Shown here piece by piece: positions 1 to 59,469 of a stretch of 59,469 nucleotides of DNA. How positions within the stretch are numbered: the first letter of the stretch is position 1; each line of letters begins with the position of its first letter. The stretch lies in NCBI GenBank assembly GCA_027484915.1, contig JAIXSA010000068.1:1-59469 (forward strand). Direction: 5' to 3'. The DNA comes from Paracoccaceae bacterium. Its GTDB lineage: Bacteria > Pseudomonadota > Alphaproteobacteria > Rhodobacterales > Rhodobacteraceae. A program made the position numbers and the translations under genes. The notes beneath the pieces were generated by a model, which saw nothing but the letters and a program-made list of their open reading frames with translations, was not told where the DNA came from and did not search any database.

Positions 1-616
1 AGCGGGTCCCCTCGCGCGCCTCGGGATCAAGACCGAACAGGGGTGGCGTCCCCAGCAGCGTCAGGCCGTTGTCCGCACCTTCCGCGAAGAACAGCAGCAT
101 GATGACCAGCGCCAGCAGGCCGCCCAGATACCCGAACGCAAAGCCCGTGCCCGAGATCGCCCCCAGGTCATCGGCCTGGGTGAGTGACGGCATCAGCGCG
201 TTGGTGAAGATCGTCGCGAACTCCATCCCGATGAAGCCGATGCCGAACAGGCAGACCGCCCAGAACAGCATTCCCTCGGTGCCGCCCGGTGCCACCCACC
301 AAAGACCGAAGGACCCCAGGACGTAAAAGGCCGAGAAGGTCCAGACCCAGATCATCCGCCGCCCGGTGCCGTCGGCGATGGCACCAAGGATCGGTGCAAG
401 CACGGCGATGGCGATCGAGGCGATGGCCAGCCCCCAGCCCCAATAGGCCTGGGCGGCGGCCTTTGCGGCATCTTCGTCAAGGCCGGCACCCATATAGTAG
501 CCCCGCGCGATTTCCGCGAAATATGGGCCGAAGATGAAGGTCAGAAGCAGCGTGTTGTAGGGTTGGCTGGCCCAGTCGAAGAAATACCAGCCCCAGATCC
601 GCTTGCGGTCGCTCAT
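1..616 (-). CDS. MFS transporter, UMF1 (Atg22-like) type, partial
   Basis: The first 205 residues of a membrane transporter; the C-terminal half lies beyond the left edge. The protein opens with MSDRKRIWGWYFFDWASQPY, and this tryptophan- and aromatic-rich N-terminus is typical of the UMF1 group of major facilitator proteins related to yeast vacuolar effluxer Atg22. Several hydrophobic segments follow, with a short basic loop (GTGRRMIW) between helices, as in the MFS cytoplasmic loop. The ATG is preceded by a purine-rich GGGGGCAGGCAGG. It lies 63 nt downstream of the thioesterase gene on the same strand, so the two are probably co-transcribed. The substrate cannot be told from sequence. Confidence 0.8.
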   Translation of the reverse strand, partial: MSDRKRIWGWYFFDWASQPYNTLLLTFIFGPYFAEIARGYYMGAGLDEDAAKAAAQAYWGWGLAIASIAIAVLAPILGAIADGTGRRMIWVWTFSAFYVLGSFGLWWVAPGGTEGMLFWAVCLFGIGFIGMEFATIFTNALMPSLTQADDLGAISGTGFAFGYLGGLLALVIMLLFFAEGADNGLTLLGTPPLFGLDPEAREGTR

Positions 617-679
617 CCTGCCTGCCCCCTGTTTTTCGCGGAAGTGAACCCGGAAACGCGGGGCAGCGCAAGCGCGGGC

Positions 680-1222
680 TCAGGCGGTCGGCGGACGGCT
701 TGGCGGCCAGGGACGGGTGGCCTCGGCCGCGATCCAGGCCTTCACCCAGTCCGGCAGCTCGGGGCTGACGGTCGAGACGCCTGCGGCCTTTGCCAGTTCG
801 ACCGGCGGCACGATCCCGGACTTGCCGACGATGGCCGACCGGATCAGCACCTGCGAGGCGCAGTCGTCGCCCTTCCACATAGACTGCTCGGTGTAGAGGA
901 ACCGTTCGTCCCAGCCGAGGCACCGGCTGTAGGTCACGAGCTTTGAGAACATCGTCACCCTCCGCCGGTAGCGGACCGAGGACCCGGCCACCGTCATCCC
1001 CCAGCGGTTCGCGACAAGGTGCTTGTGGATGCCCGTCCGCGCGCCAAGCGGCAGGCGGCCGAGATCGTACAGCGTCAGCGTCCGACCGTTGTTCAACTCG
1101 ACCCATGGGTCCAGGTCCCAGGGCCAGCACATGTGATGGCTGACGTGGGTGTCGAAAAGGCCCAGGGAAGGCATTCGCCTTGCGCGGGCCATCTCCTTGA
1201 ACATGCGCAGGAAAGGGTACAT
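680..1222 (-). CDS. acyl-CoA thioesterase-like hotdog protein
   Basis: A 180-residue protein of the 4HBT_2 / THEM6-like hotdog group, usually annotated as acyl-CoA thioesterase. The segment DPWVELNNGRTLTLYDLGR (about residues 58-76) matches the family's conserved N-x-x-Y-x-x-x-D-x-x-R region on the central helix. The length fits a single hotdog domain; the active form would be a dimer or tetramer in the cytoplasm. The start ATG has GGAG about 10 nt upstream. It precedes the UMF1 transporter gene. The acyl substrate is unknown; an actual thioesterase activity is inferred from family only. Confidence 0.72.
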   Translation of the reverse strand: MYPFLRMFKEMARARRMPSLGLFDTHVSHHMCWPWDLDPWVELNNGRTLTLYDLGRLPLGARTGIHKHLVANRWGMTVAGSSVRYRRRVTMFSKLVTYSRCLGWDERFLYTEQSMWKGDDCASQVLIRSAIVGKSGIVPPVELAKAAGVSTVSPELPDWVKAWIAAEATRPWPPSRPPTA

Positions 1223-1292
1223 CGGTCATCTCCGCTTTCCGCCGGAGTGACCCGCGCGATGCGGAAGGTCAAGCGGAACGCTGCGGAAGCCA

Positions 1293-1321
1293 TTGCCCTT
1301 TCGGCCCCTGGTCGCTACCTC
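1293..1321 (+). promoter_or_regulatory. candidate sigma-70 promoter for YggT-recQ
   Basis: TTGCCC (1293-1298), a 17-nt spacer and TACCTC (1316-1321) lie between the divergent thioesterase and YggT genes, 25 nt before the YggT start. The match to the -35/-10 consensus is partial, so this is tentative. Confidence 0.3.
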
Positions 1322-1346
1322 TGCCCAAATCCAGACGGAGTGCCCG

Positions 1347-1631
1347 ATGAAGTCGATCTATGACATCCTGATGCTGATCCTGAACGTGGCACAGTTCATC
1401 ATCCTGGCCCATGTCATCATGAGCTGGCTGATCAACTTCCAGGTCCTGAACATCCGGCAGCCGCTGGTCCAGCAGCTCTGGTACGGCCTGAACCGCCTGC
1501 TGGAGCCGCTCTACGCCCCGATCCGCCGTATCCTGCCGCCAATGGGCCTGGACCTTGCGCCGCTGATCGTCCTGATCGCGATTTATGCGCTGCAGATCAT
1601 CCTAACGAACAACGTCGCGGCCTTCCTCTGA
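1347..1631 (+). CDS. YggT family membrane protein
   Basis: A 94-residue integral membrane protein with two hydrophobic segments (about residues 4-26 and 66-90) separated by an amphipathic stretch containing P-L-Y-A-P-I-R-R. This is the YggT family layout; family members are linked to osmotic tolerance, cell division or photosystem/cytochrome biogenesis in different lineages, and no single function is settled. I chose the internal ATG at 1347 because the conserved family sequence MKSIYDILMLILN begins there; an upstream in-frame ATG at 1293 would place 18 unrelated residues in front. The stop lies 2 nt before the recQ start, so the two are translationally close. Confidence 0.85.
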   Translation: MKSIYDILMLILNVAQFIILAHVIMSWLINFQVLNIRQPLVQQLWYGLNRLLEPLYAPIRRILPPMGLDLAPLIVLIAIYALQIILTNNVAAFL

Positions 1632-1633
1632 TC

Positions 1634-3679
1634 TTGGACCGGGCCGCCCAGCTTCTCCATTCCGTCTTCGGCTTCCCAGACTTCCGGCCCGGGCAGGCAG
1701 AGATCGTGCAATCGGTGCTGGAAGGCCGGAACACTCTGGCCATCATGCCGACGGGTGGGGGCAAGTCACTGTGCTTTCAGCTGCCGGCGCTGTGCCGGGA
1801 CGGGGTGACTGTGGTGATCTCGCCGCTGATCGCGCTGATGCGGGATCAGGTCCGGGCGCTGAAGGCCGCGGGCGTCGAGGCGGGGGCTCTGACCTCGGGC
1901 AACACCGATGAAGAGACTGAAGAGGTCTTCCAGGCCATCGACGAGGGACGGCTGAAGCTTCTCTACATGGCGCCGGAACGGCTTGCCTCGGGCTCGGCGC
2001 TGGCGCTGCTCAGGCGGGCGAAGTGCAGCCTGATCGCGGTCGACGAGGCGCATTGCGTCAGCCAGTGGGGCCACGATTTCCGCCCTGACTACCTCCGCAT
2101 CGGTGAATTGCGCCGCAGCTTGCGCGTGCCATTGGCCGCCTTCACCGCCACGGCGGACGAGGAGACGCGGGCAGAGATCGTGACGCGCCTCTTTGATGGC
2201 GAGGCCCCGGTCACCTTCCTGCGCGGCTTTGACCGGCCCAACATCCATCTGGCCTTCGCGGTAAAGGACAAACCGCGCGAGCAGATCCTGCGCTTTGCCG
2301 GGGTGCGGCGGGGCCAGTCTGGCATCGTCTACTGCGCGACGCGGGCCAAGACCGAGACGCTGGCCCAGGCCCTGCGCGAGGCGCGGCACGAGGCGGTGGC
2401 CTATCACGGAGGGATGGAGGCCGATGAACGCCGCCATGTCGAAGTCCGCTTCCAGCGCGAGGACGGGCTGATCGTGGTGGCGACCATCGCCTTCGGGATG
2501 GGTATCGACAAGCCTGACATCCGATGGGTCGCCCATGCCGACCTGCCGAAATCAATCGAGGGCTACTATCAGGAAATCGGCCGCGCAGGGCGGGATGGGT
2601 CTCCGGCCGAGACGATGACCCTCTATGGCCCCGACGACATCCGTCTGCGCCGGTCGCAGATCGACGAGGGTGCGGCCCCGCCGGACAGGAAGGCGGCAGA
2701 CCATGCGCGGCTGAACGCTCTTCTGGGTCTGGCCGAGGCGTTGGGATGCCGACGGCAGGTGCTGCTGGGGTATTTCGGGGAACAGGCCGAGCCCTGCGGC
2801 AATTGCGACCTCTGTGACCGCCCGGCGCAGCTTTTCGACGCGACCGAGGCAGTGCGGAAGGCACTGTCGGCGATTCTGCGGACCGGGGAGTGGTTCGGGG
2901 CGGGGCATCTGATCGACATCCTGACCGGCACGGCGACCGAGAAGGTGCGGGAACGCGGGCACGATCAGCTGCCGACCTTTGCCGTGGGCCGCGACCTGTC
3001 GAAACCCGCCTGGGGCGCTGTCTTCCGGCAAATGATGGGCCGCGACCTTGTCCGCCCCGACCCCGACCGCCATGGCGCGTTGCGGATGACCGACGCCGCG
3101 CGGCCTGTGTTGCGGGGCGAGGCCTCGGTGACCCTTCGGCGCGACACGGTGGTGTCGGCGGGGGAACGCGAGCCGGTGGTTCGGGCTCAGGTGGCGGACG
3201 AGGATCTGGGCCTGCTTGCCTTGCTCAAAGCGAAGCGGCGCGCGCTGGCCGAGGCGCAGAACGTGCCGGCCTATGTGGTTTTCACGGACAAGACCCTGAT
3301 CGAGATGGCAGAGAAAAAGCCGGCCACGCTGGACCAGATGGCCGGGATCACCGGGGTGGGCGTTCGGAAGCTGGAAAGCTACGGGCCCGCGTTCCTGGAA
3401 GTGATCACCGGGGCGGTTGAGGGGCTGCATCCGGCGCGGATGAAGCTGGCAGGGCGGCCCGAGGCGGCACTGTTTGACCGACTGGCGGAGGTCCAGCTTG
3501 CGTTGGCACGGGGTGAGAACGGGACGGGGAAGTATCTGACCTGCACCCATTCGACCCTGCGGGCCATCGTGGAGCGGCGGCCTTCAACCCTGGGAGAGCT
3601 GCAGTCGATCCAGGGGATGGGGGACGCCAAGGTGGAGCGGTTCGGCGAGGCTTTCCTTGCGGTCCTGCGGGACGGCTGA
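1634..3679 (+). CDS. recQ: ATP-dependent DNA helicase RecQ
   Basis: A 681-residue 3'-5' superfamily 2 helicase that unwinds DNA at stalled or broken forks. Helicase motifs are complete: motif I PTGGGKS (about residue 40), motif II DEAH, motif III AFTATAD and motif VI QEIGRAGRDG. A zinc-binding cysteine cluster (C-x2-C-x2-C type, CGNCDLC) and a winged-helix RQC region follow. The C-terminus has two HRDC-like segments, each ending in a helix-hairpin-helix (ITGVGVRKLESYG and IQGMGDAKVERFG). The start codon is TTG, directly after the YggT stop. The arrangement is a complete bacterial RecQ; tandem HRDC domains are less common than a single one. Confidence 0.96.
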   Translation: MDRAAQLLHSVFGFPDFRPGQAEIVQSVLEGRNTLAIMPTGGGKSLCFQLPALCRDGVTVVISPLIALMRDQVRALKAAGVEAGALTSGNTDEETEEVFQAIDEGRLKLLYMAPERLASGSALALLRRAKCSLIAVDEAHCVSQWGHDFRPDYLRIGELRRSLRVPLAAFTATADEETRAEIVTRLFDGEAPVTFLRGFDRPNIHLAFAVKDKPREQILRFAGVRRGQSGIVYCATRAKTETLAQALREARHEAVAYHGGMEADERRHVEVRFQREDGLIVVATIAFGMGIDKPDIRWVAHADLPKSIEGYYQEIGRAGRDGSPAETMTLYGPDDIRLRRSQIDEGAAPPDRKAADHARLNALLGLAEALGCRRQVLLGYFGEQAEPCGNCDLCDRPAQLFDATEAVRKALSAILRTGEWFGAGHLIDILTGTATEKVRERGHDQLPTFAVGRDLSKPAWGAVFRQMMGRDLVRPDPDRHGALRMTDAARPVLRGEASVTLRRDTVVSAGEREPVVRAQVADEDLGLLALLKAKRRALAEAQNVPAYVVFTDKTLIEMAEKKPATLDQMAGITGVGVRKLESYGPAFLEVITGAVEGLHPARMKLAGRPEAALFDRLAEVQLALARGENGTGKYLTCTHSTLRAIVERRPSTLGELQSIQGMGDAKVERFGEAFLAVLRDG

Positions 3680-3714
3680 CCGTTGCCCACGGTGAACAAG
3701 CGCCGATAATAAAG

Positions 3715-3737
3715 AAAATTCAATATCTTGAATTTTT
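3715..3737. terminator. bidirectional terminator between recQ and the histidine kinase
   Basis: A perfect inverted repeat AAAATTCAA - TATC - TTGAATTTT with a T-run on the plus strand and an A-run before it. It sits 35 nt after recQ and downstream of the convergent kinase gene. The stem is AT-rich, unlike a classical GC-rich terminator. The rest of 3680-3927 holds nothing I recognise. Confidence 0.55.
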
Positions 3738-3927
3738 CTGTTAGAGTTTCGGCAAGGATTTTCGCCGGGCGCTGAAGACGCCGGCAGCTTCCGAGAGAAG
3801 CACGTTGCGCAAGCCGCTTGTCCCGCCTCCGGCCATTTGGCTTGGGCTTCGTGAGTTTGGACCCAAGGAACCGCGCCAGGAGCTGACGGGGCCGGCAAAC
3901 CAACCGATTGCGGCACCGTATCGTGCT

Positions 3928-6507
3928 TTAGGCCGCGTCATCGGCCTGCGCGACAACGGGCGAGCGGGCGGTTGCGGGACAGAACTCACCCAACGCGTCT
4001 TCGATGGCGGTCTTGCGCAGGGGCTTCGTCAGATAGCGGTCGATCCCGGCAGCGAGGATCGCCTCGGCGTCGCCTTCCATCGCGTGGGCGGTGAGGGCGA
4101 CGATGGGGACCTTTGAGCCCATGTCACGGATCGCGCGGGCGGCTTCCTTCCCGTCCATCTCGGGCATCGAGATGTCCATGAAGATCAGGTCGGGCAAGAA
4201 CTCTGGGAACATCTCGACCGCGATGCTGCCGTTGTCGGCGAAGCGCAGCTCGATGTCCATGTCGCGGACCATCTTCTGGAAGACGAGCTGGTTCGTCTTG
4301 TTGTCTTCGGCGGCAAGCACACGCATCTGGCGAAGGTCGGTGGCGGCGATCGGGTCGTGATCGACCACGGCGTCGGGCGTGGGGGCGGTGAGGCCCCTGA
4401 GATGCCGGTAGAGGTCTGAACGCAGGATGGGCTTCTGCAGGATCGCGGTGAAGTCGTGCGTCAACGTACCCAGTCCGGTCGGGTCCGAGCTGAGAAGCAT
4501 CACCGGGAGGGTGTGGCCCGCGACGCGGATGTGGTCCAGAAGTTGGACCCCGTCCATGTCCGGCATCGCGTGGTCGGTCAGGACCACGTCATAGCCCGCG
4601 TCCTGGGTCAGACGCTCCAGCACCTCGGCGCCGGACCGGCACAGTGTCACCTCGATCCCGCAGGGGGAAAGCTGGCGCTCCAGGATGGTGCGGTTGATGA
4701 ACTGGTCGTCCACCGCGATGACGCGCTTGACCGATACCGGCACCTGGGCGGGTGCCGAGTCCTCGGCGACCGGAAGAGTGACTCGGAAGCCGAAGCTGGA
4801 GCCTTGTCCGAAGTCGCTGTCGACCCAGACCGCACCGCCCATGTGCTCGATAAGCCTACGGGTGATCGCAAGGCCAAGGCCGGTGCCTTCGAACTTGCGG
4901 TTCCGGTCGTCCTCGACCTGGTTGAACTCACCGAAGATGTGGTCGAGGTATTCGGGCGCGATGCCGATGCCGGTGTCTTCCACAGTCACATGCAGCGTCT
5001 GGGTGCCCTCGTCCGAATCGACGCCGACGACGCGGGTCAGGACGTGGCCCTTTTCGGTGAACTTCACGGCGTTGCCGATCAGGTTGGTCAGAACCTGACG
5101 CAGGCGGCCCGGGTCGCCGACAAACCGGGTGGGCAAGAACATGTCGAAGTCGATCATAAGGTCGATGCCCTTTTCCCGCGCGCGGGGCTGCAGAAGCATC
5201 GTCACCTCGTGGATCGTGCGTTCGAAGTCGAAGGGTTCGGGGCGCAGCGTCAGACGCTCGGCCTCGATCTTGGAATAGTCGAGGATGTCGTTGATGATGA
5301 CCAGAAGCGCCTCGCCCGACGACCGGATGGTTTCGGCAAAAAGGCGCTGTTCTTCGGTCAGGGCGGTGTCGCACAGAAGCTCGGCCATGCCGACGACCCC
5401 GTTCATGGGCGTGCGGATTTCGTGGGACATATTGGCAAGGAAAGCGGACTTGGCGCGGTTCGCGGCCTCGGCCTGTTTGCGGGCGGCTTCCAGTTGCCCC
5501 TGTTGTTCGCGCATCGCGGTGATGTCGGTGCGCAGGCCGACACGGCCGCCGTCGGGGGTTACGTGGTCGGATTCCAGGATCACCCGGCCCGAGGCGAGGA
5601 CGCTTTCCTGGATCTTGTCGGCGGACCGGAAATGCTCAAGCCGTCCGGCAAGCCATTCCTCCTCGTGCCCCACGGCTTCTAGGACGTGGCTGTTCTTCAG
5701 GCCGTGTCGAAGCAGTTCCTCGAACGTGACGCCTGGTTGCATCGCCTCGGCCGAGTCGGGGAACATCTCGCGGTAACGCTGATTGCAGGCCAAAAGTCGT
5801 TCCTCCCGGTCAAAAAGGACAAAGCCATCCGGCAGCACGTCGATGGCTGCCCAGATGCGCATCTGTTCGGTGATGTCGATGGCAAGGCTGACGATACCCC
5901 CATCGTTGGCGCGACGGTCCTGCAGCTTGATCCAGGTGCCGTTGCGCATCTTGAGGGTTACGGACTCGATCCGGTCGGCGTCGATCCGGGCGCGCATGCG
6001 CTTCAAGAAGTCGTCGAGCGGTTCGTCGCCAAGGTCAAGGACGGTGCGGGCGAAGATCGCCAAGAGGTCGTCATAATCCACCCCGGGGGCGACAGGCTGG
6101 CCGTCAAAGCAGGACAGGAAGGCTTGGTTGGCAGTGGCGAGCTTGAGGTTCGCGTCAAAGACCGCAAAGCCGTCACGAATGGTATTTATCGCGTCCCAGA
6201 GCCGGCGTTCGGCCATCACGGCGGCGGTGTGGGCGCGGTCGAGATCCTGGACGAAGCGCAGGTTCTGGTCCTTCAGAAGCTCGGCCTCGGACAGGGCGGA
6301 TTTGACCACCTGGCGCTGTTCGACGATCTGGTCCGAAAGCGTCTGGGCATGGATGGCCAGCTTTTCGTTGGCTGCGAAAAGCTCGCGGCTTTTTTGTTCG
6401 AGAAGTCGTTCGGCCGCCAGCCTGGCGCGCCGTTCCTTCACGAGACGTTCCGAAAGATCCATTCTGGCCCGACCAAGATTCCCTGTGGTGCCGACGGGCG
6501 CCGACAT
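3928..6507 (-). CDS. PAS-containing hybrid histidine kinase with two receiver domains
   Basis: An 859-residue sensory kinase without membrane segments. Order: N-terminal coiled coil (ERRARLAAERLLEQKSREL), two PAS-like domains (about residues 100-330), a HisKA dimerisation helix with the H-box NMSHEIRTPMNG and phospho-acceptor His362, an HATPase domain with VEDTGIGIAP and FEGTGLGLAI, then receiver 1 (Asp645 in VLTDHAMPDMDG) and receiver 2 (Asp778 in IFMDISMPEMDG). There is no C-terminal Hpt domain, so output would need a separate phosphotransfer protein or a direct partner. The signal is probably cytoplasmic (redox, light or ligand through PAS). I chose ATG 6507 (GGCGAGGG upstream); ATG 6462 is also possible and starts right at the conserved coiled coil. 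Confidence 0.92.
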   Translation of the reverse strand: MSAPVGTTGNLGRARMDLSERLVKERRARLAAERLLEQKSRELFAANEKLAIHAQTLSDQIVEQRQVVKSALSEAELLKDQNLRFVQDLDRAHTAAVMAERRLWDAINTIRDGFAVFDANLKLATANQAFLSCFDGQPVAPGVDYDDLLAIFARTVLDLGDEPLDDFLKRMRARIDADRIESVTLKMRNGTWIKLQDRRANDGGIVSLAIDITEQMRIWAAIDVLPDGFVLFDREERLLACNQRYREMFPDSAEAMQPGVTFEELLRHGLKNSHVLEAVGHEEEWLAGRLEHFRSADKIQESVLASGRVILESDHVTPDGGRVGLRTDITAMREQQGQLEAARKQAEAANRAKSAFLANMSHEIRTPMNGVVGMAELLCDTALTEEQRLFAETIRSSGEALLVIINDILDYSKIEAERLTLRPEPFDFERTIHEVTMLLQPRAREKGIDLMIDFDMFLPTRFVGDPGRLRQVLTNLIGNAVKFTEKGHVLTRVVGVDSDEGTQTLHVTVEDTGIGIAPEYLDHIFGEFNQVEDDRNRKFEGTGLGLAITRRLIEHMGGAVWVDSDFGQGSSFGFRVTLPVAEDSAPAQVPVSVKRVIAVDDQFINRTILERQLSPCGIEVTLCRSGAEVLERLTQDAGYDVVLTDHAMPDMDGVQLLDHIRVAGHTLPVMLLSSDPTGLGTLTHDFTAILQKPILRSDLYRHLRGLTAPTPDAVVDHDPIAATDLRQMRVLAAEDNKTNQLVFQKMVRDMDIELRFADNGSIAVEMFPEFLPDLIFMDISMPEMDGKEAARAIRDMGSKVPIVALTAHAMEGDAEAILAAGIDRYLTKPLRKTAIEDALGEFCPATARSPVVAQADDAA

Positions 6508-6632
6508 CCGGTTTTCGCGACTACCCTCGCCGATCAAAATGAACCAAGGCTTAACGCCATAGGGTTGTCGGCTTGCCTGTAGGGGCAGGCCCATGCGACA
6601 GTCGCGACAATCCATGACGGGAGGCTTTTGCG

Positions 6633-9600
6633 ATGCGCGGGTTCCTCAAGGCCGCTGTAGCGGCACTGTTCATTGGCAGCGCCGGTATCGCGGCGGCGCA
6701 GGACCTGATTCCCGAGCGGCGCTTCGTCGTCACCCAGGACCAGGACCTGCCGGGCGGCGATGTCGCCAGCGTCTTCGACACCACGATCGAGGCTTGCGAG
6801 CGTGCCTGCCTGACCAACGCGCGCTGCACGGCATATGTGTTCAACACCAAGAACGGGTCCTGCTTTGTGAAGAACAACCCCGGCGAGGGGGCTTTCTTTG
6901 CGGGGGCCTACTCGGCCACCGTGATCGAGGCGGATCCCGCAGTGCGGGCGGCGGCGACCGAGCGGCGCAAGGAACTGGCGTTCCTGCCGGACTGGGACAT
7001 CCAGCCGGCCTTCGAGCAGGCCCAAGGCCTGGGGCGGCAGCACACGACGGGACCCTGGTCGGCCGAGGAGCATCTGGCCGCAGCGGCGGATGCCGAGGCG
7101 AATGGCGACTGGGCAGGGGCGGCGGCCTATACGGGCGCGGCGCTGAACCGGACCGATGATGCGGCGACCTGGGGCGAGTTCGCGCGGCGGCAGTTGCAGG
7201 CGGGGATCGCGGATCAGAACCAGTCGGGTTACTTCTTCTACCAGGCGATGCTGTCGTCAGTGAACGCCTATCTTCGGGCCGAGAACCCGGCTCTGCGGCA
7301 CACGATCCTCGTGACGATGGCCGATGTGCTGGAACGCAACGGGCGGGGCCGCGATACGGTGTCCGCGTTGCGCCTGGCGCAGTCGTTGCAGGAACGCACC
7401 GATACGGCGGATCTTCTGGATGCCGCGATCGGGAAATACGGCTTCCGAATCGCCGAGACGCTGGTGCAGTCCGACCTGGCCCGACCGCGGATCTGCGTCA
7501 CGTTTTCCGAGGACCTGGTGGCGTCGGGCGTCGACTATTCCACCTTCGTCCAGCTCAAGGACCCCGGACTTACCGTGGAAAACGGTGGCTGGCGACAGCT
7601 CTGCGTGGCGGGGCTTGAACATGGCAAGCGCTACAGCGTGACCTTCCGCGAGGGGCTGCCGGCGGCGGATGGCCAGACGATGGCGAAATCGGTCGAGATC
7701 ACCCAATACGTCCGCGACCGTGCGCCGGGGGTGAAGTTCCCGGGCCGGGGCTACGTGCTGCCAAAGGCTGGCGACCCGGCCCTGCCGGTCGAGACGGTGA
7801 ACACCGAGAAGCTGGACCTTACGCTCTATCGCGTCACGGACAGGAACCTCCTGCGGTCCGTGCAGGACTACTATTTCGGCGCGCCGATCAACGTCTATTC
7901 CGAAGAGATGTTCGCCGACACCGTGGGTGAAAGCCTGTGGACCGGGACGGCCACCGTCGGGCAGGAGGTCAACACGGACGTCACGACCCGCCTGCCGATG
8001 GGCGAGGCGCTCAAGGGGCTTCCTGCGGGGATCTATGCGCTGAAGGCGGCTGTCCCGGGGGTCGACCCCTACACGATTGCTCCGGCTTGGCAGTGGTTCG
8101 TCGTCTCGGACCTTGGCGTCACCACGATGTCGGGCGTGGACGGGTTGCATGTCTTTGTCCGGTCGCTCGGGACGGCGGCGGCGAAGCCGGGTATGACGGT
8201 GGAACTGCTGAACCGCGCCAACACGGTGCTTGGAACGGCCACCACGGATGACCAGGGCTACGCGCGCTTTGACGCGGGCCTCACGAGGGGAACTGGTGGG
8301 TCCGCCCCTGCGATGGTGGTGGTGAAGGACGCCGACAAGGACATCGCCTTCCTGTCGCTGACCGACCCGGAGTTTGACCTTTCCGACCGTGGGGTCGAGG
8401 GGCGTGAGGCGGCTCCTCCGGTGGATGTGTTCGTCACGACCGACCGGGGCGCCTATCGCGCCGGCGAGACGGTCTATGTGACCGCTCTGGCCCGCGATGC
8501 CGAACAGGCGGCTGTCGAGGGGTTGCCATTGACGGCCGTGCTGAAGCGGCCCGACGGTGTGGAGTATTCGCGCCAGCAGGTCGACGACTTCGGCGCAGGC
8601 GGGCATGTGTTCAGCCTGCCCATCGCCGGCAGCGCACCCCGCGGGGTCTGGCGGCTGGAGATGTTTGCCGACCTTGAGGCTCCGGCGCTGGCGTCGAAGA
8701 CCTTCCTGGTCGAGGACTTTCTGCCCGAACGCATCGACTTCGACCTGACGCTGGCCGATGTGCCACTTCTGGTCGGGCAAGACTCGGCGGTCGATCTGAC
8801 AGTGGCGGCCAAGTATCTGTTTGGTGCCCCCGGCGCGGGGCTGGCCATCGAGGGTGAGGTTCTGCTGCGCGCTGCCGAGGGGCTGGCGGCTTTCCCGGGC
8901 TATGTCTTCGGACGCCACGACCAGCCGTTCAGCGCGCAGATGTCGTCGCTGAACGGGGGCGAGACGGACGAGGCAGGGAACGCCACGATCCCGGTCTTCC
9001 TGCCGGTGATCGAAGACCCGCACCGCCCGCTTGAGGCCCGCGTGACGATCCGTGTGGCGGAAGGCTCGGGCCGTCCGGTGGAACGGCAGGTGACCAAAGC
9101 GGTGACCTCAGCCGAGCCGATGATCGGTGTGAAGCCGCTGTTTGATGGCGTGGCCCCCGAAGGCGGCGAGGCGCGGTTCCAGCTGCTTGCGGTGCAGGGC
9201 GAGGCGGCGGTGGCGCTGCCGGTGAAGTGGACGGTCAACCGCGTCCAGTACGACTACCAGTGGTATCAAAGCTACGGCAACTGGAGCTGGGAGCCAGTGG
9301 TCAGCCGCGAGGTGGTGGCCGAGGGCGAGGCGACGCTTGGCACGGCTCCGACCGAGATCGCGGCGGACGTGACCTGGGGAACCTACGAGGTTCTGGTGAC
9401 GGCGGCGGATGGCGGGAAGGCCGCCACGTCGACCGAATTCTATGCGGGCTGGTATGCGCCTGCGGATGCCTCGGCGACGCCCGACACGCTGGAATTGTCG
9501 CTGGACAAGCCAGCCTACAAACCGGGCGATACCGCGACGCTGCGCATCGTGCCGCGCGCGGCGGGGACGGCGCTGGTGACGGTGCTGTCGAACCGGCTGG

Positions 9601-12080
9601 TTGCCATGCAGGCGGTGGAGGTGAAGGAAGGTGAGAACCTGATCCAGCTGCCGGTGACCGACGAATGGGGCGCGGGGGTCTATGTGACCGCCTCGGTCCT
9701 GCGGCCGATGGACGTGGCCGCGGAACGGAACCCGGCGAGGGCGCTTGGGTTGACCCATGCGTCGATTGATCCGGGCGTACGCGCGCTGAAGGCGACGGTC
9801 GAGATGGCGGCAGAGGCGGCGCCTCGCGGGCCGCTGGATGTGGCAGTCAAGGTCGAAGGCGTGGCGGCGGGCGAAAAGGCCTATGTCACCATCGCGGCGG
9901 TGGATGTGGGCATCCTGAATCTGACGGGGTTCGAGGCCCCGGACCCGCAAGGGCACTACTTCGGCCAGCGACGGTTGGGCGTCGGCATTCGCGACATCTA
10001 TGGCCGGCTGATCGACGGGCTGAATGGAGCCACGGGTGAGGTCCGATCCGGTGGAGACGCGGGTGCGCAGGCGCGGTTGCAGGCTCCACCGCCGACAGAG
10101 GAGCTGGTGGCCTATTTCACTGGGCCGGTCGAGGTCGGCGCGGATGGTTACGCGCGGGCGTCCTTCGATCTGCCGTCGTTCAACGGGACAGTGAAGGTGA
10201 TGGCCGTGGCCTGGTCGAAGACCGGGGTCGGGCAGGCATCTGCCGATGTGCTGGTGCGCGATCCGGTGGTCGTCACCGCCTCGGTCCCGCGTTTCCTGTC
10301 GCCGGGCGATACCTCGCGGCTGCTGTTGGAAGTGGTCCATGCGACCGGGCCGTCGGGGCGGATGAGCCTGGACGTCACCGCGAAGGGGCTGACGCTGGGC
10401 GAGGTGCCTTCTGGCTTTGACCTGGGCGACAAGGCCAAAGCGGTGTTCGAGGTGCCGGTGACGGCGGGGGATGTGGGGATCGACACGATCGACATCAGCC
10501 TGACGACGCCGGACGGGAAGGTGCTGAAGAAGACGCTGACGATCCCGGTGCAGGTGAACGACCCGGAAGTTACGAAGATCAGCCGGTTGGAGCTTTCCTC
10601 GGGGCAGACTTTCACCTTTGACGGTGACGTGTTTGCCGGGCTGATCCCGGGCTCGGGCAAGGCGACGATGGCGATTGGCCCGCTGGCGCGGCTGAATGCT
10701 CCTGGCCTTCTCGCGGCACTGGACCGCTATCCCTATGGCTGCACGGAACAGATGACCAGCCGGGCGCTGCCGCTTCTTTACTTTGATGAAGTGGCCCGCG
10801 TGATGGACCTTCAGGGCGACGCGGAAATCGCGGGCCGGATCAATGAGGCCATCGTCGAGATCCTGGCGAACCAGTCCTCGACTGGCGGGTTCGGGCTGTG
10901 GGGGCCGGGCGAAGGCGACCTCTGGCTGGACGCCTATGTCACCGACTTCCTGAGCCGGGCCAAGGCGCAAGGGTTTGCCGTGCCTGACATTGCGTTCAAG
11001 AATGCGCTCGCGAACCTGCGCAACCAGGTGAACTACGCCCCCGACTTCAGCGCCGAGACCAACGGCGGTGGAGAGGCTCTGGCCTATGCGCTGATGGTCC
11101 TGGCCCGCGAGGGCGCGGCGGCGATCGGTGACTTGCGCTACTACGCCGACGTGAAGGGCGACGACTTCGCGACGCCGCTCGCGATGGGGCAGGTGGGCGC
11201 GGCGCTGGCGTCCTACGGCGATCAGGCGAGGGCGGACGCTATGTTCCGCAAGGCCGTGGCGAAGATGGAGGCGCTGCCGCCCGAGCAAGGCCAGGTCTGG
11301 CGGGTGGACTATGGCACCCGGTATCGCGACACGGCGGCGCTGCTGACCCTGGCGGTGGAGGCAGGGAGCCAGGCGGTGGACCGCGAGGCGCTGACGGATA
11401 GGCTTGCGACGCAGGGCGGGAACCTGTCGACGCAGGAGACCACCTGGACGCTGCTTGCGGCCAATGCGCTGATCGACCGACCGGCGGTGGACGGGCTGAC
11501 CATCGACGGGAAACCTGCGGACGGGCCGCTGGTGCGGGTGCTGGATGCGGGCGCGGTGACGCCAGTGGTGGTGAAGAACGACGGACCGGACACGACGGTC
11601 ACGGTCACCACCTATGGCGTCCCGTCGGAACCTGAACCGGCGGGGGGCAACGGCTATGCGATTACCCGCAGCTACTTCACGATGGCCGGGGAGCCGGTCG
11701 CGCTGGAGAATGTGGCGGCTGGAACGCGGTTGGTGACGGTGCTGGAGGTCACGCCTTTCGCCTATGGCGAGGCGCGGCTGATGGTCAGCGATCCATTGCC
11801 GGCAGGGTTCGAGATCGACAACCCGAACTTGATGTCGGCGGGCTCAACCTCGGAACTGTCGTGGCTCGACAGCCTGCAGGACGTGACGCACAGCGAGTTC
11901 CGGCAGGACCGCTTCCTGACGGCGGTGGACTGGCAGTCGGACCAACCGTTTAAGCTGGCCTATGTGGTGCGCGCAGTCAGCCCCGGCACGTTCCACCACG
12001 CCGCCGCTTCGGTCGAGGACATGTACCGCCCCGACTTCCGGGCGCGGACCGAGACGGGCGAGGTGACGGTCGTCAAGTGA
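6633..12080 (+). CDS. periplasmic alpha-2-macroglobulin family protein with PAN domain
   Basis: An 1815-residue secreted protein of the bacterial alpha-2-macroglobulin family (E. coli YfhM/ECAM type), which traps proteases in the periplasm. A signal peptide (MRGFLKAAVAALFIGSAGIA, cleavage near AAA-QD) lacks a lipobox, so the protein should be soluble. A cysteine-rich PAN/apple-like domain follows (about residues 45-100: C-x3-C...C...C). Successive MG beta-sandwich domains occupy the middle. The thioester motif is intact: YPYGCTEQ with Cys1370 and Gln1373, so covalent protease capture is possible. After it comes the alpha/alpha-toroid region and a C-terminal receptor-like domain. It is followed by pbpC, the classic partner. 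The kinase gene diverges from its 5' side. Confidence 0.93.
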   Translation: MRGFLKAAVAALFIGSAGIAAAQDLIPERRFVVTQDQDLPGGDVASVFDTTIEACERACLTNARCTAYVFNTKNGSCFVKNNPGEGAFFAGAYSATVIEADPAVRAAATERRKELAFLPDWDIQPAFEQAQGLGRQHTTGPWSAEEHLAAAADAEANGDWAGAAAYTGAALNRTDDAATWGEFARRQLQAGIADQNQSGYFFYQAMLSSVNAYLRAENPALRHTILVTMADVLERNGRGRDTVSALRLAQSLQERTDTADLLDAAIGKYGFRIAETLVQSDLARPRICVTFSEDLVASGVDYSTFVQLKDPGLTVENGGWRQLCVAGLEHGKRYSVTFREGLPAADGQTMAKSVEITQYVRDRAPGVKFPGRGYVLPKAGDPALPVETVNTEKLDLTLYRVTDRNLLRSVQDYYFGAPINVYSEEMFADTVGESLWTGTATVGQEVNTDVTTRLPMGEALKGLPAGIYALKAAVPGVDPYTIAPAWQWFVVSDLGVTTMSGVDGLHVFVRSLGTAAAKPGMTVELLNRANTVLGTATTDDQGYARFDAGLTRGTGGSAPAMVVVKDADKDIAFLSLTDPEFDLSDRGVEGREAAPPVDVFVTTDRGAYRAGETVYVTALARDAEQAAVEGLPLTAVLKRPDGVEYSRQQVDDFGAGGHVFSLPIAGSAPRGVWRLEMFADLEAPALASKTFLVEDFLPERIDFDLTLADVPLLVGQDSAVDLTVAAKYLFGAPGAGLAIEGEVLLRAAEGLAAFPGYVFGRHDQPFSAQMSSLNGGETDEAGNATIPVFLPVIEDPHRPLEARVTIRVAEGSGRPVERQVTKAVTSAEPMIGVKPLFDGVAPEGGEARFQLLAVQGEAAVALPVKWTVNRVQYDYQWYQSYGNWSWEPVVSREVVAEGEATLGTAPTEIAADVTWGTYEVLVTAADGGKAATSTEFYAGWYAPADASATPDTLELSLDKPAYKPGDTATLRIVPRAAGTALVTVLSNRLVAMQAVEVKEGENLIQLPVTDEWGAGVYVTASVLRPMDVAAERNPARALGLTHASIDPGVRALKATVEMAAEAAPRGPLDVAVKVEGVAAGEKAYVTIAAVDVGILNLTGFEAPDPQGHYFGQRRLGVGIRDIYGRLIDGLNGATGEVRSGGDAGAQARLQAPPPTEELVAYFTGPVEVGADGYARASFDLPSFNGTVKVMAVAWSKTGVGQASADVLVRDPVVVTASVPRFLSPGDTSRLLLEVVHATGPSGRMSLDVTAKGLTLGEVPSGFDLGDKAKAVFEVPVTAGDVGIDTIDISLTTPDGKVLKKTLTIPVQVNDPEVTKISRLELSSGQTFTFDGDVFAGLIPGSGKATMAIGPLARLNAPGLLAALDRYPYGCTEQMTSRALPLLYFDEVARVMDLQGDAEIAGRINEAIVEILANQSSTGGFGLWGPGEGDLWLDAYVTDFLSRAKAQGFAVPDIAFKNALANLRNQVNYAPDFSAETNGGGEALAYALMVLAREGAAAIGDLRYYADVKGDDFATPLAMGQVGAALASYGDQARADAMFRKAVAKMEALPPEQGQVWRVDYGTRYRDTAALLTLAVEAGSQAVDREALTDRLATQGGNLSTQETTWTLLAANALIDRPAVDGLTIDGKPADGPLVRVLDAGAVTPVVVKNDGPDTTVTVTTYGVPSEPEPAGGNGYAITRSYFTMAGEPVALENVAAGTRLVTVLEVTPFAYGEARLMVSDPLPAGFEIDNPNLMSAGSTSELSWLDSLQDVTHSEFRQDRFLTAVDWQSDQPFKLAYVVRAVSPGTFHHAAASVEDMYRPDFRARTETGEVTVVK

Positions 12081-12130
12081 CGGGGGCGTGGGAACACGTG
12101 CGTCTCTGCTTTTGGGCGGGGGCGCGGGGG

Positions 12131-12204
12131 ACACCTCCTCGAGCACTTCGTGCACTCGTCGGGAGGTCGGCGAGCGAGGAGTGCACGAAGTGCTCGACGA
12201 GCGG
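12131..12204. repeat. palindromic repeat, ACTTCGT hairpin family, copy 1
   Basis: Two 19-nt arms (12139-12157 and 12179-12197) are perfect inverted repeats. Each arm also holds a small hairpin GCAC-TTC-GTGC, so the element can fold as a cruciform-like structure. It fills the gap between the alpha-2-macroglobulin gene and pbpC. Its right 50 nt are nearly identical to 27147-27194. It may act on mRNA stability or pbpC translation; that is inference. Confidence 0.8.
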
Positions 12205-12210
12205 CCCTTG

Positions 12211-14253
12211 ATGATGCGCGCGCGGTGGATTGTCCTGTTGGCGGTGGGCCTCTGGCTGGCGGCGCTGGGCCGGGACCGGTTCGACGTCTGGGTCGATGCG
12301 ACGGTCCTGCCGCCCTTGGCGCTGGAGATGTCGGTCGAGGTGCTGGACCGCGGCGGCGACCTTCTGCGCGCCTACACCGTTGCCGACGGACGCTGGCGGC
12401 TGGCGCTGCCCCCGGACAAGGTCGACCCAAAGTATCTGCGGATGCTCTTGGCCTACGAGGATAAGCGGTTTTACCAGCACGCAGGCGTCGATCCTCGGTC
12501 GATGACCCGGGCGGTCCTGCAAGCTGTCTGGAACGGGCGCGTCGTCTCGGGCGGGTCCACGCTGACCATGCAGGTGGCGCGCCTTCTGGAAGAGGGCACT
12601 ACGGGTGAGGTCGCGGGCAAGCTGCGGCAGATGCGCGTGGCTTTGGCGCTGGAGCGGCGGCTGTCGAAGGACCAGATCCTGCAGCTTTACCTGCACCTTG
12701 CACCCTTTGGCGGAAATCTGGAGGGGGTAAGGGCGGCCTCGATTTCGTATTTCGGCAAGGAGCCTTACCGCCTGACCCCGGCCGAAGCGGCGCTACTGGT
12801 GGCAATCCCGCAAAGCCCGGAAAGCCGCCGTCCCGACCGGGCCGCCGACCGCGCGGAAGCGGCGCGAAACCGGGTCCTGGCGCGGGCGGTGGGGGAAGGT
12901 GTCCTTGACCCCGAAGAAGCGCAGGCGGCCAAGCGCGAAGGGGTTCCCGGTCTGCGCAAGCCCTTCCCGGCGCTGGCGCCGCATCTTGCTGACCGGGCGA
13001 AGGACGAGGAACCGCAGACCGGTGTGCACCATCTGACCATCGACGCTGACCTGCAGCGCAAGCTTGAGACGCTGGCGCTGGAGGCGGTCGAGGGCAAGGG
13101 AGAACGCTTGCAGGTGGCGATCCTGGTGGCTGACCATGCCTCGGGGGAGATTTTGGCCTCGGTCGGGTCGGCGGGGTATCAGGAGGACTTGCGGCAGGGC
13201 TTCGTCGACATGACGCGGGCGCTGCGCAGCCCGGGATCGACGCTGAAGCCCCTGGTCTATGCGCTGGCCTTTGACGAAGGCCTCGGCCACCCCGAGACGA
13301 TGATCGACGACAAGCCGATGTCCTTCGGCACCTATGCGCCGCAGAATTTCGACAAGCTCTACATGGGCACGATCCGGATGCGCGAAGCGTTGCAGTTGTC
13401 GCGCAACATCCCCGTCGTGGCGCTGACCGATGCGCTGGGTCCGGCGAAACTGATTTCCGCGATGGAGAAAGCGGGGATGAAACCGGTGTTCCCGGGCGAC
13501 CAGCCGGGGCTGGCGATTGCGCTGGGCGGGGTCGGGGTGACCCTGTCGGACATGGTGCAGCTTTACGGGGCGCTGGCACGGGGTGGCGTGGTGCGGCCCC
13601 TGTCCTGGCGGTTGGATGCAGAGGTGCCCGAAGGGCAGCGCGTGATCTCCTCGGTCGCGGCCTGGCAGGTGGGGGATATCCTGGCAGGCCTTGCGCCACC
13701 ACCGGGCGCACCGTCGAACCGGCTGGCTTACAAGACAGGAACTTCGTATGGCCACCGGGATTCCTGGGCCATCGGCTTTGACGGCAAGCACGTCATCGGG
13801 GTCTGGATGGGCCGGGCCGACGGGACGCCGGTGCCGGGGGCCTTCGGCGCGGATGTGGCGGCGCCGGTGCTGTTCCAGGCCTTCAACCGGCTGAAGGGGA
13901 AGCTCGACCCGCAGCCTGCGGCTCCGGCCTCGACCCTGCTGGTGGCCAATGCCGAACTGCCGCAGCCGCTGCAACGGTTCAAGTCTCGCAACGCGGTGTT
14001 CGAGGCAGCGGCGGACGCCCCTATGGTGGCCTTCCCGCCTGACGGGGCGGAGGTGGAACTGCTGGCGTCAGGCCTGAAGGTCAAGGTCGCAGGCGGAACG
14101 GCGCCCTTCACCTGGCTGGCAGATGGGGTGCCGGTGTTGGTCGGCTCAGACGCGCGCGAGGCGATGCTGGCGATGCCAGGCGCGGGCTTTGTGACGTTGA
14201 GCGTGATCGACGCCGAGGGCCGGTCATCCAGGTCGTCGGTGCGGGTGCGCTAA
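12211..14253 (+). CDS. pbpC: penicillin-binding protein 1C
   Basis: A 680-residue class A penicillin-binding protein: peptidoglycan glycosyltransferase plus transpeptidase, anchored by one N-terminal membrane helix (about residues 5-25). The glycosyltransferase Glu83 lies in LAYEDKRFYQH. The transpeptidase has SxxK (Ser343 in SPGSTLKP), SxN (Ser397 in LSRN) and KTG (Lys508 in KTGTS). A C-terminal beta-rich domain (about residues 590-680) matches the BiPBP_C domain of PbpC. I start at ATG 12211 because the open frame upstream only reads through the palindromic repeat. Co-occurrence with alpha-2-macroglobulin suggests the pair repairs and protects the wall after envelope breach. Confidence 0.93.
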   Translation: MMRARWIVLLAVGLWLAALGRDRFDVWVDATVLPPLALEMSVEVLDRGGDLLRAYTVADGRWRLALPPDKVDPKYLRMLLAYEDKRFYQHAGVDPRSMTRAVLQAVWNGRVVSGGSTLTMQVARLLEEGTTGEVAGKLRQMRVALALERRLSKDQILQLYLHLAPFGGNLEGVRAASISYFGKEPYRLTPAEAALLVAIPQSPESRRPDRAADRAEAARNRVLARAVGEGVLDPEEAQAAKREGVPGLRKPFPALAPHLADRAKDEEPQTGVHHLTIDADLQRKLETLALEAVEGKGERLQVAILVADHASGEILASVGSAGYQEDLRQGFVDMTRALRSPGSTLKPLVYALAFDEGLGHPETMIDDKPMSFGTYAPQNFDKLYMGTIRMREALQLSRNIPVVALTDALGPAKLISAMEKAGMKPVFPGDQPGLAIALGGVGVTLSDMVQLYGALARGGVVRPLSWRLDAEVPEGQRVISSVAAWQVGDILAGLAPPPGAPSNRLAYKTGTSYGHRDSWAIGFDGKHVIGVWMGRADGTPVPGAFGADVAAPVLFQAFNRLKGKLDPQPAAPASTLLVANAELPQPLQRFKSRNAVFEAAADAPMVAFPPDGAEVELLASGLKVKVAGGTAPFTWLADGVPVLVGSDAREAMLAMPGAGFVTLSVIDAEGRSSRSSVRVR

Positions 14254-14259
14254 GGGCGG

Positions 14260-14326
14260 CTCGTCGTCGACTTCGTCGCTCCTCGCTGGGACCGTCCCGA
14301 CGAGGAGACGAAGTCGCACGAGGAGG
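14260..14326. repeat. palindromic repeat, ACTTCGT hairpin family, copy 2
   Basis: An imperfect inverted repeat directly after the pbpC stop. The left arm contains GACTTCGTCGCTCCTCG and the right arm CGAGGAGACGAAGTC, around a short GGGACCGTCCC core. The loop sequence ACTTCGT and flanking CTCSTCG are shared with the copies at 12131 and 27125, but the stem bases differ and differ in both arms. Confidence 0.6.
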
Positions 14327-14339
14327 CATCTGGGGAGGC

Positions 14340-14402
14340 GGAGTTTTCGAAAACTCCGGACCGGAGCCTTTGAAGGCTCCGATGCGATTGCTTTGAAGAA
14401 AT
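14340..14402. terminator. tandem hairpins between convergent pbpC and thiolase genes
   Basis: Two perfect hairpins: 14340-14357 is the palindrome GGAGTTTTCGAAAACTCC, and 14363-14380 pairs GGAGCCTT with AAGGCTCC. A third, imperfect one (14384-14401) pairs GATTGCTT with AAGAAATC. They lie between two converging genes and probably end transcription from both sides. The tandem arrangement resembles the modules at 31208, 38127 and 41088. Confidence 0.6.
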
Positions 14403-14405
14403 CGG

Positions 14406-15563
14406 TTACGCCCGTTCGATCGCCAGCGCGATGCCCTGTCCCCCGCCGATGCACATGGTGATCAGCGCGGTCCTGCCCCCGGTCCGTTCCAGCTCGTGCA
14501 GCGCCTTAACAACAAGGATCGCGCCCGTTGCACCCACCGGATGCCCCAATGCGATGGCACCGCCGTTGGGGTTCACCTTCGCCGGATCGAGGTCCAGCGC
14601 ACGGGAGACAGCGAGGGCCTGGGCCGCGAAGGCCTCGTTCGATTCCACGACGTCGAACGACTGCGGCTTGACGCCCAGCTTCTGGCACAGCGCCTGAACG
14701 GCCGGGATTGGGCCAAGGCCCATGACCTTGGGGTCAACCCCCGCGAGCGCATAGCCCATGATCCGCGCGCGACTGCCCTTTTCCGACCGGGACAGGACCA
14801 GCGCGGCGGCCCCGTCGTTGATGCCCGAAGCATTGCCCGCCGTCACCGTGCCATCCTTCTGGAAGGCCGGACGCAGGCCCGCCAGAGCTTCGGCGCTGGT
14901 GGACTTCGGGTGTTCGTCCACGGCGAAGGTGACGGGTCCCTTCTTGCCGCCAACTTCGACCGGGACGACCTGTTCGGCAAAACGCCCCTCGGCGATGGCC
15001 CTTGCAGCGCGGGTCTGGCTTTCCAGTGCGAAGGCATCCTGATCCTCCCGCGTGATGCCGTGGGCGGCGGCCACGTTTTCCGCCGTAACGCCCATGTGGC
15101 CAGTGCCGAAGGGACAAGTCAGCGCGCCGGTCATCATGTCCAAGGCGCGGGTGTCGCCCATCTTCTGCCCGAAGCGCGCGGCGGGAAGGATGTAGGGTGA
15201 GCGGCTCATGCACTCGGCCCCCCCGGCCAAAGCCATCTCGGCATCGCCCAGCATCAGCGCCTGCACGGCGGACACCACGGCTTGTGCGCCCGAGCCGCAG
15301 AGGCGGTTCACGTTCATCGCGGGCGTCGTCTCGGGGATCCCGGCGTTCAGCGCCATGACGCGGGACAGGTACATGTCGCGGGGTTCGGTGTTGATGACAT
15401 GGCCCATGACGACCTGGCCGATCTGCGCGCCATCGACTCCCGCCCGCGTGAGGGCGGCCTTGGCGGCATGGGTGGCGATGTCGATGGGGGGCATCTGCGC
15501 GAGCGAGCCGCCGAAGCCGCCGATGGCGGTGCGGGCGGCAGAGAGGATGTGGATGTCGGTCAT
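14406..15563 (-). CDS. thiolase (acetyl-CoA acetyltransferase family)
   Basis: A 385-residue thiolase joining or cleaving acyl-CoA and acetyl-CoA. The acylated Cys89 is in NRLCGSGAQ; the C-terminal catalytic His is in [11 protein letters not shown] and the second Cys in MCIGGGQG. All three active-site elements are present and the length is standard. It could serve beta-oxidation, ketone body or polyhydroxybutyrate metabolism; a single gene without partners does not decide between them, and it is probably one of several thiolases in the genome. It converges with pbpC. Confidence 0.9.
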
Positions 15564-15690
15564 GGGGTCCTCCGGCGTTTGCTGCAGTTTGCATGAAAGG
15601 GCGGCGCTTGCAGAGGGGACGTGGCGTCACTCCCGCCATTGACATGCGCCAACAGGCGCGGGACACGGGTCGGACAAGCGGGAGAGCGAC

Positions 15691-16791
15691 TTGAAAGATC
15701 TGATCCGGACCCATGCGGGGTTGCTGTTCGCCGGGGTGGCGACCTTCGTCATGATGGGGGCCGGACAGGCGTTGTTCGGGCCGGCGCTGCCTGTCTACAT
15801 TCGCGCCTTCACGCTGAGCGAATTCGAGGCGGGGCTCTTTGTCGCACTCCTCTGGGTCGGGTGCTTCCTCGGCGTGGGGTTCATGTTCTTCAAGGGCGCG
15901 CTGATCGGGCCGCGGCATACGCTGGCGGTCATGGCGGGCGGCACCGGGCTGATGGCCGCCAGCCCGAACTGGTGGGTGACACTGGCGGGGGGCGTGATCT
16001 TCGGCATGGGCTACGGCATGGCGACGGCGGTGTTCAACCCGCGGGTCATGCGGGCCTTCGGCGCCAAGGGGCCGTCGATGCTCAGCCTTCTGAACGCGAC
16101 CTTCGGCGTCGGGGCCATTGCCGCCCCTCTGGTCTTCGTCCGGCTTGGCAGCGATCCGGCCTGGGCCTTCGGGATCGTGGCGCTGGTGCTGGCCGCGATC
16201 TGGCTGGGGGCAGGCGCGGCGGGGCGTGTGTCCGCTGCACCCTCGGGCGAGGTCAAGGCGTTCCGGCCGCATTGGGCGATCCTGGGCTTTGGCCTGGTCG
16301 CCATCGGGATGGAGGCAAGTCTTGCGGGCCTTGGTCCCACGGCCCTGATCCAGGCAGGGGTTGCCGAGGAGACGGCCTCACGCCTCTTGAGTGCGTTCTT
16401 CGTCGTCTTCCTGCTGGCCCGCGTCGTGTTGGTCTTCGTCGCCCACCTGATCCAGCCTTTCGTCCTTTACACACTGGCCGTCGTCTCGGCAGCGGTCTGC
16501 GCTGTGGGGGCTGTGGTCCTGTCCCCGGCGATCTTCTTCGTGGCGATGGGGGCCTCGGCGGGGGTGTTCTTCCCCGGCTTCTACGTCACCGCCAGCGGCA
16601 AGATGGGCGAGGACTTGCGCGTGCCGCCGACCATCGTCGCGGCGGGCCTCGTCGGCGCGATCTGCACGCCGCTGCTCCTTGCCCCCTTGAGCGTGCAGAT
16701 GGGTGAGCGGGGGTTCTTCATCCTGGCCGCAGGCATCCTGATCGCCGTCAGCCTTGCTGCCCTTCTTTCGCTGCGCCGGATGCGGGTCTGA
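15691..16791 (+). CDS. MFS transporter
   Basis: A 366-residue polytopic membrane protein with about 11-12 hydrophobic helices, of the major facilitator superfamily. The N-terminal half has FGPALPVYIRAF and a glycine-rich helix GGVIFGMGYGMATAVFNPRV, as in proton-coupled antiporters or sugar porters. The start is TTG at 15691, preceded by GGGAGAG at proper spacing; no upstream ATG is better. It is rather short for an MFS protein (usually 390-420). It is divergent from the thiolase gene with 127 nt between them. The substrate is unknown. Confidence 0.82.
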   Translation: MKDLIRTHAGLLFAGVATFVMMGAGQALFGPALPVYIRAFTLSEFEAGLFVALLWVGCFLGVGFMFFKGALIGPRHTLAVMAGGTGLMAASPNWWVTLAGGVIFGMGYGMATAVFNPRVMRAFGAKGPSMLSLLNATFGVGAIAAPLVFVRLGSDPAWAFGIVALVLAAIWLGAGAAGRVSAAPSGEVKAFRPHWAILGFGLVAIGMEASLAGLGPTALIQAGVAEETASRLLSAFFVVFLLARVVLVFVAHLIQPFVLYTLAVVSAAVCAVGAVVLSPAIFFVAMGASAGVFFPGFYVTASGKMGEDLRVPPTIVAAGLVGAICTPLLLAPLSVQMGERGFFILAAGILIAVSLAALLSLRRMRV

Positions 16792-16797
16792 CGCGCC

Positions 16798-17373
16798 TTA
16801 GCGGCCCGCCTGCCACTGGGCCACGCTGTCCAGCGGATAAAGCAGCATCAGCACGTTGAGCGCCAGACCGTCGCGGATGATGAGCATCGTCACCCCCTCG
16901 AACAGCACGATCAGCCCAACCGTGACCCAGACTGGCAACTTCGCGGCAAGCCAGAAGCCCAGGATCATTGCCAAGACGTCGAAGACCGTGTTGATCACGC
17001 TGTCGCCATAGTAATCCAGCGAGATCGTCACCGTGCGGTAGCGCTCGATCACCGCGTCCGAGTTCTCGACAATCTCCCAGGCGCATTCGACAAGGGTGGC
17101 AATGGCCAACCGCCAGCCGAGGGTCATCCTCCGTGCGACCAGCCACAGCGCGCCGAAGAAGAGGAAGCCGTGGATGATGTGGCTGGGCGTGTACCAGTCG
17201 GTCAGGTGCTGCGAGTTCTCGGCGCTGACCACCACTCCATGCCAAAGCTTCACGTAGCCGCACTTGCAGATCGGCTCGCGACCGATCCAGAGCAGATAGG
17301 CGGCCGTAAGAAGGATGATCCCGAGTGTGATCAGGATCGGGGTGAGGCGGTTGGTCGGGGTGCGTGCATCCAT
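16798..17373 (-). CDS. DUF2585 / UPF0314 family membrane protein
   Basis: A 191-residue membrane protein of the UPF0314 (DUF2585) family found mostly in alphaproteobacteria. Conserved features seen here include CKCGYVKLWHG after the first helix, the segment QHLTDWYTPSHIIHGFLFF and the acidic EIVENSDAVIERYR near the membrane, followed by hydrophobic helices. The family is uncharacterised. The start ATG at 17373 is chosen because the family sequence begins shortly after; an in-frame upstream extension runs into the opposite-strand gene. It converges with the MFS gene with only 6 nt between stops. Confidence 0.85.
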   Translation of the reverse strand: MDARTPTNRLTPILITLGIILLTAAYLLWIGREPICKCGYVKLWHGVVVSAENSQHLTDWYTPSHIIHGFLFFGALWLVARRMTLGWRLAIATLVECAWEIVENSDAVIERYRTVTISLDYYGDSVINTVFDVLAMILGFWLAAKLPVWVTVGLIVLFEGVTMLIIRDGLALNVLMLLYPLDSVAQWQAGR

Positions 17374-17472
17374 GACAAGGAAGCAATCACGCGCCGCGGG
17401 ACCGGTAAAGTGCGGTATACCAGAGGCCGCAAGATTTGCGGTTCGCTGTGGCCGAGGTGCAGGAGGCGCGCG

Positions 17473-17694
17473 ATGGACCAAAAGAACCCCTGGCGCTTCG
17501 GCCCCACGCGCGGCGAGTTGTGGGTCTGGCTCTGGGTCAGCGCCTGCGGCTTTGCGCTGATGGCCGTGGCACTTGTGGTGCGCGGCATCCCGGAAGGTCC
17601 GGCCATTGCCGAGGTGGTGGGGTTGGCAACCGTCGTCTTCGGCTATCTTGGCGGTCGATCCATCAAGCGCCTGATCCGGCGCGAGCACCCTTGA
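17473..17694 (+). CDS. small membrane protein, unknown function
   Basis: A 73-residue protein with two hydrophobic segments (about residues 16-37 and 44-61) and a basic tail (IKRLIRREHP). A strong ribosome site AGGAGG sits at 17461-17466 before ATG 17473. It is divergent from the DUF2585 gene. I do not recognise the family. Confidence 0.65.
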   Translation: MDQKNPWRFGPTRGELWVWLWVSACGFALMAVALVVRGIPEGPAIAEVVGLATVVFGYLGGRSIKRLIRREHP

Positions 17695-17720
17695 TCAGGC
17701 GGCTCATGGATCGCTGACGC

Positions 17721-18476
17721 TCACTCTTCGCGAAACAGCATGGGCTGCGGGCCCGGAAGCTTCATTCGGCCCTGTGGCGTGAGAAGGGCCGCTTCGCGAC
17801 CCTCGATCACCACGGCTGAGAGTGGCCCGCCGTAGGCCGCGCTGGAGTCGATGTTGATCCGGTTTCCGTAATGCGTCGCTTCCCGGATCGCGGTGTGGCC
17901 ATGCACGACGAGGGGCCCGAAGCTTTCAACCTCGACCAGGAAGATGTCCCTGATCCAGACGAGGTCGGTCTCGGTCTGCCGGTCAAGCGGCACACCAGGG
18001 CGCAGTCCCGCGTGGACGAAGACGCAGTCGCCGGCCAGGTGCATCGTCGGTCGCGCGGCGAGGAAGTCACGGTGCGTCTGCGGAACGGCGGCGAGGGCGT
18101 CGTGGTGGACCTTCGGAATGGGGCGGTCGGCAGCCTTCTTCACGCCGTAGGATGCAAGCGTATCCGGCCCGCCAAGCTTTGGATGAAGCCAGCCGAGGTC
18201 GGCGCGGAGGCCGGGTTCAGGCTCAAGCGGATCGTTGAGGAAGCGGGAGAACATCCGGTCGTGGTTGCCCTTCAGGACCACCCAATCCGCGCCGCGCGCG
18301 ATGCCGTCCATCAGGAAGTCGATCACTCCCCGACTGTCCGGGCCACGATCAACCAAGTCGCCGACATGGATGACCTGACCCGGCCCATGCTGCGCCATAT
18401 CCCTTGCAATAAGGTCATGCGCGCCTTTCAGAAGGTTCAGATGCCCGTGGATGTCGCCGATGGCATAGAGGTGCAT
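17721..18476 (-). CDS. metallophosphoesterase, Ser/Thr phosphatase or Ap4A hydrolase type
   Basis: A 251-residue calcineurin-like phosphoesterase. The metal-binding motifs are GDIHGHLNLL near the N-terminus, GDLVDRGPDS and GNHDRM, the order and spacing of the bacterial PrpA / ApaH-like branch. Later histidines (HAGLRPG, VHGHTAIRE) complete the metal site. The start at ATG 18476 gives MHLYAIGDIHG, directly at the first motif. Substrate could be a phosphoprotein or a dinucleoside polyphosphate; sequence alone does not separate them. It lies 83 nt after the DddQ-like cupin on the same strand, with a repeat between them. Confidence 0.85.
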   Translation of the reverse strand: MHLYAIGDIHGHLNLLKGAHDLIARDMAQHGPGQVIHVGDLVDRGPDSRGVIDFLMDGIARGADWVVLKGNHDRMFSRFLNDPLEPEPGLRADLGWLHPKLGGPDTLASYGVKKAADRPIPKVHHDALAAVPQTHRDFLAARPTMHLAGDCVFVHAGLRPGVPLDRQTETDLVWIRDIFLVEVESFGPLVVHGHTAIREATHYGNRINIDSSAAYGGPLSAVVIEGREAALLTPQGRMKLPGPQPMLFREE

Positions 18477-18501
18477 GCGCTGGTTCCCGTGGCTGGCCCT
18501 C

Positions 18502-18547
18502 GGGAGCACTGCCCCCGGACCCCCGGGATATTTGTCCCAGTATGAAA
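18502..18547. repeat. GC-rich intergenic repeat CCCCCGGGATATTT family, copy 1
   Basis: The core CCCCCGGGATATTT is preceded by a short GC hairpin around TGCCCCC and followed by a TATGAAA tail. The same layout recurs at 23133-23180 (identical core) and, more diverged, at 34799-34844. Confidence 0.6.
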
Positions 18548-18559
18548 GGGCAAGGGCGG

Positions 18560-19147
18560 TCAGGCGTCGGGGTCGGGGAGCATCCGGTAGCTGTCGAAAC
18601 CGATGTCGCCCGACCAGCGCCACATGGCGAGGAAACCGTCCGGCCCGGCGCGCATCTCATGGGGGAGGTTCGGCGGGTGGTGGATGTGCTGACCTGGTGT
18701 GAGGGTCAGGCGTTTGTCCCCGGCCTGCCACTCGGCCCTGCCAGAGAGCATGGTATAGGTCTCGGCGGCGTTGTGGGAGTGAAGGGGGTAGTAGGAGCCC
18801 GGGCCCTGGTAGAAGAGACCGAAGAGGAGCGTTTCTGACGGCAGTGGCGCTCTGGGGCCAAGAAGGGTGACGACGGACTTGATCGCGCGGAGGTCGGTCG
18901 GTTGCAGCGACGCGATCGGGCTGTCGGCCCAGGGGAGCCATTGGTGTGTGTCATGGATCAGTCTGGCGCAAGGGTGTCCAGGCAGGTTGGCCGTGTGGAG
19001 GATGCCGGGGGAAAGGGCGGAGGGTGCTTGCGCCGGGAAATCGCAGTCTGCCGCCGCGCGAAGGGCCTTGGCCGTCGCCAGCGCCTCGTGGCGTGGCTCT
19101 GAAGCCGTCAGGTCGGCCAGCGCGTGGAGAAGGTCGTCAAGACGCAT
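18560..19147 (-). CDS. DMSP-lyase-family cupin (DddQ-like)
   Basis: A 195-residue single-cupin protein. Cupin motif 1 is canonical (GSYYPLHSHNAAETYTMLSG, residues 117-136) and motif 2 is GQHIHHPPNLPH. Tyr120, His123, His125, Glu129, Tyr131 and His163 fall at the same spacing as the metal-binding and catalytic residues described for DddQ and DddK, where the Tyr equivalent to 131 is the proposed base. Such enzymes cleave dimethylsulfoniopropionate to dimethyl sulfide and acrylate. The gene begins 44 nt after serA on the same strand. No other DMSP gene is nearby, and homologues in non-marine bacteria may act on something else, so family is firm but substrate is inferred. Confidence 0.75.
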   Translation of the reverse strand: MRLDDLLHALADLTASEPRHEALATAKALRAAADCDFPAQAPSALSPGILHTANLPGHPCARLIHDTHQWLPWADSPIASLQPTDLRAIKSVVTLLGPRAPLPSETLLFGLFYQGPGSYYPLHSHNAAETYTMLSGRAEWQAGDKRLTLTPGQHIHHPPNLPHEMRAGPDGFLAMWRWSGDIGFDSYRMLPDPDA

Positions 19148-19191
19148 GGTTGCCCTCGGCCAGGCGGAGTGCCCGGCCGAGGCAGGGTGGG

Positions 19192-20784
19192 TCAGGCGAC
19201 GTCGAACTGCAAGGCTTTCACCTGGGAGAACATGCCGGTGCCCTCCAGCGTCTCGATCACCTTGGGGTCGATCTGCTGGTCGAGGTAGAGGATCGCGATG
19301 GCGTCCTGACCGACGCCCGACCGGCCCAGAGTGAAGTTCGCGATGTTGACGTTGTTCTTGCCCATGGTCATGCCCAGAAGGCCGATGATGCCGGGCACGT
19401 CCTCGTTGGTGGTGTACAGCATGTGCTGCCCGATCTCGGCGTCGATGTTGATGCCCTTGATCTGGATGAAGCGCGGCTTGCCGTCCGAGAAGCAGGTCCC
19501 GGCGACCGATCGTTCGCGCTTGTCGGTCACCATCGTCACCTTGATGTAGGCGTCAAACACCCCGGTCTTGTCCTGCCGGGTGGTGGAGATCTGGATACCC
19601 TTTTCCTTGGCGACCACCGGGGCCGAGACGAGGTTGACGTCAGGGTTGTGCGCCTTGAGAACCCCTGCGATCACCGCCTGGTTCAGCGCGGCGAGGTTCA
19701 TGTTCGCGACCGTGCCGTCATAGAGGATGTTGATCGCCTTGATCGGCTCGTCCGTCATCTGGCCGATGAAAGCGCCAAGGTGCGAGGCAAGCTTGATCCA
19801 GGGTCCCATCACCGCGGCTTCTTCGGCGGTCACGTTCGGCATGTTCAGCGCGTTCTGGACGGCGCCGGTCAAAAGGTAGTCCGACATCTGTTCGGCGACC
19901 TGCAGGGCGACGTTTTCCTGCGCTTCGGTGGTCGAGGCGCCGAGGTGGGGGGTGCAGACGACGTTGGGGTGGTTGAAGAGCGGGTTCTCGGTGGCCGGTT
20001 CGACCTCGAAGACATCGAGGGCCGCGCCTGCCACATGGCCGGAGTTCAGTGCGTCAAGGAGCGCAGCTTCGTCGATCAACCCACCGCGCGCGCAGTTGAT
20101 GATGCGGACACCCTTCTTGGTCTTGGCGAGGTTTTCCTTCGACAGGATGTTGCGGGTCTTGTCGGTGAGGGGGACGTGGAGGGTGATGAAGTCGGCGCGG
20201 TGCAGCAGCTCTTCGAGGTCGACCTTGGTCACGCCAAGTTGCTTCGCGCGGTCGTCGGATAGGAACGGATCATAGGCGATGACCTTCATCTGGAGCGCGA
20301 CGGCGCGGTCACAGACGATGCCACCGATATTCCCAGCGCCGATCACACCGAGGGTCTTGTTGAAAAGCTCCACCCCCATGAACTTGGACTTTTCCCACTT
20401 TCCGGCATGGGTGGAAGCGTTGGCCTCAGGGATTTGCCGGGCAACAGCGAACATCATGGCGATGGCATGTTCCGCCGTGGTGATCGAGTTGCCGAAGGGC
20501 GTATTCATCACGATGACGCCCTTCTTCGACGCCGCCGGGATGTCGACGTTGTCCACCCCGATGCCGGCGCGGCCGATGACCTTCAGCTTCGTGGCTTTTT
20601 CCAGAAGCTTCTCGGTGGCCTTGGTGGCCGAGCGGATGGCGAGCCCGTCATACTGGTCGATGACGGCGGCAAGCGCGTCCTTGTCCTTGCCGAGTTTGGG
20701 CAGGTAGTCGACCTCGACCCCCCGGTCGCGGAAGATCTGGACGGCGGTTTCGGAGAGTTCGTCGGAAACGAGGACTTTGGGCAT
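19192..20784 (-). CDS. serA: D-3-phosphoglycerate dehydrogenase
   Basis: A 530-residue long-form SerA, the first enzyme of serine synthesis, oxidising 3-phosphoglycerate with NAD. It has the 2-hydroxyacid dehydrogenase domain with the nucleotide-binding LGVIGAGNIGGIV and the catalytic Arg and Glu regions (NCARGGLIDEAAL, PLTDKTRN), an intervening domain (about residues 320-450) and a C-terminal ACT domain (DVPGIIGLLGMTMGKNNVNIA) for serine feedback. I start at ATG 20784 (MPKVLVSDEL), which matches the family; the frame upstream only reads through an inverted repeat. It follows serC, 85 nt apart. Confidence 0.96.
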   Translation of the reverse strand: MPKVLVSDELSETAVQIFRDRGVEVDYLPKLGKDKDALAAVIDQYDGLAIRSATKATEKLLEKATKLKVIGRAGIGVDNVDIPAASKKGVIVMNTPFGNSITTAEHAIAMMFAVARQIPEANASTHAGKWEKSKFMGVELFNKTLGVIGAGNIGGIVCDRAVALQMKVIAYDPFLSDDRAKQLGVTKVDLEELLHRADFITLHVPLTDKTRNILSKENLAKTKKGVRIINCARGGLIDEAALLDALNSGHVAGAALDVFEVEPATENPLFNHPNVVCTPHLGASTTEAQENVALQVAEQMSDYLLTGAVQNALNMPNVTAEEAAVMGPWIKLASHLGAFIGQMTDEPIKAINILYDGTVANMNLAALNQAVIAGVLKAHNPDVNLVSAPVVAKEKGIQISTTRQDKTGVFDAYIKVTMVTDKRERSVAGTCFSDGKPRFIQIKGINIDAEIGQHMLYTTNEDVPGIIGLLGMTMGKNNVNIANFTLGRSGVGQDAIAILYLDQQIDPKVIETLEGTGMFSQVKALQFDVA

Positions 20785-20804
20785 GGGTTCAATCCTGTGC
20801 GGGT

Positions 20805-20862
20805 GGTGCGCCATGAATGCGCACCCTACGGGGTGGGGTAGGGTGCGCATTCATGGCGCACC
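20805..20862. repeat. perfect 25-bp inverted repeat in the serC-serA gap
   Basis: The left arm (20805-20829, starting GGTGCGCCATGAATGCGCAC) and right arm (20838-20862) are exact reverse complements around an 8-nt loop. The same 25-mer occurs once more, as a single copy, at 25551-25575. In the serC-serA transcript it would form a long hairpin and could set the relative amount of the two enzymes. Confidence 0.85.
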
Positions 20863-20869
20863 CGTAATG

Positions 20870-22027
20870 TCAGGCAGCTTGTGCGAGCGCCGCGATCTCG
20901 GCCTCGAAGGCGTAGGCGATCCAGGGCATCAACTCCTGGACATCCGCCGTCTCGACCGTCGAGCCGCACCAGATCCGCAGGCCCGGAGGCGCGTCACGGT
21001 AGGCGCCCATGTCGAAGCCCGCGCCGGCCTTCTCGATCCGCTTGGCGACGGCCTTGGCGAAGGCCTCGCCGTCGGTGATGCGCGGGTCGGTGAACTTGAG
21101 GCAGACGGAGGTGGTGGAGGCCGTCGCCGGGTCTTCGGCCAGGTTCGCAATCCAGGGGTTCTGGGCGCAGAAGTCGTGGACGACCTTGGCATTGGCATTG
21201 GCGCGCGCGATCAGGCCCTTCAGCCCGCCAATGGACTTCGCCCACTTCAGCGCGACCAGGTAGTCCTCGTTCGCCAGCATCGAGGGCGTGTTGATCGTCT
21301 CACCCTGGAAGATGCCTTCGATGAGCTTGCCCTTGGCGGTCAGCCGGAAGATCTTGGGCAGCGGCCAGGCGGGGGTGTAGCTTTCCAGCCGTTCGACGGC
21401 GCGGGGCGACAGGATCAGGACGCCATGCGCGCCCTCGCCGCCCAGGACCTTCTGCCAGGAGAAAGTGGTAACGTCGAGCTTGTCCCAGGGCAGGTCCATC
21501 GCGAAGGCGGCGCTGGTTGCGTCGCAGATGGTCAGGCCCGTGCGGGTTGCGGGAATTGCGTCGCCATTCGGCAGGCGGACGCCGGAGGTGGTGCCGTTCC
21601 AGGTGAAGACCACGTCCTTGTCGAAATCGACTTCGGCGAAGTTCACGATCTGCCCGTAAGGCGCGATCCGCACCTTGGCGTCGAGTTTCAGCTGCTTGAC
21701 CACATCGGTCACCCAGCCTTCGCCGAACGACTCCCAGGCCAGCATCTCGACCGGGCGCGCGCCCAGCAGCGACCACATCGCCATCTCGACCGCGCCCGTA
21801 TCGGACGCCGGAACAATGCCGATGCGGTAGTCGGCGGGCACGCCGAGAATCTCGCGGGTGAGGTCGATCGCCTCTTTCAGCTTGGCCTTGCCGACGGCGG
21901 CGCGGTGCGAGCGGCCCAAGGGGGCGTCGGCCAGCATGTCGAGGGAGTATCCGGGGATTTTGGCGCAGGGGCCTGAAGAGAAGCGCGGGTTGGCCGGGCG
22001 CTTGGCCGGCGGGGTCAGGTCTGTCAT
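20870..22027 (-). CDS. serC: phosphoserine aminotransferase
   Basis: A 385-residue fold type I PLP enzyme converting 3-phosphohydroxypyruvate and glutamate to phosphoserine. The sequence is of the alphaproteobacterial SerC branch: [15 protein letters not shown] at the N-terminus, [35 protein letters not shown] (PLP Asp) and [15 protein letters not shown] with the Schiff-base Lys. ATG 22027 has GGAAGG 5 nt upstream. It is the first gene of serC-serA on this strand and diverges from serB with 153 nt between starts. The three genes together give the whole phosphorylated pathway of serine synthesis. Confidence 0.95.
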
Positions 22028-22032
22028 GGTAG

Positions 22033-22065
22033 CCTTCCAGCTAAAAGCCCTTCGTTGGGGAAGGG
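22033..22065 (-). promoter_or_regulatory. serC leader hairpin overlapping a switchable Shine-Dalgarno
   Basis: On the serC strand the leader reads CCCTTC - CCCAAC - GAAGGG (22065-22048), then GGAAGG (22038-22033) as the ribosome site before ATG. The 5' strand CCCTTCC can pair either with GAAGGG or with GGAAGG, so two exclusive folds would free or hide the ribosome site. A conserved 'serC RNA motif' has been described upstream of serC in alphaproteobacteria; this may be an example, but I cannot align it here. Confidence 0.45.
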
Positions 22066-22180
22066 TGTCCCGCCGCCGTGGGTAATGGGCGTCTTGGGCT
22101 GGCGCAAGCGGAAAAATCGCGATAGTCCGACGCTTGGTCGCGAAAAAGCGACACGTTTGTTCACTATCGGAAACTTGCCC

Positions 22181-23059
22181 ATGTACGTCGTCACCCTGCT
22201 GACCAACCCCGAAACCCCGGTGCTGGAGCGGGTGACCGTCGAATCCCTCCGCAATGCCTGGGGCGGCGGCGAGGCGCGGTGGCTCGATCCTGGGGTCGCG
22301 GCGGAGTTCGATCTGCAGGCGGTGCCCGAGAACCGCTGGGAGGTCTGGGAGGGCCTGCAGGCGCTGCGCGTGGACATGGTGGTGCAGCTCGCCGAGGGGC
22401 GGAAGAAGCGCCTCCTGATCGCCGACATGGATTCCACGATGATCCGCCAGGAATGCATCGACGAGCTGGCCGACGAGGCCGGAGTTGGGCCGCGCGTGGC
22501 CGACATCACGGCGCGTGCGATGAATGGGGAACTCGACTTCGAAGGCGCGCTGAAGGAACGGGTCGGGCTGCTGAAAGGCCTGCCAGAGGGCGTGATCGCC
22601 CAGGTCCTGCGCGACCGGATCACGCTGATGCCAGGGGGCAATGTGCTTCTGGCGACGATGAAGGCCAACGGGGCCTATGCGGCGCTGGTCTCGGGCGGGT
22701 TCACCGCCTTCACCTCTGCTGTGGCTGCGACACTGGGCTTCGACGAGAACCGTGCGAACACGCTGCATGTGGCGGACGGAGCCCTTGCCGGAACGGTGGC
22801 CGAACCGATCCTGGGTAAAGAAGCCAAGCTGCAGGCGCTGAACGAGATCACTGCACGCCTCGGGATCACGCCCGCTGACGCGTTGGCCGTGGGCGACGGG
22901 GCAAACGACCTCCCCATGCTTCTTGCCGCCGGGACGGGCGTCGCGCTGCACGCCAAACCTACGGTCCAGGCGCAATGTGAGGTTCGGGTAAACCACGGCG
23001 ACCTGACTGCGCTGCTGTACCTGCAGGGCTACTCCCGCGACGACTTCGCCCCGGTGTAA
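22181..23059 (+). CDS. serB: phosphoserine phosphatase
   Basis: A 292-residue HAD-superfamily phosphatase that releases serine from phosphoserine. The nucleophile motif is IADMDSTMI, motif II is LVSGGFTAF, and motif III/IV is [10 protein letters not shown]. An N-terminal ACT-like region (about residues 1-80) precedes the HAD core, as in proteobacterial SerB. I start at ATG 22181 ([11 protein letters not shown]), the family start. The gene diverges from serC. Confidence 0.95.
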
Positions 23060-23101
23060 CCGGCGGGCACAAAGCGGAGCGCTTGCGCGCAAGTCTTTCA
23101 T

Positions 23102-23180
23102 CTCGTCGTCGGGCTTCGCCTCCTCCTCGGCCTGATGGGGGCGCTGCCCCCAAACCCCCGGGATATTTCGGGACATGAAA
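23102..23180. repeat. compound intergenic repeat after serB
   Basis: 23102-23131 (CTCGTCGTCGGGCTTCG then CTCCTCCTCGG) resembles a single arm of the ACTTCGT hairpin family. 23133-23180 is a second copy of the CCCCCGGGATATTT repeat, with GGGGGCGCTGCCCCC forming a hairpin and an ACATGAAA tail. It lies between serB and the exporter gene and may end the serB transcript. Confidence 0.55.
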
Positions 23181-23254
23181 TGTGCCGGTTTCACCTTTTG
23201 GCGGTGAGGACCGCCCCCTTGCCCCCGCGGCCCGAACCGGCGAGAACCGCGACC

Positions 23255-24016
23255 ATGTTCGAAGTCGCAACGCATCTTGCCCTTCTCCTGATCCTGGCCG
23301 CCTTTGTGGCGGGCTTCATTGACAGCATCGCGGGTGGGGGCGGCCTGATCTCGGTCCCGGCGCTGCTGCTCGCCGGGGCGTCGCCGGTCGAGGCGCTGGC
23401 GACCAACAAGCTGCAGGGCACCTTCGGGTCCGCGACGGCGATGCTGACCTATGCAAGGGCCGGACATGTCCGGCCGCAGGACCAGCTTGGCATGGCTGCG
23501 ATCAGCGCGGTCTTCGGCGCCTTGGGCGCGCTTGTGGCGCATCTGATCCCGGCAGAGGTCTTGCGGATCATCATGCCGGTGGTCCTGATCGGGGTGGCGG
23601 GGTTCTTCGCCTTGAAGCCGGGTTTGACCGACGACGCGCGTGTCGAGCGGGTCCGGCCCGCCGTCTTTGCCGTCACGGCGGTTCCGTTGATCGCGGCCTA
23701 TGACGGGTTCTTCGGGCCGGGGACGGGGTCGTTCTTCATGATGGGGTTCGTGCTGCTGGCAGGCTACGGCGTGTTGAAGGCTACGGCGCACACCAAGATG
23801 CTGAACTTTGCCTCGAACCTGGGAAGCTTGCTGGTCTTTGTCTTCTCGGGCGCGACCTGGTGGTGGATCGGCGCTGCGATGGCCGTGGCGCAGATCGCCG
23901 GTGCCTCACTTGGTGCGCGGGTAGCGATGCGGGTGGGGGCGCGGGTCATCAAGCCTTTGCTGGTCTGCACCTCGACCGGGATGGCGTTGCGACTTCTGTG
24001 GCAGGCCTGGGGCTAG
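23255..24016 (+). CDS. TSUP family transporter (TauE/SafE type)
   Basis: A 253-residue membrane protein with about eight helices. The family signature [20 protein letters not shown] is at the N-terminus and its internal repeat is [20 protein letters not shown] in the second half. TSUP proteins export sulfite, sulfoacetate or related organosulfur anions; the substrate is not shown here. ATG 23255 is the family start. The last 4 nt overlap the end of the convergent zapE gene. Confidence 0.88.
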
Positions 24017-25092
24017 ACGGCCCAATCGGCAGACTGCATCTCGCGCAGGCGGCTGGCGGTGCGTTCGAATTCGAAAGAGCCTTCCCCTTCAATGTACAGC
24101 CGTTCGGGCGCTTCGGCGGCAGAGGCGATGAGGCGGACCTTCGCCTCATACAGCGCGTCGATCAGGGTGACGAAGCGTTTCGCCTCGTTGTAGTTGGCGG
24201 ACGAGAGCTGCGGGATGTCTTCCAGAATCAGCACCCGTACCGCGCGGGCGATGGCGAGAAAGTCGGCGGGGCCGAGGGGTTTCGAGCAGAGGTCCCAGAA
24301 GCTGGCCCGCCCCACGCCGTTCGAGAACCGGGGGAGACTGACCTGTCGGCCATTCACCTCCAGTGAGAGCGGCTGCTCGGGTGCGCCTCCGGTGAGGTCG
24401 GTCCAGATCTCGGCGATCTGCGTGGAGGCGGACCGGGCCGGGTGGAAGTAGACCTGCGCGCCCTGCAGGCGATGCTGGCGGTAGTCGGTGGGGCTTTCCA
24501 ATTCCACGACCTCCAGCCGGTCTTCCAGCATGGCGATGAAGGGCAGGAAGATGCCGCGGTTGAGGCCGTCCTTGTACAGGTCATGCGGCGGCCGGTTCGA
24601 GGTGGTGACGATGACCACCCCGGCGGCGAAGAGCTTCTCGAACAGGCGGCCCACGATCATCGCGTCGGTGATGTCGGTGATCTGCATCTCGTCGAAGGCG
24701 AGGAGGCGGAGGTCGCGGATGATCTCGTCGGCGACGGGGGTGAGGGGGTCTTCGATGCCGCGCTGCCGGGCCGCGTGCATCCCCTTGTGGACACCCTGCA
24801 TGAAGGCGTGGAAGTGGACGCGACGTTTCTGGGAGATCTGGGTCGCCTCGGTGAAGAGGTCCATCAGCATCGACTTGCCGCGTCCCACCCCGCCCCAGAG
24901 GTAGAGGCCGCGCGGGGGTTGGATCGGTTTGGCGAAGAGGCCGGCGAAGAGGCCGACCTTGCGGGTGGCGTTGGCTTCCAGCCAGGACCGGAGGCCCTCC
25001 AGTTTCGGGAGGAGGGCGTGCTGGGCGGGGTCGGCCCTGAGGGAGCCGTCGGCGACGCGGGCCTCGTAGATCTCGGTCAGGGTCTGGCGCAT
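24013..25092 (-). CDS. zapE: cell division ATPase ZapE (AFG1 family)
   Basis: A 359-residue P-loop ATPase. Walker A is GGVGRGKSMLMDLF, Walker B LLAFDEMQITDITDAM, and the sensor region is TTSNRPPHDLYKDGLNR, all characteristic of the ZapE/AFG1 family. E. coli ZapE associates with the Z-ring and destabilises FtsZ under low oxygen; yeast AFG1 acts in mitochondrial protein quality control. I start at ATG 25092 (MRQTLTEIYEARV); a TTG at 25128 would add a proline run of low credibility. It converges with the TSUP gene. Confidence 0.92.
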   Translation of the reverse strand: MRQTLTEIYEARVADGSLRADPAQHALLPKLEGLRSWLEANATRKVGLFAGLFAKPIQPPRGLYLWGGVGRGKSMLMDLFTEATQISQKRRVHFHAFMQGVHKGMHAARQRGIEDPLTPVADEIIRDLRLLAFDEMQITDITDAMIVGRLFEKLFAAGVVIVTTSNRPPHDLYKDGLNRGIFLPFIAMLEDRLEVVELESPTDYRQHRLQGAQVYFHPARSASTQIAEIWTDLTGGAPEQPLSLEVNGRQVSLPRFSNGVGRASFWDLCSKPLGPADFLAIARAVRVLILEDIPQLSSANYNEAKRFVTLIDALYEAKVRLIASAAEAPERLYIEGEGSFEFERTASRLREMQSADWAV

Positions 25093-25239
25093 GGGGAAGG
25101 AGTAGCGGGGCGGGGGTGGGGGCCGCAAGGGGGTCCGCCCCGCGCCGCGCGCGGCGCGGGGAGTGAGGTGTGGGATTTCAATGGGTTGGCTGTGGGCGTT
25201 AGGGGGGTGTTAACTAGGGTCGGGGTGGGTGGCGGAAGT

Positions 25240-25266
25240 CTGGGTCCCCGCTTTCGCGGGGATGAC
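25240..25266. repeat. REP-like hairpin TCCCCGC-TTTC-GCGGGGA
   Basis: A hairpin with 7-bp arms flanked by CTGGG and TGAC. The reading GTCATCCCCGCGAAAGCGGG on the other strand is a widespread proteobacterial intergenic repeat. Only one copy is visible in this window. Confidence 0.6.
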
Positions 25267-25550
25267 AGTTTGGAGCATGTCCTATCCGTTGCCGCGCCGA
25301 CCCTTGCCCGGAATCAAGGCGCTAATGCGCCGCCGGGCAGCGCCCGCCTCCCAGCCCGGCCACGGGCCGGGCGTTCTTCGCGGAAAACGTCCACTGGACG
25401 TTTTCTGATCGCTCATCACCCCCCTCGGGCGGGCGCTTTGCTGACGGTGCCAGCGGAACTGCGGGGGAAGAACTTGGAACCATAGAGCGCTTCTTTCGCG
25501 CGGCGGTCGCCCACCCAGCAGTCGGGCGCGGCCCTGTGTTGCGCTGGTCC

Positions 25551-25575
25551 GGTGCGCCATGAATGCGCACCCTAC
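25551..25575 (+). repeat. single copy of the GGTGCGCC 25-nt repeat
   Basis: Identical over 25 nt to each arm of the inverted repeat at 20805-20862. The unit holds its own inner palindrome GGTGCGC/GCGCACC and ends in CCTAC. Confidence 0.8.
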
Positions 25576-25609
25576 GGACCCTTCAAATGGAGTCGGGGTA
25601 AACCCCGAC

Positions 25610-27052
25610 CTACGGGTTCGTCGCGGGTTCGGCGGGGGCTTCGCCCTCGGCGGGTGCCGCAGGGGCCTCGGGCGGGGCCGTCAGGATGCCGTTCTGCCAG
25701 ATGCCCTCGGCCACCTCGCCTGAGGCATAGGTCAGCTTGCCCTTGCCCTCGCGCTTTCCGGCCTTGAACTGGCCCTCGTAGACATCGCCCTTGGGGTAGG
25801 TGGCCACCCCTTGGCCCTCGATCAGGCCAACGACCCAACTCCCGACGTATTTGAACCCCTCCGTCGTGGTGATCTCGCCCTGGCCGTCGCGGAGGCCCTG
25901 CTTGAAGTCACCCTTGTAGAGGCTGCCGTCGGGGTAGACGGCCGAGCCCACCCCCTCGCTCTGGCCTGCGACCCAGTCGCCTTCGTAGCGGTAGCCGTCT
26001 GGGTAGGTCATCACGCCTTGCCCCTCGGGCTTGGCCTGCTTGAACGCACCCTCGTAGACCCGGCCGTCCTTGTAGGTGGCGCGGCCCTGGCCCTCGATCA
26101 CGCCCGCGACCCAGTTGCCCTGGTAGGTGGAGCCGTCCGGGTAGGTGATGGCACCCTGGCCGTTTGGCTGATCGGCCTTCATCGCGCCGATGTAGACGGA
26201 CCCGTCGGGGTAGGTGATGGACCCGGTCCCTTCCATCCGGCCTTCGACCCAGGTGCCTTCGTACTTGAAGCCGTCCGGCGTGGTGAACGTGCCGCGGCCC
26301 TGGCGGCGGTCCTTGGTCCAGGTGCCGATGTAGATGTCGCCGTTCTTGTGGGTAAGCTTGCCTTGGCCCTCGCGCAGGCCGTTCTTGAAGCTGCCCTCGT
26401 AGACGTCGCCGTTGGGCTGGGTCAGCATGCCTGCGCCGTTGATCTGCCCCTCGGCCCAGTCGCCCTGGTAGATCAGCCCGTCGGGCATGGTAAGCTTGCC
26501 CTTGCCAGAGCGTTGCCCCTTGACCAGCGTGCCGTCGTAGGTCGCGCCGTCGGGGTAGGTGATCTTGCCCTTGCCTTCCTTGACGCCCAACACCCAGTCG
26601 CCCACGTAGGTATAGCCTGAAGGGTTGGAAAGCTTGCCCCTGCCGTTGTGCGTGCCCTTGACGAACGACCCCTCATAGACCGAGCCGTTGGCATAGGTCG
26701 CGCGGCCCACGCCAGTCATCTGTCCCTGCACCCAGTCGCCTTCGTAGACCCGGCCGTCGGGGGAAGTGATCTTGCCTTTCCCCTCGGGCTGGCCCTTCAC
26801 GAAACTGCCTTCGTAGACCGAGCCGTTGGGGTATCGCGCGGTGCCGACGCCGGTGATTTCGCCGTCCACCCACTCACCCGAATAGGTGAAGCCCGAAGGG
26901 AGGCGGTAGGTGCCCATCCCGTGCTGGCGCCCGTTCAGGAAGGTGCCTTCGTAGACCGAGCCGTCGTCGTACTGCTTGGTGATGATGTCCCCCTCTTGCG
27001 CCTGTGCGGGAAGGGCGAGGGCGGCGAGGAGCAGAGCAGTGCGCAGGCGCAT
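25610..27052 (-). CDS. secreted MORN-repeat protein
   Basis: A 480-residue exported protein. A signal peptide (MRLRTALLLAALALPAQAQ) is followed by 19 consecutive 23-residue MORN repeats (about residues 27-463) of the form YPDG-x-YEG-x-W/F-x2-G-x4-G-x-G-x2-T, with no gaps between units. The tail is Ala/Pro/Glu-rich. MORN repeats make an extended beta structure; in other bacteria they bind lipids, glycans or act as secreted or surface scaffolds. No enzymatic domain is present. The periplasmic or outer-surface location follows from the signal peptide; the role is unknown. The stop TAG lies inside the intergenic repeat that follows. Confidence 0.88.
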   Translation of the reverse strand: MRLRTALLLAALALPAQAQEGDIITKQYDDGSVYEGTFLNGRQHGMGTYRLPSGFTYSGEWVDGEITGVGTARYPNGSVYEGSFVKGQPEGKGKITSPDGRVYEGDWVQGQMTGVGRATYANGSVYEGSFVKGTHNGRGKLSNPSGYTYVGDWVLGVKEGKGKITYPDGATYDGTLVKGQRSGKGKLTMPDGLIYQGDWAEGQINGAGMLTQPNGDVYEGSFKNGLREGQGKLTHKNGDIYIGTWTKDRRQGRGTFTTPDGFKYEGTWVEGRMEGTGSITYPDGSVYIGAMKADQPNGQGAITYPDGSTYQGNWVAGVIEGQGRATYKDGRVYEGAFKQAKPEGQGVMTYPDGYRYEGDWVAGQSEGVGSAVYPDGSLYKGDFKQGLRDGQGEITTTEGFKYVGSWVVGLIEGQGVATYPKGDVYEGQFKAGKREGKGKLTYASGEVAEGIWQNGILTAPPEAPAAPAEGEAPAEPATNP

Positions 27053-27124
27053 GGGCGAATCCCTGAGGGCTTTGGTGCGGCAGGGTAAGGGGGCGGTTGG
27101 GGTGTGACAAGGCGTTGACGTGAC

Positions 27125-27194
27125 ACCTCTTCGTGCTCTTTCGGTTCTCGTCGGGAGATGGCGGCGAGGACTGTACGAAGTGCTCGACGAGCGG
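27125..27194. repeat. palindromic repeat, ACTTCGT hairpin family, copy 3
   Basis: It shares CTCGTCGGGAG and the 3' stretch TACGAAGTGCTCGACGAGCG with the copy at 12131-12204, but its left arm is degraded (TTCGTGCTCTTTCGG). It lies upstream of nadE, between divergent genes. Confidence 0.7.
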
Positions 27195-27243
27195 TTCCCT
27201 AAAGCGCGGTGTCGGTCTACATATAGGGGAAAGGAGCCCTGCG

Positions 27244-28902
27244 ATGACCGATATCTTCAAGATGATGCTGGCGCAGCTGAACCCGGTGGTGGGGGACATC
27301 GCGGGGAATGCGGGCCGCGCGAAGGTGGCTTGGGAAAGCGGGAAAGCCGCGGGTGCGGACATGGTCGCGCTGACCGAGATGTTCATCACGGGCTACCAGA
27401 CGCAGGACCTGATCTTGAAGCCGGCCTTCGTTCAGGCTGCCGTGGCGGCGGTGGAACGGCTTGCGGTGGAGTGTGTCGACGGCCCGGCGCTGGGGATCGG
27501 CGGCCCGGTTCCTTTGGGCGGGAAGCTTTACAATGGGTATTACGTGCTGGAAGGCGGGCGGGTTCACGCCCGCGTCTTGAAGCACCATTTGCCGAACGAT
27601 GCGGTGTTCGATGAGAAGCGCGTTTTCGCGTCGGCCGACGTGCACGGGCCCTACGTGGTGAAGGGCGTGCGGATCGGGACGCCGATCTGCGAGGACGCCT
27701 GGCACCCGGACGTGGCCGAGACGCTGGCCGAGACGGGGGCGGAGATTCTGCTGATCCCGAACGGGTCTCCGTATCACCGGGGCAAGCCGAACCTGCGGCT
27801 GAACCTGATGGTGAGCCGCGTTGTGGAGACGGGATTGCCGCTGGTCTACCTGAACATGGTGGGTGGGCAGGATGACCAGGTGTTCGATGGGTCCTCGATG
27901 GTGCTGAACCCCGGTGGGCGGCTGGCGGCGCAGCTGCCGCAGTTCGACGAGACCGAGGTGATGGTCACCTTCCGGCGCAGGGCCGAGGGGTGGGAGGCGG
28001 ACCAGGGGGAGATTGCCGAGATTCCTCCGATTGGCGAGGCGGACTACCGGGCCTGTGTGCTGGCCTTGGGCGATTACATGCGGAAGACGGGGTTCAAGAA
28101 AGCGCTGTTGGGGCTGTCGGGGGGGATCGACAGTGCGATCGTGGCGGCGATGGCGGTGGACGCGCTGGGGCCGGAGAACGTGCGCTGCGTGATGCTTCCG
28201 TCGGAGTTCACGAGCCAGGAATCGCTGGATTTGGCGACTGCGGCGGCGAAGGCTTTGGGGTGCCGCTATGACTCGGTGCCGATATCGGGGGCGCAGGCGG
28301 CGGTGGGGGAGGCGCTGGCTCCGCTGATTGCGGGGACGGAGCCGGGGATCACCGAGGAGAACATCCAGAGCCGGTTGCGGGGCGTCATGCTGATGGCCCT
28401 GTCGAACAAGTTCGGCGAGATGCTGCTGACGACGGGCAACAAGTCCGAGATGGCGGTGGGCTACTGCACGATCTACGGCGACATGAACGGGGGCTACAAC
28501 CCGGTCAAGGACATGTACAAGACCCGCATGTTCCTGACCGCGCGCTGGCGGAACGAGAACCACCGGAGCTGGATGAAGGGTCCGGCGGGGGAGGTGATCC
28601 CGGAGCGGATCATTGCGCGGCCGCCGTCGGCGGAGTTGCGGGCGAACCAGCGGGACGACGACAGCCTGCCGCCCTATGAGGTGCTGGACGCGATCCTGGA
28701 GTGTCTGGTCGAGAAGGAGATGGCGGTCGCCGATATCGTCAAGCTTGGCTTCGACTGGGCGGTGGTGAAGAAGGTCGAGCACCTTCTCTACATCGCGGAG
28801 TACAAGCGGTTCCAGTCGGCCCCGGGCGTGCGGCTGACGCAGAAGGCCTTCTGGCTGGACCGCCGCTATCCCATCGCGAACCGCTGGCGCGATGACGGCT
28901 GA
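27244..28902 (+). CDS. nadE: glutamine-dependent NAD synthetase
   Basis: A 552-residue two-domain enzyme that makes NAD from deamido-NAD, ATP and glutamine. The N-terminal nitrilase-type glutaminase has Glu45 (ALTEMFITGY), a Lys in VLKHHLPNDAVFDEKR and Cys in TPICEDAWHP. The C-terminal synthetase has the PP-loop LSGGIDSAIVAAM and TTGNKSEMAVGY. ATG 27244 has AAAGGAG at good spacing. An upstream in-frame ATG would extend into the palindromic repeat and is unlikely. A small gene follows after 6 nt. Confidence 0.96.
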   Translation: MTDIFKMMLAQLNPVVGDIAGNAGRAKVAWESGKAAGADMVALTEMFITGYQTQDLILKPAFVQAAVAAVERLAVECVDGPALGIGGPVPLGGKLYNGYYVLEGGRVHARVLKHHLPNDAVFDEKRVFASADVHGPYVVKGVRIGTPICEDAWHPDVAETLAETGAEILLIPNGSPYHRGKPNLRLNLMVSRVVETGLPLVYLNMVGGQDDQVFDGSSMVLNPGGRLAAQLPQFDETEVMVTFRRRAEGWEADQGEIAEIPPIGEADYRACVLALGDYMRKTGFKKALLGLSGGIDSAIVAAMAVDALGPENVRCVMLPSEFTSQESLDLATAAAKALGCRYDSVPISGAQAAVGEALAPLIAGTEPGITEENIQSRLRGVMLMALSNKFGEMLLTTGNKSEMAVGYCTIYGDMNGGYNPVKDMYKTRMFLTARWRNENHRSWMKGPAGEVIPERIIARPPSAELRANQRDDDSLPPYEVLDAILECLVEKEMAVADIVKLGFDWAVVKKVEHLLYIAEYKRFQSAPGVRLTQKAFWLDRRYPIANRWRDDG

Positions 28903-28908
28903 GCCCCG

Positions 28909-29280
28909 ATGAGCTCGGAAATCGTCGTCGTCAACTTCTACACATTGCGCGATCCGGAGGGTTTTGATCGGGCGGTGCGGGTGCTGGTGCCCCGGGTTCG
29001 GCTGCAGGGGCACGACGGAGTGCGGAGCTACCGTTTCTTTGGATCGGGCCCAACGGAGCGGCGACTGGTCGCGATCTACGAGGGGCCGACGGCCTGGGTC
29101 GGTCACCATGACCTTGTCATGGGATGGCCCGAGATGGGCGCCCTGCGCACGGCGGCTCGGCTGGCGCGGACCGATCTTTACGGGCCGCTGACCCCACCGA
29201 TGCAGGCCTGGATCGAAGAGATGGGTCTGGCCCGGAAGCTTCGCCACCAGGGCGAGGGGATCGCCGGGTTCCGGCGCTGA
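28909..29280 (+). CDS. hypothetical protein downstream of nadE
   Basis: A 123-residue protein without signal peptide or membrane segment. The opening beta strand EIVVVNFYTLRDPEGFDRAV followed by a helix resembles the ferredoxin-like fold of dimeric alpha/beta barrel proteins (for example antibiotic monooxygenase-like), but I do not recognise a specific family. It starts 6 nt after nadE, so it is probably co-transcribed, and it converges with the phosphodiesterase gene with no gap. Confidence 0.6.
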   Translation: MSSEIVVVNFYTLRDPEGFDRAVRVLVPRVRLQGHDGVRSYRFFGSGPTERRLVAIYEGPTAWVGHHDLVMGWPEMGALRTAARLARTDLYGPLTPPMQAWIEEMGLARKLRHQGEGIAGFRR

Positions 29281-30072
29281 TCAGAAGAAATCGTGCGGGC
29301 CGGGGAAGGCTCCGACGGGCTGGAGGTGGGTGGTCAGTCGCTCGCCGTCCCAGTGATGCAGAAGCATGGCGGGTGGCTCGGTGAAGGACGCGGCCTTCGC
29401 CCCCGGATCAAGGCGCAGGGCAAGGCTGGTGGCAATCGCGGGGGCCGTCAGGGCGGGGCGACCGGCAAAGGTGGTCAGGGTGAAGCGGTGGACATGGCCC
29501 GCGACGAGGCGGATCGCCTGGGGGTGGCGGACGAGCGTTTCGGCCAGCGTGTCCTCGCCGAAGCAGCGGAAGGCGTCGACGAAGCCGATGCCGGTCGGAT
29601 AGAGCGGCTGGTGCATCATGACCAGGGTGGGCCTATCCGGCGCGGCCGATAGCGTGGCGTCAAGCCAGGCGGCGTGGTCGGGTGTGACGATGCCGTGGTG
29701 ATCGCCTGGGACAGTCACGTCGAAGCCGATCACGCGGACTGGGCCGTCGGCAATGGCGTGAAGCGGGCCGGAGGGGGTGAGCGGCACCAGGTTCGGCAGG
29801 CCGGAGAGGCCCGCGCGGAACGCCTCGCGGTCGTCATGATTGCCCGGGATGGCAAGGATGGGGGCCGGGAAGGCGGCGAGAAGGTCGAGTGCGCGGGCGT
29901 AGCTTTCCGCGTCGCCGTGCTCGGTCAGGTCGCCTGACAGGATCAGAAGGTCGGGGGAGAAACTCGCGGCCTGCGCAAGAGCTTCGGCAAAACGCGGGGT
30001 GGTGTCCAGGACCGACTGGTAAAGCTGGCCAGGTGGGCAGAGATGCGGGTCGGAGAGGTGAGCGATCAGCAT
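29281..30072 (-). CDS. CpdA-like calcineurin-type phosphodiesterase
   Basis: A 263-residue metallophosphoesterase of the class III cyclic nucleotide phosphodiesterase group. Metal-binding motifs are LSDPHLCPPG, LSGDLTEHG, IPGNHDD and, later, MMHQPLYPTGI and VAGHVHRF, the D-x-H / GDLT / GNHD / GHxH set typical of CpdA. Such enzymes hydrolyse cAMP or phosphodiesters of lipids. I choose ATG 30072, which has AAGG 5 nt upstream; a GTG at 30078 is possible. If it acts on cyclic nucleotides it could oppose the cyclase at 48081, though the two are 18 kb apart. Confidence 0.82.
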   Translation of the reverse strand: MLIAHLSDPHLCPPGQLYQSVLDTTPRFAEALAQAASFSPDLLILSGDLTEHGDAESYARALDLLAAFPAPILAIPGNHDDREAFRAGLSGLPNLVPLTPSGPLHAIADGPVRVIGFDVTVPGDHHGIVTPDHAAWLDATLSAAPDRPTLVMMHQPLYPTGIGFVDAFRCFGEDTLAETLVRHPQAIRLVAGHVHRFTLTTFAGRPALTAPAIATSLALRLDPGAKAASFTEPPAMLLHHWDGERLTTHLQPVGAFPGPHDFF

Positions 30073-30090
30073 GGGCACCTTGTGCGGGCG

Positions 30091-30190
30091 GTGGGCATAT
30101 TGCCCAGCCTACGGGGCCTTGCGCGTGTTGTCCCGCGAAGCGTGGGTTGCAGGTGCCGTGCGGGTGCTAGGTGGGCGATATCGCCCACCT
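30091..30190. repeat. two GTGGGCNATAT palindromes
   Basis: TGGGCATATTGCCCA (30092-30106) is followed by GCCTACG. A perfect 22-nt palindrome built on AGGTGGGCGAT and its complement occupies 30169-30190. They lie between the phosphodiesterase and the PfkB-type kinase gene and resemble the GGTGCGCC repeats, which also end in CCTAC. Confidence 0.6.
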
Positions 30191-30206
30191 TGCGCGCGGG
30201 CGTGCC

Positions 30207-31154
30207 TCAGACCTCGGTCACCGTGCATTCGCGCAGGAGGCGCATCACGTCTTCCGGGCGGCAAAGCTGGGTCGCGTCAGTAGTCACGGCGGCAGATGCG
30301 GCGGCAGAGCCCAGGGCCAGTGCCTCGGCATTGGTCTGGCCCTGCGCCAGCGCGAGGACGAAGGCCGCGACGAAGCTGTCGCCCGCGCCGACGGTGGACT
30401 TGACCTTCACCTTTGCAGCCTTTGCAAACAGCTTCTGGTCCTTGTCGGCCAGCACGTTTCCTTCAGCCCCCCGCGCGATGATCACCGTCTTGGCCACACC
30501 GCGCCGGACGAGCGACTGGGCGAACTCTGCGGTGTCAGACAAAGTGGGCAGGGGCTTGCCCGCCAGTTCCTCGCCTTCGGGACCGTCCATGCGAAGGACT
30601 TCAAGGCCAGGGATCGGGTGGCGCACGGCCTCGGTCAGGGTGGAGCCGGAGGTGTCGAGGACGACGCGGGTTTCGGGCATGGACGCGGCGAGCTGGGCCG
30701 GAAAGTCCACCGGCACGCCAGGCGGCTGGCTGCCGGAGATCACCGAGAACCCGCCGGGCCGGGCTGTAGCGCGCAGCAGGGTGAAGACGCGGGAGCGTTC
30801 CGCCTCGCCCCAGACGGGGCCGGGCAGCATGAAGCGGTACTGCTTGCCGGTGGTGCCTTCGTTGACCGTAAGCGATTGGCGGGTTTCTCCGGGGCCGAGG
30901 ATCGACAGGAAGGTCACGCCTTCGCCCCGGATCAGGCCCGCGAGGCGGTCGCCGGTGAGCCCGCCGATGGCCACCAGCGCCAGGCTGTCGCCGCCCAGGG
31001 ACTTGATGGCGCGAGAAACGTTGAGGCCCCCGCCGCCGGGGTCCAGAAGCGGCTCGGTGCAGCGCAGCTTGTGGCCGGGGATCAGCTCATGCACCTCGGT
31101 CGCCATGTCGAGCGCGGGGTTGAGCGTCAGGGTAAGGATCGGAAGCTGGGACAT
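30207..31154 (-). CDS. PfkB-type hexose-phosphate kinase (1-phosphofructokinase family)
   Basis: A 315-residue PfkB-fold sugar kinase. The N-terminal signature GGGGLNVSRAIKSLGGD and the C-terminal STVGAGDSFVAAFV (anion hole and catalytic Asp) are intact, and TLTLNPALDM at the start is typical of FruK/LacC/PfkB members that phosphorylate fructose 1-phosphate, tagatose 6-phosphate or fructose 6-phosphate. No PTS gene is adjacent, so a phosphofructokinase-2-like role is as likely as FruK. ATG 31154 is the family start. Confidence 0.85.
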   Translation of the reverse strand: MSQLPILTLTLNPALDMATEVHELIPGHKLRCTEPLLDPGGGGLNVSRAIKSLGGDSLALVAIGGLTGDRLAGLIRGEGVTFLSILGPGETRQSLTVNEGTTGKQYRFMLPGPVWGEAERSRVFTLLRATARPGGFSVISGSQPPGVPVDFPAQLAASMPETRVVLDTSGSTLTEAVRHPIPGLEVLRMDGPEGEELAGKPLPTLSDTAEFAQSLVRRGVAKTVIIARGAEGNVLADKDQKLFAKAAKVKVKSTVGAGDSFVAAFVLALAQGQTNAEALALGSAAASAAVTTDATQLCRPEDVMRLLRECTVTEV

Positions 31155-31207
31155 GCGGCACCTGTGGCTGTTACCGCTATCATAAGCCTTCCATCCGGAA
31201 ATGGAAC

Positions 31208-31281
31208 TGTCCCCGACGGTGGTCGCCGGGGACAAAAATCTTGAGGAAGATTTTTGACAAATTCCTTACTTAAGGAATTTG
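31208..31281. terminator. three-hairpin module after the metallo-hydrolase gene
   Basis: Hairpin 1 is GC-rich (GTCCCCG...CGGGGAC, 31209-31233). Hairpin 2 is AAAAATCTT-GAGG-AAGATTTTT (31234-31255). Hairpin 3 is CAAATTCCTT-ACTT-AAGGAATTTG (31258-31281). Stems are perfect in 2 and 3. It lies just downstream of the minus-strand hydrolase gene, in the position of a terminator. The same three-part order occurs at 38127-38188. Confidence 0.65.
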
Positions 31282-31291
31282 GACCCTGGGT

Positions 31292-32221
31292 TCAGCCGTT
31301 CAGCAGCAGCTGGTAGCTGGCGGGCACGAAGCGGAAGCCGTCCCCTTGGGCCTCGACGTATCCCACGCCGGGGAAGGGCATGTGATAGCCGATGAAGGGG
31401 ATCTTGTCGGCGGCGATCATTCCGAAGACCTGTTTGCGGACCGCGGCGGCGGCGGCCTTGTCGGCGTCGAAGCGCACTTCCCAGTCGGGCTTTTGCAGCG
31501 ACCAGACATAGTGGTTCGCCGTGTCCGCCGTGATCATCAGGCGCTGGCCGTCGGATTCCACCTGGTAGACCATGTGGCCGGGGGAATGGCCGAAGGCCGC
31601 CATCCCGGTGATGCCGGAGGCGACGCTGCCGCCGTCGTCAAGGAAGGTGAACTTGTCGTTCAGCGGCTTCACGTTCTTGTCGAAGCCTTCGTTCGCTGCC
31701 CCCGACCAGTGGTTGTGCTCGACCCCGCCGGTCACGTAGCGGGCGTTGGCAAAGGTCGGCGTGGTGCCGTCCGCGCCCATCAGCCCGCCGATATGGTCGC
31801 CGTGCATGTGGGTAAGGACCACGACGTCGACCTGGTCGGGCGTGTAGCCGGCGGCGGTCAGCGCCGCGAGCGTGCCCTCGGCGGCCAGCCCGGTGTCGAA
31901 CAGAACCAGTTCCGCGCCGGTGTTGATCACGGTCGGGGTGAAGAAGTTCTGTGTCTTGTCCGCGGGGATGAAGTTCGCGGCGGAGAGGGCGGCGAAATCC
32001 TCGGGGCTGGCGTTTGTGCCGAAGGTTTCCTGCGGCTTCTCGCCCGCAGGCGTGCCGGCGAGAAGGGTCGTCACCTCGAAGCTGCCGAGCTTGAAGCGAT
32101 TCCAGGGCGCGAAGCCCGAACCCTGCATCTCGGCCTTGGCGAAGACGGGCAGGGGCAGCGTGGCGGCGAGGGGCATCGTGGCACCGGCGAAAAGCGCCTG
32201 ACGGCGGGAAAGTCGGGTCAT
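31292..32221 (-). CDS. exported metallo-beta-lactamase-fold hydrolase
   Basis: A 309-residue MBL-fold protein with a twin-arginine-like leader (MTRLSRRQALFAGATMPLAA), so it is probably exported folded with its metal. The zinc motif is VVLTHMHGDHIGGL; later ligands include a His in FGHSPGHMVYQ and a C-terminal His in FIGYHMPFPG. The group includes lactonases, arylsulfatase-like and metallo-hydrolases of unknown substrate; no diagnostic motif of beta-lactamase itself is apparent. ATG 32221 starts right at the leader. Confidence 0.85.
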   Translation of the reverse strand: MTRLSRRQALFAGATMPLAATLPLPVFAKAEMQGSGFAPWNRFKLGSFEVTTLLAGTPAGEKPQETFGTNASPEDFAALSAANFIPADKTQNFFTPTVINTGAELVLFDTGLAAEGTLAALTAAGYTPDQVDVVVLTHMHGDHIGGLMGADGTTPTFANARYVTGGVEHNHWSGAANEGFDKNVKPLNDKFTFLDDGGSVASGITGMAAFGHSPGHMVYQVESDGQRLMITADTANHYVWSLQKPDWEVRFDADKAAAAAVRKQVFGMIAADKIPFIGYHMPFPGVGYVEAQGDGFRFVPASYQLLLNG

Positions 32222-32341
32222 CCTTGTCCTCCTGTTTGGGTGAGGGAAGGATAGGACTGGGTCTGCAAGCGTCCGGTCACGGGCGCGTCATGTGCCGTGC
32301 GAGCTTGCACAAACCCTGTGCAGGATGGCCGGGAACCGAAA

Positions 32342-32752
32342 TCACTCCCACCAGCGGTCGATATTGGCGATGTCCTCGTCGGACCAGCCGAAGTGATGCG
32401 CAAGCTCGTGCACGACGACGTGTGAGACAAGCTCCTGTATCGAGACGTCGCCGCGTTCGGCCCATTCGTCCAGGATCGGGCGGCGGAAAAGCCAGATCAC
32501 ATCGGGGCGGGTCACCTGGTCTGCGGTGGATTTCTCGGTCAGCGGGATGCCGTCGTAGAGGCCGGTCAGCTCGAACGCGTCGTCGATCTGCAGCTCGTCC
32601 AGCATGTCCTCGTCAGGGAATTCCTCGATCCGCAGGCGGATGTGGGTGGCAGGTTCGCGGAAGGGTTCGGGCAGAGTCGAGATCGCCTCGTGGGCGAGCT
32701 GCTCGATCAGGGCGAGGGAGGGGGCGATGCTGTCTGGGGATGGGTTGGTCAT
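32342..32752 (-). CDS. zincin-like metallopeptidase family protein
   Basis: A 136-residue protein of the small 'possibl zinc metallo-peptidase' family (PF06262 type). The zinc motif HELAHHFGWSDEDI near the C-terminus is the family hallmark: HExxH with the third ligand region in the following GxSD. It has no signal peptide. Upstream residues EEFPDEDMLDEL and LTGLYDGIPL match the family. The cellular role of the family is unknown. Confidence 0.85.
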   Translation of the reverse strand: MTNPSPDSIAPSLALIEQLAHEAISTLPEPFREPATHIRLRIEEFPDEDMLDELQIDDAFELTGLYDGIPLTEKSTADQVTRPDVIWLFRRPILDEWAERGDVSIQELVSHVVVHELAHHFGWSDEDIANIDRWWE

Positions 32753-32848
32753 GGGGGCAAGATAGGCAGCCGTTTGCCGGGTTGGAAGGGGCAGGGGAAA
32801 AGCGGCGGTCGCTGTGCTAGGATCTTGGTGAAAAGGAGGAGGGCGGGG

Positions 32849-33277
32849 ATGTCACAGGCGACGGTCCCGAGCGGGGCGCTGGACCCGGCAACCTGGCTTG
32901 CGGCGCTGGAGCCGGAGCGGCGGGAGGAGGCGGCGCGGCTGTTGGCGATCTTTGGCGAAGAAACGGGATGGGAGCCGAGGACCTGGGGGCCGGGGGGCAC
33001 TCAGGCGGGGTTCGGGCGGTATGTCTATCGCTACGACAGCGGGCATGGCGGGGAGGGGCATGTGGTGGGTTTTTCGCCCCGGAAGCCGGAGATTTCGCTG
33101 TACGGGCTGACCTCGGCCCTCGGGGCGGCGGCGCTGGAGGGGTTGGGCAAGCACCGGGCGGGGAAATCCTGCCTGTATGTGAAGCGGCTGGCTTTGGTGG
33201 ACGAGCGCGTCTTGCGCGGGATGATCCGGGCGGGGGTGGAAGAGACGCGGGCGCGCTGGCCGGTGCATCCGGTGTGA
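32849..33277 (+). CDS. DUF1801 domain protein
   Basis: A 142-residue protein of the DUF1801 / YdhG-like family. The conserved stretch GFGRYVYRYDSG, then VVGFSPRKPEISLYGL, then GKHRAGKSCLYVKRL is the family core. A strong ribosome site AAAAGGAGGA precedes ATG 32849. The family is small and cytoplasmic with no settled biochemical function; frataxin-like folds have been reported among its structures. Confidence 0.85.
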   Translation: MSQATVPSGALDPATWLAALEPERREEAARLLAIFGEETGWEPRTWGPGGTQAGFGRYVYRYDSGHGGEGHVVGFSPRKPEISLYGLTSALGAAALEGLGKHRAGKSCLYVKRLALVDERVLRGMIRAGVEETRARWPVHPV

Positions 33278-33320
33278 CCTTGAAATGGGGAGCTGTCGCA
33301 GGGGGTGCGAGGCGGAACAT

Positions 33321-33345
33321 GGAAAGGCGCCAGTGGCGCGTTTCC
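33321..33345. other. hairpin in the DUF1801-gltX gap
   Basis: GGAAAGGCGCC - AGT - GGCGCGTTTCC, an 11-bp stem with one mismatch, in the 180-nt gap before gltX. It could terminate the upstream gene or be a degraded repeat; there is no U-run after it. Confidence 0.4.
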
Positions 33346-33457
33346 CCGCCGAAGCGGAACCCCCGTCAACGGCGTTGCCACGGGATGCGGGACCGGCGGC
33401 CCCAACTGGACAAATCCGGGGGGGTGTGACAGGGAAGGGCGGTTCAAGGAGCCTGTC

Positions 33458-34783
33458 ATGACTGTCACTTGCCGCTTCGCCCCCTCGCCCACCGGCTGGA
33501 TCCACGTGGGCAACCTGCGCACCGCGCTGATGAACTACCTGATCGCGCGCCAGAACGGCGGGACCTTCATCTTGCGGCTGGACGACACGGACCAAGAGCG
33601 GTCGAAGCAGGAATACATCGACGGGCTGAAGGCGGACCTCGCCTGGCTGGGGATCAAGTACGACCGGGTCGAGCAGCAGTCGAAGCGGATGGCGCGGTAC
33701 GCCGAGGCGGCAGAGCAGCTGAAAGCGGCGGGACGGTTCTATGAGTGTTTCGAGACCCCCGTGGAGCTGGACCTGAAGCGGAAGAAGCAGCTGAACATGG
33801 GCAAGCCCCCGGTCTATGACCGGGCGGCTTTGAGCCTGACCGAAGAGCAGAAGGCGGCTTACCGGGCGGAGGGGCGGCAGGGCTATTGGCGCTTCAAGCT
33901 GGATCAGGAACGGATCGAGTGGACGGACGGGATCATCGGGCCGATCTCGATTGATGCCGCCAGCGTCTCGGACCCGGTGCTGATCAAGGCGGACGGGCAG
34001 GTGCTGTATACGTTTGCGTCGTCGGTGGATGACGTGGACATGGGGGTCACGCATATTGTGCGGGGCGCGGACCATGTGACCAACACGGCGACGCAGATCC
34101 AGATCATGAAGGCGTTGGGGGGGACCCCGCCGACCTTTGCGCACCATTCACTGCTGACCGGACCGCAGGGCGAGGAATTGTCGAAGCGTCTGGGCGTTTT
34201 GTCCCTGCGCGACCTGCGGGCGCGGGGGGTGGAGCCGATGGCGCTGCTGTCCCTGATGGCGCGGTTGGGGTCGTCGAAGCCGGTGGAGCTGGTGTCGTCG
34301 ATGGACGAGCTGGTGGCGGGATTTGACGTCGGCTCCTTCGGGGCCGCGCCGACGAAGTTCGATGCCGAGGACCTGTTCCCGCTGACGCGGCACCATGTGC
34401 AGTCGCTGCCCTTTGACGCTGTCAAGGACCGGATCGCGGCGCTGGGCGTGCCCGACGCGGACGCCGAGGCGTTCTGGGCGGTCGCCAAGGGCAACATTAC
34501 CATCCTGGACGACCTGGGCCAGTGGTGGACCCTGTTCCGCGACGGGGCCGAGCCGGTGGTGGACGAGGCCGACCGCGACTTTGTCCGGCAGGCCCTGGCG
34601 CTGCTGCCAGCGAAGCCCTGGACGACGGCGACCTGGGGCGAGTGGACGGCGACGGTGAAAGAGGCGACGGGGCGCAAGGGCAAGGACCTCTTCCGCCCGC
34701 TGCGCCGGGCGCTGACGGGCCGCGATGCGGGGCCAGAGATGGCGGACGTGATGCCGCTTCTGCACAAGGTGCCAAGCGTCTGA
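33458..34783 (+). CDS. gltX: glutamate--tRNA ligase
   Basis: A 441-residue class I aminoacyl-tRNA synthetase charging tRNA-Glu (and, in alphaproteobacteria, often tRNA-Gln for amidation). The HIGH-type motif is FAPSPTGWIHVGNLRTAL and the KMSKS-type motif is GEELSKRLG. The catalytic core, stem-contact and anticodon-binding regions are complete. Alphaproteobacteria often have two GltX paralogues; this is the shorter type (about 440 rather than 470 residues). ATG 33458 matches the family start; an earlier in-frame ATG would add a stretch translated from the gap hairpin. Confidence 0.94.
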   Translation: MTVTCRFAPSPTGWIHVGNLRTALMNYLIARQNGGTFILRLDDTDQERSKQEYIDGLKADLAWLGIKYDRVEQQSKRMARYAEAAEQLKAAGRFYECFETPVELDLKRKKQLNMGKPPVYDRAALSLTEEQKAAYRAEGRQGYWRFKLDQERIEWTDGIIGPISIDAASVSDPVLIKADGQVLYTFASSVDDVDMGVTHIVRGADHVTNTATQIQIMKALGGTPPTFAHHSLLTGPQGEELSKRLGVLSLRDLRARGVEPMALLSLMARLGSSKPVELVSSMDELVAGFDVGSFGAAPTKFDAEDLFPLTRHHVQSLPFDAVKDRIAALGVPDADAEAFWAVAKGNITILDDLGQWWTLFRDGAEPVVDEADRDFVRQALALLPAKPWTTATWGEWTATVKEATGRKGKDLFRPLRRALTGRDAGPEMADVMPLLHKVPSV

Positions 34784-34798
34784 GCCTTGGCTGGCCGC

Positions 34799-34844
34799 GG
34801 GGCTGTCTGCGCCCGGACTCCCGAGGATACTGCTAGACAGAAAA
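34799..34844. repeat. diverged copy of the CCCCCGGGATATTT repeat
   Basis: GCGCCCGGACTCCCGAGGAT followed by a short AT stretch and an AGAAAA tail, in the gltX-MATE gap. The layout matches the copies at 18502 and 23133, with several substitutions. Confidence 0.4.
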
Positions 34845-34884
34845 TGGCTTGGGGCTAGCTCTGGCCCTGAGAAGCGAGGATTCG

Positions 34885-36297
34885 ATGGCCAACCCGAACG
34901 CGCAAGCGAAGTTTGTCGAGGGCAACCTGTTCCGGCATGTGACGGTGATGTCGCTGACCTCGTCTGTGGGGTTGATGGCGGTCTTCGTCGTCGATCTGGT
35001 GAACATGTTCTACATCGCCCTTCTGGGGCGCGAGGAACTGGCCGCCGCCATCGGCTATGCCGGTGCGATCCTGTTCTTCACCACCAGCTTCGGCATCGGC
35101 ATGTCGATCGGCGTCGGCGCGCTGGTGGCGCGGTCCCTGGGCGCACGGGACCCGGTCCTGGCGCGCGAGAAGGCGACGACCGGCCTGGTGCTGAGCTTTG
35201 TCTTCGGCTCGCTTTTCGCGGCGGTGGTCTGGGTCTTTCTTTGGCCGCTGGTCGGGCTTCTGGGGGCCAAGGGCGAGACGGCGGCGCTGGCGGTGCATTT
35301 CCTGCAGATCGTGATCCCGTCGCAGCCCCTGTTGATGATCGGCATGGTCGGTGGCGCGATCCTGCGCAGTCATGGCGACGCGCGGGCGGCGATGATGGCG
35401 ACGGTCTGGGGCGCGGTGGCGACGGCGGTGCTGGACCCGATCCTGATCTTCGGCTTCGGGTTGGAGCTGACCGGGGCGGCGATTGCGTCCGTCGCGGCGC
35501 GTGTGGTGATCGCCTGGGTCGCGGTACAGCCGATCCGGAAGAAGTATGGCGGGTTCGACCGGCCGACGCTGGGCGGGGTCATCGCCGACATGGGGCCCAT
35601 CTGGGCCATCGCGATCCCGGCGATCCTGACCCAGGTGGCGACGCCGGTGGGGCAGGCCTTTGTCACCCGCGCGACCTCTGCCTATGGCGAGGCGGCGGTG
35701 GCCGGGATGGCGATTGCCGGACGTCTGACCCCGGTGGCCTTCGGGGTGATCTTCGCGCTGGCCGGGGCGATCGGGCCGATCGTGGGCCAGAACTTCGGCG
35801 CGGGTCGGATGGACCGGGTGCGGCGGACCTTCTGGGACGGGCTGATCTTCACCGCGCTGGTGATCGTCCTCGTCTCGGCCCTGTTGTTCGTGCTGCGCGG
35901 GCCCATTGCGGATGCCTTCAAGGCCGAGGGGCTAACGCGCGATCTGGTCTACCTCTTCTGCGGACCGCTGGCGCTCTTGTGGTTCTTCAACGGCATGGTC
36001 TTTGTCGGTAATGCGGTCTGCAACAACCTGGGCCGGCCGTTCTGGTCGACGGTGGTGAACTGGGGGCGGCACACGGTGGGCACGATCCCGCTGGCGCTTT
36101 GGCTTGGCAGCTACTGGGGCGCGCAGGGTGTGCTGGTGGGGCAGGCGCTGGGCGGGGTCATCTTCGGCTTTGCTGCGGCCTGGCTGGCCTTGCGGGCGAT
36201 TCAGGCCCCGGTCATCCCCGTCCCGCGCGGACGCCCCGCGCCCGACCCCGCGCCCGAGACCGAGCCGGTGGCCAGCCCTGGCGAGCGGCGCGCCTGA
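34885..36297 (+). CDS. MATE family efflux transporter
   Basis: A 470-residue protein with 12 hydrophobic helices, of the multidrug and toxin extrusion (NorM/DinF-like) superfamily. The two homologous halves are visible: FFTTSFGIGMSIGVGALVAR in the first and FGVIFALAGAIGPIVGQNFG in the second. It exports drugs or metabolites with a sodium or proton gradient. ATG 34885 has GAAGCGAGGA upstream. The C-terminal tail is Pro/Glu-rich and cytoplasmic. The substrate is unknown. Confidence 0.9.
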   Translation: MANPNAQAKFVEGNLFRHVTVMSLTSSVGLMAVFVVDLVNMFYIALLGREELAAAIGYAGAILFFTTSFGIGMSIGVGALVARSLGARDPVLAREKATTGLVLSFVFGSLFAAVVWVFLWPLVGLLGAKGETAALAVHFLQIVIPSQPLLMIGMVGGAILRSHGDARAAMMATVWGAVATAVLDPILIFGFGLELTGAAIASVAARVVIAWVAVQPIRKKYGGFDRPTLGGVIADMGPIWAIAIPAILTQVATPVGQAFVTRATSAYGEAAVAGMAIAGRLTPVAFGVIFALAGAIGPIVGQNFGAGRMDRVRRTFWDGLIFTALVIVLVSALLFVLRGPIADAFKAEGLTRDLVYLFCGPLALLWFFNGMVFVGNAVCNNLGRPFWSTVVNWGRHTVGTIPLALWLGSYWGAQGVLVGQALGGVIFGFAAAWLALRAIQAPVIPVPRGRPAPDPAPETEPVASPGERRA

Positions 36298-36339
36298 GGC
36301 GGCTTAGTGCGCGGCATACCGTCGTATTCCGAATTCCTC

Positions 36340-36369
36340 TTGCCCGGACGGGGGCCTTTGAGGTAGGCA
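36340..36369 (+). promoter_or_regulatory. candidate promoter of the gcv operon
   Basis: TTGCCC (36340-36345), an 18-nt spacer and TAGGCA (36364-36369), placed about 12 nt before the first base of the glycine riboswitch. The match is moderate; position supports it. Confidence 0.35.
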
Positions 36370-36381
36370 ATCTGCGTCAGG

Positions 36382-36558
36382 TTCGGGAGAATCCGGAGGG
36401 CGTCCGCGCCCAAAGGTGCCGAAGGAGCAACCGCCCCGGTAAACTCTCAGGCGCAAGGACCGTTTCTGACGACAGACTCTGGAGAGTTCCCGGGCAAGCC
36501 GGGACGCCGAAGGGATAACGATCTCAGGCGCACCTTTGGGTGCAGGGACAGAGGGGGC
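36382..36558 (+). promoter_or_regulatory. tandem glycine riboswitch
   Basis: Two glycine aptamers in series ahead of gcvT. Aptamer 1 (about 36382-36486) has CCGAAGGAGCAA, ACTCTCAGGCGCAAGGACC and closes with GACTCTGGAGAG. Aptamer 2 (about 36487-36558) has CGCCGAAGGGATAAC, TCTCAGGCGCACC and GCAGGGACAGAGGGGG. These are the conserved cores of the gcvT-type element. High glycine should turn on the cleavage system below. Boundaries are by eye. Confidence 0.93.
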
Positions 36559-36626
36559 ATCGCAGGGTGGGGATTGGCCCGCCTGACGGTGCCGGTGCGT
36601 TTTCCGGCCAGACGATGGAGGCGGCG

Positions 36627-37748
36627 ATGGCCGACCTGGAGGAGCCGGAGCTTTTGCATCTGGGGCTGGAGCCCCTGCATGAAGCGCTTGGCGGCAAGAT
36701 GGTGCCCTTCGCGGGCTACCGGATGCCGGTGCAATACCCCGATGGCGTGATGAAGGAACACCTGCACACGCGGTCGGCGGCGGGGCTGTTCGACGTCAGC
36801 CACATGGGGCAGGTGATCCTGCGGCCCAAGGGAATAATGGAGGAGCTGAAGATCGCGTTTGAGGCGCTGATGCCCGTGGATGTGCTGGGGCTGGCCGAGG
36901 GGCGGCAGCGCTATGGTCTGTTCACCAACGACCAGGGTGGCATTCTGGATGACCTGATGTTCACCAACCGGGGGGATCACCTCTATGTCGTGGTGAACGC
37001 GGCCTGCAAGGCGGCGGACATCGCGCATATGACCAAGGGCATGCCGGGGGTTTCGGTGGAACCGGTGACCGACCGCGCGCTGCTGGCACTGCAGGGGCCG
37101 GGGGCCGAGGCGGCGCTGGAGGCCGTGGTGCCGGGTGTGGCCGCGATGCGGTTCATGGACCACCGGGTGTTCGGGGATGTCTGGGTCAGCCGGTCGGGTT
37201 ATACCGGCGAAGACGGATTTGAGGTCTCGGTGCCGGAGGTGCACGCCGATGCGTTCGCGCGGAAGCTGCTGGCCCAGGCCGGGGTAGCGCCTATTGGTTT
37301 GGGTGCTCGGGATTCCCTGCGGCTGGAGACGGGGCTTTGCCTTTACGGCCATGACATCGACACGACGACCAGCCCGGTCGAGGCGAACCTGGTCTGGGCG
37401 ATCCAGAAGGCCCGCCGTGCCGGCGGCGCGCGCGAAGGCGGCTTCCCCGGTGCCGCGCGCGTCTTGAAGGAGTTGGCCGAGGGGCCGGAGCGGCTCCGTG
37501 TGGGCCTGCGCCCCGAAGGCCGTGCCCCGATGCGCGAGGGCGTGGAGCTTTTCGCCGAAGACGGCACGCCTGTCGGAAAAGTGACCTCCGGCGGCTTCGG
37601 GCCTTCGGTGAACGCCCCGATTGCGATGGGCTACGTGGCCCGCGCCCATGCTACCATCGGCACGACTCTGCTGGGCGAGGTGCGCGGCAAGCGCCTGCCC
37701 GTGACCGTCGCCGAGATGCCTTTCCAACCGACAACCTACAAGCGCTGA
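36627..37748 (+). CDS. gcvT: glycine cleavage system T protein (aminomethyltransferase)
   Basis: A 373-residue tetrahydrofolate-dependent enzyme that releases ammonia from the aminomethyl-lipoyl H protein and forms 5,10-methylene-THF. Family features: FAGYRMPVQYPDGVMKEH, LFDVSHMGQ, the catalytic Asp region around GLGARDSLRLETGLCLYGHD and the C-terminal VTSGGFGPSVNAPIAMGYV. I start at ATG 36627 because GGAGG lies 5 nt upstream; an ATG at 36615 just before it lacks one. First gene of gcvT-gcvH-gcvP, under the glycine riboswitch. Confidence 0.95.
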   Translation: MADLEEPELLHLGLEPLHEALGGKMVPFAGYRMPVQYPDGVMKEHLHTRSAAGLFDVSHMGQVILRPKGIMEELKIAFEALMPVDVLGLAEGRQRYGLFTNDQGGILDDLMFTNRGDHLYVVVNAACKAADIAHMTKGMPGVSVEPVTDRALLALQGPGAEAALEAVVPGVAAMRFMDHRVFGDVWVSRSGYTGEDGFEVSVPEVHADAFARKLLAQAGVAPIGLGARDSLRLETGLCLYGHDIDTTTSPVEANLVWAIQKARRAGGAREGGFPGAARVLKELAEGPERLRVGLRPEGRAPMREGVELFAEDGTPVGKVTSGGFGPSVNAPIAMGYVARAHATIGTTLLGEVRGKRLPVTVAEMPFQPTTYKR

Positions 37749-37758
37749 GGACAGACCG

Positions 37759-38118
37759 ATGAAATACACCAAGGAACACGAATGGCTGCGCGTCGAGGGT
37801 GACCTCGTGGTCGTCGGCATCACCGAACATGCCGCGACCCAGCTGGGCGACGTGGTCTTCGTCGAACTGCCCGAGACCGACACGATGGTCGCCGAAGGGG
37901 ACGAGGTCTGCGTCATCGAAAGCGTCAAGGCGGCCTCGGACATCCTGGCCCCGGTCGACGGTGAGATCGTCGCGGTGAACACCAAGCTGGTCGACGCGCC
38001 CGCGCTGGTGAACGAGGACCCGACGGGGGCCGGCTGGTTCTTCAAGATGAAGCTCGACGACCTGAGCGTGCTCGACCAGTTCATGGACGAGGACGAGTAT
38101 CAGGACCTGATCGGCTGA
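37759..38118 (+). CDS. gcvH: glycine cleavage system H protein
   Basis: A 119-residue lipoyl carrier shuttling the aminomethyl group between P, T and L proteins. Lys57 in [11 protein letters not shown] is the lipoylation site. The N-terminal [14 protein letters not shown] and C-terminal [12 protein letters not shown] are typical. It starts 10 nt after gcvT. Confidence 0.97.
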
Positions 38119-38126
38119 TCTCTCGC

Positions 38127-38188
38127 GCCCGGTCTCGCGCCGGGCAAAACTTTTCGAAAAGTTTTGCAAATTCCTTCGACGGAATTTG
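38127..38188. repeat. three-hairpin module between gcvH and gcvP
   Basis: Hairpin 1 is GCCCGG-TCTCGCG-CCGGGC (38127-38145). Hairpin 2 is the perfect palindrome AAAACTTTTCGAAAAGTTTT (38146-38165). Hairpin 3 is CAAATTCC-TTCGAC-GGAATTTG (38167-38188). The order and motifs match the module at 31208-31281, but here it lies inside an operon, so it may attenuate gcvP or stabilise gcvTH mRNA. Confidence 0.75.
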
Positions 38189-38213
38189 TCCGCCCCATGC
38201 CAGAGGCTGTGCC

Positions 38214-41081
38214 ATGACCTTCACGCCGACCGACTACAACCCCTACGACTTCGCCAACCGCCGCCATATCGGCCCGTCCCCCGTGGAGATGGAGGAGATG
38301 CTGGCCGCTGTCGGTGTCCGTACCCTGGACGAGCTGATCGACCAGACCGTGCCTCCGTCGATCCGCCAGTCGAAACCGCTGCCTTGGGCTCCCTTGGCAG
38401 AGCATGAGCTTTTGGCCAAGATGAAGGAGGTCGGTGCCAAGAACCGGGTGATGACCTCACTGATCGGGCAGGGCTATTACGGCACGGTGACCCCCCCGGC
38501 GATCCAGCGGAACATCCTGGAGAACCCGGCCTGGTACACGGCCTACACGCCCTACCAGCCCGAGATCGCTCAGGGGCGGCTTGAGGCGCTGCTGAACTTC
38601 CAGACGATGGTCTGCGACCTGACCGGTCTGGACGTGGCGAACGCGTCCTTGCTGGACGAGGCGACCGCGGCGGCGGAAGCGATGACCATGGCGGAACGGG
38701 TGGCGAAGTCGAAGGCCAAGGCCTTCTTCGTCGACCGTTTCTGCCACCCCCAGACCATCGCGGTGATCAAGACCCGGGCGCTGCCTTTGGGGATCGAGAT
38801 CATCGAGGATGACGTCCGCAAGCTGGACCCGACGACGGTGTTCGGCGCGATCTTCCAGTATCCCTCCAGCTACGGCCACGTGATCGACTTCACCCAGCGG
38901 ATTGCCTCGCTGCATGCCGCCGGCGCCATCGCTATCATGGCGACGGACCTGCTGGCGCTGTGCATGCTGAAGGAACCGGGCGCGATGGGGGCGGATATCG
39001 CGGTCGGAAGCGCGCAGCGCTTTGGCGTGCCGATGGGCTACGGCGGGCCGCATGCGGCCTTCATGGCGGTGAAGGATGCCCACAAGCGGCAGATGCCGGG
39101 GCGGATCGTGGGGGTGTCTATCGACGCTCAAGGGGGGAAGGCGTATCGGCTGTCGCTGCAGACGCGCGAGCAGCATATCCGGCGCGAGAAGGCGACGTCG
39201 AACGTCTGCACGGCGCAGGCTTTGCTGGCCGTCATGGCCAGCATGTACGCCGTCTTCCACGGGCCGAAGGGCCTGCGGGCGATTGCGGAACGGGTGCATT
39301 TCCTGACCCAGCGGCTTGCGCGCGCCTTGAAGGCGGCGGGCGCGAAGGTTGACCCGCGGGCGTTCTTCGACACGATCACCATAGAGGTCGGCGTGGGGCA
39401 GGCGGGGATCCTTGCGGCCGCCCGCAACGAGGGCCTAAACTTCCGCAAGATCGGCAATGACAGGGTGGGGATCAGCCTGGATGAGACGACGGACGAGCGC
39501 GTCCTGATCAAGGTCCTGCGCGCCTTCGGGATCGACGGGGTCCCGCCGCACCGTGCGACCCTGGGCTTCCCGGAGGAGATGCTGCGGACCACCGATTACC
39601 TGACCCATCCGGTCTTCCACATGAACCGGGCCGAGTCCGAGATGATGCGCTACATGCGCCGCCTGTCGGACCGCGACCTGGCGCTGGACCGGGCGATGAT
39701 CCCCTTGGGGTCCTGCACGATGAAGCTGAATGCGGCGGCCGAGATGATGCCGATCACCTGGCCGGAGTTCGGCTCGCTGCACCCCTTTGCGCCGCGCGAC
39801 CAGGCGGCGGGGTATCACGAGGCGATCAATGACCTGAGCCAGAAGCTGTGCGAGATCACCGGCTATGACGCGATGTCGATGCAGCCGAACAGTGGCGCGC
39901 AGGGGGAATATGCGGGGCTTCTGACCATCCTCGCCTATCACCGCAGCAAGGGTGACACCCAGCGGACGGTCTGCCTGATCCCGACCTCGGCGCATGGCAC
40001 CAACCCGGCTTCGGCACAGATGGCGGGGATGGAGGTTGTCGTGGTCAAGGCCTCGGCCAACGGTGACGTGGATGTCGAGGACTTCCGCGCCAAGGCCGAA
40101 GCGGCGGGCGACAAGCTGGCGGCCTGCATGATCACCTATCCGTCCACGCATGGCGTATTCGAGGAGACGGTGCGGACGATCTGCCAGATCACCCATGACC
40201 ACGGCGGCCAGGTCTATATCGACGGTGCAAACATGAACGCGCTGGTCGGTCTGGTGAAACCGGGCGAGATCGGCGGGGATGTCAGCCACCTCAACCTGCA
40301 CAAGACCTTCGCCATCCCGCATGGCGGCGGGGGGCCGGGGATGGGGCCGATTGGCGTCAAGGCTCACCTTGCGCCGCATCTGCCAGGGCATCCGGAGACG
40401 GACAACCCGGAAGGTGGCGGCCTGAAAAGCACCGACCAGGGGACCGTTAGCGCGGCACCTTACGGGTCGGCCTCGATCCTGCTGATCTCCTGGGCCTATT
40501 GCCTGATGATGGGCGGGCCGGGGCTGACGCAGGCGACGCGGGTGGCGATCCTGAACGCGAACTACATCGCGGCCCGGCTGTCGGGACACTACCCGATCCT
40601 CTTCATGGGGAACAAGGGCCGCGTGGCGCATGAGTGCATCCTGGACACCCGGCCCTTTGCCGAGGCGGGCGTGACAGTGGACGACATCGCCAAGCGCCTG
40701 ATCGATAACGGTTTCCACGCGCCGACCATGTCCTGGCCGGTGGCGGGGACGCTGATGGTGGAGCCGACGGAGTCGGAGACCAAGGCAGAGATCGACCGCT
40801 TCATCACCGCGCTCCTCGCCATCCGCGACGAGATCCGGGCGGTGGAGAAGGGCGAGATCGCGGCAGAGGACTCGCCCCTGCGCCATGCCCCGCACACGGT
40901 GGCGGCGCTGGTCGGTGAGTGGAACCGGAAGTACAGCCGCGAGGCCGGGTGCTTCCCGCCGGGGGCGTTCAAGGTCGACAAGTACTGGCCGCCGGTCGGG
41001 CGTGTCGACAACGTCTATGGCGACCGGAACCTGGTCTGCACCTGCCCGCCGGTGGAGGCTTACGCTCAGGCGGCGGAATGA
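38214..41081 (+). CDS. gcvP: glycine dehydrogenase (decarboxylating), P protein
   Basis: A 955-residue PLP enzyme that decarboxylates glycine and transfers the aminomethyl group to GcvH. It is the long single-chain form with two homologous halves; the N-terminal half has [14 protein letters not shown] and the C-terminal half carries the Schiff-base Lys697 in [16 protein letters not shown]. The C-terminus [20 protein letters not shown] is characteristic. Start ATG 38214. The L protein (lipoamide dehydrogenase) is shared with other complexes and is not in this window. Confidence 0.97.
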
Positions 41082-41087
41082 GGCGCC

Positions 41088-41153
41088 AAAATCCTTTCGC
41101 CAAGGATTTTGACAAGGCTTGAGAAATTTGGGCCCCGGGGGAGACCTCGGGGC
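41088..41153 (+). terminator. gcv operon terminator, hairpin module variant
   Basis: AAAATCCTT-TCGCC-AAGGATTTT (41088-41110), a degraded CAAGGCTTGAGAAATTTG, then GCCCCG...CGGGGC (41132-41153) followed by TCTTTCG. It uses the elements of the three-hairpin module in another order, with the GC hairpin last, as a terminator of gcvP. It also ends the convergent secreted-protein gene. Confidence 0.6.
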
Positions 41154-41162
41154 TCTTTCGCG

Positions 41163-41879
41163 TCAGGGCTGCGGCTTTGGCGCGGGTGTTCCCAAGGCCC
41201 CACCCGGACGTGTGCCCAGCCCGCCGCCTGTCCCGACCCCGCTCGTCTTGGGCTTCGTCAGGTCCGGCACCGTGGGCATCGGCGTCCCCAGTTTGGGTGT
41301 CTCGGGCGGCGCCTCGACGGCGGGGGCTTCGACCGGCGCCTCGACGGGTTGCTCGACCGGCGGGGCGATGGTCGCAAATGGATTGCTGCCCGAATACTTG
41401 GCGTGGCAGGTGCGGGCCATCGCCAGCGCATCAGTCATCCCGGTGACATCGTAGGCCTCGTCGATGCCGATCCCCAGAAGGCGCATGTACTGGCCGCCCG
41501 AGAGGAACTGGATCGAGCTGTCGATCCCCGCCAGCGACATCCCGGCATAGGACTGGTCCCAAGCCTCGGCCACCTGGCGGATCGGCAGGCCGGTTTCGAA
41601 CATCAGCCAGGCGTCGAAGGTCTGCCCGGTCTGGAAGCGCACCTGAGGATGCGACATGAGCACCGCCAGCATGTCGTTGCTGTAAAGTCCCAGCCAGACG
41701 ACTTCGCCGGTGACATAGCCGACCGACACGTCGCAGTAGAGGAAATCGCCGGTCTGGTCGTCGGTGTAGGCGGCCCCTTCCCAGTTGCCGACCCCGAAGG
41801 TCGAACCCTGGATCTGCTCGGCCAAAGCAGGGGAAACTGCGCCCGTAGCCAGCGCGGCGGCGAAAGCGAACCTGAGCAT
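41163..41879 (-). CDS. secreted protein of unknown function
   Basis: A 238-residue protein with a signal peptide (MLRFAFAAALATGAVSPALA) and a compact domain (about residues 25-165) containing a few cysteines (YCDVSVGYV, ARTCHAKY). After that a low-complexity Pro/Val/Glu/Ala tail (VEQPVEAPVEAP and onward) ends in a Gly/Pro-rich stretch. The tail suggests a periplasm-spanning or surface linker. I do not recognise a family. ATG 41879 is chosen as the start of the signal peptide. Confidence 0.65.
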   Translation of the reverse strand: MLRFAFAAALATGAVSPALAEQIQGSTFGVGNWEGAAYTDDQTGDFLYCDVSVGYVTGEVVWLGLYSNDMLAVLMSHPQVRFQTGQTFDAWLMFETGLPIRQVAEAWDQSYAGMSLAGIDSSIQFLSGGQYMRLLGIGIDEAYDVTGMTDALAMARTCHAKYSGSNPFATIAPPVEQPVEAPVEAPAVEAPPETPKLGTPMPTVPDLTKPKTSGVGTGGGLGTRPGGALGTPAPKPQP

Positions 41880-42006
41880 GGACCCTTCCTGCAAGGACAA
41901 CCCTTGCACCACCATGCCAGTCCCGCCCCCGCCTGTGCAAGTCAGGCTTTCCGTCGCGCTGTCGCGGATTGACCCGGCAACGGCCGCAAGCTACCGCTCG
42001 CGCGCA

Positions 42007-42693
42007 ATGACCCGGACCCGCCCGCCTTTCCTTGACGGACTGATCGCCAGCCTGCCGATCGTCCTGGGCTATTTCCCCATCGCCTTTTCCTTCGGGGTCG
42101 CCGCCACCCGCGCCGGGTTCTCGGCTTGGGACGCCTTTGCGCTGTCGCTGGTGATCTACGCAGGCGCCTCGCAATTCCTGGCGCTGGCACTTCTGTCGTC
42201 GGGCGCGCCGGTCCTGGTCGCGGCCTTCACGCTGATCGCGATGAACCTGCGCCACGTCCTTTACGGCCCGGCGCTGATGCGCGAGGCGGGGTCCGAGGCC
42301 GGGCGACGGCATGCCTGGGCCTGGGCCTGGGGCCTGACGGACGAGGTTTTCGGGCAGGCTCTGGGTGCCTTGGCGCGGGGGCAACGTTTCTCAGAGCCCC
42401 ACATGTTCGGCCTGGGTCTCGGGGCCTATGCCAGTTGGGTCGCCGGCACGGTTGTCGGGGCCTTCGCCGGGGGTGGCGCGCTGGAAGGTTGGCCCGCGCT
42501 GAATGCAGGGCTTGGCTTCATGCTGCCGGCCTTGTTCCTGGCGCTTCTGCTGTCGATTCTCAGCCGCCCGCAGGTGCCGGTCATCGCGGTCGCCGGGCTG
42601 GTGACCGTCGCCGGGACGCTGGTCCTTGGCGCGACCAGCGGCATACTCCTGGGCATGCTGGCAGGCGCGGTTGCCGGGCTGGTGCGCCGATGA
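42007..42693 (+). CDS. azlC: AzlC family branched-chain amino acid exporter subunit
   Basis: A 228-residue membrane protein, large subunit of the AzlCD (BrnFE/YgaZH-type) exporter. PIVLGYFPIAFSFGVAATRAG at the N-terminus and IYAGASQFLALALL followed by LRHVLYGPAL are the family hallmarks. ATG 42007 is taken because the family begins there. The stop codon overlaps the azlD start (ATGA), so the two are translationally coupled. Confidence 0.93.
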   Translation: MTRTRPPFLDGLIASLPIVLGYFPIAFSFGVAATRAGFSAWDAFALSLVIYAGASQFLALALLSSGAPVLVAAFTLIAMNLRHVLYGPALMREAGSEAGRRHAWAWAWGLTDEVFGQALGALARGQRFSEPHMFGLGLGAYASWVAGTVVGAFAGGGALEGWPALNAGLGFMLPALFLALLLSILSRPQVPVIAVAGLVTVAGTLVLGATSGILLGMLAGAVAGLVRR

Positions 42694-43013
42694 ACTGGGA
42701 GCTTCTGACCGTCGCGGTTCTTGCCGGGGTGGCGAACTGGGGCTTCCGCGCCCTGCCGATCCTGGCGCGGATGGACCGGATGGCGGTGGGCGGCTGGCTG
42801 GGGCGGTTCCTGTCCGCGACCGGCCCCGCGGCCATTGCCACGCTGTTCGTCGCTTCGATCCTGCCGGCCCTGACGCCCGACCTTGCCCGCCTGCTCCCGG
42901 TCCTGACAGGCACGGCGGCGGTGCTGGCGACGTGGATCGCCTGCCGCTCGGTCGTCCTGGCCACGCTGGCCGGGGCCGTCGCGCATGGCCTGACCGTCTG
43001 GCTGATGGCCTGA
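42690..43013 (+). CDS. azlD: AzlD family exporter small subunit
   Basis: A 107-residue protein with about four hydrophobic helices, small subunit of the AzlCD exporter. ANWGFRALPIL and FVASILPAL are the conserved segments. It overlaps azlC by 4 nt. Together they would export branched-chain or related amino acids. Confidence 0.9.
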   Translation: MNWELLTVAVLAGVANWGFRALPILARMDRMAVGGWLGRFLSATGPAAIATLFVASILPALTPDLARLLPVLTGTAAVLATWIACRSVVLATLAGAVAHGLTVWLMA

Positions 43014-43068
43014 ACGCTTGCGCCCCGCGCCGCCTTGCGCGACGATGCCGGAAAAGGGGGAAGCCGCC

Positions 43069-43386
43069 ATGCTTGAGATCAGCCCGCAGAAAGTGGTGCA
43101 CGTGATCTATCTGGCCCGAGAGGCCGGTGTCGGCGATGCCGAGCTGCATGCCTTCATCGACGCCCTGAACGACGACGAAAAGGCGCAGTTGACCGCCGTT
43201 GCCTGGGTCGGGCGCGGGGCCTTCGAGCCTGAGGATTTCGACGAGGCCGTGGCAACAGCAACCGCCGAGGCGACGACCCCCACCGCTAGCTACCTGATGG
43301 GCATGCCGCATCTGGCCGAAAACCTGGAAGGCGGGCTCGAGGCCTTGGGGGTGGACGTCAGCGGGGAGGAAGAGGATTTCCTCTAG
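43069..43386 (+). CDS. DUF3775 family protein
   Basis: A 105-residue acidic cytoplasmic protein. The start MLEISPQKVVHVIYLAREAG and the middle LNDDEKAQLTAVAWVGRGAF match the DUF3775 family of alphaproteobacteria. The C-terminus is strongly acidic (SGEEEDFL). The function is unknown. AAAAGGGGGA precedes ATG 43069. Confidence 0.85.
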   Translation: MLEISPQKVVHVIYLAREAGVGDAELHAFIDALNDDEKAQLTAVAWVGRGAFEPEDFDEAVATATAEATTPTASYLMGMPHLAENLEGGLEALGVDVSGEEEDFL

Positions 43387-43446
43387 CCCCTTGCGCGGCC
43401 CGAAGCCACTACACATCTTCAACTTCTGCTAGATGTTAGGTACACC

Positions 43447-43890
43447 ATGCCCGTGACCGATGCCTTGAAACTGACCTGTGCCACCTGCGGCCAGGCCAAC
43501 CGCGTCCCTGCCGCCCGGTTGGCAGATGCCCCGAAATGCGGGGTCTGCGGTGCGGTACTGGTGGACGGTGCGGTGCATGCGCTGGACGCCACCAGCCACG
43601 ACAAGGTCACGCGCGGCGACAGCCTGCCGGTCCTGGTCGACTACTGGGCGCCCTGGTGCGGTCCCTGCCGGATGATGGCCCCGGAATTCGCCAAGGCAGC
43701 CAGCGCCCTGGCGGGTGAAGCCCGGCTGATGAAACTGAACACCGAGGACCACCCCCAGATTTCCTCGCGCGCGGGCATCCGCGGCATCCCGGCACTGATC
43801 CTGTATCGTGGCGGCCGCGAGGTCGCCCGCTTGGCCGGTGCGCGTCCCGCGGCGGACATCGTCGCCTTCGTCCGCCAGCACGTCCGCTGA
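43447..43890 (+). CDS. trxC: thioredoxin 2 (zinc-finger thioredoxin)
   Basis: A 147-residue thioredoxin with an N-terminal zinc ribbon: two CxxC pairs (LTCATCGQ and PKCGVCGA) as in E. coli TrxC, then the thioredoxin fold with active site WAPWCGPCRMM and the cis-Pro segment IRGIPALILYRGG. It reduces disulfides and is usually linked to oxidative stress. It lies just upstream of the tRNA-Ala gene. Confidence 0.94.
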   Translation: MPVTDALKLTCATCGQANRVPAARLADAPKCGVCGAVLVDGAVHALDATSHDKVTRGDSLPVLVDYWAPWCGPCRMMAPEFAKAASALAGEARLMKLNTEDHPQISSRAGIRGIPALILYRGGREVARLAGARPAADIVAFVRQHVR

Positions 43891-43949
43891 CGCGCCTTTG
43901 CACCGGCTTGACTCCGCCCCCGAATTGCGATGAATACGGCGGCGCGGAT

Positions 43950-44025
43950 GGGGCAGTAGCTCAGTTGGGAGAGCGTATCGTTCGCAATGATAAGGTCAGG
44001 GGTTCGATCCCCCTCTGCTCCACCA
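43950..44025 (+). tRNA. tRNA-Ala(CGC)
   Basis: A 76-nt cloverleaf. The acceptor stem GGGGCAG / CTGCTCC contains the G3:U70 wobble pair that identifies alanine tRNA. The D-arm is AGCTCAGTTGGGAGAGC, the anticodon arm TATCG-TTCGCAA-TGATA with anticodon CGC (reads GCG), the variable region AAGGTC, the T-arm AGGGGTTCGATCCCCCT. The CCA end is encoded. Confidence 0.97.
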
Positions 44026-44308
44026 ATGACCGCGTTCTTCATGACCCGTTCTGTTTAGGCCGCGCCGTCCTCGCGCATGTGCGGCCTCTAAAGCGAATGC
44101 CGCTTCGGTTTCGCCTCCTAGGCGACAGCCACGTAGCAGTGTTTCCCCACCCTCCTTCGAAGTTCCATGCTGACATCCTGGCCCTTTCGCTTGATCCTGC
44201 GTTGCCCGGACAGAAGTGGACCTGCAAGCCACGGGGAGGCTTGCAGGTCCGGGCCGGCGCGAGGGGGTCGACACCAGCCAGTAGCCCGCAACAGGGACAT
44301 TGCGGGGT
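44026..44308. other. gap between tRNA-Ala and the tail-collar gene
   Basis: 283 nt without a credible gene. I looked for a repeat of the tRNA 3' end that would mark an integration site and see none. The only structure is the hairpin at 44218-44250. Confidence 0.55.
44218..44250 (-). terminator. candidate terminator of the tail-collar gene
   Basis: A perfect 13-bp stem, GGACCTGCAAGCC - ACGGGGA - GGCTTGCAGGTCC, 59 nt downstream of the collar gene stop on the minus strand. There is no clear U-run. Confidence 0.45.
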
Positions 44309-44818
44309 TCAGTTGCGCGAAGGGTAGATCCCCTCCAGCGCGATAATGTAATTTACGCAAAGGCTTGGCTGCATGTTGTCATGCGGCTGGCCGCCTCCGG
44401 TCAAAGCAATGGACAGGGGATTCAGCGTCAGCGTCGGCCCACTGGTGTCAGAATAAATTTGTGATCGCGCGAGCATGTCGCCCTGCCCGCGATCAGAAGC
44501 ACTCGTTACATCGGCGACAACCAGGTCATGCCTGTGTGGTGGCACCTGGCCCGGCGCAAGGTTGACGGTCTCGGTCCCGAACGCCTCGCCCGGAGAGCGC
44601 GGCGAAAGCCCAGCCCCGGACCCGGCATGGACGGGGACACGTCCACGCAGGTCCGGCAGCCGGAAGGTGTTGATCCCGTCCCCTCCGTACGTCGTGCCAA
44701 GCAGCGAAAAGAGCGCCGAGTACTGGGCGATCTCCAGCGACTGGCCGTTGCAGAACGCCCAACCGCGCGGCTCGAAGTTGCCTCCGAACAATATGATCGA
44801 CCCAAGGAGGGGTTCCAT
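44309..44818 (-). CDS. phage tail-collar domain protein (MdpB-like)
   Basis: A 169-residue protein with a tail-collar domain at the N-terminus: LLGSIILFGGNFEPRGWAFC, then TYGGDGINTFRLPDLRGRVP, the standard signature of phage short tail fibre collars and of bacterial 'microcystin-dependent' proteins. The middle has PHRHDLVV and the end SLCVNYIIALEGIYPS. Free-standing chromosomal members have no agreed function; some occur in clusters of related surface proteins. No other phage gene is near. It diverges from the FAD/decarboxylase-like gene and shares its promoter region. The ATG has GGAAG upstream. Confidence 0.85.
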   Translation of the reverse strand: MEPLLGSIILFGGNFEPRGWAFCNGQSLEIAQYSALFSLLGTTYGGDGINTFRLPDLRGRVPVHAGSGAGLSPRSPGEAFGTETVNLAPGQVPPHRHDLVVADVTSASDRGQGDMLARSQIYSDTSGPTLTLNPLSIALTGGGQPHDNMQPSLCVNYIIALEGIYPSRN

Positions 44819-44897
44819 CGCTTCCGCACCGATTCACCACGACCATCCGGAGAGATGGCCGTTGCTGCAGTCCTAGCCGGGGCGGGCTGGGTTCATC

Positions 44898-44970
44898 TGT
44901 GGCAAAACGCACACTGTGGGAGGGGTCCAGCCCCCTTCGTTTTCGGGATGGATTGGTGCGTGGCTGCACA
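44898..44970. promoter_or_regulatory. two Crp-like palindromes in the divergent promoter region
   Basis: Site 1: TGTGG-CAAAAC-GCACA (44898-44913). Site 2: GGTGC-GTGGCT-GCACA (44955-44970). Both have the N6 spacing of Crp sites (TGTGA-N6-TCACA); site 1 matches 8 of 10 consensus bases and site 2 matches 7. Their centres are 57 nt apart. They lie 80 nt or more upstream of the collar start and 65-180 nt upstream of the FAD gene. The Crp-type regulator at 51041 is the natural candidate binder. The region is also less GC-rich than its surroundings. Confidence 0.4.
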
Positions 44971-45034
44971 TTTTCGGCCCTTTGGAGGAAGTTTGAACCC
45001 TTCGCAGATGCTTTTCTTCCACAAGTTGCAAAAT

Positions 45035-48000
45035 ATGGTTAACGAATTCGGAATAGGTATTGAGATAGGGGATAGTGGGTTGGTTGCACAACGTCAGAAG
45101 ATCGCGGTGATCGGCAGCGGCGTGGGGGCGATGACCGCGACCTATGCGATCACCATGATCCCCGGTTGGGAAAAGCTTTACGACATCACCGTCTACCAGA
45201 TGGGCTGGCGATGCGGCGGCAAGGGGGCCTCGGGTCGCAACCTGGCGCAACATGGCCGGATCGAGGAGCACGGTCTGCACATCTGGGCCGGGTTCTACGA
45301 GAACGCCTTCCGCCTGATGCGCGACTGCTACCAGCAGATGAACGACTGCGGCATCCGCTCGCCCGATGATCCGCTGGGCACCATCGACAAGGCGTTCAAT
45401 GGCCTGTCGCATTTCTTCATCGCCGAGGACCTTCCCGGTCCCGACGGCGCACCTGTCATGCACCCCTGGCGGATCGATTTCCAGCCCAATGACAATGTGC
45501 CCGGCGTCCCGAATGCCGACGGCACCGACGAGATGCTGCCCACGCCCTTTGCCTATTTCCAGATGTTGGCGGGCACGATGGCGCGGATGTTCGATCAAGG
45601 CATGGTCGGGGCGGTGGACGCCCCCCAGGTCCTGCCCGACCGGTTTCACCCCGGCCTGCGCCGACTGGGGCTGCCGGTCGCGGCACCGACCCCGTTCCAC
45701 CAGCTTCACGCCCTGGCCTCGCGGCTGCCCGACAACCCGCACCTCCACCGGACGCACGAGACGCTGCAGCTTTCCGCGCTGGCCGCCCATGCGCAGGAAT
45801 GGCACCAAACCCGGATGCGGACGCTGGATGATGGCGATGAGGCCCGGCGGCTGGGGATCATGGTCAGCCTCGCCACGGCCTTTTTCCGGGGCGCGATCGA
45901 TACCGGCCTCTTCCGCGCCGGGTTCGACGCCATTGACGACCAGGAGATCAGTGCCTGGCTGCTGCAGTTCGGCGCCAGTGAGGAGGCAGTCTATTCGGCA
46001 CTGTTCCGGGGCTGCTACGACTATGTCTTCGGCTATCCGGGCGGCGTGACCAACGACCGGGGCGTGGGCGCGGGGACGGCGATCCGGGGGCTTCTGCGGC
46101 TGGCCTTCACCTACAAGGGCAATCTTTTCTACAAGATGCAGGCTGGGATGGGCGACGCGATCTTTGCCCCCTACTACCTGGTGCTGAAATCCCGTGGCGT
46201 GAAATTCCGCTTCTTCAACGCCGCGACCGCGCTGCGGCTGGACCACCAGAAGCTGGGCATCACGTCGATCGAGATGGTCGAACAGGCGCGCGTCCTTGGG
46301 GCCGGGGACTATGATCCGCTGGTTCCGGTGGAGGACCTCCTGTCCTGGCCCTCGGCGCCATTGTGGGACCAGCTTGATCCCGCGTCCTACGCCGCCGGCA
46401 CCGATTTTGAATCCGAAAAGAACCCGCCGCAGGGCCGTGCCTACACCCTGCATCGGGGCCAGGACTTCGACCAGGTGATCCTTGGGGCCTCGCTGGGGTC
46501 GATCCCTTATCTGGCGCAGGACCTGATCGCCGCCGAGCCGCGCTGGAAGGCGATGGTGGCGAATGTCCATACCGTGGCGACCCAGGCCGCGCAGTTCTGG
46601 CTGAACCGGACCGCGACCGACCTTGGCTGGGACGCGCTGGTCGCCGCGCACAACCCCGGTCCGCAGACCGACCTGCAGACCGTGATCACCAGCTTCACCG
46701 AGCCGCTGGATACCTGGGCCGACATGTCCGACCTTTTGCCGCGCGAGGCCTGGCCCAAGGACGATCCGCCGGTGCAATTGGCCTATTTCTGCAGCCCCGC
46801 GCAGGACGCAGGCGTGGAGCCCGGGCCCTTCACCGACCGGGTCCGCGACTGGGCCGACCGCGACCTTACCCGGATGTGGCCGGGTGCCGCGAAAAACGGC
46901 CGCTTTGACCTTTCGCTTCTGTGGGGGCCAGGCCAGACCCCGGAACAGCGGTTCCAATCGCAGTATTTCCGGCAGAACTTCTACGGGTCCGAACGCTATG
47001 TCCTCTCGGTCCCCGGCTCGGTCCAGTACCGGCTGCCGCCCGACGACAGCGGGTTCGAGAACCTGTACATCGCCGGCGACTGGACGCGCTGCGGGATCAA
47101 CGCGGGCTGCGTCGAGGCTGCGACGATCTCGGGCCTTGTCGCCGCGCGCGGGTTGACCGGGCATCCGTTCCAGGTGGTTGGCGAGGGTGATCTTGCCCCC
47201 GACGGCACCCCCGCCGATGCGATCGAGCTGCAAAGCCCCTATGCCCAGACCGCCGACTGGCCACTGACCCCATTCTTCGGGACCGGGACGATGGACGGCT
47301 TCTTCAGCTTTCATGCCGTCGATGCGGATGCTGTGCAGGCGATCCTGCCGCCCGGCATGTCGCTGCACCCGCAGAGCTTTACGCCGCCCGGCACCCACCC
47401 CGTCACGCTGCTGGCGAACCAGCAGATCGGTGTCCGCCCCTCGGCCCTCCCGCGCTTGCTGGGCTTCCCGCCCTATTTCGAGGCCATCGTCTCGGTCGCC
47501 TGCGTGCAGGTGGACGGCCAGCCGGGGATCTTCAACTACCTGCCGAACCTCTACCTGTCCAACCAGTCCGCGCAGCTCGCCGGGCTGCTGTTCTACGGCT
47601 ACAACAAACGGATGGGGAAGCTGACGATGGGCAATGGGTCCTACTCGGTCGCCACCCCGGATGGCCGTCCGGTGTGGTCCGGCCGCTACCAGTCGCGCGG
47701 GTTCGCCCACAGCCTGATGGACAGCCCCGACTGCGGCGTCGTCCAGACGATCTGCGGCCAGACCATCGTATCGCAGGGCAAGCTGTCGCGCTGGCACTTC
47801 TCGGCCTTCGACTTCGACTTCACTTCTGCCTCCGTCACACCCGTCGCCGCCGAGATCCAGATCCACGACCCCACATTGGCCCAGCTTCCCGCCGGCCGGC
47901 TGACCGCACAACCCCTGGCCATGCCGCAGGATGGCCGCCGCCATCGCAAGGGACTGCCGGGCGCCTTCCGCATCCGGACCGCCTGGACGTTGTCGAATCC

Positions 48001-48055
48001 GTTGGACTCGCGGCGAATTGCCCATTTAGAAGCAGCCCGGACTAGGCTACCGTGA
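45035..48055 (+). CDS. FAD/NAD(P)-binding oxidoreductase fused to acetoacetate-decarboxylase-like domain
   Basis: A roughly 1006-residue two-part protein. The N-terminal part begins with a dinucleotide-binding IAVIGSGVGAMTATYAI and ends with NLYIAGDWTRCGINAGCVEA, as in amine oxidase / phytoene-desaturase-like flavoenzymes. The last 280 residues resemble the acetoacetate decarboxylase superfamily; LFYGYNKRMGKL (Lys about 858) aligns with the GYPKK motif holding the Schiff-base Lys, with the second Lys replaced by Arg. Start is uncertain: ATG 45035 has no good ribosome site, while TTG 45080 has AGGGGA at 7 nt and begins 7 residues before the Rossmann motif. The stop is 25 nt before the cyclase gene. 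Substrate unknown. Confidence 0.75.
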   Translation: MVNEFGIGIEIGDSGLVAQRQKIAVIGSGVGAMTATYAITMIPGWEKLYDITVYQMGWRCGGKGASGRNLAQHGRIEEHGLHIWAGFYENAFRLMRDCYQQMNDCGIRSPDDPLGTIDKAFNGLSHFFIAEDLPGPDGAPVMHPWRIDFQPNDNVPGVPNADGTDEMLPTPFAYFQMLAGTMARMFDQGMVGAVDAPQVLPDRFHPGLRRLGLPVAAPTPFHQLHALASRLPDNPHLHRTHETLQLSALAAHAQEWHQTRMRTLDDGDEARRLGIMVSLATAFFRGAIDTGLFRAGFDAIDDQEISAWLLQFGASEEAVYSALFRGCYDYVFGYPGGVTNDRGVGAGTAIRGLLRLAFTYKGNLFYKMQAGMGDAIFAPYYLVLKSRGVKFRFFNAATALRLDHQKLGITSIEMVEQARVLGAGDYDPLVPVEDLLSWPSAPLWDQLDPASYAAGTDFESEKNPPQGRAYTLHRGQDFDQVILGASLGSIPYLAQDLIAAEPRWKAMVANVHTVATQAAQFWLNRTATDLGWDALVAAHNPGPQTDLQTVITSFTEPLDTWADMSDLLPREAWPKDDPPVQLAYFCSPAQDAGVEPGPFTDRVRDWADRDLTRMWPGAAKNGRFDLSLLWGPGQTPEQRFQSQYFRQNFYGSERYVLSVPGSVQYRLPPDDSGFENLYIAGDWTRCGINAGCVEAATISGLVAARGLTGHPFQVVGEGDLAPDGTPADAIELQSPYAQTADWPLTPFFGTGTMDGFFSFHAVDADAVQAILPPGMSLHPQSFTPPGTHPVTLLANQQIGVRPSALPRLLGFPPYFEAIVSVACVQVDGQPGIFNYLPNLYLSNQSAQLAGLLFYGYNKRMGKLTMGNGSYSVATPDGRPVWSGRYQSRGFAHSLMDSPDCGVVQTICGQTIVSQGKLSRWHFSAFDFDFTSASVTPVAAEIQIHDPTLAQLPAGRLTAQPLAMPQDGRRHRKGLPGAFRIRTAWTLSNPLDSRRIAHLEAARTRLP

Positions 48056-48080
48056 CGGCATCCTGGGGGGGAAATCACTG

Positions 48081-51044
48081 ATGGTGAAGGGAGAAATCGA
48101 AACCGGCAGCGTGCGCAGGCAAGTGACGGCCGTCTTCATCGATCTTGAAAACTTCAGCACCATTGCCAGCCAGGCCGATGCCGAGGACCTGCAATCCTGG
48201 CTTGACGACTACTACCGGCAAGCCCGCCTGCTGATCGAGGCGGCAGGGGGCGAGATCACCGAATATCTCGGTGACGGGGTCGTCGCGATCTTCGGCCTTG
48301 ACCGGACCGAGGAACTTTCCGCCGACCGCGCTGTCGATGCCGCATTGCGTGCCGTGCAGTCGATCAAGCTCAGCTATCTCAACCGCATCACCGTCCGGCT
48401 GCGTGCGGGCGTGGCGACGGGTGAGGTCGTGGTCCGCCTGGCCGCCGCCGCCGACGGCCTGCCCCGGTTCACTGGCGGCGTCACCACCCTGGCCGAGCGC
48501 ATCCAGTCCGAGGCGACCCCCGGCAGCGTCGTCATTGCCGAAGAGACCCGCGCCCTCTGCCGGGGCCGGTTCGAGACCCGCGCCCTTGGTCCCCGCCGCC
48601 TGAAGGGCTTTGCCGAGGAAGTCCCGCTTTTCGAAGTCACCGCCCGCCTGCCCGCCGGCGGGATCGACCAGCCCGAGACCTTCGTCGGCCGCGCGCGCGA
48701 GATGGCCAAGCTGATCGCCGCCGAGGGGCCGGTGCTGATCATCGGGCAGGCCGGGGTGGGCAAGACCGCCTTCGTCGGCCATGTCGCCAGCCAGTTCACT
48801 GCGAAATCGGTGTTTCAGGGCGACGCGATCGGCTATGGCTCGTCCTTCCTGCCGTTCCGCGACTGGCTCTTGGACCGGATCGGCAACCCGAACCCCGACT
48901 ATGCCACCCTGGCCGAGGCCTTCCCGACGCTGGTCACCCAGGACCGCCAGGCGCTTGCGCTGATCCTGGGCCTTCCCGAGGGGCAGGTCCTGATTGCCAC
49001 CTTGTCCAGCCTGGCCCTGAAGGGCCTGATCGAGGGCGCGATCTGGCGCGCGATCCTGGCGCGTCAGCAGCGCGGGCTGCTTCTATTCGAAGACCTGCAC
49101 TGGTTCGACGTCGCCAGCCTTGGCGTCATCAACCACATCTTCACCGCGCCCGAAGCCCGGCAGTTCACCCTGATCCTCACCAGCCGCGAGGATGCCAAGC
49201 TCGGCCGCCATCTTGCCGCCGATGGCGTTCTGACCCTGCCCCTCGATCCATTGCCCGAGGAAGACGCCCGCGTGCTTCTCGACCGGCTGGCCCCTGACGA
49301 ATTGCCGCCCGAGACCCGGGCCCAGGTCCTGCAGCGCGCGGGCGGGGTGCCCCTGTTCCTGCATCAACTGGCGCGGCGCGGGGCGCGGGCGGATGCGGCA
49401 CTTCCGGCCACGTTGATGGACCTTTTGGGCGAACGGATCGACGGGACTGGAGAGGCGAAGCCTGTCCTGCAGCGCGCCGCCGCCCTTGGCCGCAGCTTCC
49501 GGGTCGAGATGCTGCGCGCGCTGGACGGCGAGGACCCGCTGCCGCACCTGCGTGCCGCCGCCCGGGCCGGGGTCGTCGTCGCGCGCCCGAACAACGCGTG
49601 GGAATTCGCCCACGCCCTGCTGGCCCAGGCCGCCTACCAGTCGATGCTGCGCCGCACGCGCGAGGGGCTGCACGCCCGCATCGCCGACATGCTGCAGGCG
49701 CAGTTTCCGCAGGTCCTTGCGCGCGAGCCGGGCCTTTTGGCCGACCACCAACACAAGGCGCGCCAGATCCTGCCTGCCATCGTAAGCTACCTGCAGGCCA
49801 GCCAGAAGCTTTTGATGCAGGGTGCCTTCGGCGACGCCGAAAGCATGGCCCGCACCGCCCGGTCGCTGTGTAGCGAACTGCCCGAGGAAAGCCAGCCCGA
49901 ACTGCAGATCGCCGCGCATACCATGATCGGCTCGGTCCTGATGCAGGTGCAGGGCTTCACAGCCGAACCCGTCCGGCAGGAGTTCGACACCGTGCTCGAC
50001 ATCTCCAGCGCTCAGGCCGCGCTGGGGCCGAACACCGCCCCCGCGCTTCTTGGCGCGCACACCCACGCCATCATCTCGGCGCAGGAGGCGCGGGCCAACC
50101 GTCTGGGCGCGCTGATGGACCGTATGGCCGAAGCCGCGGGCGACGACCCCGAGGGCACCGAGATCAGGCTTGTCGCGCTTGCCGCGCGCAACGGGACCCG
50201 CTTCTACCAGGGCCGCTTCGCCGAACAGCTGGACTGCATCGCGCAGATCCGCCCGCTGTACCGGCTGGAGAAGCACGCCGGGATGATCGCCCGCTATGGC
50301 ATGGACATGTTCGCCGCCGCGCAGATGTTCGAAGGCCCGACCCGCGCGATCCTGGGGCAAACGGACCGCATTCCGGCGCTGGTGGCGGAAACCGACGCCC
50401 ATCAGGCCGCGCTGTCGATCCCGGTGATGCAGCCCTATGCGCTGGTCTGGGGCTCGGTGCCGCTGTTCTATGCAGGTCATCTGGATGACGCACTTGCCCG
50501 GCTTGACCGCGGGATCGAGGCTGCCGTGGCGCAGGGCGCGCTCTTCTGGCAGTTCATCGGCAAGACCTGGGCCTGCGTGATGAACCCCGATCTGGCGCGA
50601 ACGCCCGAAGGTATCGCGGGCTTTGGCCAATTGATCGACACCTTGCGGGCCATCGGGGCCAATGTCGGCGTCCCCTATTTCTCGGCTGTCCATTCGACCC
50701 GTCTTCTGGCGGCTGGCCGCGCCGAGGAGGCGCATGCCCTTTCTTCCCGCGCGCTGGTAGAGACCCAGGCCGAAGCGCTGCATTGCTGGCAGGCCGAGAT
50801 CCTGCGCCTGCATGCGGCCAACTGCCAGGCCACCGGACGTGCGACCGAAGCGCGGGCCGCCCTGGACCAGGCGGTCAAGGTGGCCACCGGGCAGGGCGCA
50901 GCACTTTGGCTGGTGCGGGCGCTCCTTGACCGCATCGACCTGGGCGGACCGGCGACGGGCCTGGCCGAGACCGTGGCCCGCTTCCCTAACGGGGCTGCCC
51001 TGCCCGAACTGGCCCGGGCGCGCACCCACCTGGCCGTGTCGTGA
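48081..51044 (+). CDS. class III nucleotide cyclase fused to AAA/STAND-type ATPase and helical repeats
   Basis: A 987-residue cytoplasmic signalling protein. Residues 12-190 form a class III cyclase homology domain: metal-binding Asp21 (FIDLENF) and Asp65 (YLGDGVVAIF) are kept. The base-selecting Lys is replaced by Glu61, the second specificity position is Arg129, and the transition-state Asn is Thr136 while Arg140 is kept. Residues 200-460 are a P-loop ATPase with Walker A GQAGVGKT (222-229) and Walker B LLLFEDLHWFD. The rest is helical, TPR-like. The layout resembles COG3899-type regulators in which ATP-driven conformational change controls output. The stop overlaps the next gene's GTG start. 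Confidence 0.88.
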   Translation: MVKGEIETGSVRRQVTAVFIDLENFSTIASQADAEDLQSWLDDYYRQARLLIEAAGGEITEYLGDGVVAIFGLDRTEELSADRAVDAALRAVQSIKLSYLNRITVRLRAGVATGEVVVRLAAAADGLPRFTGGVTTLAERIQSEATPGSVVIAEETRALCRGRFETRALGPRRLKGFAEEVPLFEVTARLPAGGIDQPETFVGRAREMAKLIAAEGPVLIIGQAGVGKTAFVGHVASQFTAKSVFQGDAIGYGSSFLPFRDWLLDRIGNPNPDYATLAEAFPTLVTQDRQALALILGLPEGQVLIATLSSLALKGLIEGAIWRAILARQQRGLLLFEDLHWFDVASLGVINHIFTAPEARQFTLILTSREDAKLGRHLAADGVLTLPLDPLPEEDARVLLDRLAPDELPPETRAQVLQRAGGVPLFLHQLARRGARADAALPATLMDLLGERIDGTGEAKPVLQRAAALGRSFRVEMLRALDGEDPLPHLRAAARAGVVVARPNNAWEFAHALLAQAAYQSMLRRTREGLHARIADMLQAQFPQVLAREPGLLADHQHKARQILPAIVSYLQASQKLLMQGAFGDAESMARTARSLCSELPEESQPELQIAAHTMIGSVLMQVQGFTAEPVRQEFDTVLDISSAQAALGPNTAPALLGAHTHAIISAQEARANRLGALMDRMAEAAGDDPEGTEIRLVALAARNGTRFYQGRFAEQLDCIAQIRPLYRLEKHAGMIARYGMDMFAAAQMFEGPTRAILGQTDRIPALVAETDAHQAALSIPVMQPYALVWGSVPLFYAGHLDDALARLDRGIEAAVAQGALFWQFIGKTWACVMNPDLARTPEGIAGFGQLIDTLRAIGANVGVPYFSAVHSTRLLAAGRAEEAHALSSRALVETQAEALHCWQAEILRLHAANCQATGRATEARAALDQAVKVATGQGAALWLVRALLDRIDLGGPATGLAETVARFPNGAALPELARARTHLAVS

Positions 51045-51718
51045 CACTCGACGCGCTGCTGGCGCACGGCCTGCCGCTTTTCCAGGGCCTGACCCCTGCG
51101 GATTTCGCCGGGATCGAGGTGCCGTTCACCGAACGCCGCCTTGGCCCCTGGGAAATCCTGTTTCACCAGAAGGACCGCAGCCGCGATGTGCACTTCCTGC
51201 TCTCTGGCACGCTGATCGCGCTGTACTGGACCGCCGACGGGCGCGAGGTGATCTTCACCCGCTTCGGCCTTGGCGACCATTTCGGCGAACTTGCCGCGTT
51301 GGACGACGGCGACCGCTCGCTGGCCGTGGTGGCCCGCAGCGAGGCGGCGGTGCTGACCATGCCCGGAGCGGTCTTCCGCCAGCTTTTCGACCATGTGCCC
51401 GCCTTGCGCTGGCGGATCACCCACGGCCTGGTCTCGCGTATCCGCGGGCTGACCGCCCGGAACCTGGAGCTGACCACCTACAGCGTCGAACAGCGCGTGG
51501 CCTCATACCTTTTCGGGCTTGCCGTGGATCGGGGCCAGCTGCGGGCCGGGGGGGTGATCACCGAGGCCCCGACCCACGCCGAGATCGCCGCCACGATCGG
51601 CTCGAACCGCGAGATGGTCAGCCGGATCATGAGCGCCCTGGCCAAGCGCGGTGCGATTCGCACGGCCCGGCAGAGGATCGAGCTTCTGGACCCCAAGATC
51701 CTGGCCGCCGAGTTCTAA
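51041..51718 (+). CDS. Crp/Fnr family transcriptional regulator
   Basis: A 225-residue regulator with an N-terminal cyclic-nucleotide-binding domain and a C-terminal winged helix (HAEIAATIGSNREMVSRIM). The phosphate-binding cassette GDHFGELAALDDGDRSLAVV keeps the Glu and Arg-Ser that hold cyclic nucleotide ribose and phosphate in Crp. The Thr-Ser pair that reads the adenine in E. coli Crp's C-helix has no obvious counterpart (sequence SRIRGLTARNLE), so the ligand may not be cAMP. There is no Fnr-type cysteine cluster. It starts with GTG overlapping the cyclase stop by 4 nt, so the two are made together. Confidence 0.9.
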   Translation: MTLDALLAHGLPLFQGLTPADFAGIEVPFTERRLGPWEILFHQKDRSRDVHFLLSGTLIALYWTADGREVIFTRFGLGDHFGELAALDDGDRSLAVVARSEAAVLTMPGAVFRQLFDHVPALRWRITHGLVSRIRGLTARNLELTTYSVEQRVASYLFGLAVDRGQLRAGGVITEAPTHAEIAATIGSNREMVSRIMSALAKRGAIRTARQRIELLDPKILAAEF

Positions 51719-51792
51719 GGCCCTTGTCTTGCGGCTTTCGGTCTCCCCTTGTTTGGGACGCGGCGAGAAGAAGCCATTGGCGCACGACGAGC

Positions 51793-52554
51793 CTACCCCG
51801 CCACTTGCACCCCGGTCCCCCAGGCCTCGCACTTCCGCATCAGTTCGGTCGGCAGGGCGACGTCGGTGAAAAGCGTGGTGATCTCGGACAAGGACGCGAG
51901 CCGCGCTGGGGCGGAACGATCCAACTTGGAATGGTCGCAGACCAGATAGGTGCGCCGTGACTGCTGGATGATCGCCTTCGACACCCGCACCTCGGCCAGG
52001 TCGAAGTCCAGAAGGTCCCCGTCCCGGTCCAGCGCCGAAACCCCGATGACCGCATAATCGACCTTGAACTGCTCGAAGAACTGCGTCGTCAGCTCTCCGA
52101 CGAGCCCCCCGTCCGTCCGCCGCAGCGCGCCGCCCGCGACGACGATCTCGCAGCCAGGGTTGGCGACCAAAATGTTCGCCACGTTCATGTTGTTGGTGAT
52201 CACCGTGATGTTGCGGTGCCCCAAAAGCTCACGCGCAACAGCCTCGGTCGTGGTTCCAAGGTTGAGGATCAGGCTGCAATTGTCCGGGATCGCCGCCGCG
52301 CAGGCCCGGGCGATGGCGGCCTTGGCGCCCTCGTTCATCCGCCGTCGCGCCTCGTAGCCGATGTTCGCGACGCCCGTCCGAAGCACCGCACCTCCATGCA
52401 CCCGGTCCAGGTGCCCTGCATCCGCGAGGTCCGACAGGTCACGGCGGATGGTCTGCAGCGTCACGTCGAATCGCTGGGCAAGGTCCTCGACCACTACGCG
52501 CCCCTCGGCCCGGGCCAGTTCCAGGATCTCGGTCTGCCGGAAGTTCAGCGCCAC
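51793..52554 (-). CDS. glpR: DeoR-family glycerol regulon repressor
   Basis: A 253-residue DeoR-type repressor. The N-terminal HTH is RQTEILELARAEG through VTLQTIRRDLSDLADAG, and the effector domain has LNLGTTTEAVARELL and VVAGGALRRTDGGLVG for a sugar phosphate (glycerol 3-phosphate in GlpR). I choose GTG 52554, with GAAGGA upstream, giving the usual DeoR length; the frame is open further upstream but that stretch is the operator region. It diverges from glpD, as in other glpR-glpD pairs. Confidence 0.9.
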   Translation of the reverse strand: MALNFRQTEILELARAEGRVVVEDLAQRFDVTLQTIRRDLSDLADAGHLDRVHGGAVLRTGVANIGYEARRRMNEGAKAAIARACAAAIPDNCSLILNLGTTTEAVARELLGHRNITVITNNMNVANILVANPGCEIVVAGGALRRTDGGLVGELTTQFFEQFKVDYAVIGVSALDRDGDLLDFDLAEVRVSKAIIQQSRRTYLVCDHSKLDRSAPARLASLSEITTLFTDVALPTELMRKCEAWGTGVQVAG

Positions 52555-52583
52555 GGGTTCGGTTTCCTTCGCAATCCGCGTTT

Positions 52584-52731
52584 GCGCTTTCTGCCACGCC
52601 GTCCGCCCGCTGTCAGCGCTTTTTTCGCTTTCACAGGTGCGCGATGTTTTGCGTTTGCAGAATATCGCGCTGCAGTTGCGCAATCTTACTGCCAGAAATG
52701 TTCGCTTTCGCCGCAATCGCGCAAAAGCGAA
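52584..52731. promoter_or_regulatory. candidate GlpR operator region with repeated CGCTTT boxes
   Basis: The glpR-glpD gap holds TTTGCGCTTTC (near 52581), TTTTTCGCTTTC (52621-52632), GTTTTGCGTTTG (52646-52657) and an inverted pair TTCGCTTT (52701-52708) / AAAGCGAA (52724-52731). The last lies just before TTGACG (52740-52745), a possible -35 element of glpD. DeoR-family operators are often made of repeated TTTCG-type boxes, so GlpR control of both genes is likely. Confidence 0.5.
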
Positions 52732-52793
52732 AATTTCTGTTGACGAACCCGTGACAAACATCGCAGCTTCCTGCCCGGGGGGAGGAACCCAAC

Positions 52794-54398
52794 GTGACCA
52801 ACGGAACCGCAGGGGTTGTATCCGACCTCTTCATCATCGGTGGCGGCATCAATGGCTGCGGCATCGCCCGCGACGCCACCGGGCGTGGCCTGACGGTCAC
52901 TCTGGCCGAACAGGGCGATCTGGCGCAGGGCACCTCCTCGGCTTCGACCAAGCTTTTCCACGGCGGGCTGCGCTATCTGGAATACTTCGAGTTCCGTCTT
53001 GTCCGCGAGGCGCTTGAGGAACGCGAGACCCTTCTTGTCGCCATGCCGCACATCAGCTGGCCGATGCGCTTTGTCCTGCCGCTGTCCCCGGACATGCGGT
53101 TCGAAAGCGATACGCCGACCTCGCGCCTCCTTGGCTGGGTCATGCCCTGGGCCAAGGGCCGCCGCCCTGACTGGCTGATCCGCCTCGGTCTTTACATGTA
53201 CGACACGATGGGCGGCCGGAAGATTCTGCCTGCGACCCGGACACTGGACCTGACGCGCGACCCTGCCGGCAAGCCGCTGAAGGACAAATTCCGTAAGGCC
53301 TTCGAATATTCCGACTGCTGGGTCGAGGATTCGCGCCTTGTCGCGCTGAACGCCCGCGACGCGGCCCAACGCGGCGCGCGCATCCTGACCCGGACCCGCG
53401 TCACCAGCGCCGAACGCCGCGACGGGCTGTGGCACGTCACCACCGAAGGCCCGCACGGCACCGAACATCACCAGGCCCGCGCCCTGGTCAATGCCGGCGG
53501 CCCCTGGGTCGAGGATGTGATCCGCAACGTCGCCCGCATAAACTCGTCAGAAGGCGTGCGGCTTGTCCGCGGCTCGCACATCGTGACGAAAAAGCTTTTC
53601 GACCACGACCGCTGCTACTTCTTCCAGGGGTCTGACGGCCGCATCATCTTTGCCATCCCCTACGAGCAGGACTTCACCCTGATCGGCACCACCGACAAGG
53701 ACCACAAGGGTGCCCCGAAGGAAGCCCACTGCACGGATGAAGAGCGCGACTACCTGCTGACCTTCGCGAGCCAGTATTTCGCCAGACCGGTGACGAAGGA
53801 TGACGTGGTCTGGACCTATTCCGGCGTCCGTCCGCTGTACAACGACGGGGCCAAGTCGGCGACGGCTGCGACGCGGGACTACGTCCTGTCGCTGGATCAG
53901 ACCGGCGCGCCGCTGCTGAACGTGTTCGGCGGCAAGATCACCACCTACCGGCGCCTCGCCGAATCCGCGCTCGCCAAGCTGACGCCGTTCTTTCCGCAGG
54001 CGAAGCCCGCCTGGACCGCCCGGGTCCCGCTGCCCGGCGGCAACTTCCCGCATGACGGGGTGGCCGCCCTGACCGCAAGGCTCAAGGCGAACCACCCCTT
54101 CCTGACCGACTACTGGGCGGCCCGCCTCGTGCGCGCCTACGGGACCGAGGCCGAGGCGATCCTGGGTCAGGCCACGACGATCGACGCCCTCGGCCAGGAC
54201 TTCGGCGCCACCCTGACCGAGGCCGAGGTGCGCTGGCTGATGACTTACGAATACGCCACCGCCGCCGCCGATGTGGTCTGGCGGCGAACCAAGCTTGGGC
54301 TGCGGATGACCGCGGACCAGATCGAACGACTTGACCGCTTCATGGCGCACGAGGCCGGGGCGGACGCTGCCCGGGCCGTCAGCCCGGCAGCGGAATAG
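52794..54398 (+). CDS. glpD: aerobic glycerol-3-phosphate dehydrogenase
   Basis: A 534-residue FAD enzyme oxidising glycerol 3-phosphate to dihydroxyacetone phosphate and feeding electrons to quinone at the inner membrane. The FAD motif is LFIIGGGINGCGIARDA, followed by TSSASTKLFHGGLRYLE and the C-terminal MTYEYATAAADVVWRRTK, all standard for GlpD. The start is GTG 52794 behind a strong GGGGGGAGGAA. First gene of glpDSTPQUV. Confidence 0.96.
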   Translation: MTNGTAGVVSDLFIIGGGINGCGIARDATGRGLTVTLAEQGDLAQGTSSASTKLFHGGLRYLEYFEFRLVREALEERETLLVAMPHISWPMRFVLPLSPDMRFESDTPTSRLLGWVMPWAKGRRPDWLIRLGLYMYDTMGGRKILPATRTLDLTRDPAGKPLKDKFRKAFEYSDCWVEDSRLVALNARDAAQRGARILTRTRVTSAERRDGLWHVTTEGPHGTEHHQARALVNAGGPWVEDVIRNVARINSSEGVRLVRGSHIVTKKLFDHDRCYFFQGSDGRIIFAIPYEQDFTLIGTTDKDHKGAPKEAHCTDEERDYLLTFASQYFARPVTKDDVVWTYSGVRPLYNDGAKSATAATRDYVLSLDQTGAPLLNVFGGKITTYRRLAESALAKLTPFFPQAKPAWTARVPLPGGNFPHDGVAALTARLKANHPFLTDYWAARLVRAYGTEAEAILGQATTIDALGQDFGATLTEAEVRWLMTYEYATAAADVVWRRTKLGLRMTADQIERLDRFMAHEAGADAARAVSPAAE

Positions 54399-54408
54399 GG
54401 GGGATGGA

Positions 54409-55497
54409 ATGACGCTGGAACTGCAGGGGGTCTCACGGTCGGTCGGGGGCAGGGTGCATATCCACCCCACCGACCTGACCCTGAAGAACGGCACGATGAA
54501 CGTGCTGCTTGGCCCAACGCTTGCGGGCAAGACCTCGCTGATGCGGCTGATGGCCGGGCTCGACAAGCCCTCCACGGGGCGCATCCTGTGGGAGGGTGTC
54601 GACGTCACCGGTCAGCGCGTCCAGGACCGCAAGGTGGCGATGGTCTACCAGCAGTTCATCAACTATCCCGGCCTCACGGTCTATGAGAACATCGCCTCGC
54701 CCCTGCGCCTGATGGGCAAGGGCAGCGCCGAGATCGACAAGGCCGTCCGCCAGACAGCCGAGATGCTGCGCCTGACGCCGATGCTGACCCGCAAGCCGCT
54801 GGAGCTGTCCGGCGGCCAGCAGCAGCGCTGCGCACTGGCCCGCGCCTTGGTCAAAGGTGCGGGGCTGGTGCTTCTGGACGAGCCGCTGGCGAACCTCGAC
54901 TACAAACTGCGCGAAGAACTGCGGATCGAGATCCCCCGCATCTTCGAAGCCTCGGGCGCGATCTTCGTCTATGCGACGACGGAACCGGAAGAGGCGCTGC
55001 TTCTGGGTGGCAACACGGCAACCCTTTGGGAGGGCCGTGTGACCCAGTTCGGCCCCACCCCGCAGGTGTACCGCCTGCCTGCCGATGCCCAGACTGCCCG
55101 GGTCTTCTCGGACCCGCCGATGAACTTCGTCCCTGCCCGCAAGGAAGCCGGTCGCCTCACTTTCGGCGAAGCGGCCCACGCCCCGGCCACGGGCCAAGGG
55201 TATAATCTGCCCGATGGCACCTACATGGCCGGGTTCCGTGCGAACCATGTGACACTGAACCGCCATTCCGGCGATGCGGTCGAGTTCCGCTGCACCATCG
55301 GCGCGACCGAGATCACGGGCTCGGAAACCTTCCTGCATCTCGACCACGGGTCCGACCGCTGGGTGGGCCTTGTGCATGGGGTGCACCCGATGTCGGCGGG
55401 GGTGGCCTGCTCGGTTTACGTCGACCCTGCCCATGTCTACCTGTTCGACAGCACGGGTCGCCTCGCCGCGCCCGCCCCTTACGCGATGGCGGTGTGA
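54409..55497 (+). CDS. glpS: glycerol ABC transporter ATPase GlpS
   Basis: A 362-residue ABC ATPase of the MalK/UgpC type with a C-terminal TOBE-like domain (about residues 240-350). Walker A is GPTLAGKT (35-42), signature LSGGQ (133-137), Walker B LVLLDE with Glu158. The H-switch position, normally YVTHDQ, reads YATTEP, so the catalytic His is replaced by Thr191. It starts 11 nt after glpD and precedes the second ATPase, matching the glpDSTPQUV glycerol-uptake operon described in Rhizobium leguminosarum. Confidence 0.92.
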   Translation: MTLELQGVSRSVGGRVHIHPTDLTLKNGTMNVLLGPTLAGKTSLMRLMAGLDKPSTGRILWEGVDVTGQRVQDRKVAMVYQQFINYPGLTVYENIASPLRLMGKGSAEIDKAVRQTAEMLRLTPMLTRKPLELSGGQQQRCALARALVKGAGLVLLDEPLANLDYKLREELRIEIPRIFEASGAIFVYATTEPEEALLLGGNTATLWEGRVTQFGPTPQVYRLPADAQTARVFSDPPMNFVPARKEAGRLTFGEAAHAPATGQGYNLPDGTYMAGFRANHVTLNRHSGDAVEFRCTIGATEITGSETFLHLDHGSDRWVGLVHGVHPMSAGVACSVYVDPAHVYLFDSTGRLAAPAPYAMAV

Positions 55498-55498
55498 C

Positions 55499-56569
55499 AT
55501 GTCCCAGATCACCCTTTCCAACCTTGCCCACAGCTACCTGACGAACCCGACCTCGGACGCTGACTATGCGCTGAAGGAGATGGACCACGTCTGGCAGGAC
55601 GGCGGCGCCTATGCGCTGCTTGGCGCTTCGGGCTGCGGCAAGACCACGCTTCTGAACATCATCTCTGGGCTGGTGCGCCCGTCGCAGGGCCGTGTGCTGT
55701 TTGGCGACCGCGACGTGACTGACGCCGCCACCACCGAACGCAACATCGCCCAGGTGTTCCAGTTTCCGGTCGTCTACGACACGATGACCGTGCGCGACAA
55801 CCTGGCTTTTCCGTTGCGGAACCGGGGGATGGACGCGGGCTACATCGCCAAGCGCGTGGGCCAGATCGCCAAGATGATCGGGATGGAGGACATCCTGTCC
55901 AAGAAGGCGCGCGGCCTGACCGCCGACGCCAAGCAGAAGATTTCTTTGGGGCGCGGGATGGTGCGCGAGGACGTGAACGCGATCCTCTTCGACGAACCCC
56001 TGACGGTGATCGATCCCCACATGAAGTGGGAACTTCGGACCCAGCTGAAGGACCTGCACCGCGAATTCGGCCACACGATGATCTACGTGACCCACGATCA
56101 GACCGAGGCGCTGACCTTCGCGCAGAAGGTTGTCGTGATGCACGAAGGCCGCGTGGTCCAGATGGGCACCCCGGAAGAGCTGTTCGAGACCCCGGCCCAT
56201 ACGTTTGTCGGCTATTTCATCGGCTCGCCCGGCATGAACCTTTTCGACGCCGAAATCGCCGGACAAGAGGCGCGGCTTGGCGGCGTCTCTGTGCCCTTGG
56301 GTGCAGGGTACGGGCAAACGACGGGCCGCACCCAGATCGGCATCCGCCCGGACTACGTGACGATCTCGGACCAGGGGCTGCCGGTGACTGTCAAGCGGGT
56401 CGAGGACGTGGGCCGCCATCGCATCGTCCGGGCCGAATTCCAGGGCCAGGCCCTGAACGCCATCCTGGCCGAAGGGATGTCCGTCCCCGCCGACCCCCGC
56501 GTCGCCTTCGCGCCGGGCAAGATCAACGTCTACGCCAACGACTGGCGCGTTTCTCCGCAGGGGGCCTGA
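55499..56569 (+). CDS. glpT: glycerol ABC transporter ATPase GlpT
   Basis: A 356-residue ABC ATPase, partner of GlpS. Walker A is GASGCGKT (42-49), Walker B ILFDE (162-166) and the H-switch YVTHDQTEAL has His199. The signature motif is degenerate: LTADA (140-144) in place of LSGGQ. A TOBE-like domain ends the protein. In the antiparallel heterodimer the ATP site made of GlpT Walker A/His and GlpS LSGGQ is canonical; the other is doubly defective. Not the same as the E. coli G3P antiporter GlpT. Starts one nt after the glpS stop. Confidence 0.92.
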   Translation: MSQITLSNLAHSYLTNPTSDADYALKEMDHVWQDGGAYALLGASGCGKTTLLNIISGLVRPSQGRVLFGDRDVTDAATTERNIAQVFQFPVVYDTMTVRDNLAFPLRNRGMDAGYIAKRVGQIAKMIGMEDILSKKARGLTADAKQKISLGRGMVREDVNAILFDEPLTVIDPHMKWELRTQLKDLHREFGHTMIYVTHDQTEALTFAQKVVVMHEGRVVQMGTPEELFETPAHTFVGYFIGSPGMNLFDAEIAGQEARLGGVSVPLGAGYGQTTGRTQIGIRPDYVTISDQGLPVTVKRVEDVGRHRIVRAEFQGQALNAILAEGMSVPADPRVAFAPGKINVYANDWRVSPQGA

Positions 56570-56572
56570 CCG

Positions 56573-57445
56573 ATGGAAAAGACCCAGAACAACAAGGCCT
56601 GGTTCCTCGTCCTGCCCGTCCTGCTGCTGGTTGCCTTCTCGGCGATCCTGCCCCTCATGACGGTGGTGAACTACGCCTTCAACGACACCTTCGGGAACAA
56701 CGAATTCTTCTGGGCCGGGATCGACTGGTTCGACGAGATGGTCCACTCCGACCGCCTGCACGAGGCGCTGGGCCGCCAGGCGCTGTTCTCGCTGATCATC
56801 CTGGCGATCGAGGTGCCCTTGGGCATCTTCATCGCGCTGAACATGCCGAAGAAGGGCTTCTGGGCCTCGTTCTGCCTGGTCCTGATGGCGCTGCCCCTGC
56901 TGATCCCCTTCAACGTCGTCGGCACGATCTGGCAGATTTTCGGCCGGGTCGACATCGGGCTTCTGGGCCATACGCTGGCCGCGATGGGGATCGACTACAA
57001 CTACACCAACGACCCCATCGACGCCTGGATCACCGTCGTCGTGATGGACGTTTGGCACTGGACCTCGCTTGTGGCCCTCCTCGCCTATGCCGGCCTCCAG
57101 TCGATCCCGCAGGCCTACTATCAGGCCGCCAAGATCGACCAGGCCACCCGCTGGTCCGTCTTCCGCTATATCGAACTCCCGAAGATGAAGGGCGTCCTTC
57201 TCATCGCCGTTCTTCTGCGGTTCATGGACAGCTTCATGATCTATACCGAGCCCTTCGTCGTCACCGGCGGCGGCCCGGGCAACTCCACCACTTTCCTGTC
57301 CATCGACCTTGCGAAGATGGCGACCGGCCAGTTCGACCTTGGCCCCGCCGCCGCCTTCTCGATCATGTACTTCCTGGTCATCCTGTTGATCTCATGGGTC
57401 TTCTACACCGTCATGACCAACCTCGACCGTGAGGAGAACCGCTGA
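56573..57445 (+). CDS. glpP: glycerol ABC transporter permease GlpP
   Basis: A 290-residue inner-membrane permease with six hydrophobic helices. The coupling-loop (EAA) motif is YYQAAKIDQATRWSVFRYIE, followed by LPKMK. It pairs with GlpQ. The stop TGA shares one base with the glpQ start (TGATG). Confidence 0.92.
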   Translation: MEKTQNNKAWFLVLPVLLLVAFSAILPLMTVVNYAFNDTFGNNEFFWAGIDWFDEMVHSDRLHEALGRQALFSLIILAIEVPLGIFIALNMPKKGFWASFCLVLMALPLLIPFNVVGTIWQIFGRVDIGLLGHTLAAMGIDYNYTNDPIDAWITVVVMDVWHWTSLVALLAYAGLQSIPQAYYQAAKIDQATRWSVFRYIELPKMKGVLLIAVLLRFMDSFMIYTEPFVVTGGGPGNSTTFLSIDLAKMATGQFDLGPAAAFSIMYFLVILLISWVFYTVMTNLDREENR

Positions 57446-58248
57446 TGCGCATCCGTCCCTCTGCCGTCGTCATGACGCTTTACATCCTGTTCCTGCTGAT
57501 CCCGATCTACTGGCTGATCAACATGAGCCTGAAGACCAACACCGAGATCACGTCGACCTTCACGATCTTCCCCGCGAACCTGACGTTTCAGAACTACGTC
57601 GTCATCCTGACCGATCCCAGCTGGTACATGGGTTACGTCAACTCGATGATCTACGTCACGATGAACGTGGTCATCTCGATTACCGTGGCGCTGCCTGCTG
57701 CCTACGCTTTCAGCCGATACAACTTCATGGGCGACAAGCACCTGTTCTTCTGGCTCTTGACCAACCGCATGGCCCCGCCAGCCGTCTTTGCGCTGCCGTT
57801 CTTCCAGCTCTACTCGGCGATGAACCTGATCGACACCCACATCGCCGTGGCCTTGGCGCATTGCCTGTTCAACATCCCGCTCGCGGTCTGGATCCTGGAA
57901 GGCTTCATGCGCGGCGTTCCGAAGGAAATCGACGAGACAGCCTATATCGACGGTTACTCCTTCCCGAAGTTCTTCATCAAGATCTTCATGCCCCTGATCG
58001 CCAGCGGCATCGGCGTCGCGGCCTTCTTCTGCTTCATGTTCAGCTGGGTTGAACTGCTGCTGAGCCGCACCCTGACAACCACCGACGCCAAGCCCATCGC
58101 CGCGACGATGACCCGGACGGTCAGCGCCTCCGGCATGGACTGGGGTGTCCTCGCCGCCGCCGGGGTCCTGACCATCGTGCCTGGTGCGTTGGTGATCTAC
58201 TTCGTCCGCAATTATATCGCCAAGGGCTTCGCCCTGGGGAGGGTGTGA
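57445..58248 (+). CDS. glpQ: glycerol ABC transporter permease GlpQ
   Basis: A 267-residue permease of the MalG/UgpE type with six hydrophobic helices. The EAA loop is EIDETAYIDGYSFPKFFIKI, and the N-terminal MSLKTNTEI is typical of this permease class. It overlaps glpP by one nt and its stop overlaps the glpU start by one. Not the E. coli glycerophosphodiesterase GlpQ. Confidence 0.92.
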   Translation: MRIRPSAVVMTLYILFLLIPIYWLINMSLKTNTEITSTFTIFPANLTFQNYVVILTDPSWYMGYVNSMIYVTMNVVISITVALPAAYAFSRYNFMGDKHLFFWLLTNRMAPPAVFALPFFQLYSAMNLIDTHIAVALAHCLFNIPLAVWILEGFMRGVPKEIDETAYIDGYSFPKFFIKIFMPLIASGIGVAAFFCFMFSWVELLLSRTLTTTDAKPIAATMTRTVSASGMDWGVLAAAGVLTIVPGALVIYFVRNYIAKGFALGRV

Positions 58249-58655
58249 TGACCAGAACCCGCTGGACCCCGATCTACCTTACGCTTGCGGCGATCATGGG
58301 CGGAATCCTTGCGCTGCTTTTCTGGGCCGTGCCCGTCGACGAAGACGGCGTCCGCGACTGGACAGGGCAGTTGATCCCCGGCTTCTGGATGGCCTGGACC
58401 TTCCCGGTCGCGCTGTTCTTCTGGTGCATCGTGGCGTTACTCATGGTCATGACGCTGCTTGCCATCCGGTTTCCCGAAACCCCGCGCGTCGGCATCCTGC
58501 GGATCGAGACGACGCGCGGCGACCGGCTGTTCATCACCCTTCTGGGCTCGGCCTTCATCCATCTGGGCTGGCTCTTCTTTGCGGGCCCCGACGCACTTTG
58601 GGGCGCGCTAATCCTCTCCCTCGCCTACGCTTTTGCGGTCTTTCGCTGGGTGTAA
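58248..58655 (+). CDS. glpU: DUF2160 membrane protein GlpU
   Basis: A 135-residue membrane protein with four hydrophobic helices, of the DUF2160 family, which occurs with glycerol ABC transporters. LTLAAIMGGILALLFWAVP opens the first helix and a short basic loop RIETTRGDRLF separates the halves. Its exact role in uptake is not known; an auxiliary subunit is likely. Confidence 0.88.
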   Translation: MTRTRWTPIYLTLAAIMGGILALLFWAVPVDEDGVRDWTGQLIPGFWMAWTFPVALFFWCIVALLMVMTLLAIRFPETPRVGILRIETTRGDRLFITLLGSAFIHLGWLFFAGPDALWGALILSLAYAFAVFRWV

Positions 58656-58744
58656 GGGGGCAACGACGGCCTTGGGGCGGGAAAGGAGACCCGGCCCGAG
58701 GAAACGAAAAACCTGAAACGTCTCAACATTCTGGGAGGAATCAC

Positions 58745-59469
58745 ATGAGACTACGCTCAACCGCAACAGCCATGGCGCTTGCGCTGATGGCGATGCAGGC
58801 CCCCGCCTGGGCCGATATCGAGGCGGCGAAAGCCTTCCTTGATAGCGAAATCGGCGATCTTTCGGTGCTGGACCGCGCTGGCCAGGAAGCCGAAATGCAG
58901 TGGTTCATCGACGCCGCCAAGCCCTATGCGGGCATGGAAATCAAGGTCGTGTCGGAAACCATCGGCACGCACGAATACGAATCCAAAGTCCTCGCCCCGG
59001 CATTCGAAGCCATCACCGGCATCAAGGTCACCCATGACCTGATCGGCGAAGGCGACGTGGTCGAAAAGCTGCAGACGCAGATGCAGACCGGCGAGAACAT
59101 CTACGACGCCTACATCAACGACTCGGACCTGATCGGCACCCACTGGCGCTATCAGCAGGCCCGCAACCTGACCGACTGGATGGCCGGCGAAGGCGCTGCG
59201 GTCACCAACCCGGGGCTGGACCTCGCCGACTTCATCGGCATCTCCTTCACCACCGGGCCGGACGGCAAGCTTTACCAGCTTCCCGACCAGCAGTTCGCGA
59301 ACCTGTACTGGTTCCGCTACGACTGGTTCTCGGACCAGAAGACCAAGGACGACTTCAAGGCCAAGTACGGCTACGAGCTGGGCGTTCCAGTCAACTGGTC
59401 GGCCTACGAAGACATCGCCGAGTTCTTCACCGGCCGTGACATGTCCTACATGGGTGGGCCCGCCACCGG
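58745..59469 (+). CDS. glpV: glycerol ABC transporter substrate-binding protein GlpV, partial
   Basis: The first 241 residues of a periplasmic solute-binding protein, cut by the right edge. A signal peptide (MRLRSTATAMALALMAMQAP, cleaved near AWA) is followed by the sequence IKVVSETIGTHEYESKVLAP and FEAITGIKVTHDLIGEGDVV, as in family 1 (MalE/UgpB-like) binding proteins. GGGAGGAA precedes the ATG. The 89-nt gap after glpU is longer than the other gaps in the operon, and binding proteins are often made in excess; whether it has its own promoter is not clear. Confidence 0.9.
   Translation, partial: MRLRSTATAMALALMAMQAPAWADIEAAKAFLDSEIGDLSVLDRAGQEAEMQWFIDAAKPYAGMEIKVVSETIGTHEYESKVLAPAFEAITGIKVTHDLIGEGDVVEKLQTQMQTGENIYDAYINDSDLIGTHWRYQQARNLTDWMAGEGAAVTNPGLDLADFIGISFTTGPDGKLYQLPDQQFANLYWFRYDWFSDQKTKDDFKAKYGYELGVPVNWSAYEDIAEFFTGRDMSYMGGPAT

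Follow-up and report, generated by a model that had tools for sequence, protein, structure and literature searches.

A recurring alphaproteobacterial gene cassette and its candidate cyclic nucleotide-Crp circuit

The window, by which we mean the whole 59,469-nucleotide stretch of DNA analysed (contig C96 of a 3.84-Mb genome that is 95% complete and lies in 173 contigs), carries a real and recurring cassette, in which genes for an FAD oxidoreductase fused to an acetoacetate-decarboxylase-like domain (FAD-ADC), a cyclase-ATPase and a Crp-family regulator are accompanied by a divergent phage-tail-collar gene. Based on comparisons with relatives, this is probably a small specialised-metabolism and surface cassette driven by its own dedicated second-messenger circuit, in which a cyclic nucleotide (cNMP) would act through the Crp protein. 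The best-studied bacterial cNMP circuits work through regulators with many targets; here the cyclase, the receptor, a fixed site and the targets appear as one portable module that is comparatively testable, with natural receiver swaps and losses.

The identities that a preliminary description had given to the four genes, including the collar gene upstream on the opposite strand, agree with their Pfam matches (Table 1), and the tight spacing it reported was reproduced on remeasurement: 25 nt separate FAD-ADC from the cyclase gene, and the GTG start of the Crp gene overlaps the cyclase stop in a 4-nt GTGA. The three plus-strand genes are likely to be one operon with the collar gene divergent from it, although no sigma-70-like promoter was found, which we count against the circuit. 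The closest contigs to the window in the named-genome search were Tabrizicola and other Rhodobacteraceae records, and in the deposited annotation of a copy on a plasmid of Qingshengfaniella alkalisoli the genes have generic names (NAD(P)-binding protein, adenylate/guanylate cyclase domain-containing protein and Crp/Fnr family regulator). That the cassette is plasmid-borne in general was considered and rejected, as FAD matches occurred on 11 plasmid records and only one of them covered at least 80% of the query. A phage origin of the region was also rejected: 482 phage records match the collar protein, all at less than 60% identity, PHROG gave no match for FAD-ADC or Crp, and the two for the cyclase are to families of unknown function.

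Table 1. Features of the cassette and its divergent intergenic region (positions of the window)
Feature	Coordinates	Strand	Matches and remarks
Collar gene, tail-collar protein of 169 aa, divergent	44309..44818	-	Pfam Collar PF07484, E 7.6e-30; PHROG tail families
Palindrome 1, TGTGGCAAAACGCACA, Crp-type, divergent intergenic region	44898..44913		Conserved across relatives
Palindrome 2, GTGCGTGGCTGCAC	44956..44969		Not conserved; count as by chance
FAD-ADC fusion	45080..48055	+	Pfam NAD_binding_8, 2.6e-8; Amino_oxidase, 2.5e-5; ADC, 3.3e-8; start inferred
Cyclase-AAA_16 protein, 987 aa	48081..51044	+	Pfam Guanylate_cyc, 1.6e-16; AAA_16, 2.9e-10
Crp-family regulator, 225 aa, GTG start	51041..51718	+	Pfam cNMP_binding, 2.5e-16; HTH_Crp_2, 1.5e-15

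The proposal that these genes belong together was borne out by a scan of named genome contigs for FAD-ADC homology, which gave 47 loci, 27 of them on alphaproteobacterial contigs (L027-L053) that include Tabrizicola, Paracoccus, Yoonia, Roseovarius, Rhodophyticola, Phyllobacterium and others; L027-L033 come from the same genomes as some of the G-labelled relatives below. The cyclase gene adjoins FAD-ADC in 26 of these 27 contigs (L049 has an ATPase fragment only), all 24 that could be judged have a Crp gene (L032, L044 and L049 could not; that of L052 is 30% identical and lies upstream on the opposite strand), and the collar gene is present in 25 of 27, its match being limited to about the first 60 residues in L039, L040 and L053. 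Of 101 relatives, 11 have a Crp orthologue at 70% identity or more (G018 adds a further match, at 38%), and these same 11 have a collar orthologue at 66% identity or more across 100 residues or more; a collar match of any kind is present in 21. In 8 of the 11, FAD-ADC and the cyclase both have orthologues (69% identity or more); G019, G023 and G038 have a cyclase and a divergent FAD-ADC gene (41-45% identity), and the FAD-ADC matches of G074 and G086 are short and distant only. Little weight was given to the 20 loci outside the alphaproteobacterial set (L054-L073, of which L072 is labelled Rhizobiales), where a custom ATPase profile matches 10 of 20 and a cyclase profile 2 of 20, and where L056 has a kinase-AAA_16 protein by Pfam; ATPase/cyclase proteins of such a type are common in some of these groups.

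In an evenly drawn sample of 295 genomes of the family, FAD matches are rare (14 genomes), Crp matches occur in 11 and both in 4, and the seven of 11 genomes with a Crp match and no FAD match count against the circuit. Twelve of the 14 have the FAD-ADC fusion (the window, L025, L099, L100, L101, L103, L104, L105, L107, L108, L109 and L110), and a cyclase gene adjoins it in 11 of these, L107 having another FAD gene between the two. A cNMP-binding gene lies within the stretch for seven of the 12 fusions (the window, L025, L101, L103, L104, L108 and L110) and was not found within the stretches of L099, L100, L105, L107 and L109, which again counts against the circuit, as does the lone FAD gene without a cyclase in L102; in L106, FAD genes without ADC stand beside an AAA_16 protein whose cyclase domain was matched by the custom profile only and not by Pfam. 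Spearman correlations of pairwise gene distances were 0.84 for FAD and cyclase, 0.66 for collar and Crp, and 0.54 for collar and FAD, the weaker tracking of the collar being a further point against the circuit. Based on the family-sample counts, FAD-ADC and the cyclase are tightly linked, and Crp and its targets make up a second, looser unit. Correlated distances are also what co-descent would give if these were unrelated neighbours, together by chance and sharing their order through common ancestry, but we give that reading hardly any weight: rare as FAD genes are, the cyclase stays beside the fusion while the outer genes change, and a site upstream of the collar gene is fixed within otherwise diverged intergenic DNA.

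The preliminary description had gone further and seen in the cassette a self-contained, closed loop running from signal to cyclic nucleotide, receptor and targets. The linkage and the fixed collar site speak for such a loop, but it is not strictly closed, since some genomes have kept Crp and the collar gene without FAD-ADC and the cyclase. In G006, G021 and G031 the site and an intact Crp remain, and what is left of FAD-ADC (in G006 and G031, of the cyclase too) lies as fragments between collar and Crp; the collar gene itself is broken across frames in G006, truncated in G021 and almost complete in G031. The 20-kb stretches of G232 and G364 contain Crp together with targets that bear the site, and neither FAD-ADC nor a cyclase (the contig of G232 does carry a cyclase, about 11 kb ahead of its collar gene), and the five fusions without a cNMP-binding gene in their stretch tell against closure as well.

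Of the two Crp-like palindromes that had been pointed out upstream, only the first has stood up to comparison. The second was rejected as a site, as two such strings occur in the window against 2.2 expected and it is not conserved in eight aligned upstream regions. No exact TGTG-N8-CACA other than palindrome 1 occurs in the window, and with 0.48 exact occurrences expected there it would be weak evidence alone; in the alignment of the eight upstream regions, it forms a conserved island in diverged intergenic DNA. With no more than one mismatch, the motif lies upstream of the collar start in all 27 loci compared (19 exact), and the same site type in L089, L090 and L111 brings this to 30 of 30 collar loci, 62-101 bp upstream and in 26 distinct sequences with a consensus close to TCTGTGTC-N4-CGCACAGA, although, the loci being related, these are not 30 independent events. 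At the same tolerance, 526 of 14424 windows of 200 bp drawn at random from these loci have the motif (3.6%). Twelve control collar genes, taken from six genomes that lack the cassette Crp, all lack the site in their upstream region (0/12); some of these controls lie in tandem and may have a more distant upstream promoter.

Where the collar gene lies about 6 kb from FAD-ADC (L034, L035 and L051), it is the collar gene that retains the site, and L104 has two exact sites between the conserved parts of the collar and PKD-protein genes. All eight Yoonia-type loci have a further exact site upstream of a prenyltransferase-like ORF that precedes FAD-ADC, at distances of 39-96 bp that depend on our own ORF calls for the gene starts, and L113, which has Crp and no FAD-ADC in its stretch, has an exact site at its prenyltransferase-like gene. 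There is, then, strong comparative evidence that the Crp protein would bind the TGTG-N8-CACA site; its dedicated control of the collar gene is likely, and that of FAD-ADC probable. A large regulon within the window genome was sought and rejected, a 20-bp pattern with up to two mismatches giving 41 matches against 36 for a control pattern, with no clear excess. An exact TTCTGTGTCCAAGGGCACAGAA is also present at position 467 of L110, at an ORF with a weak cNMP-binding match.

The regulator itself has a cNMP-binding domain and an HTH_Crp domain, both above the Pfam cut-off, and is among eight cNMP_binding matches in the window genome. Its phosphate-site Glu and Arg-Ser, singled out in the preliminary description, are kept throughout: the equivalents of E72, R82 and S83, which we take to be phosphate/ribose contacts of CRP, occur in 29 of 29 aligned rows (E. 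coli CRP numbering; one genome is counted twice, as L020 and L033). The residues that are presumably the adenine contacts of CRP are replaced, T127 by Leu in 27 of 29 rows and S128 by Thr in all 29. The recognition helix has the residues of E. coli CRP (R180 in 29/29, E181 and R185 each in 27/29), an RE...R pattern, and a TGTG-N8-CACA site lies at the predicted target genes.

In the 987-residue protein, a class III nucleotide cyclase domain is followed by an AAA_16 ATPase, which we assume to be of the STAND type, and then by a long C-terminal part. Asp 21 and Asp 65, taken by us as the metal-binding pair, and Arg 140, presumably the transition-state Arg, are present in all 30 rows with a cyclase domain, and the Walker A lysine in all 29 rows with the ATPase part. 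Position 136, which we take to be that of the transition-state Asn of class III cyclases, is Thr in the window, and Thr (26), Asn (3) or Val (1) across the 30 rows. The base-selecting pair of class III cyclases is Lys/Asp in adenylyl and Glu/Cys in guanylyl cyclases; that of the window, E61/R129 (Glu in 27/30, Arg in 26/30), fits neither, and based on this pair and Thr136 we predict neither cAMP nor cGMP as the product.

Such departures would also fit a degenerate cyclase domain, in which case Crp would still control the collar gene, its ligand would come from elsewhere than the cassette cyclase, and the STAND protein would serve FAD-ADC in another way, e.g., as a scaffold or sensor. This is unlikely in our estimation, although it deserves some weight, given that Crp, site and collar have outlasted the cyclase in G006, G021 and G031, and that G364 has Crp and a site-bearing target with no PF00211 match in its genome. 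The cassette cyclase is the one PF00211 cyclase in the window genome, and a PF00211 match elsewhere is present in five of seven genomes with Crp but without the cassette cyclase, against none of six hand-picked genus-mates without the cassette, a contrast that would speak against this reading and is weak, because the genus-mates G007 and G022 (26-29% identity) and also G018 have cyclase-ATPase homologues. Also against the degenerate domain are the two Asp and the Arg kept in every row, and the company that the cyclase keeps, for three loci have another protein with a cNMP domain beside it. In G038 (L025), the ORF overlapping the cyclase encodes a SulP-type transporter with STAS and cNMP-binding domains; in L108, the neighbour is an ABC-type protein with a cNMP-binding domain; and in L057 of Pollutibacter soli, the cyclase belongs to a kinase-ATPase-GAF-cyclase protein, and a cNMP-HATPase protein (27.8 bits, just above the cut-off) comes next. 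Crp included, four dissimilar types of cNMP receiver are found next to the cyclase, and this is the strongest indirect evidence that a cyclic nucleotide is made. In L115 (9564-13286) and L098 (6628-10503), a Crp-like gene lies beside a STAND-type cyclase gene on the opposite strand, with no FAD-ADC in the stretch.

Variable cNMP-binding partners, a STAND-type ATPase and a collar protein with a phage-tail fold could also suggest a Pycsar-like anti-phage or conflict system, in which the cyclase would sense infection and its nucleotide would activate an effector. The cyclase has a weak PycC match (37 bits, E 4.6e-10) and the cNMP domain of Crp a weak match to PycTIR/effector proteins (E 1.8e-10), and a passage of one paper mentions conflict-system ATPase genes that are in some cases linked to CRP-like cNMP regulators (PMC7159879). 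We nevertheless hold this to be very improbable, as the matches span the generic cyclase and cNMP folds only, FAD-ADC and the collar have no PADLOC match, the cassette receiver is a DNA-binding, HTH-bearing regulator with a fixed target site in place of a TIR or membrane effector, and the other partner is a two-part metabolic enzyme.

That enzyme was rightly described beforehand as an unusual redox/decarboxylase-like fusion, NAD_binding_8, Amino_oxidase and ADC all matching one protein. In the 1006-aa reading from 45035, the FAD oxidoreductase spans residues ~18-711 and the acetoacetate-decarboxylase-like domain ~745-997; the ATG starts of aligned relatives indicate that translation probably begins at TTG 45080. 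Pfam, the structure model (pLDDT 86.6), and Foldseek and VIA matches all give the FAD part a phytoene-desaturase/amine-oxidase fold, with the phytoene desaturase of PDB 5mog and protoporphyrinogen and amino-acid oxidases as its likenesses at 16% identity, from which the window protein differs in its fusion to the ADC-like domain. The ADC part has the acetoacetate-decarboxylase superfamily fold and the Schiff-base lysine, with Lys858 and Glu816 in 21 of 21 sequences, and its superfamily relatives are ADC 3bgt, MppR 4jm3 and the Sbi aldolase-dehydratase 4zbt. The sequence match to 3bgt is weak (E 0.5), a PDB sequence search with the single FAD-ADC protein gave nothing at E up to 0.1, and the residue after the Schiff-base lysine is Lys in 3bgt but Arg in 16 of 21 sequences here.

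A hint of specialised metabolism comes from the site-bearing gene just before FAD-ADC in the Yoonia-type loci, which in L041 (8858-9883) has no Pfam match and a Crp-type site upstream, and which has equivalents in L043-L048, L050 and L113 (in the last, before Crp). It was modelled as an ABBA-type aromatic prenyltransferase, all 50 of the listed PDB matches of the model being prenyltransferases. One may ask whether a small diffusible molecule is the product of FAD-ADC (in Yoonia-type loci, jointly with the putative ABBA-type prenyltransferase) and the STAND ATPase-cyclase its receptor, cNMP then signalling via interchangeable receivers (Crp, SulP, ABC or histidine kinase). The near-fixed pairing of FAD-ADC and cyclase, their joint loss and the changing receivers fit such a synthase-receptor pair, which would be a chemical-signalling system built on cNMP; we offer it tentatively and think it doubtful.

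The dedicated circuit that we favour would run as follows. The STAND ATPase-cyclase protein would sense a signal, and its class III domain, judging from the kept metal and catalytic residues and from the neighbouring cNMP-binding proteins, would make a cyclic nucleotide. Crp, with its phosphate-site residues, would bind that nucleotide and then its TGTG-N8-CACA site, from where, as the position of the site in the window suggests, it would control both the collar gene and the opposite operon of FAD-ADC, cyclase and Crp; through control of Crp's own operon, the circuit would also feed itself. FAD-ADC, going by its fold and invariant residues, may oxidise and then decarboxylate or condense a small organic substrate via the Schiff-base lysine, and other genera have this site in front of a PKD-repeat protein gene or the ABBA-type prenyltransferase-like gene as well. 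The cassette makes a bounded system for asking what signal the STAND ATPase-cyclase receives, what its unusual active site produces and what FAD-ADC makes, and also why cells keep a lone phage-tail-collar protein under such control.

Self-regulating cyclase-Crp loci are already known; their combination with FAD-ADC and a collar gene was not found described among the papers listed in the literature searched. The best known is that of CgrA in R. centenum (PMC4681086), in which, according to the sections of that account drawn on here, an alphaproteobacterial Crp-type receptor is encoded with guanylyl cyclase subunit genes (called non-catalytic there) and binds TGTGA-N6-TCACA in front of the operon that encodes it, a target gene being divergently oriented. 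CgrA differs in controlling a large cyst regulon, whereas the pattern scan of the window genome gave no clear surplus of sites, and those sections mention no FAD-ADC or collar gene. A looser parallel is Clr of Sinorhizobium meliloti, where the adenylate cyclases CyaD1/CyaD2/CyaK feed a Crp-like regulator with a palindromic site, as here (PMC10127613, PMC4222275); in the relevant passages Clr belongs to cluster G, its recognition helix is said to differ, its site core is GTNNC-N4-GNNAC (PMC10127613), and no single operon with an enzyme is described. The NCBIfam model TIGR03903, a TOMM system kinase/cyclase fusion, matches residues 7-945 of the window cyclase (E 1.7e-74), but at 251.5 bits against a cut-off of 705.75, and Pfam finds no kinase domain in the window protein. 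The preliminary description had known of no system with this composition, and in the literature searched, mostly open-access, FAD-ADC together with a STAND-type cyclase and site-bearing collar, PKD or prenyltransferase-like genes was likewise absent among the matches listed.

Several loci have additional genes around the collar gene or FAD-ADC. A PKD-repeat protein gene adjoins the collar gene in L034 (3471-9935), L035, L051 (with one further ORF between), L104, L111 and L031 (4523-9757), and L034, L035, L051 and L111 have, between the collar gene and FAD-ADC or Crp, a tandem pair of genes of unknown family. Beside the collar gene are also a DUF4915 protein gene in Roseovarius albus (L036, 7916-9016) and an Orn/Lys/Arg decarboxylase family gene in Paracoccus (L039, 6312-9083), the latter of the same cluster as genes in L040, L042 and L053. 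In Nannocystis (L063, 16859-18877), a gene for an aromatic amino-acid lyase (PF00221, E 9e-182) lies about 4 kb downstream of FAD-ADC, and its gene cluster is also present in five other Nannocystis loci.
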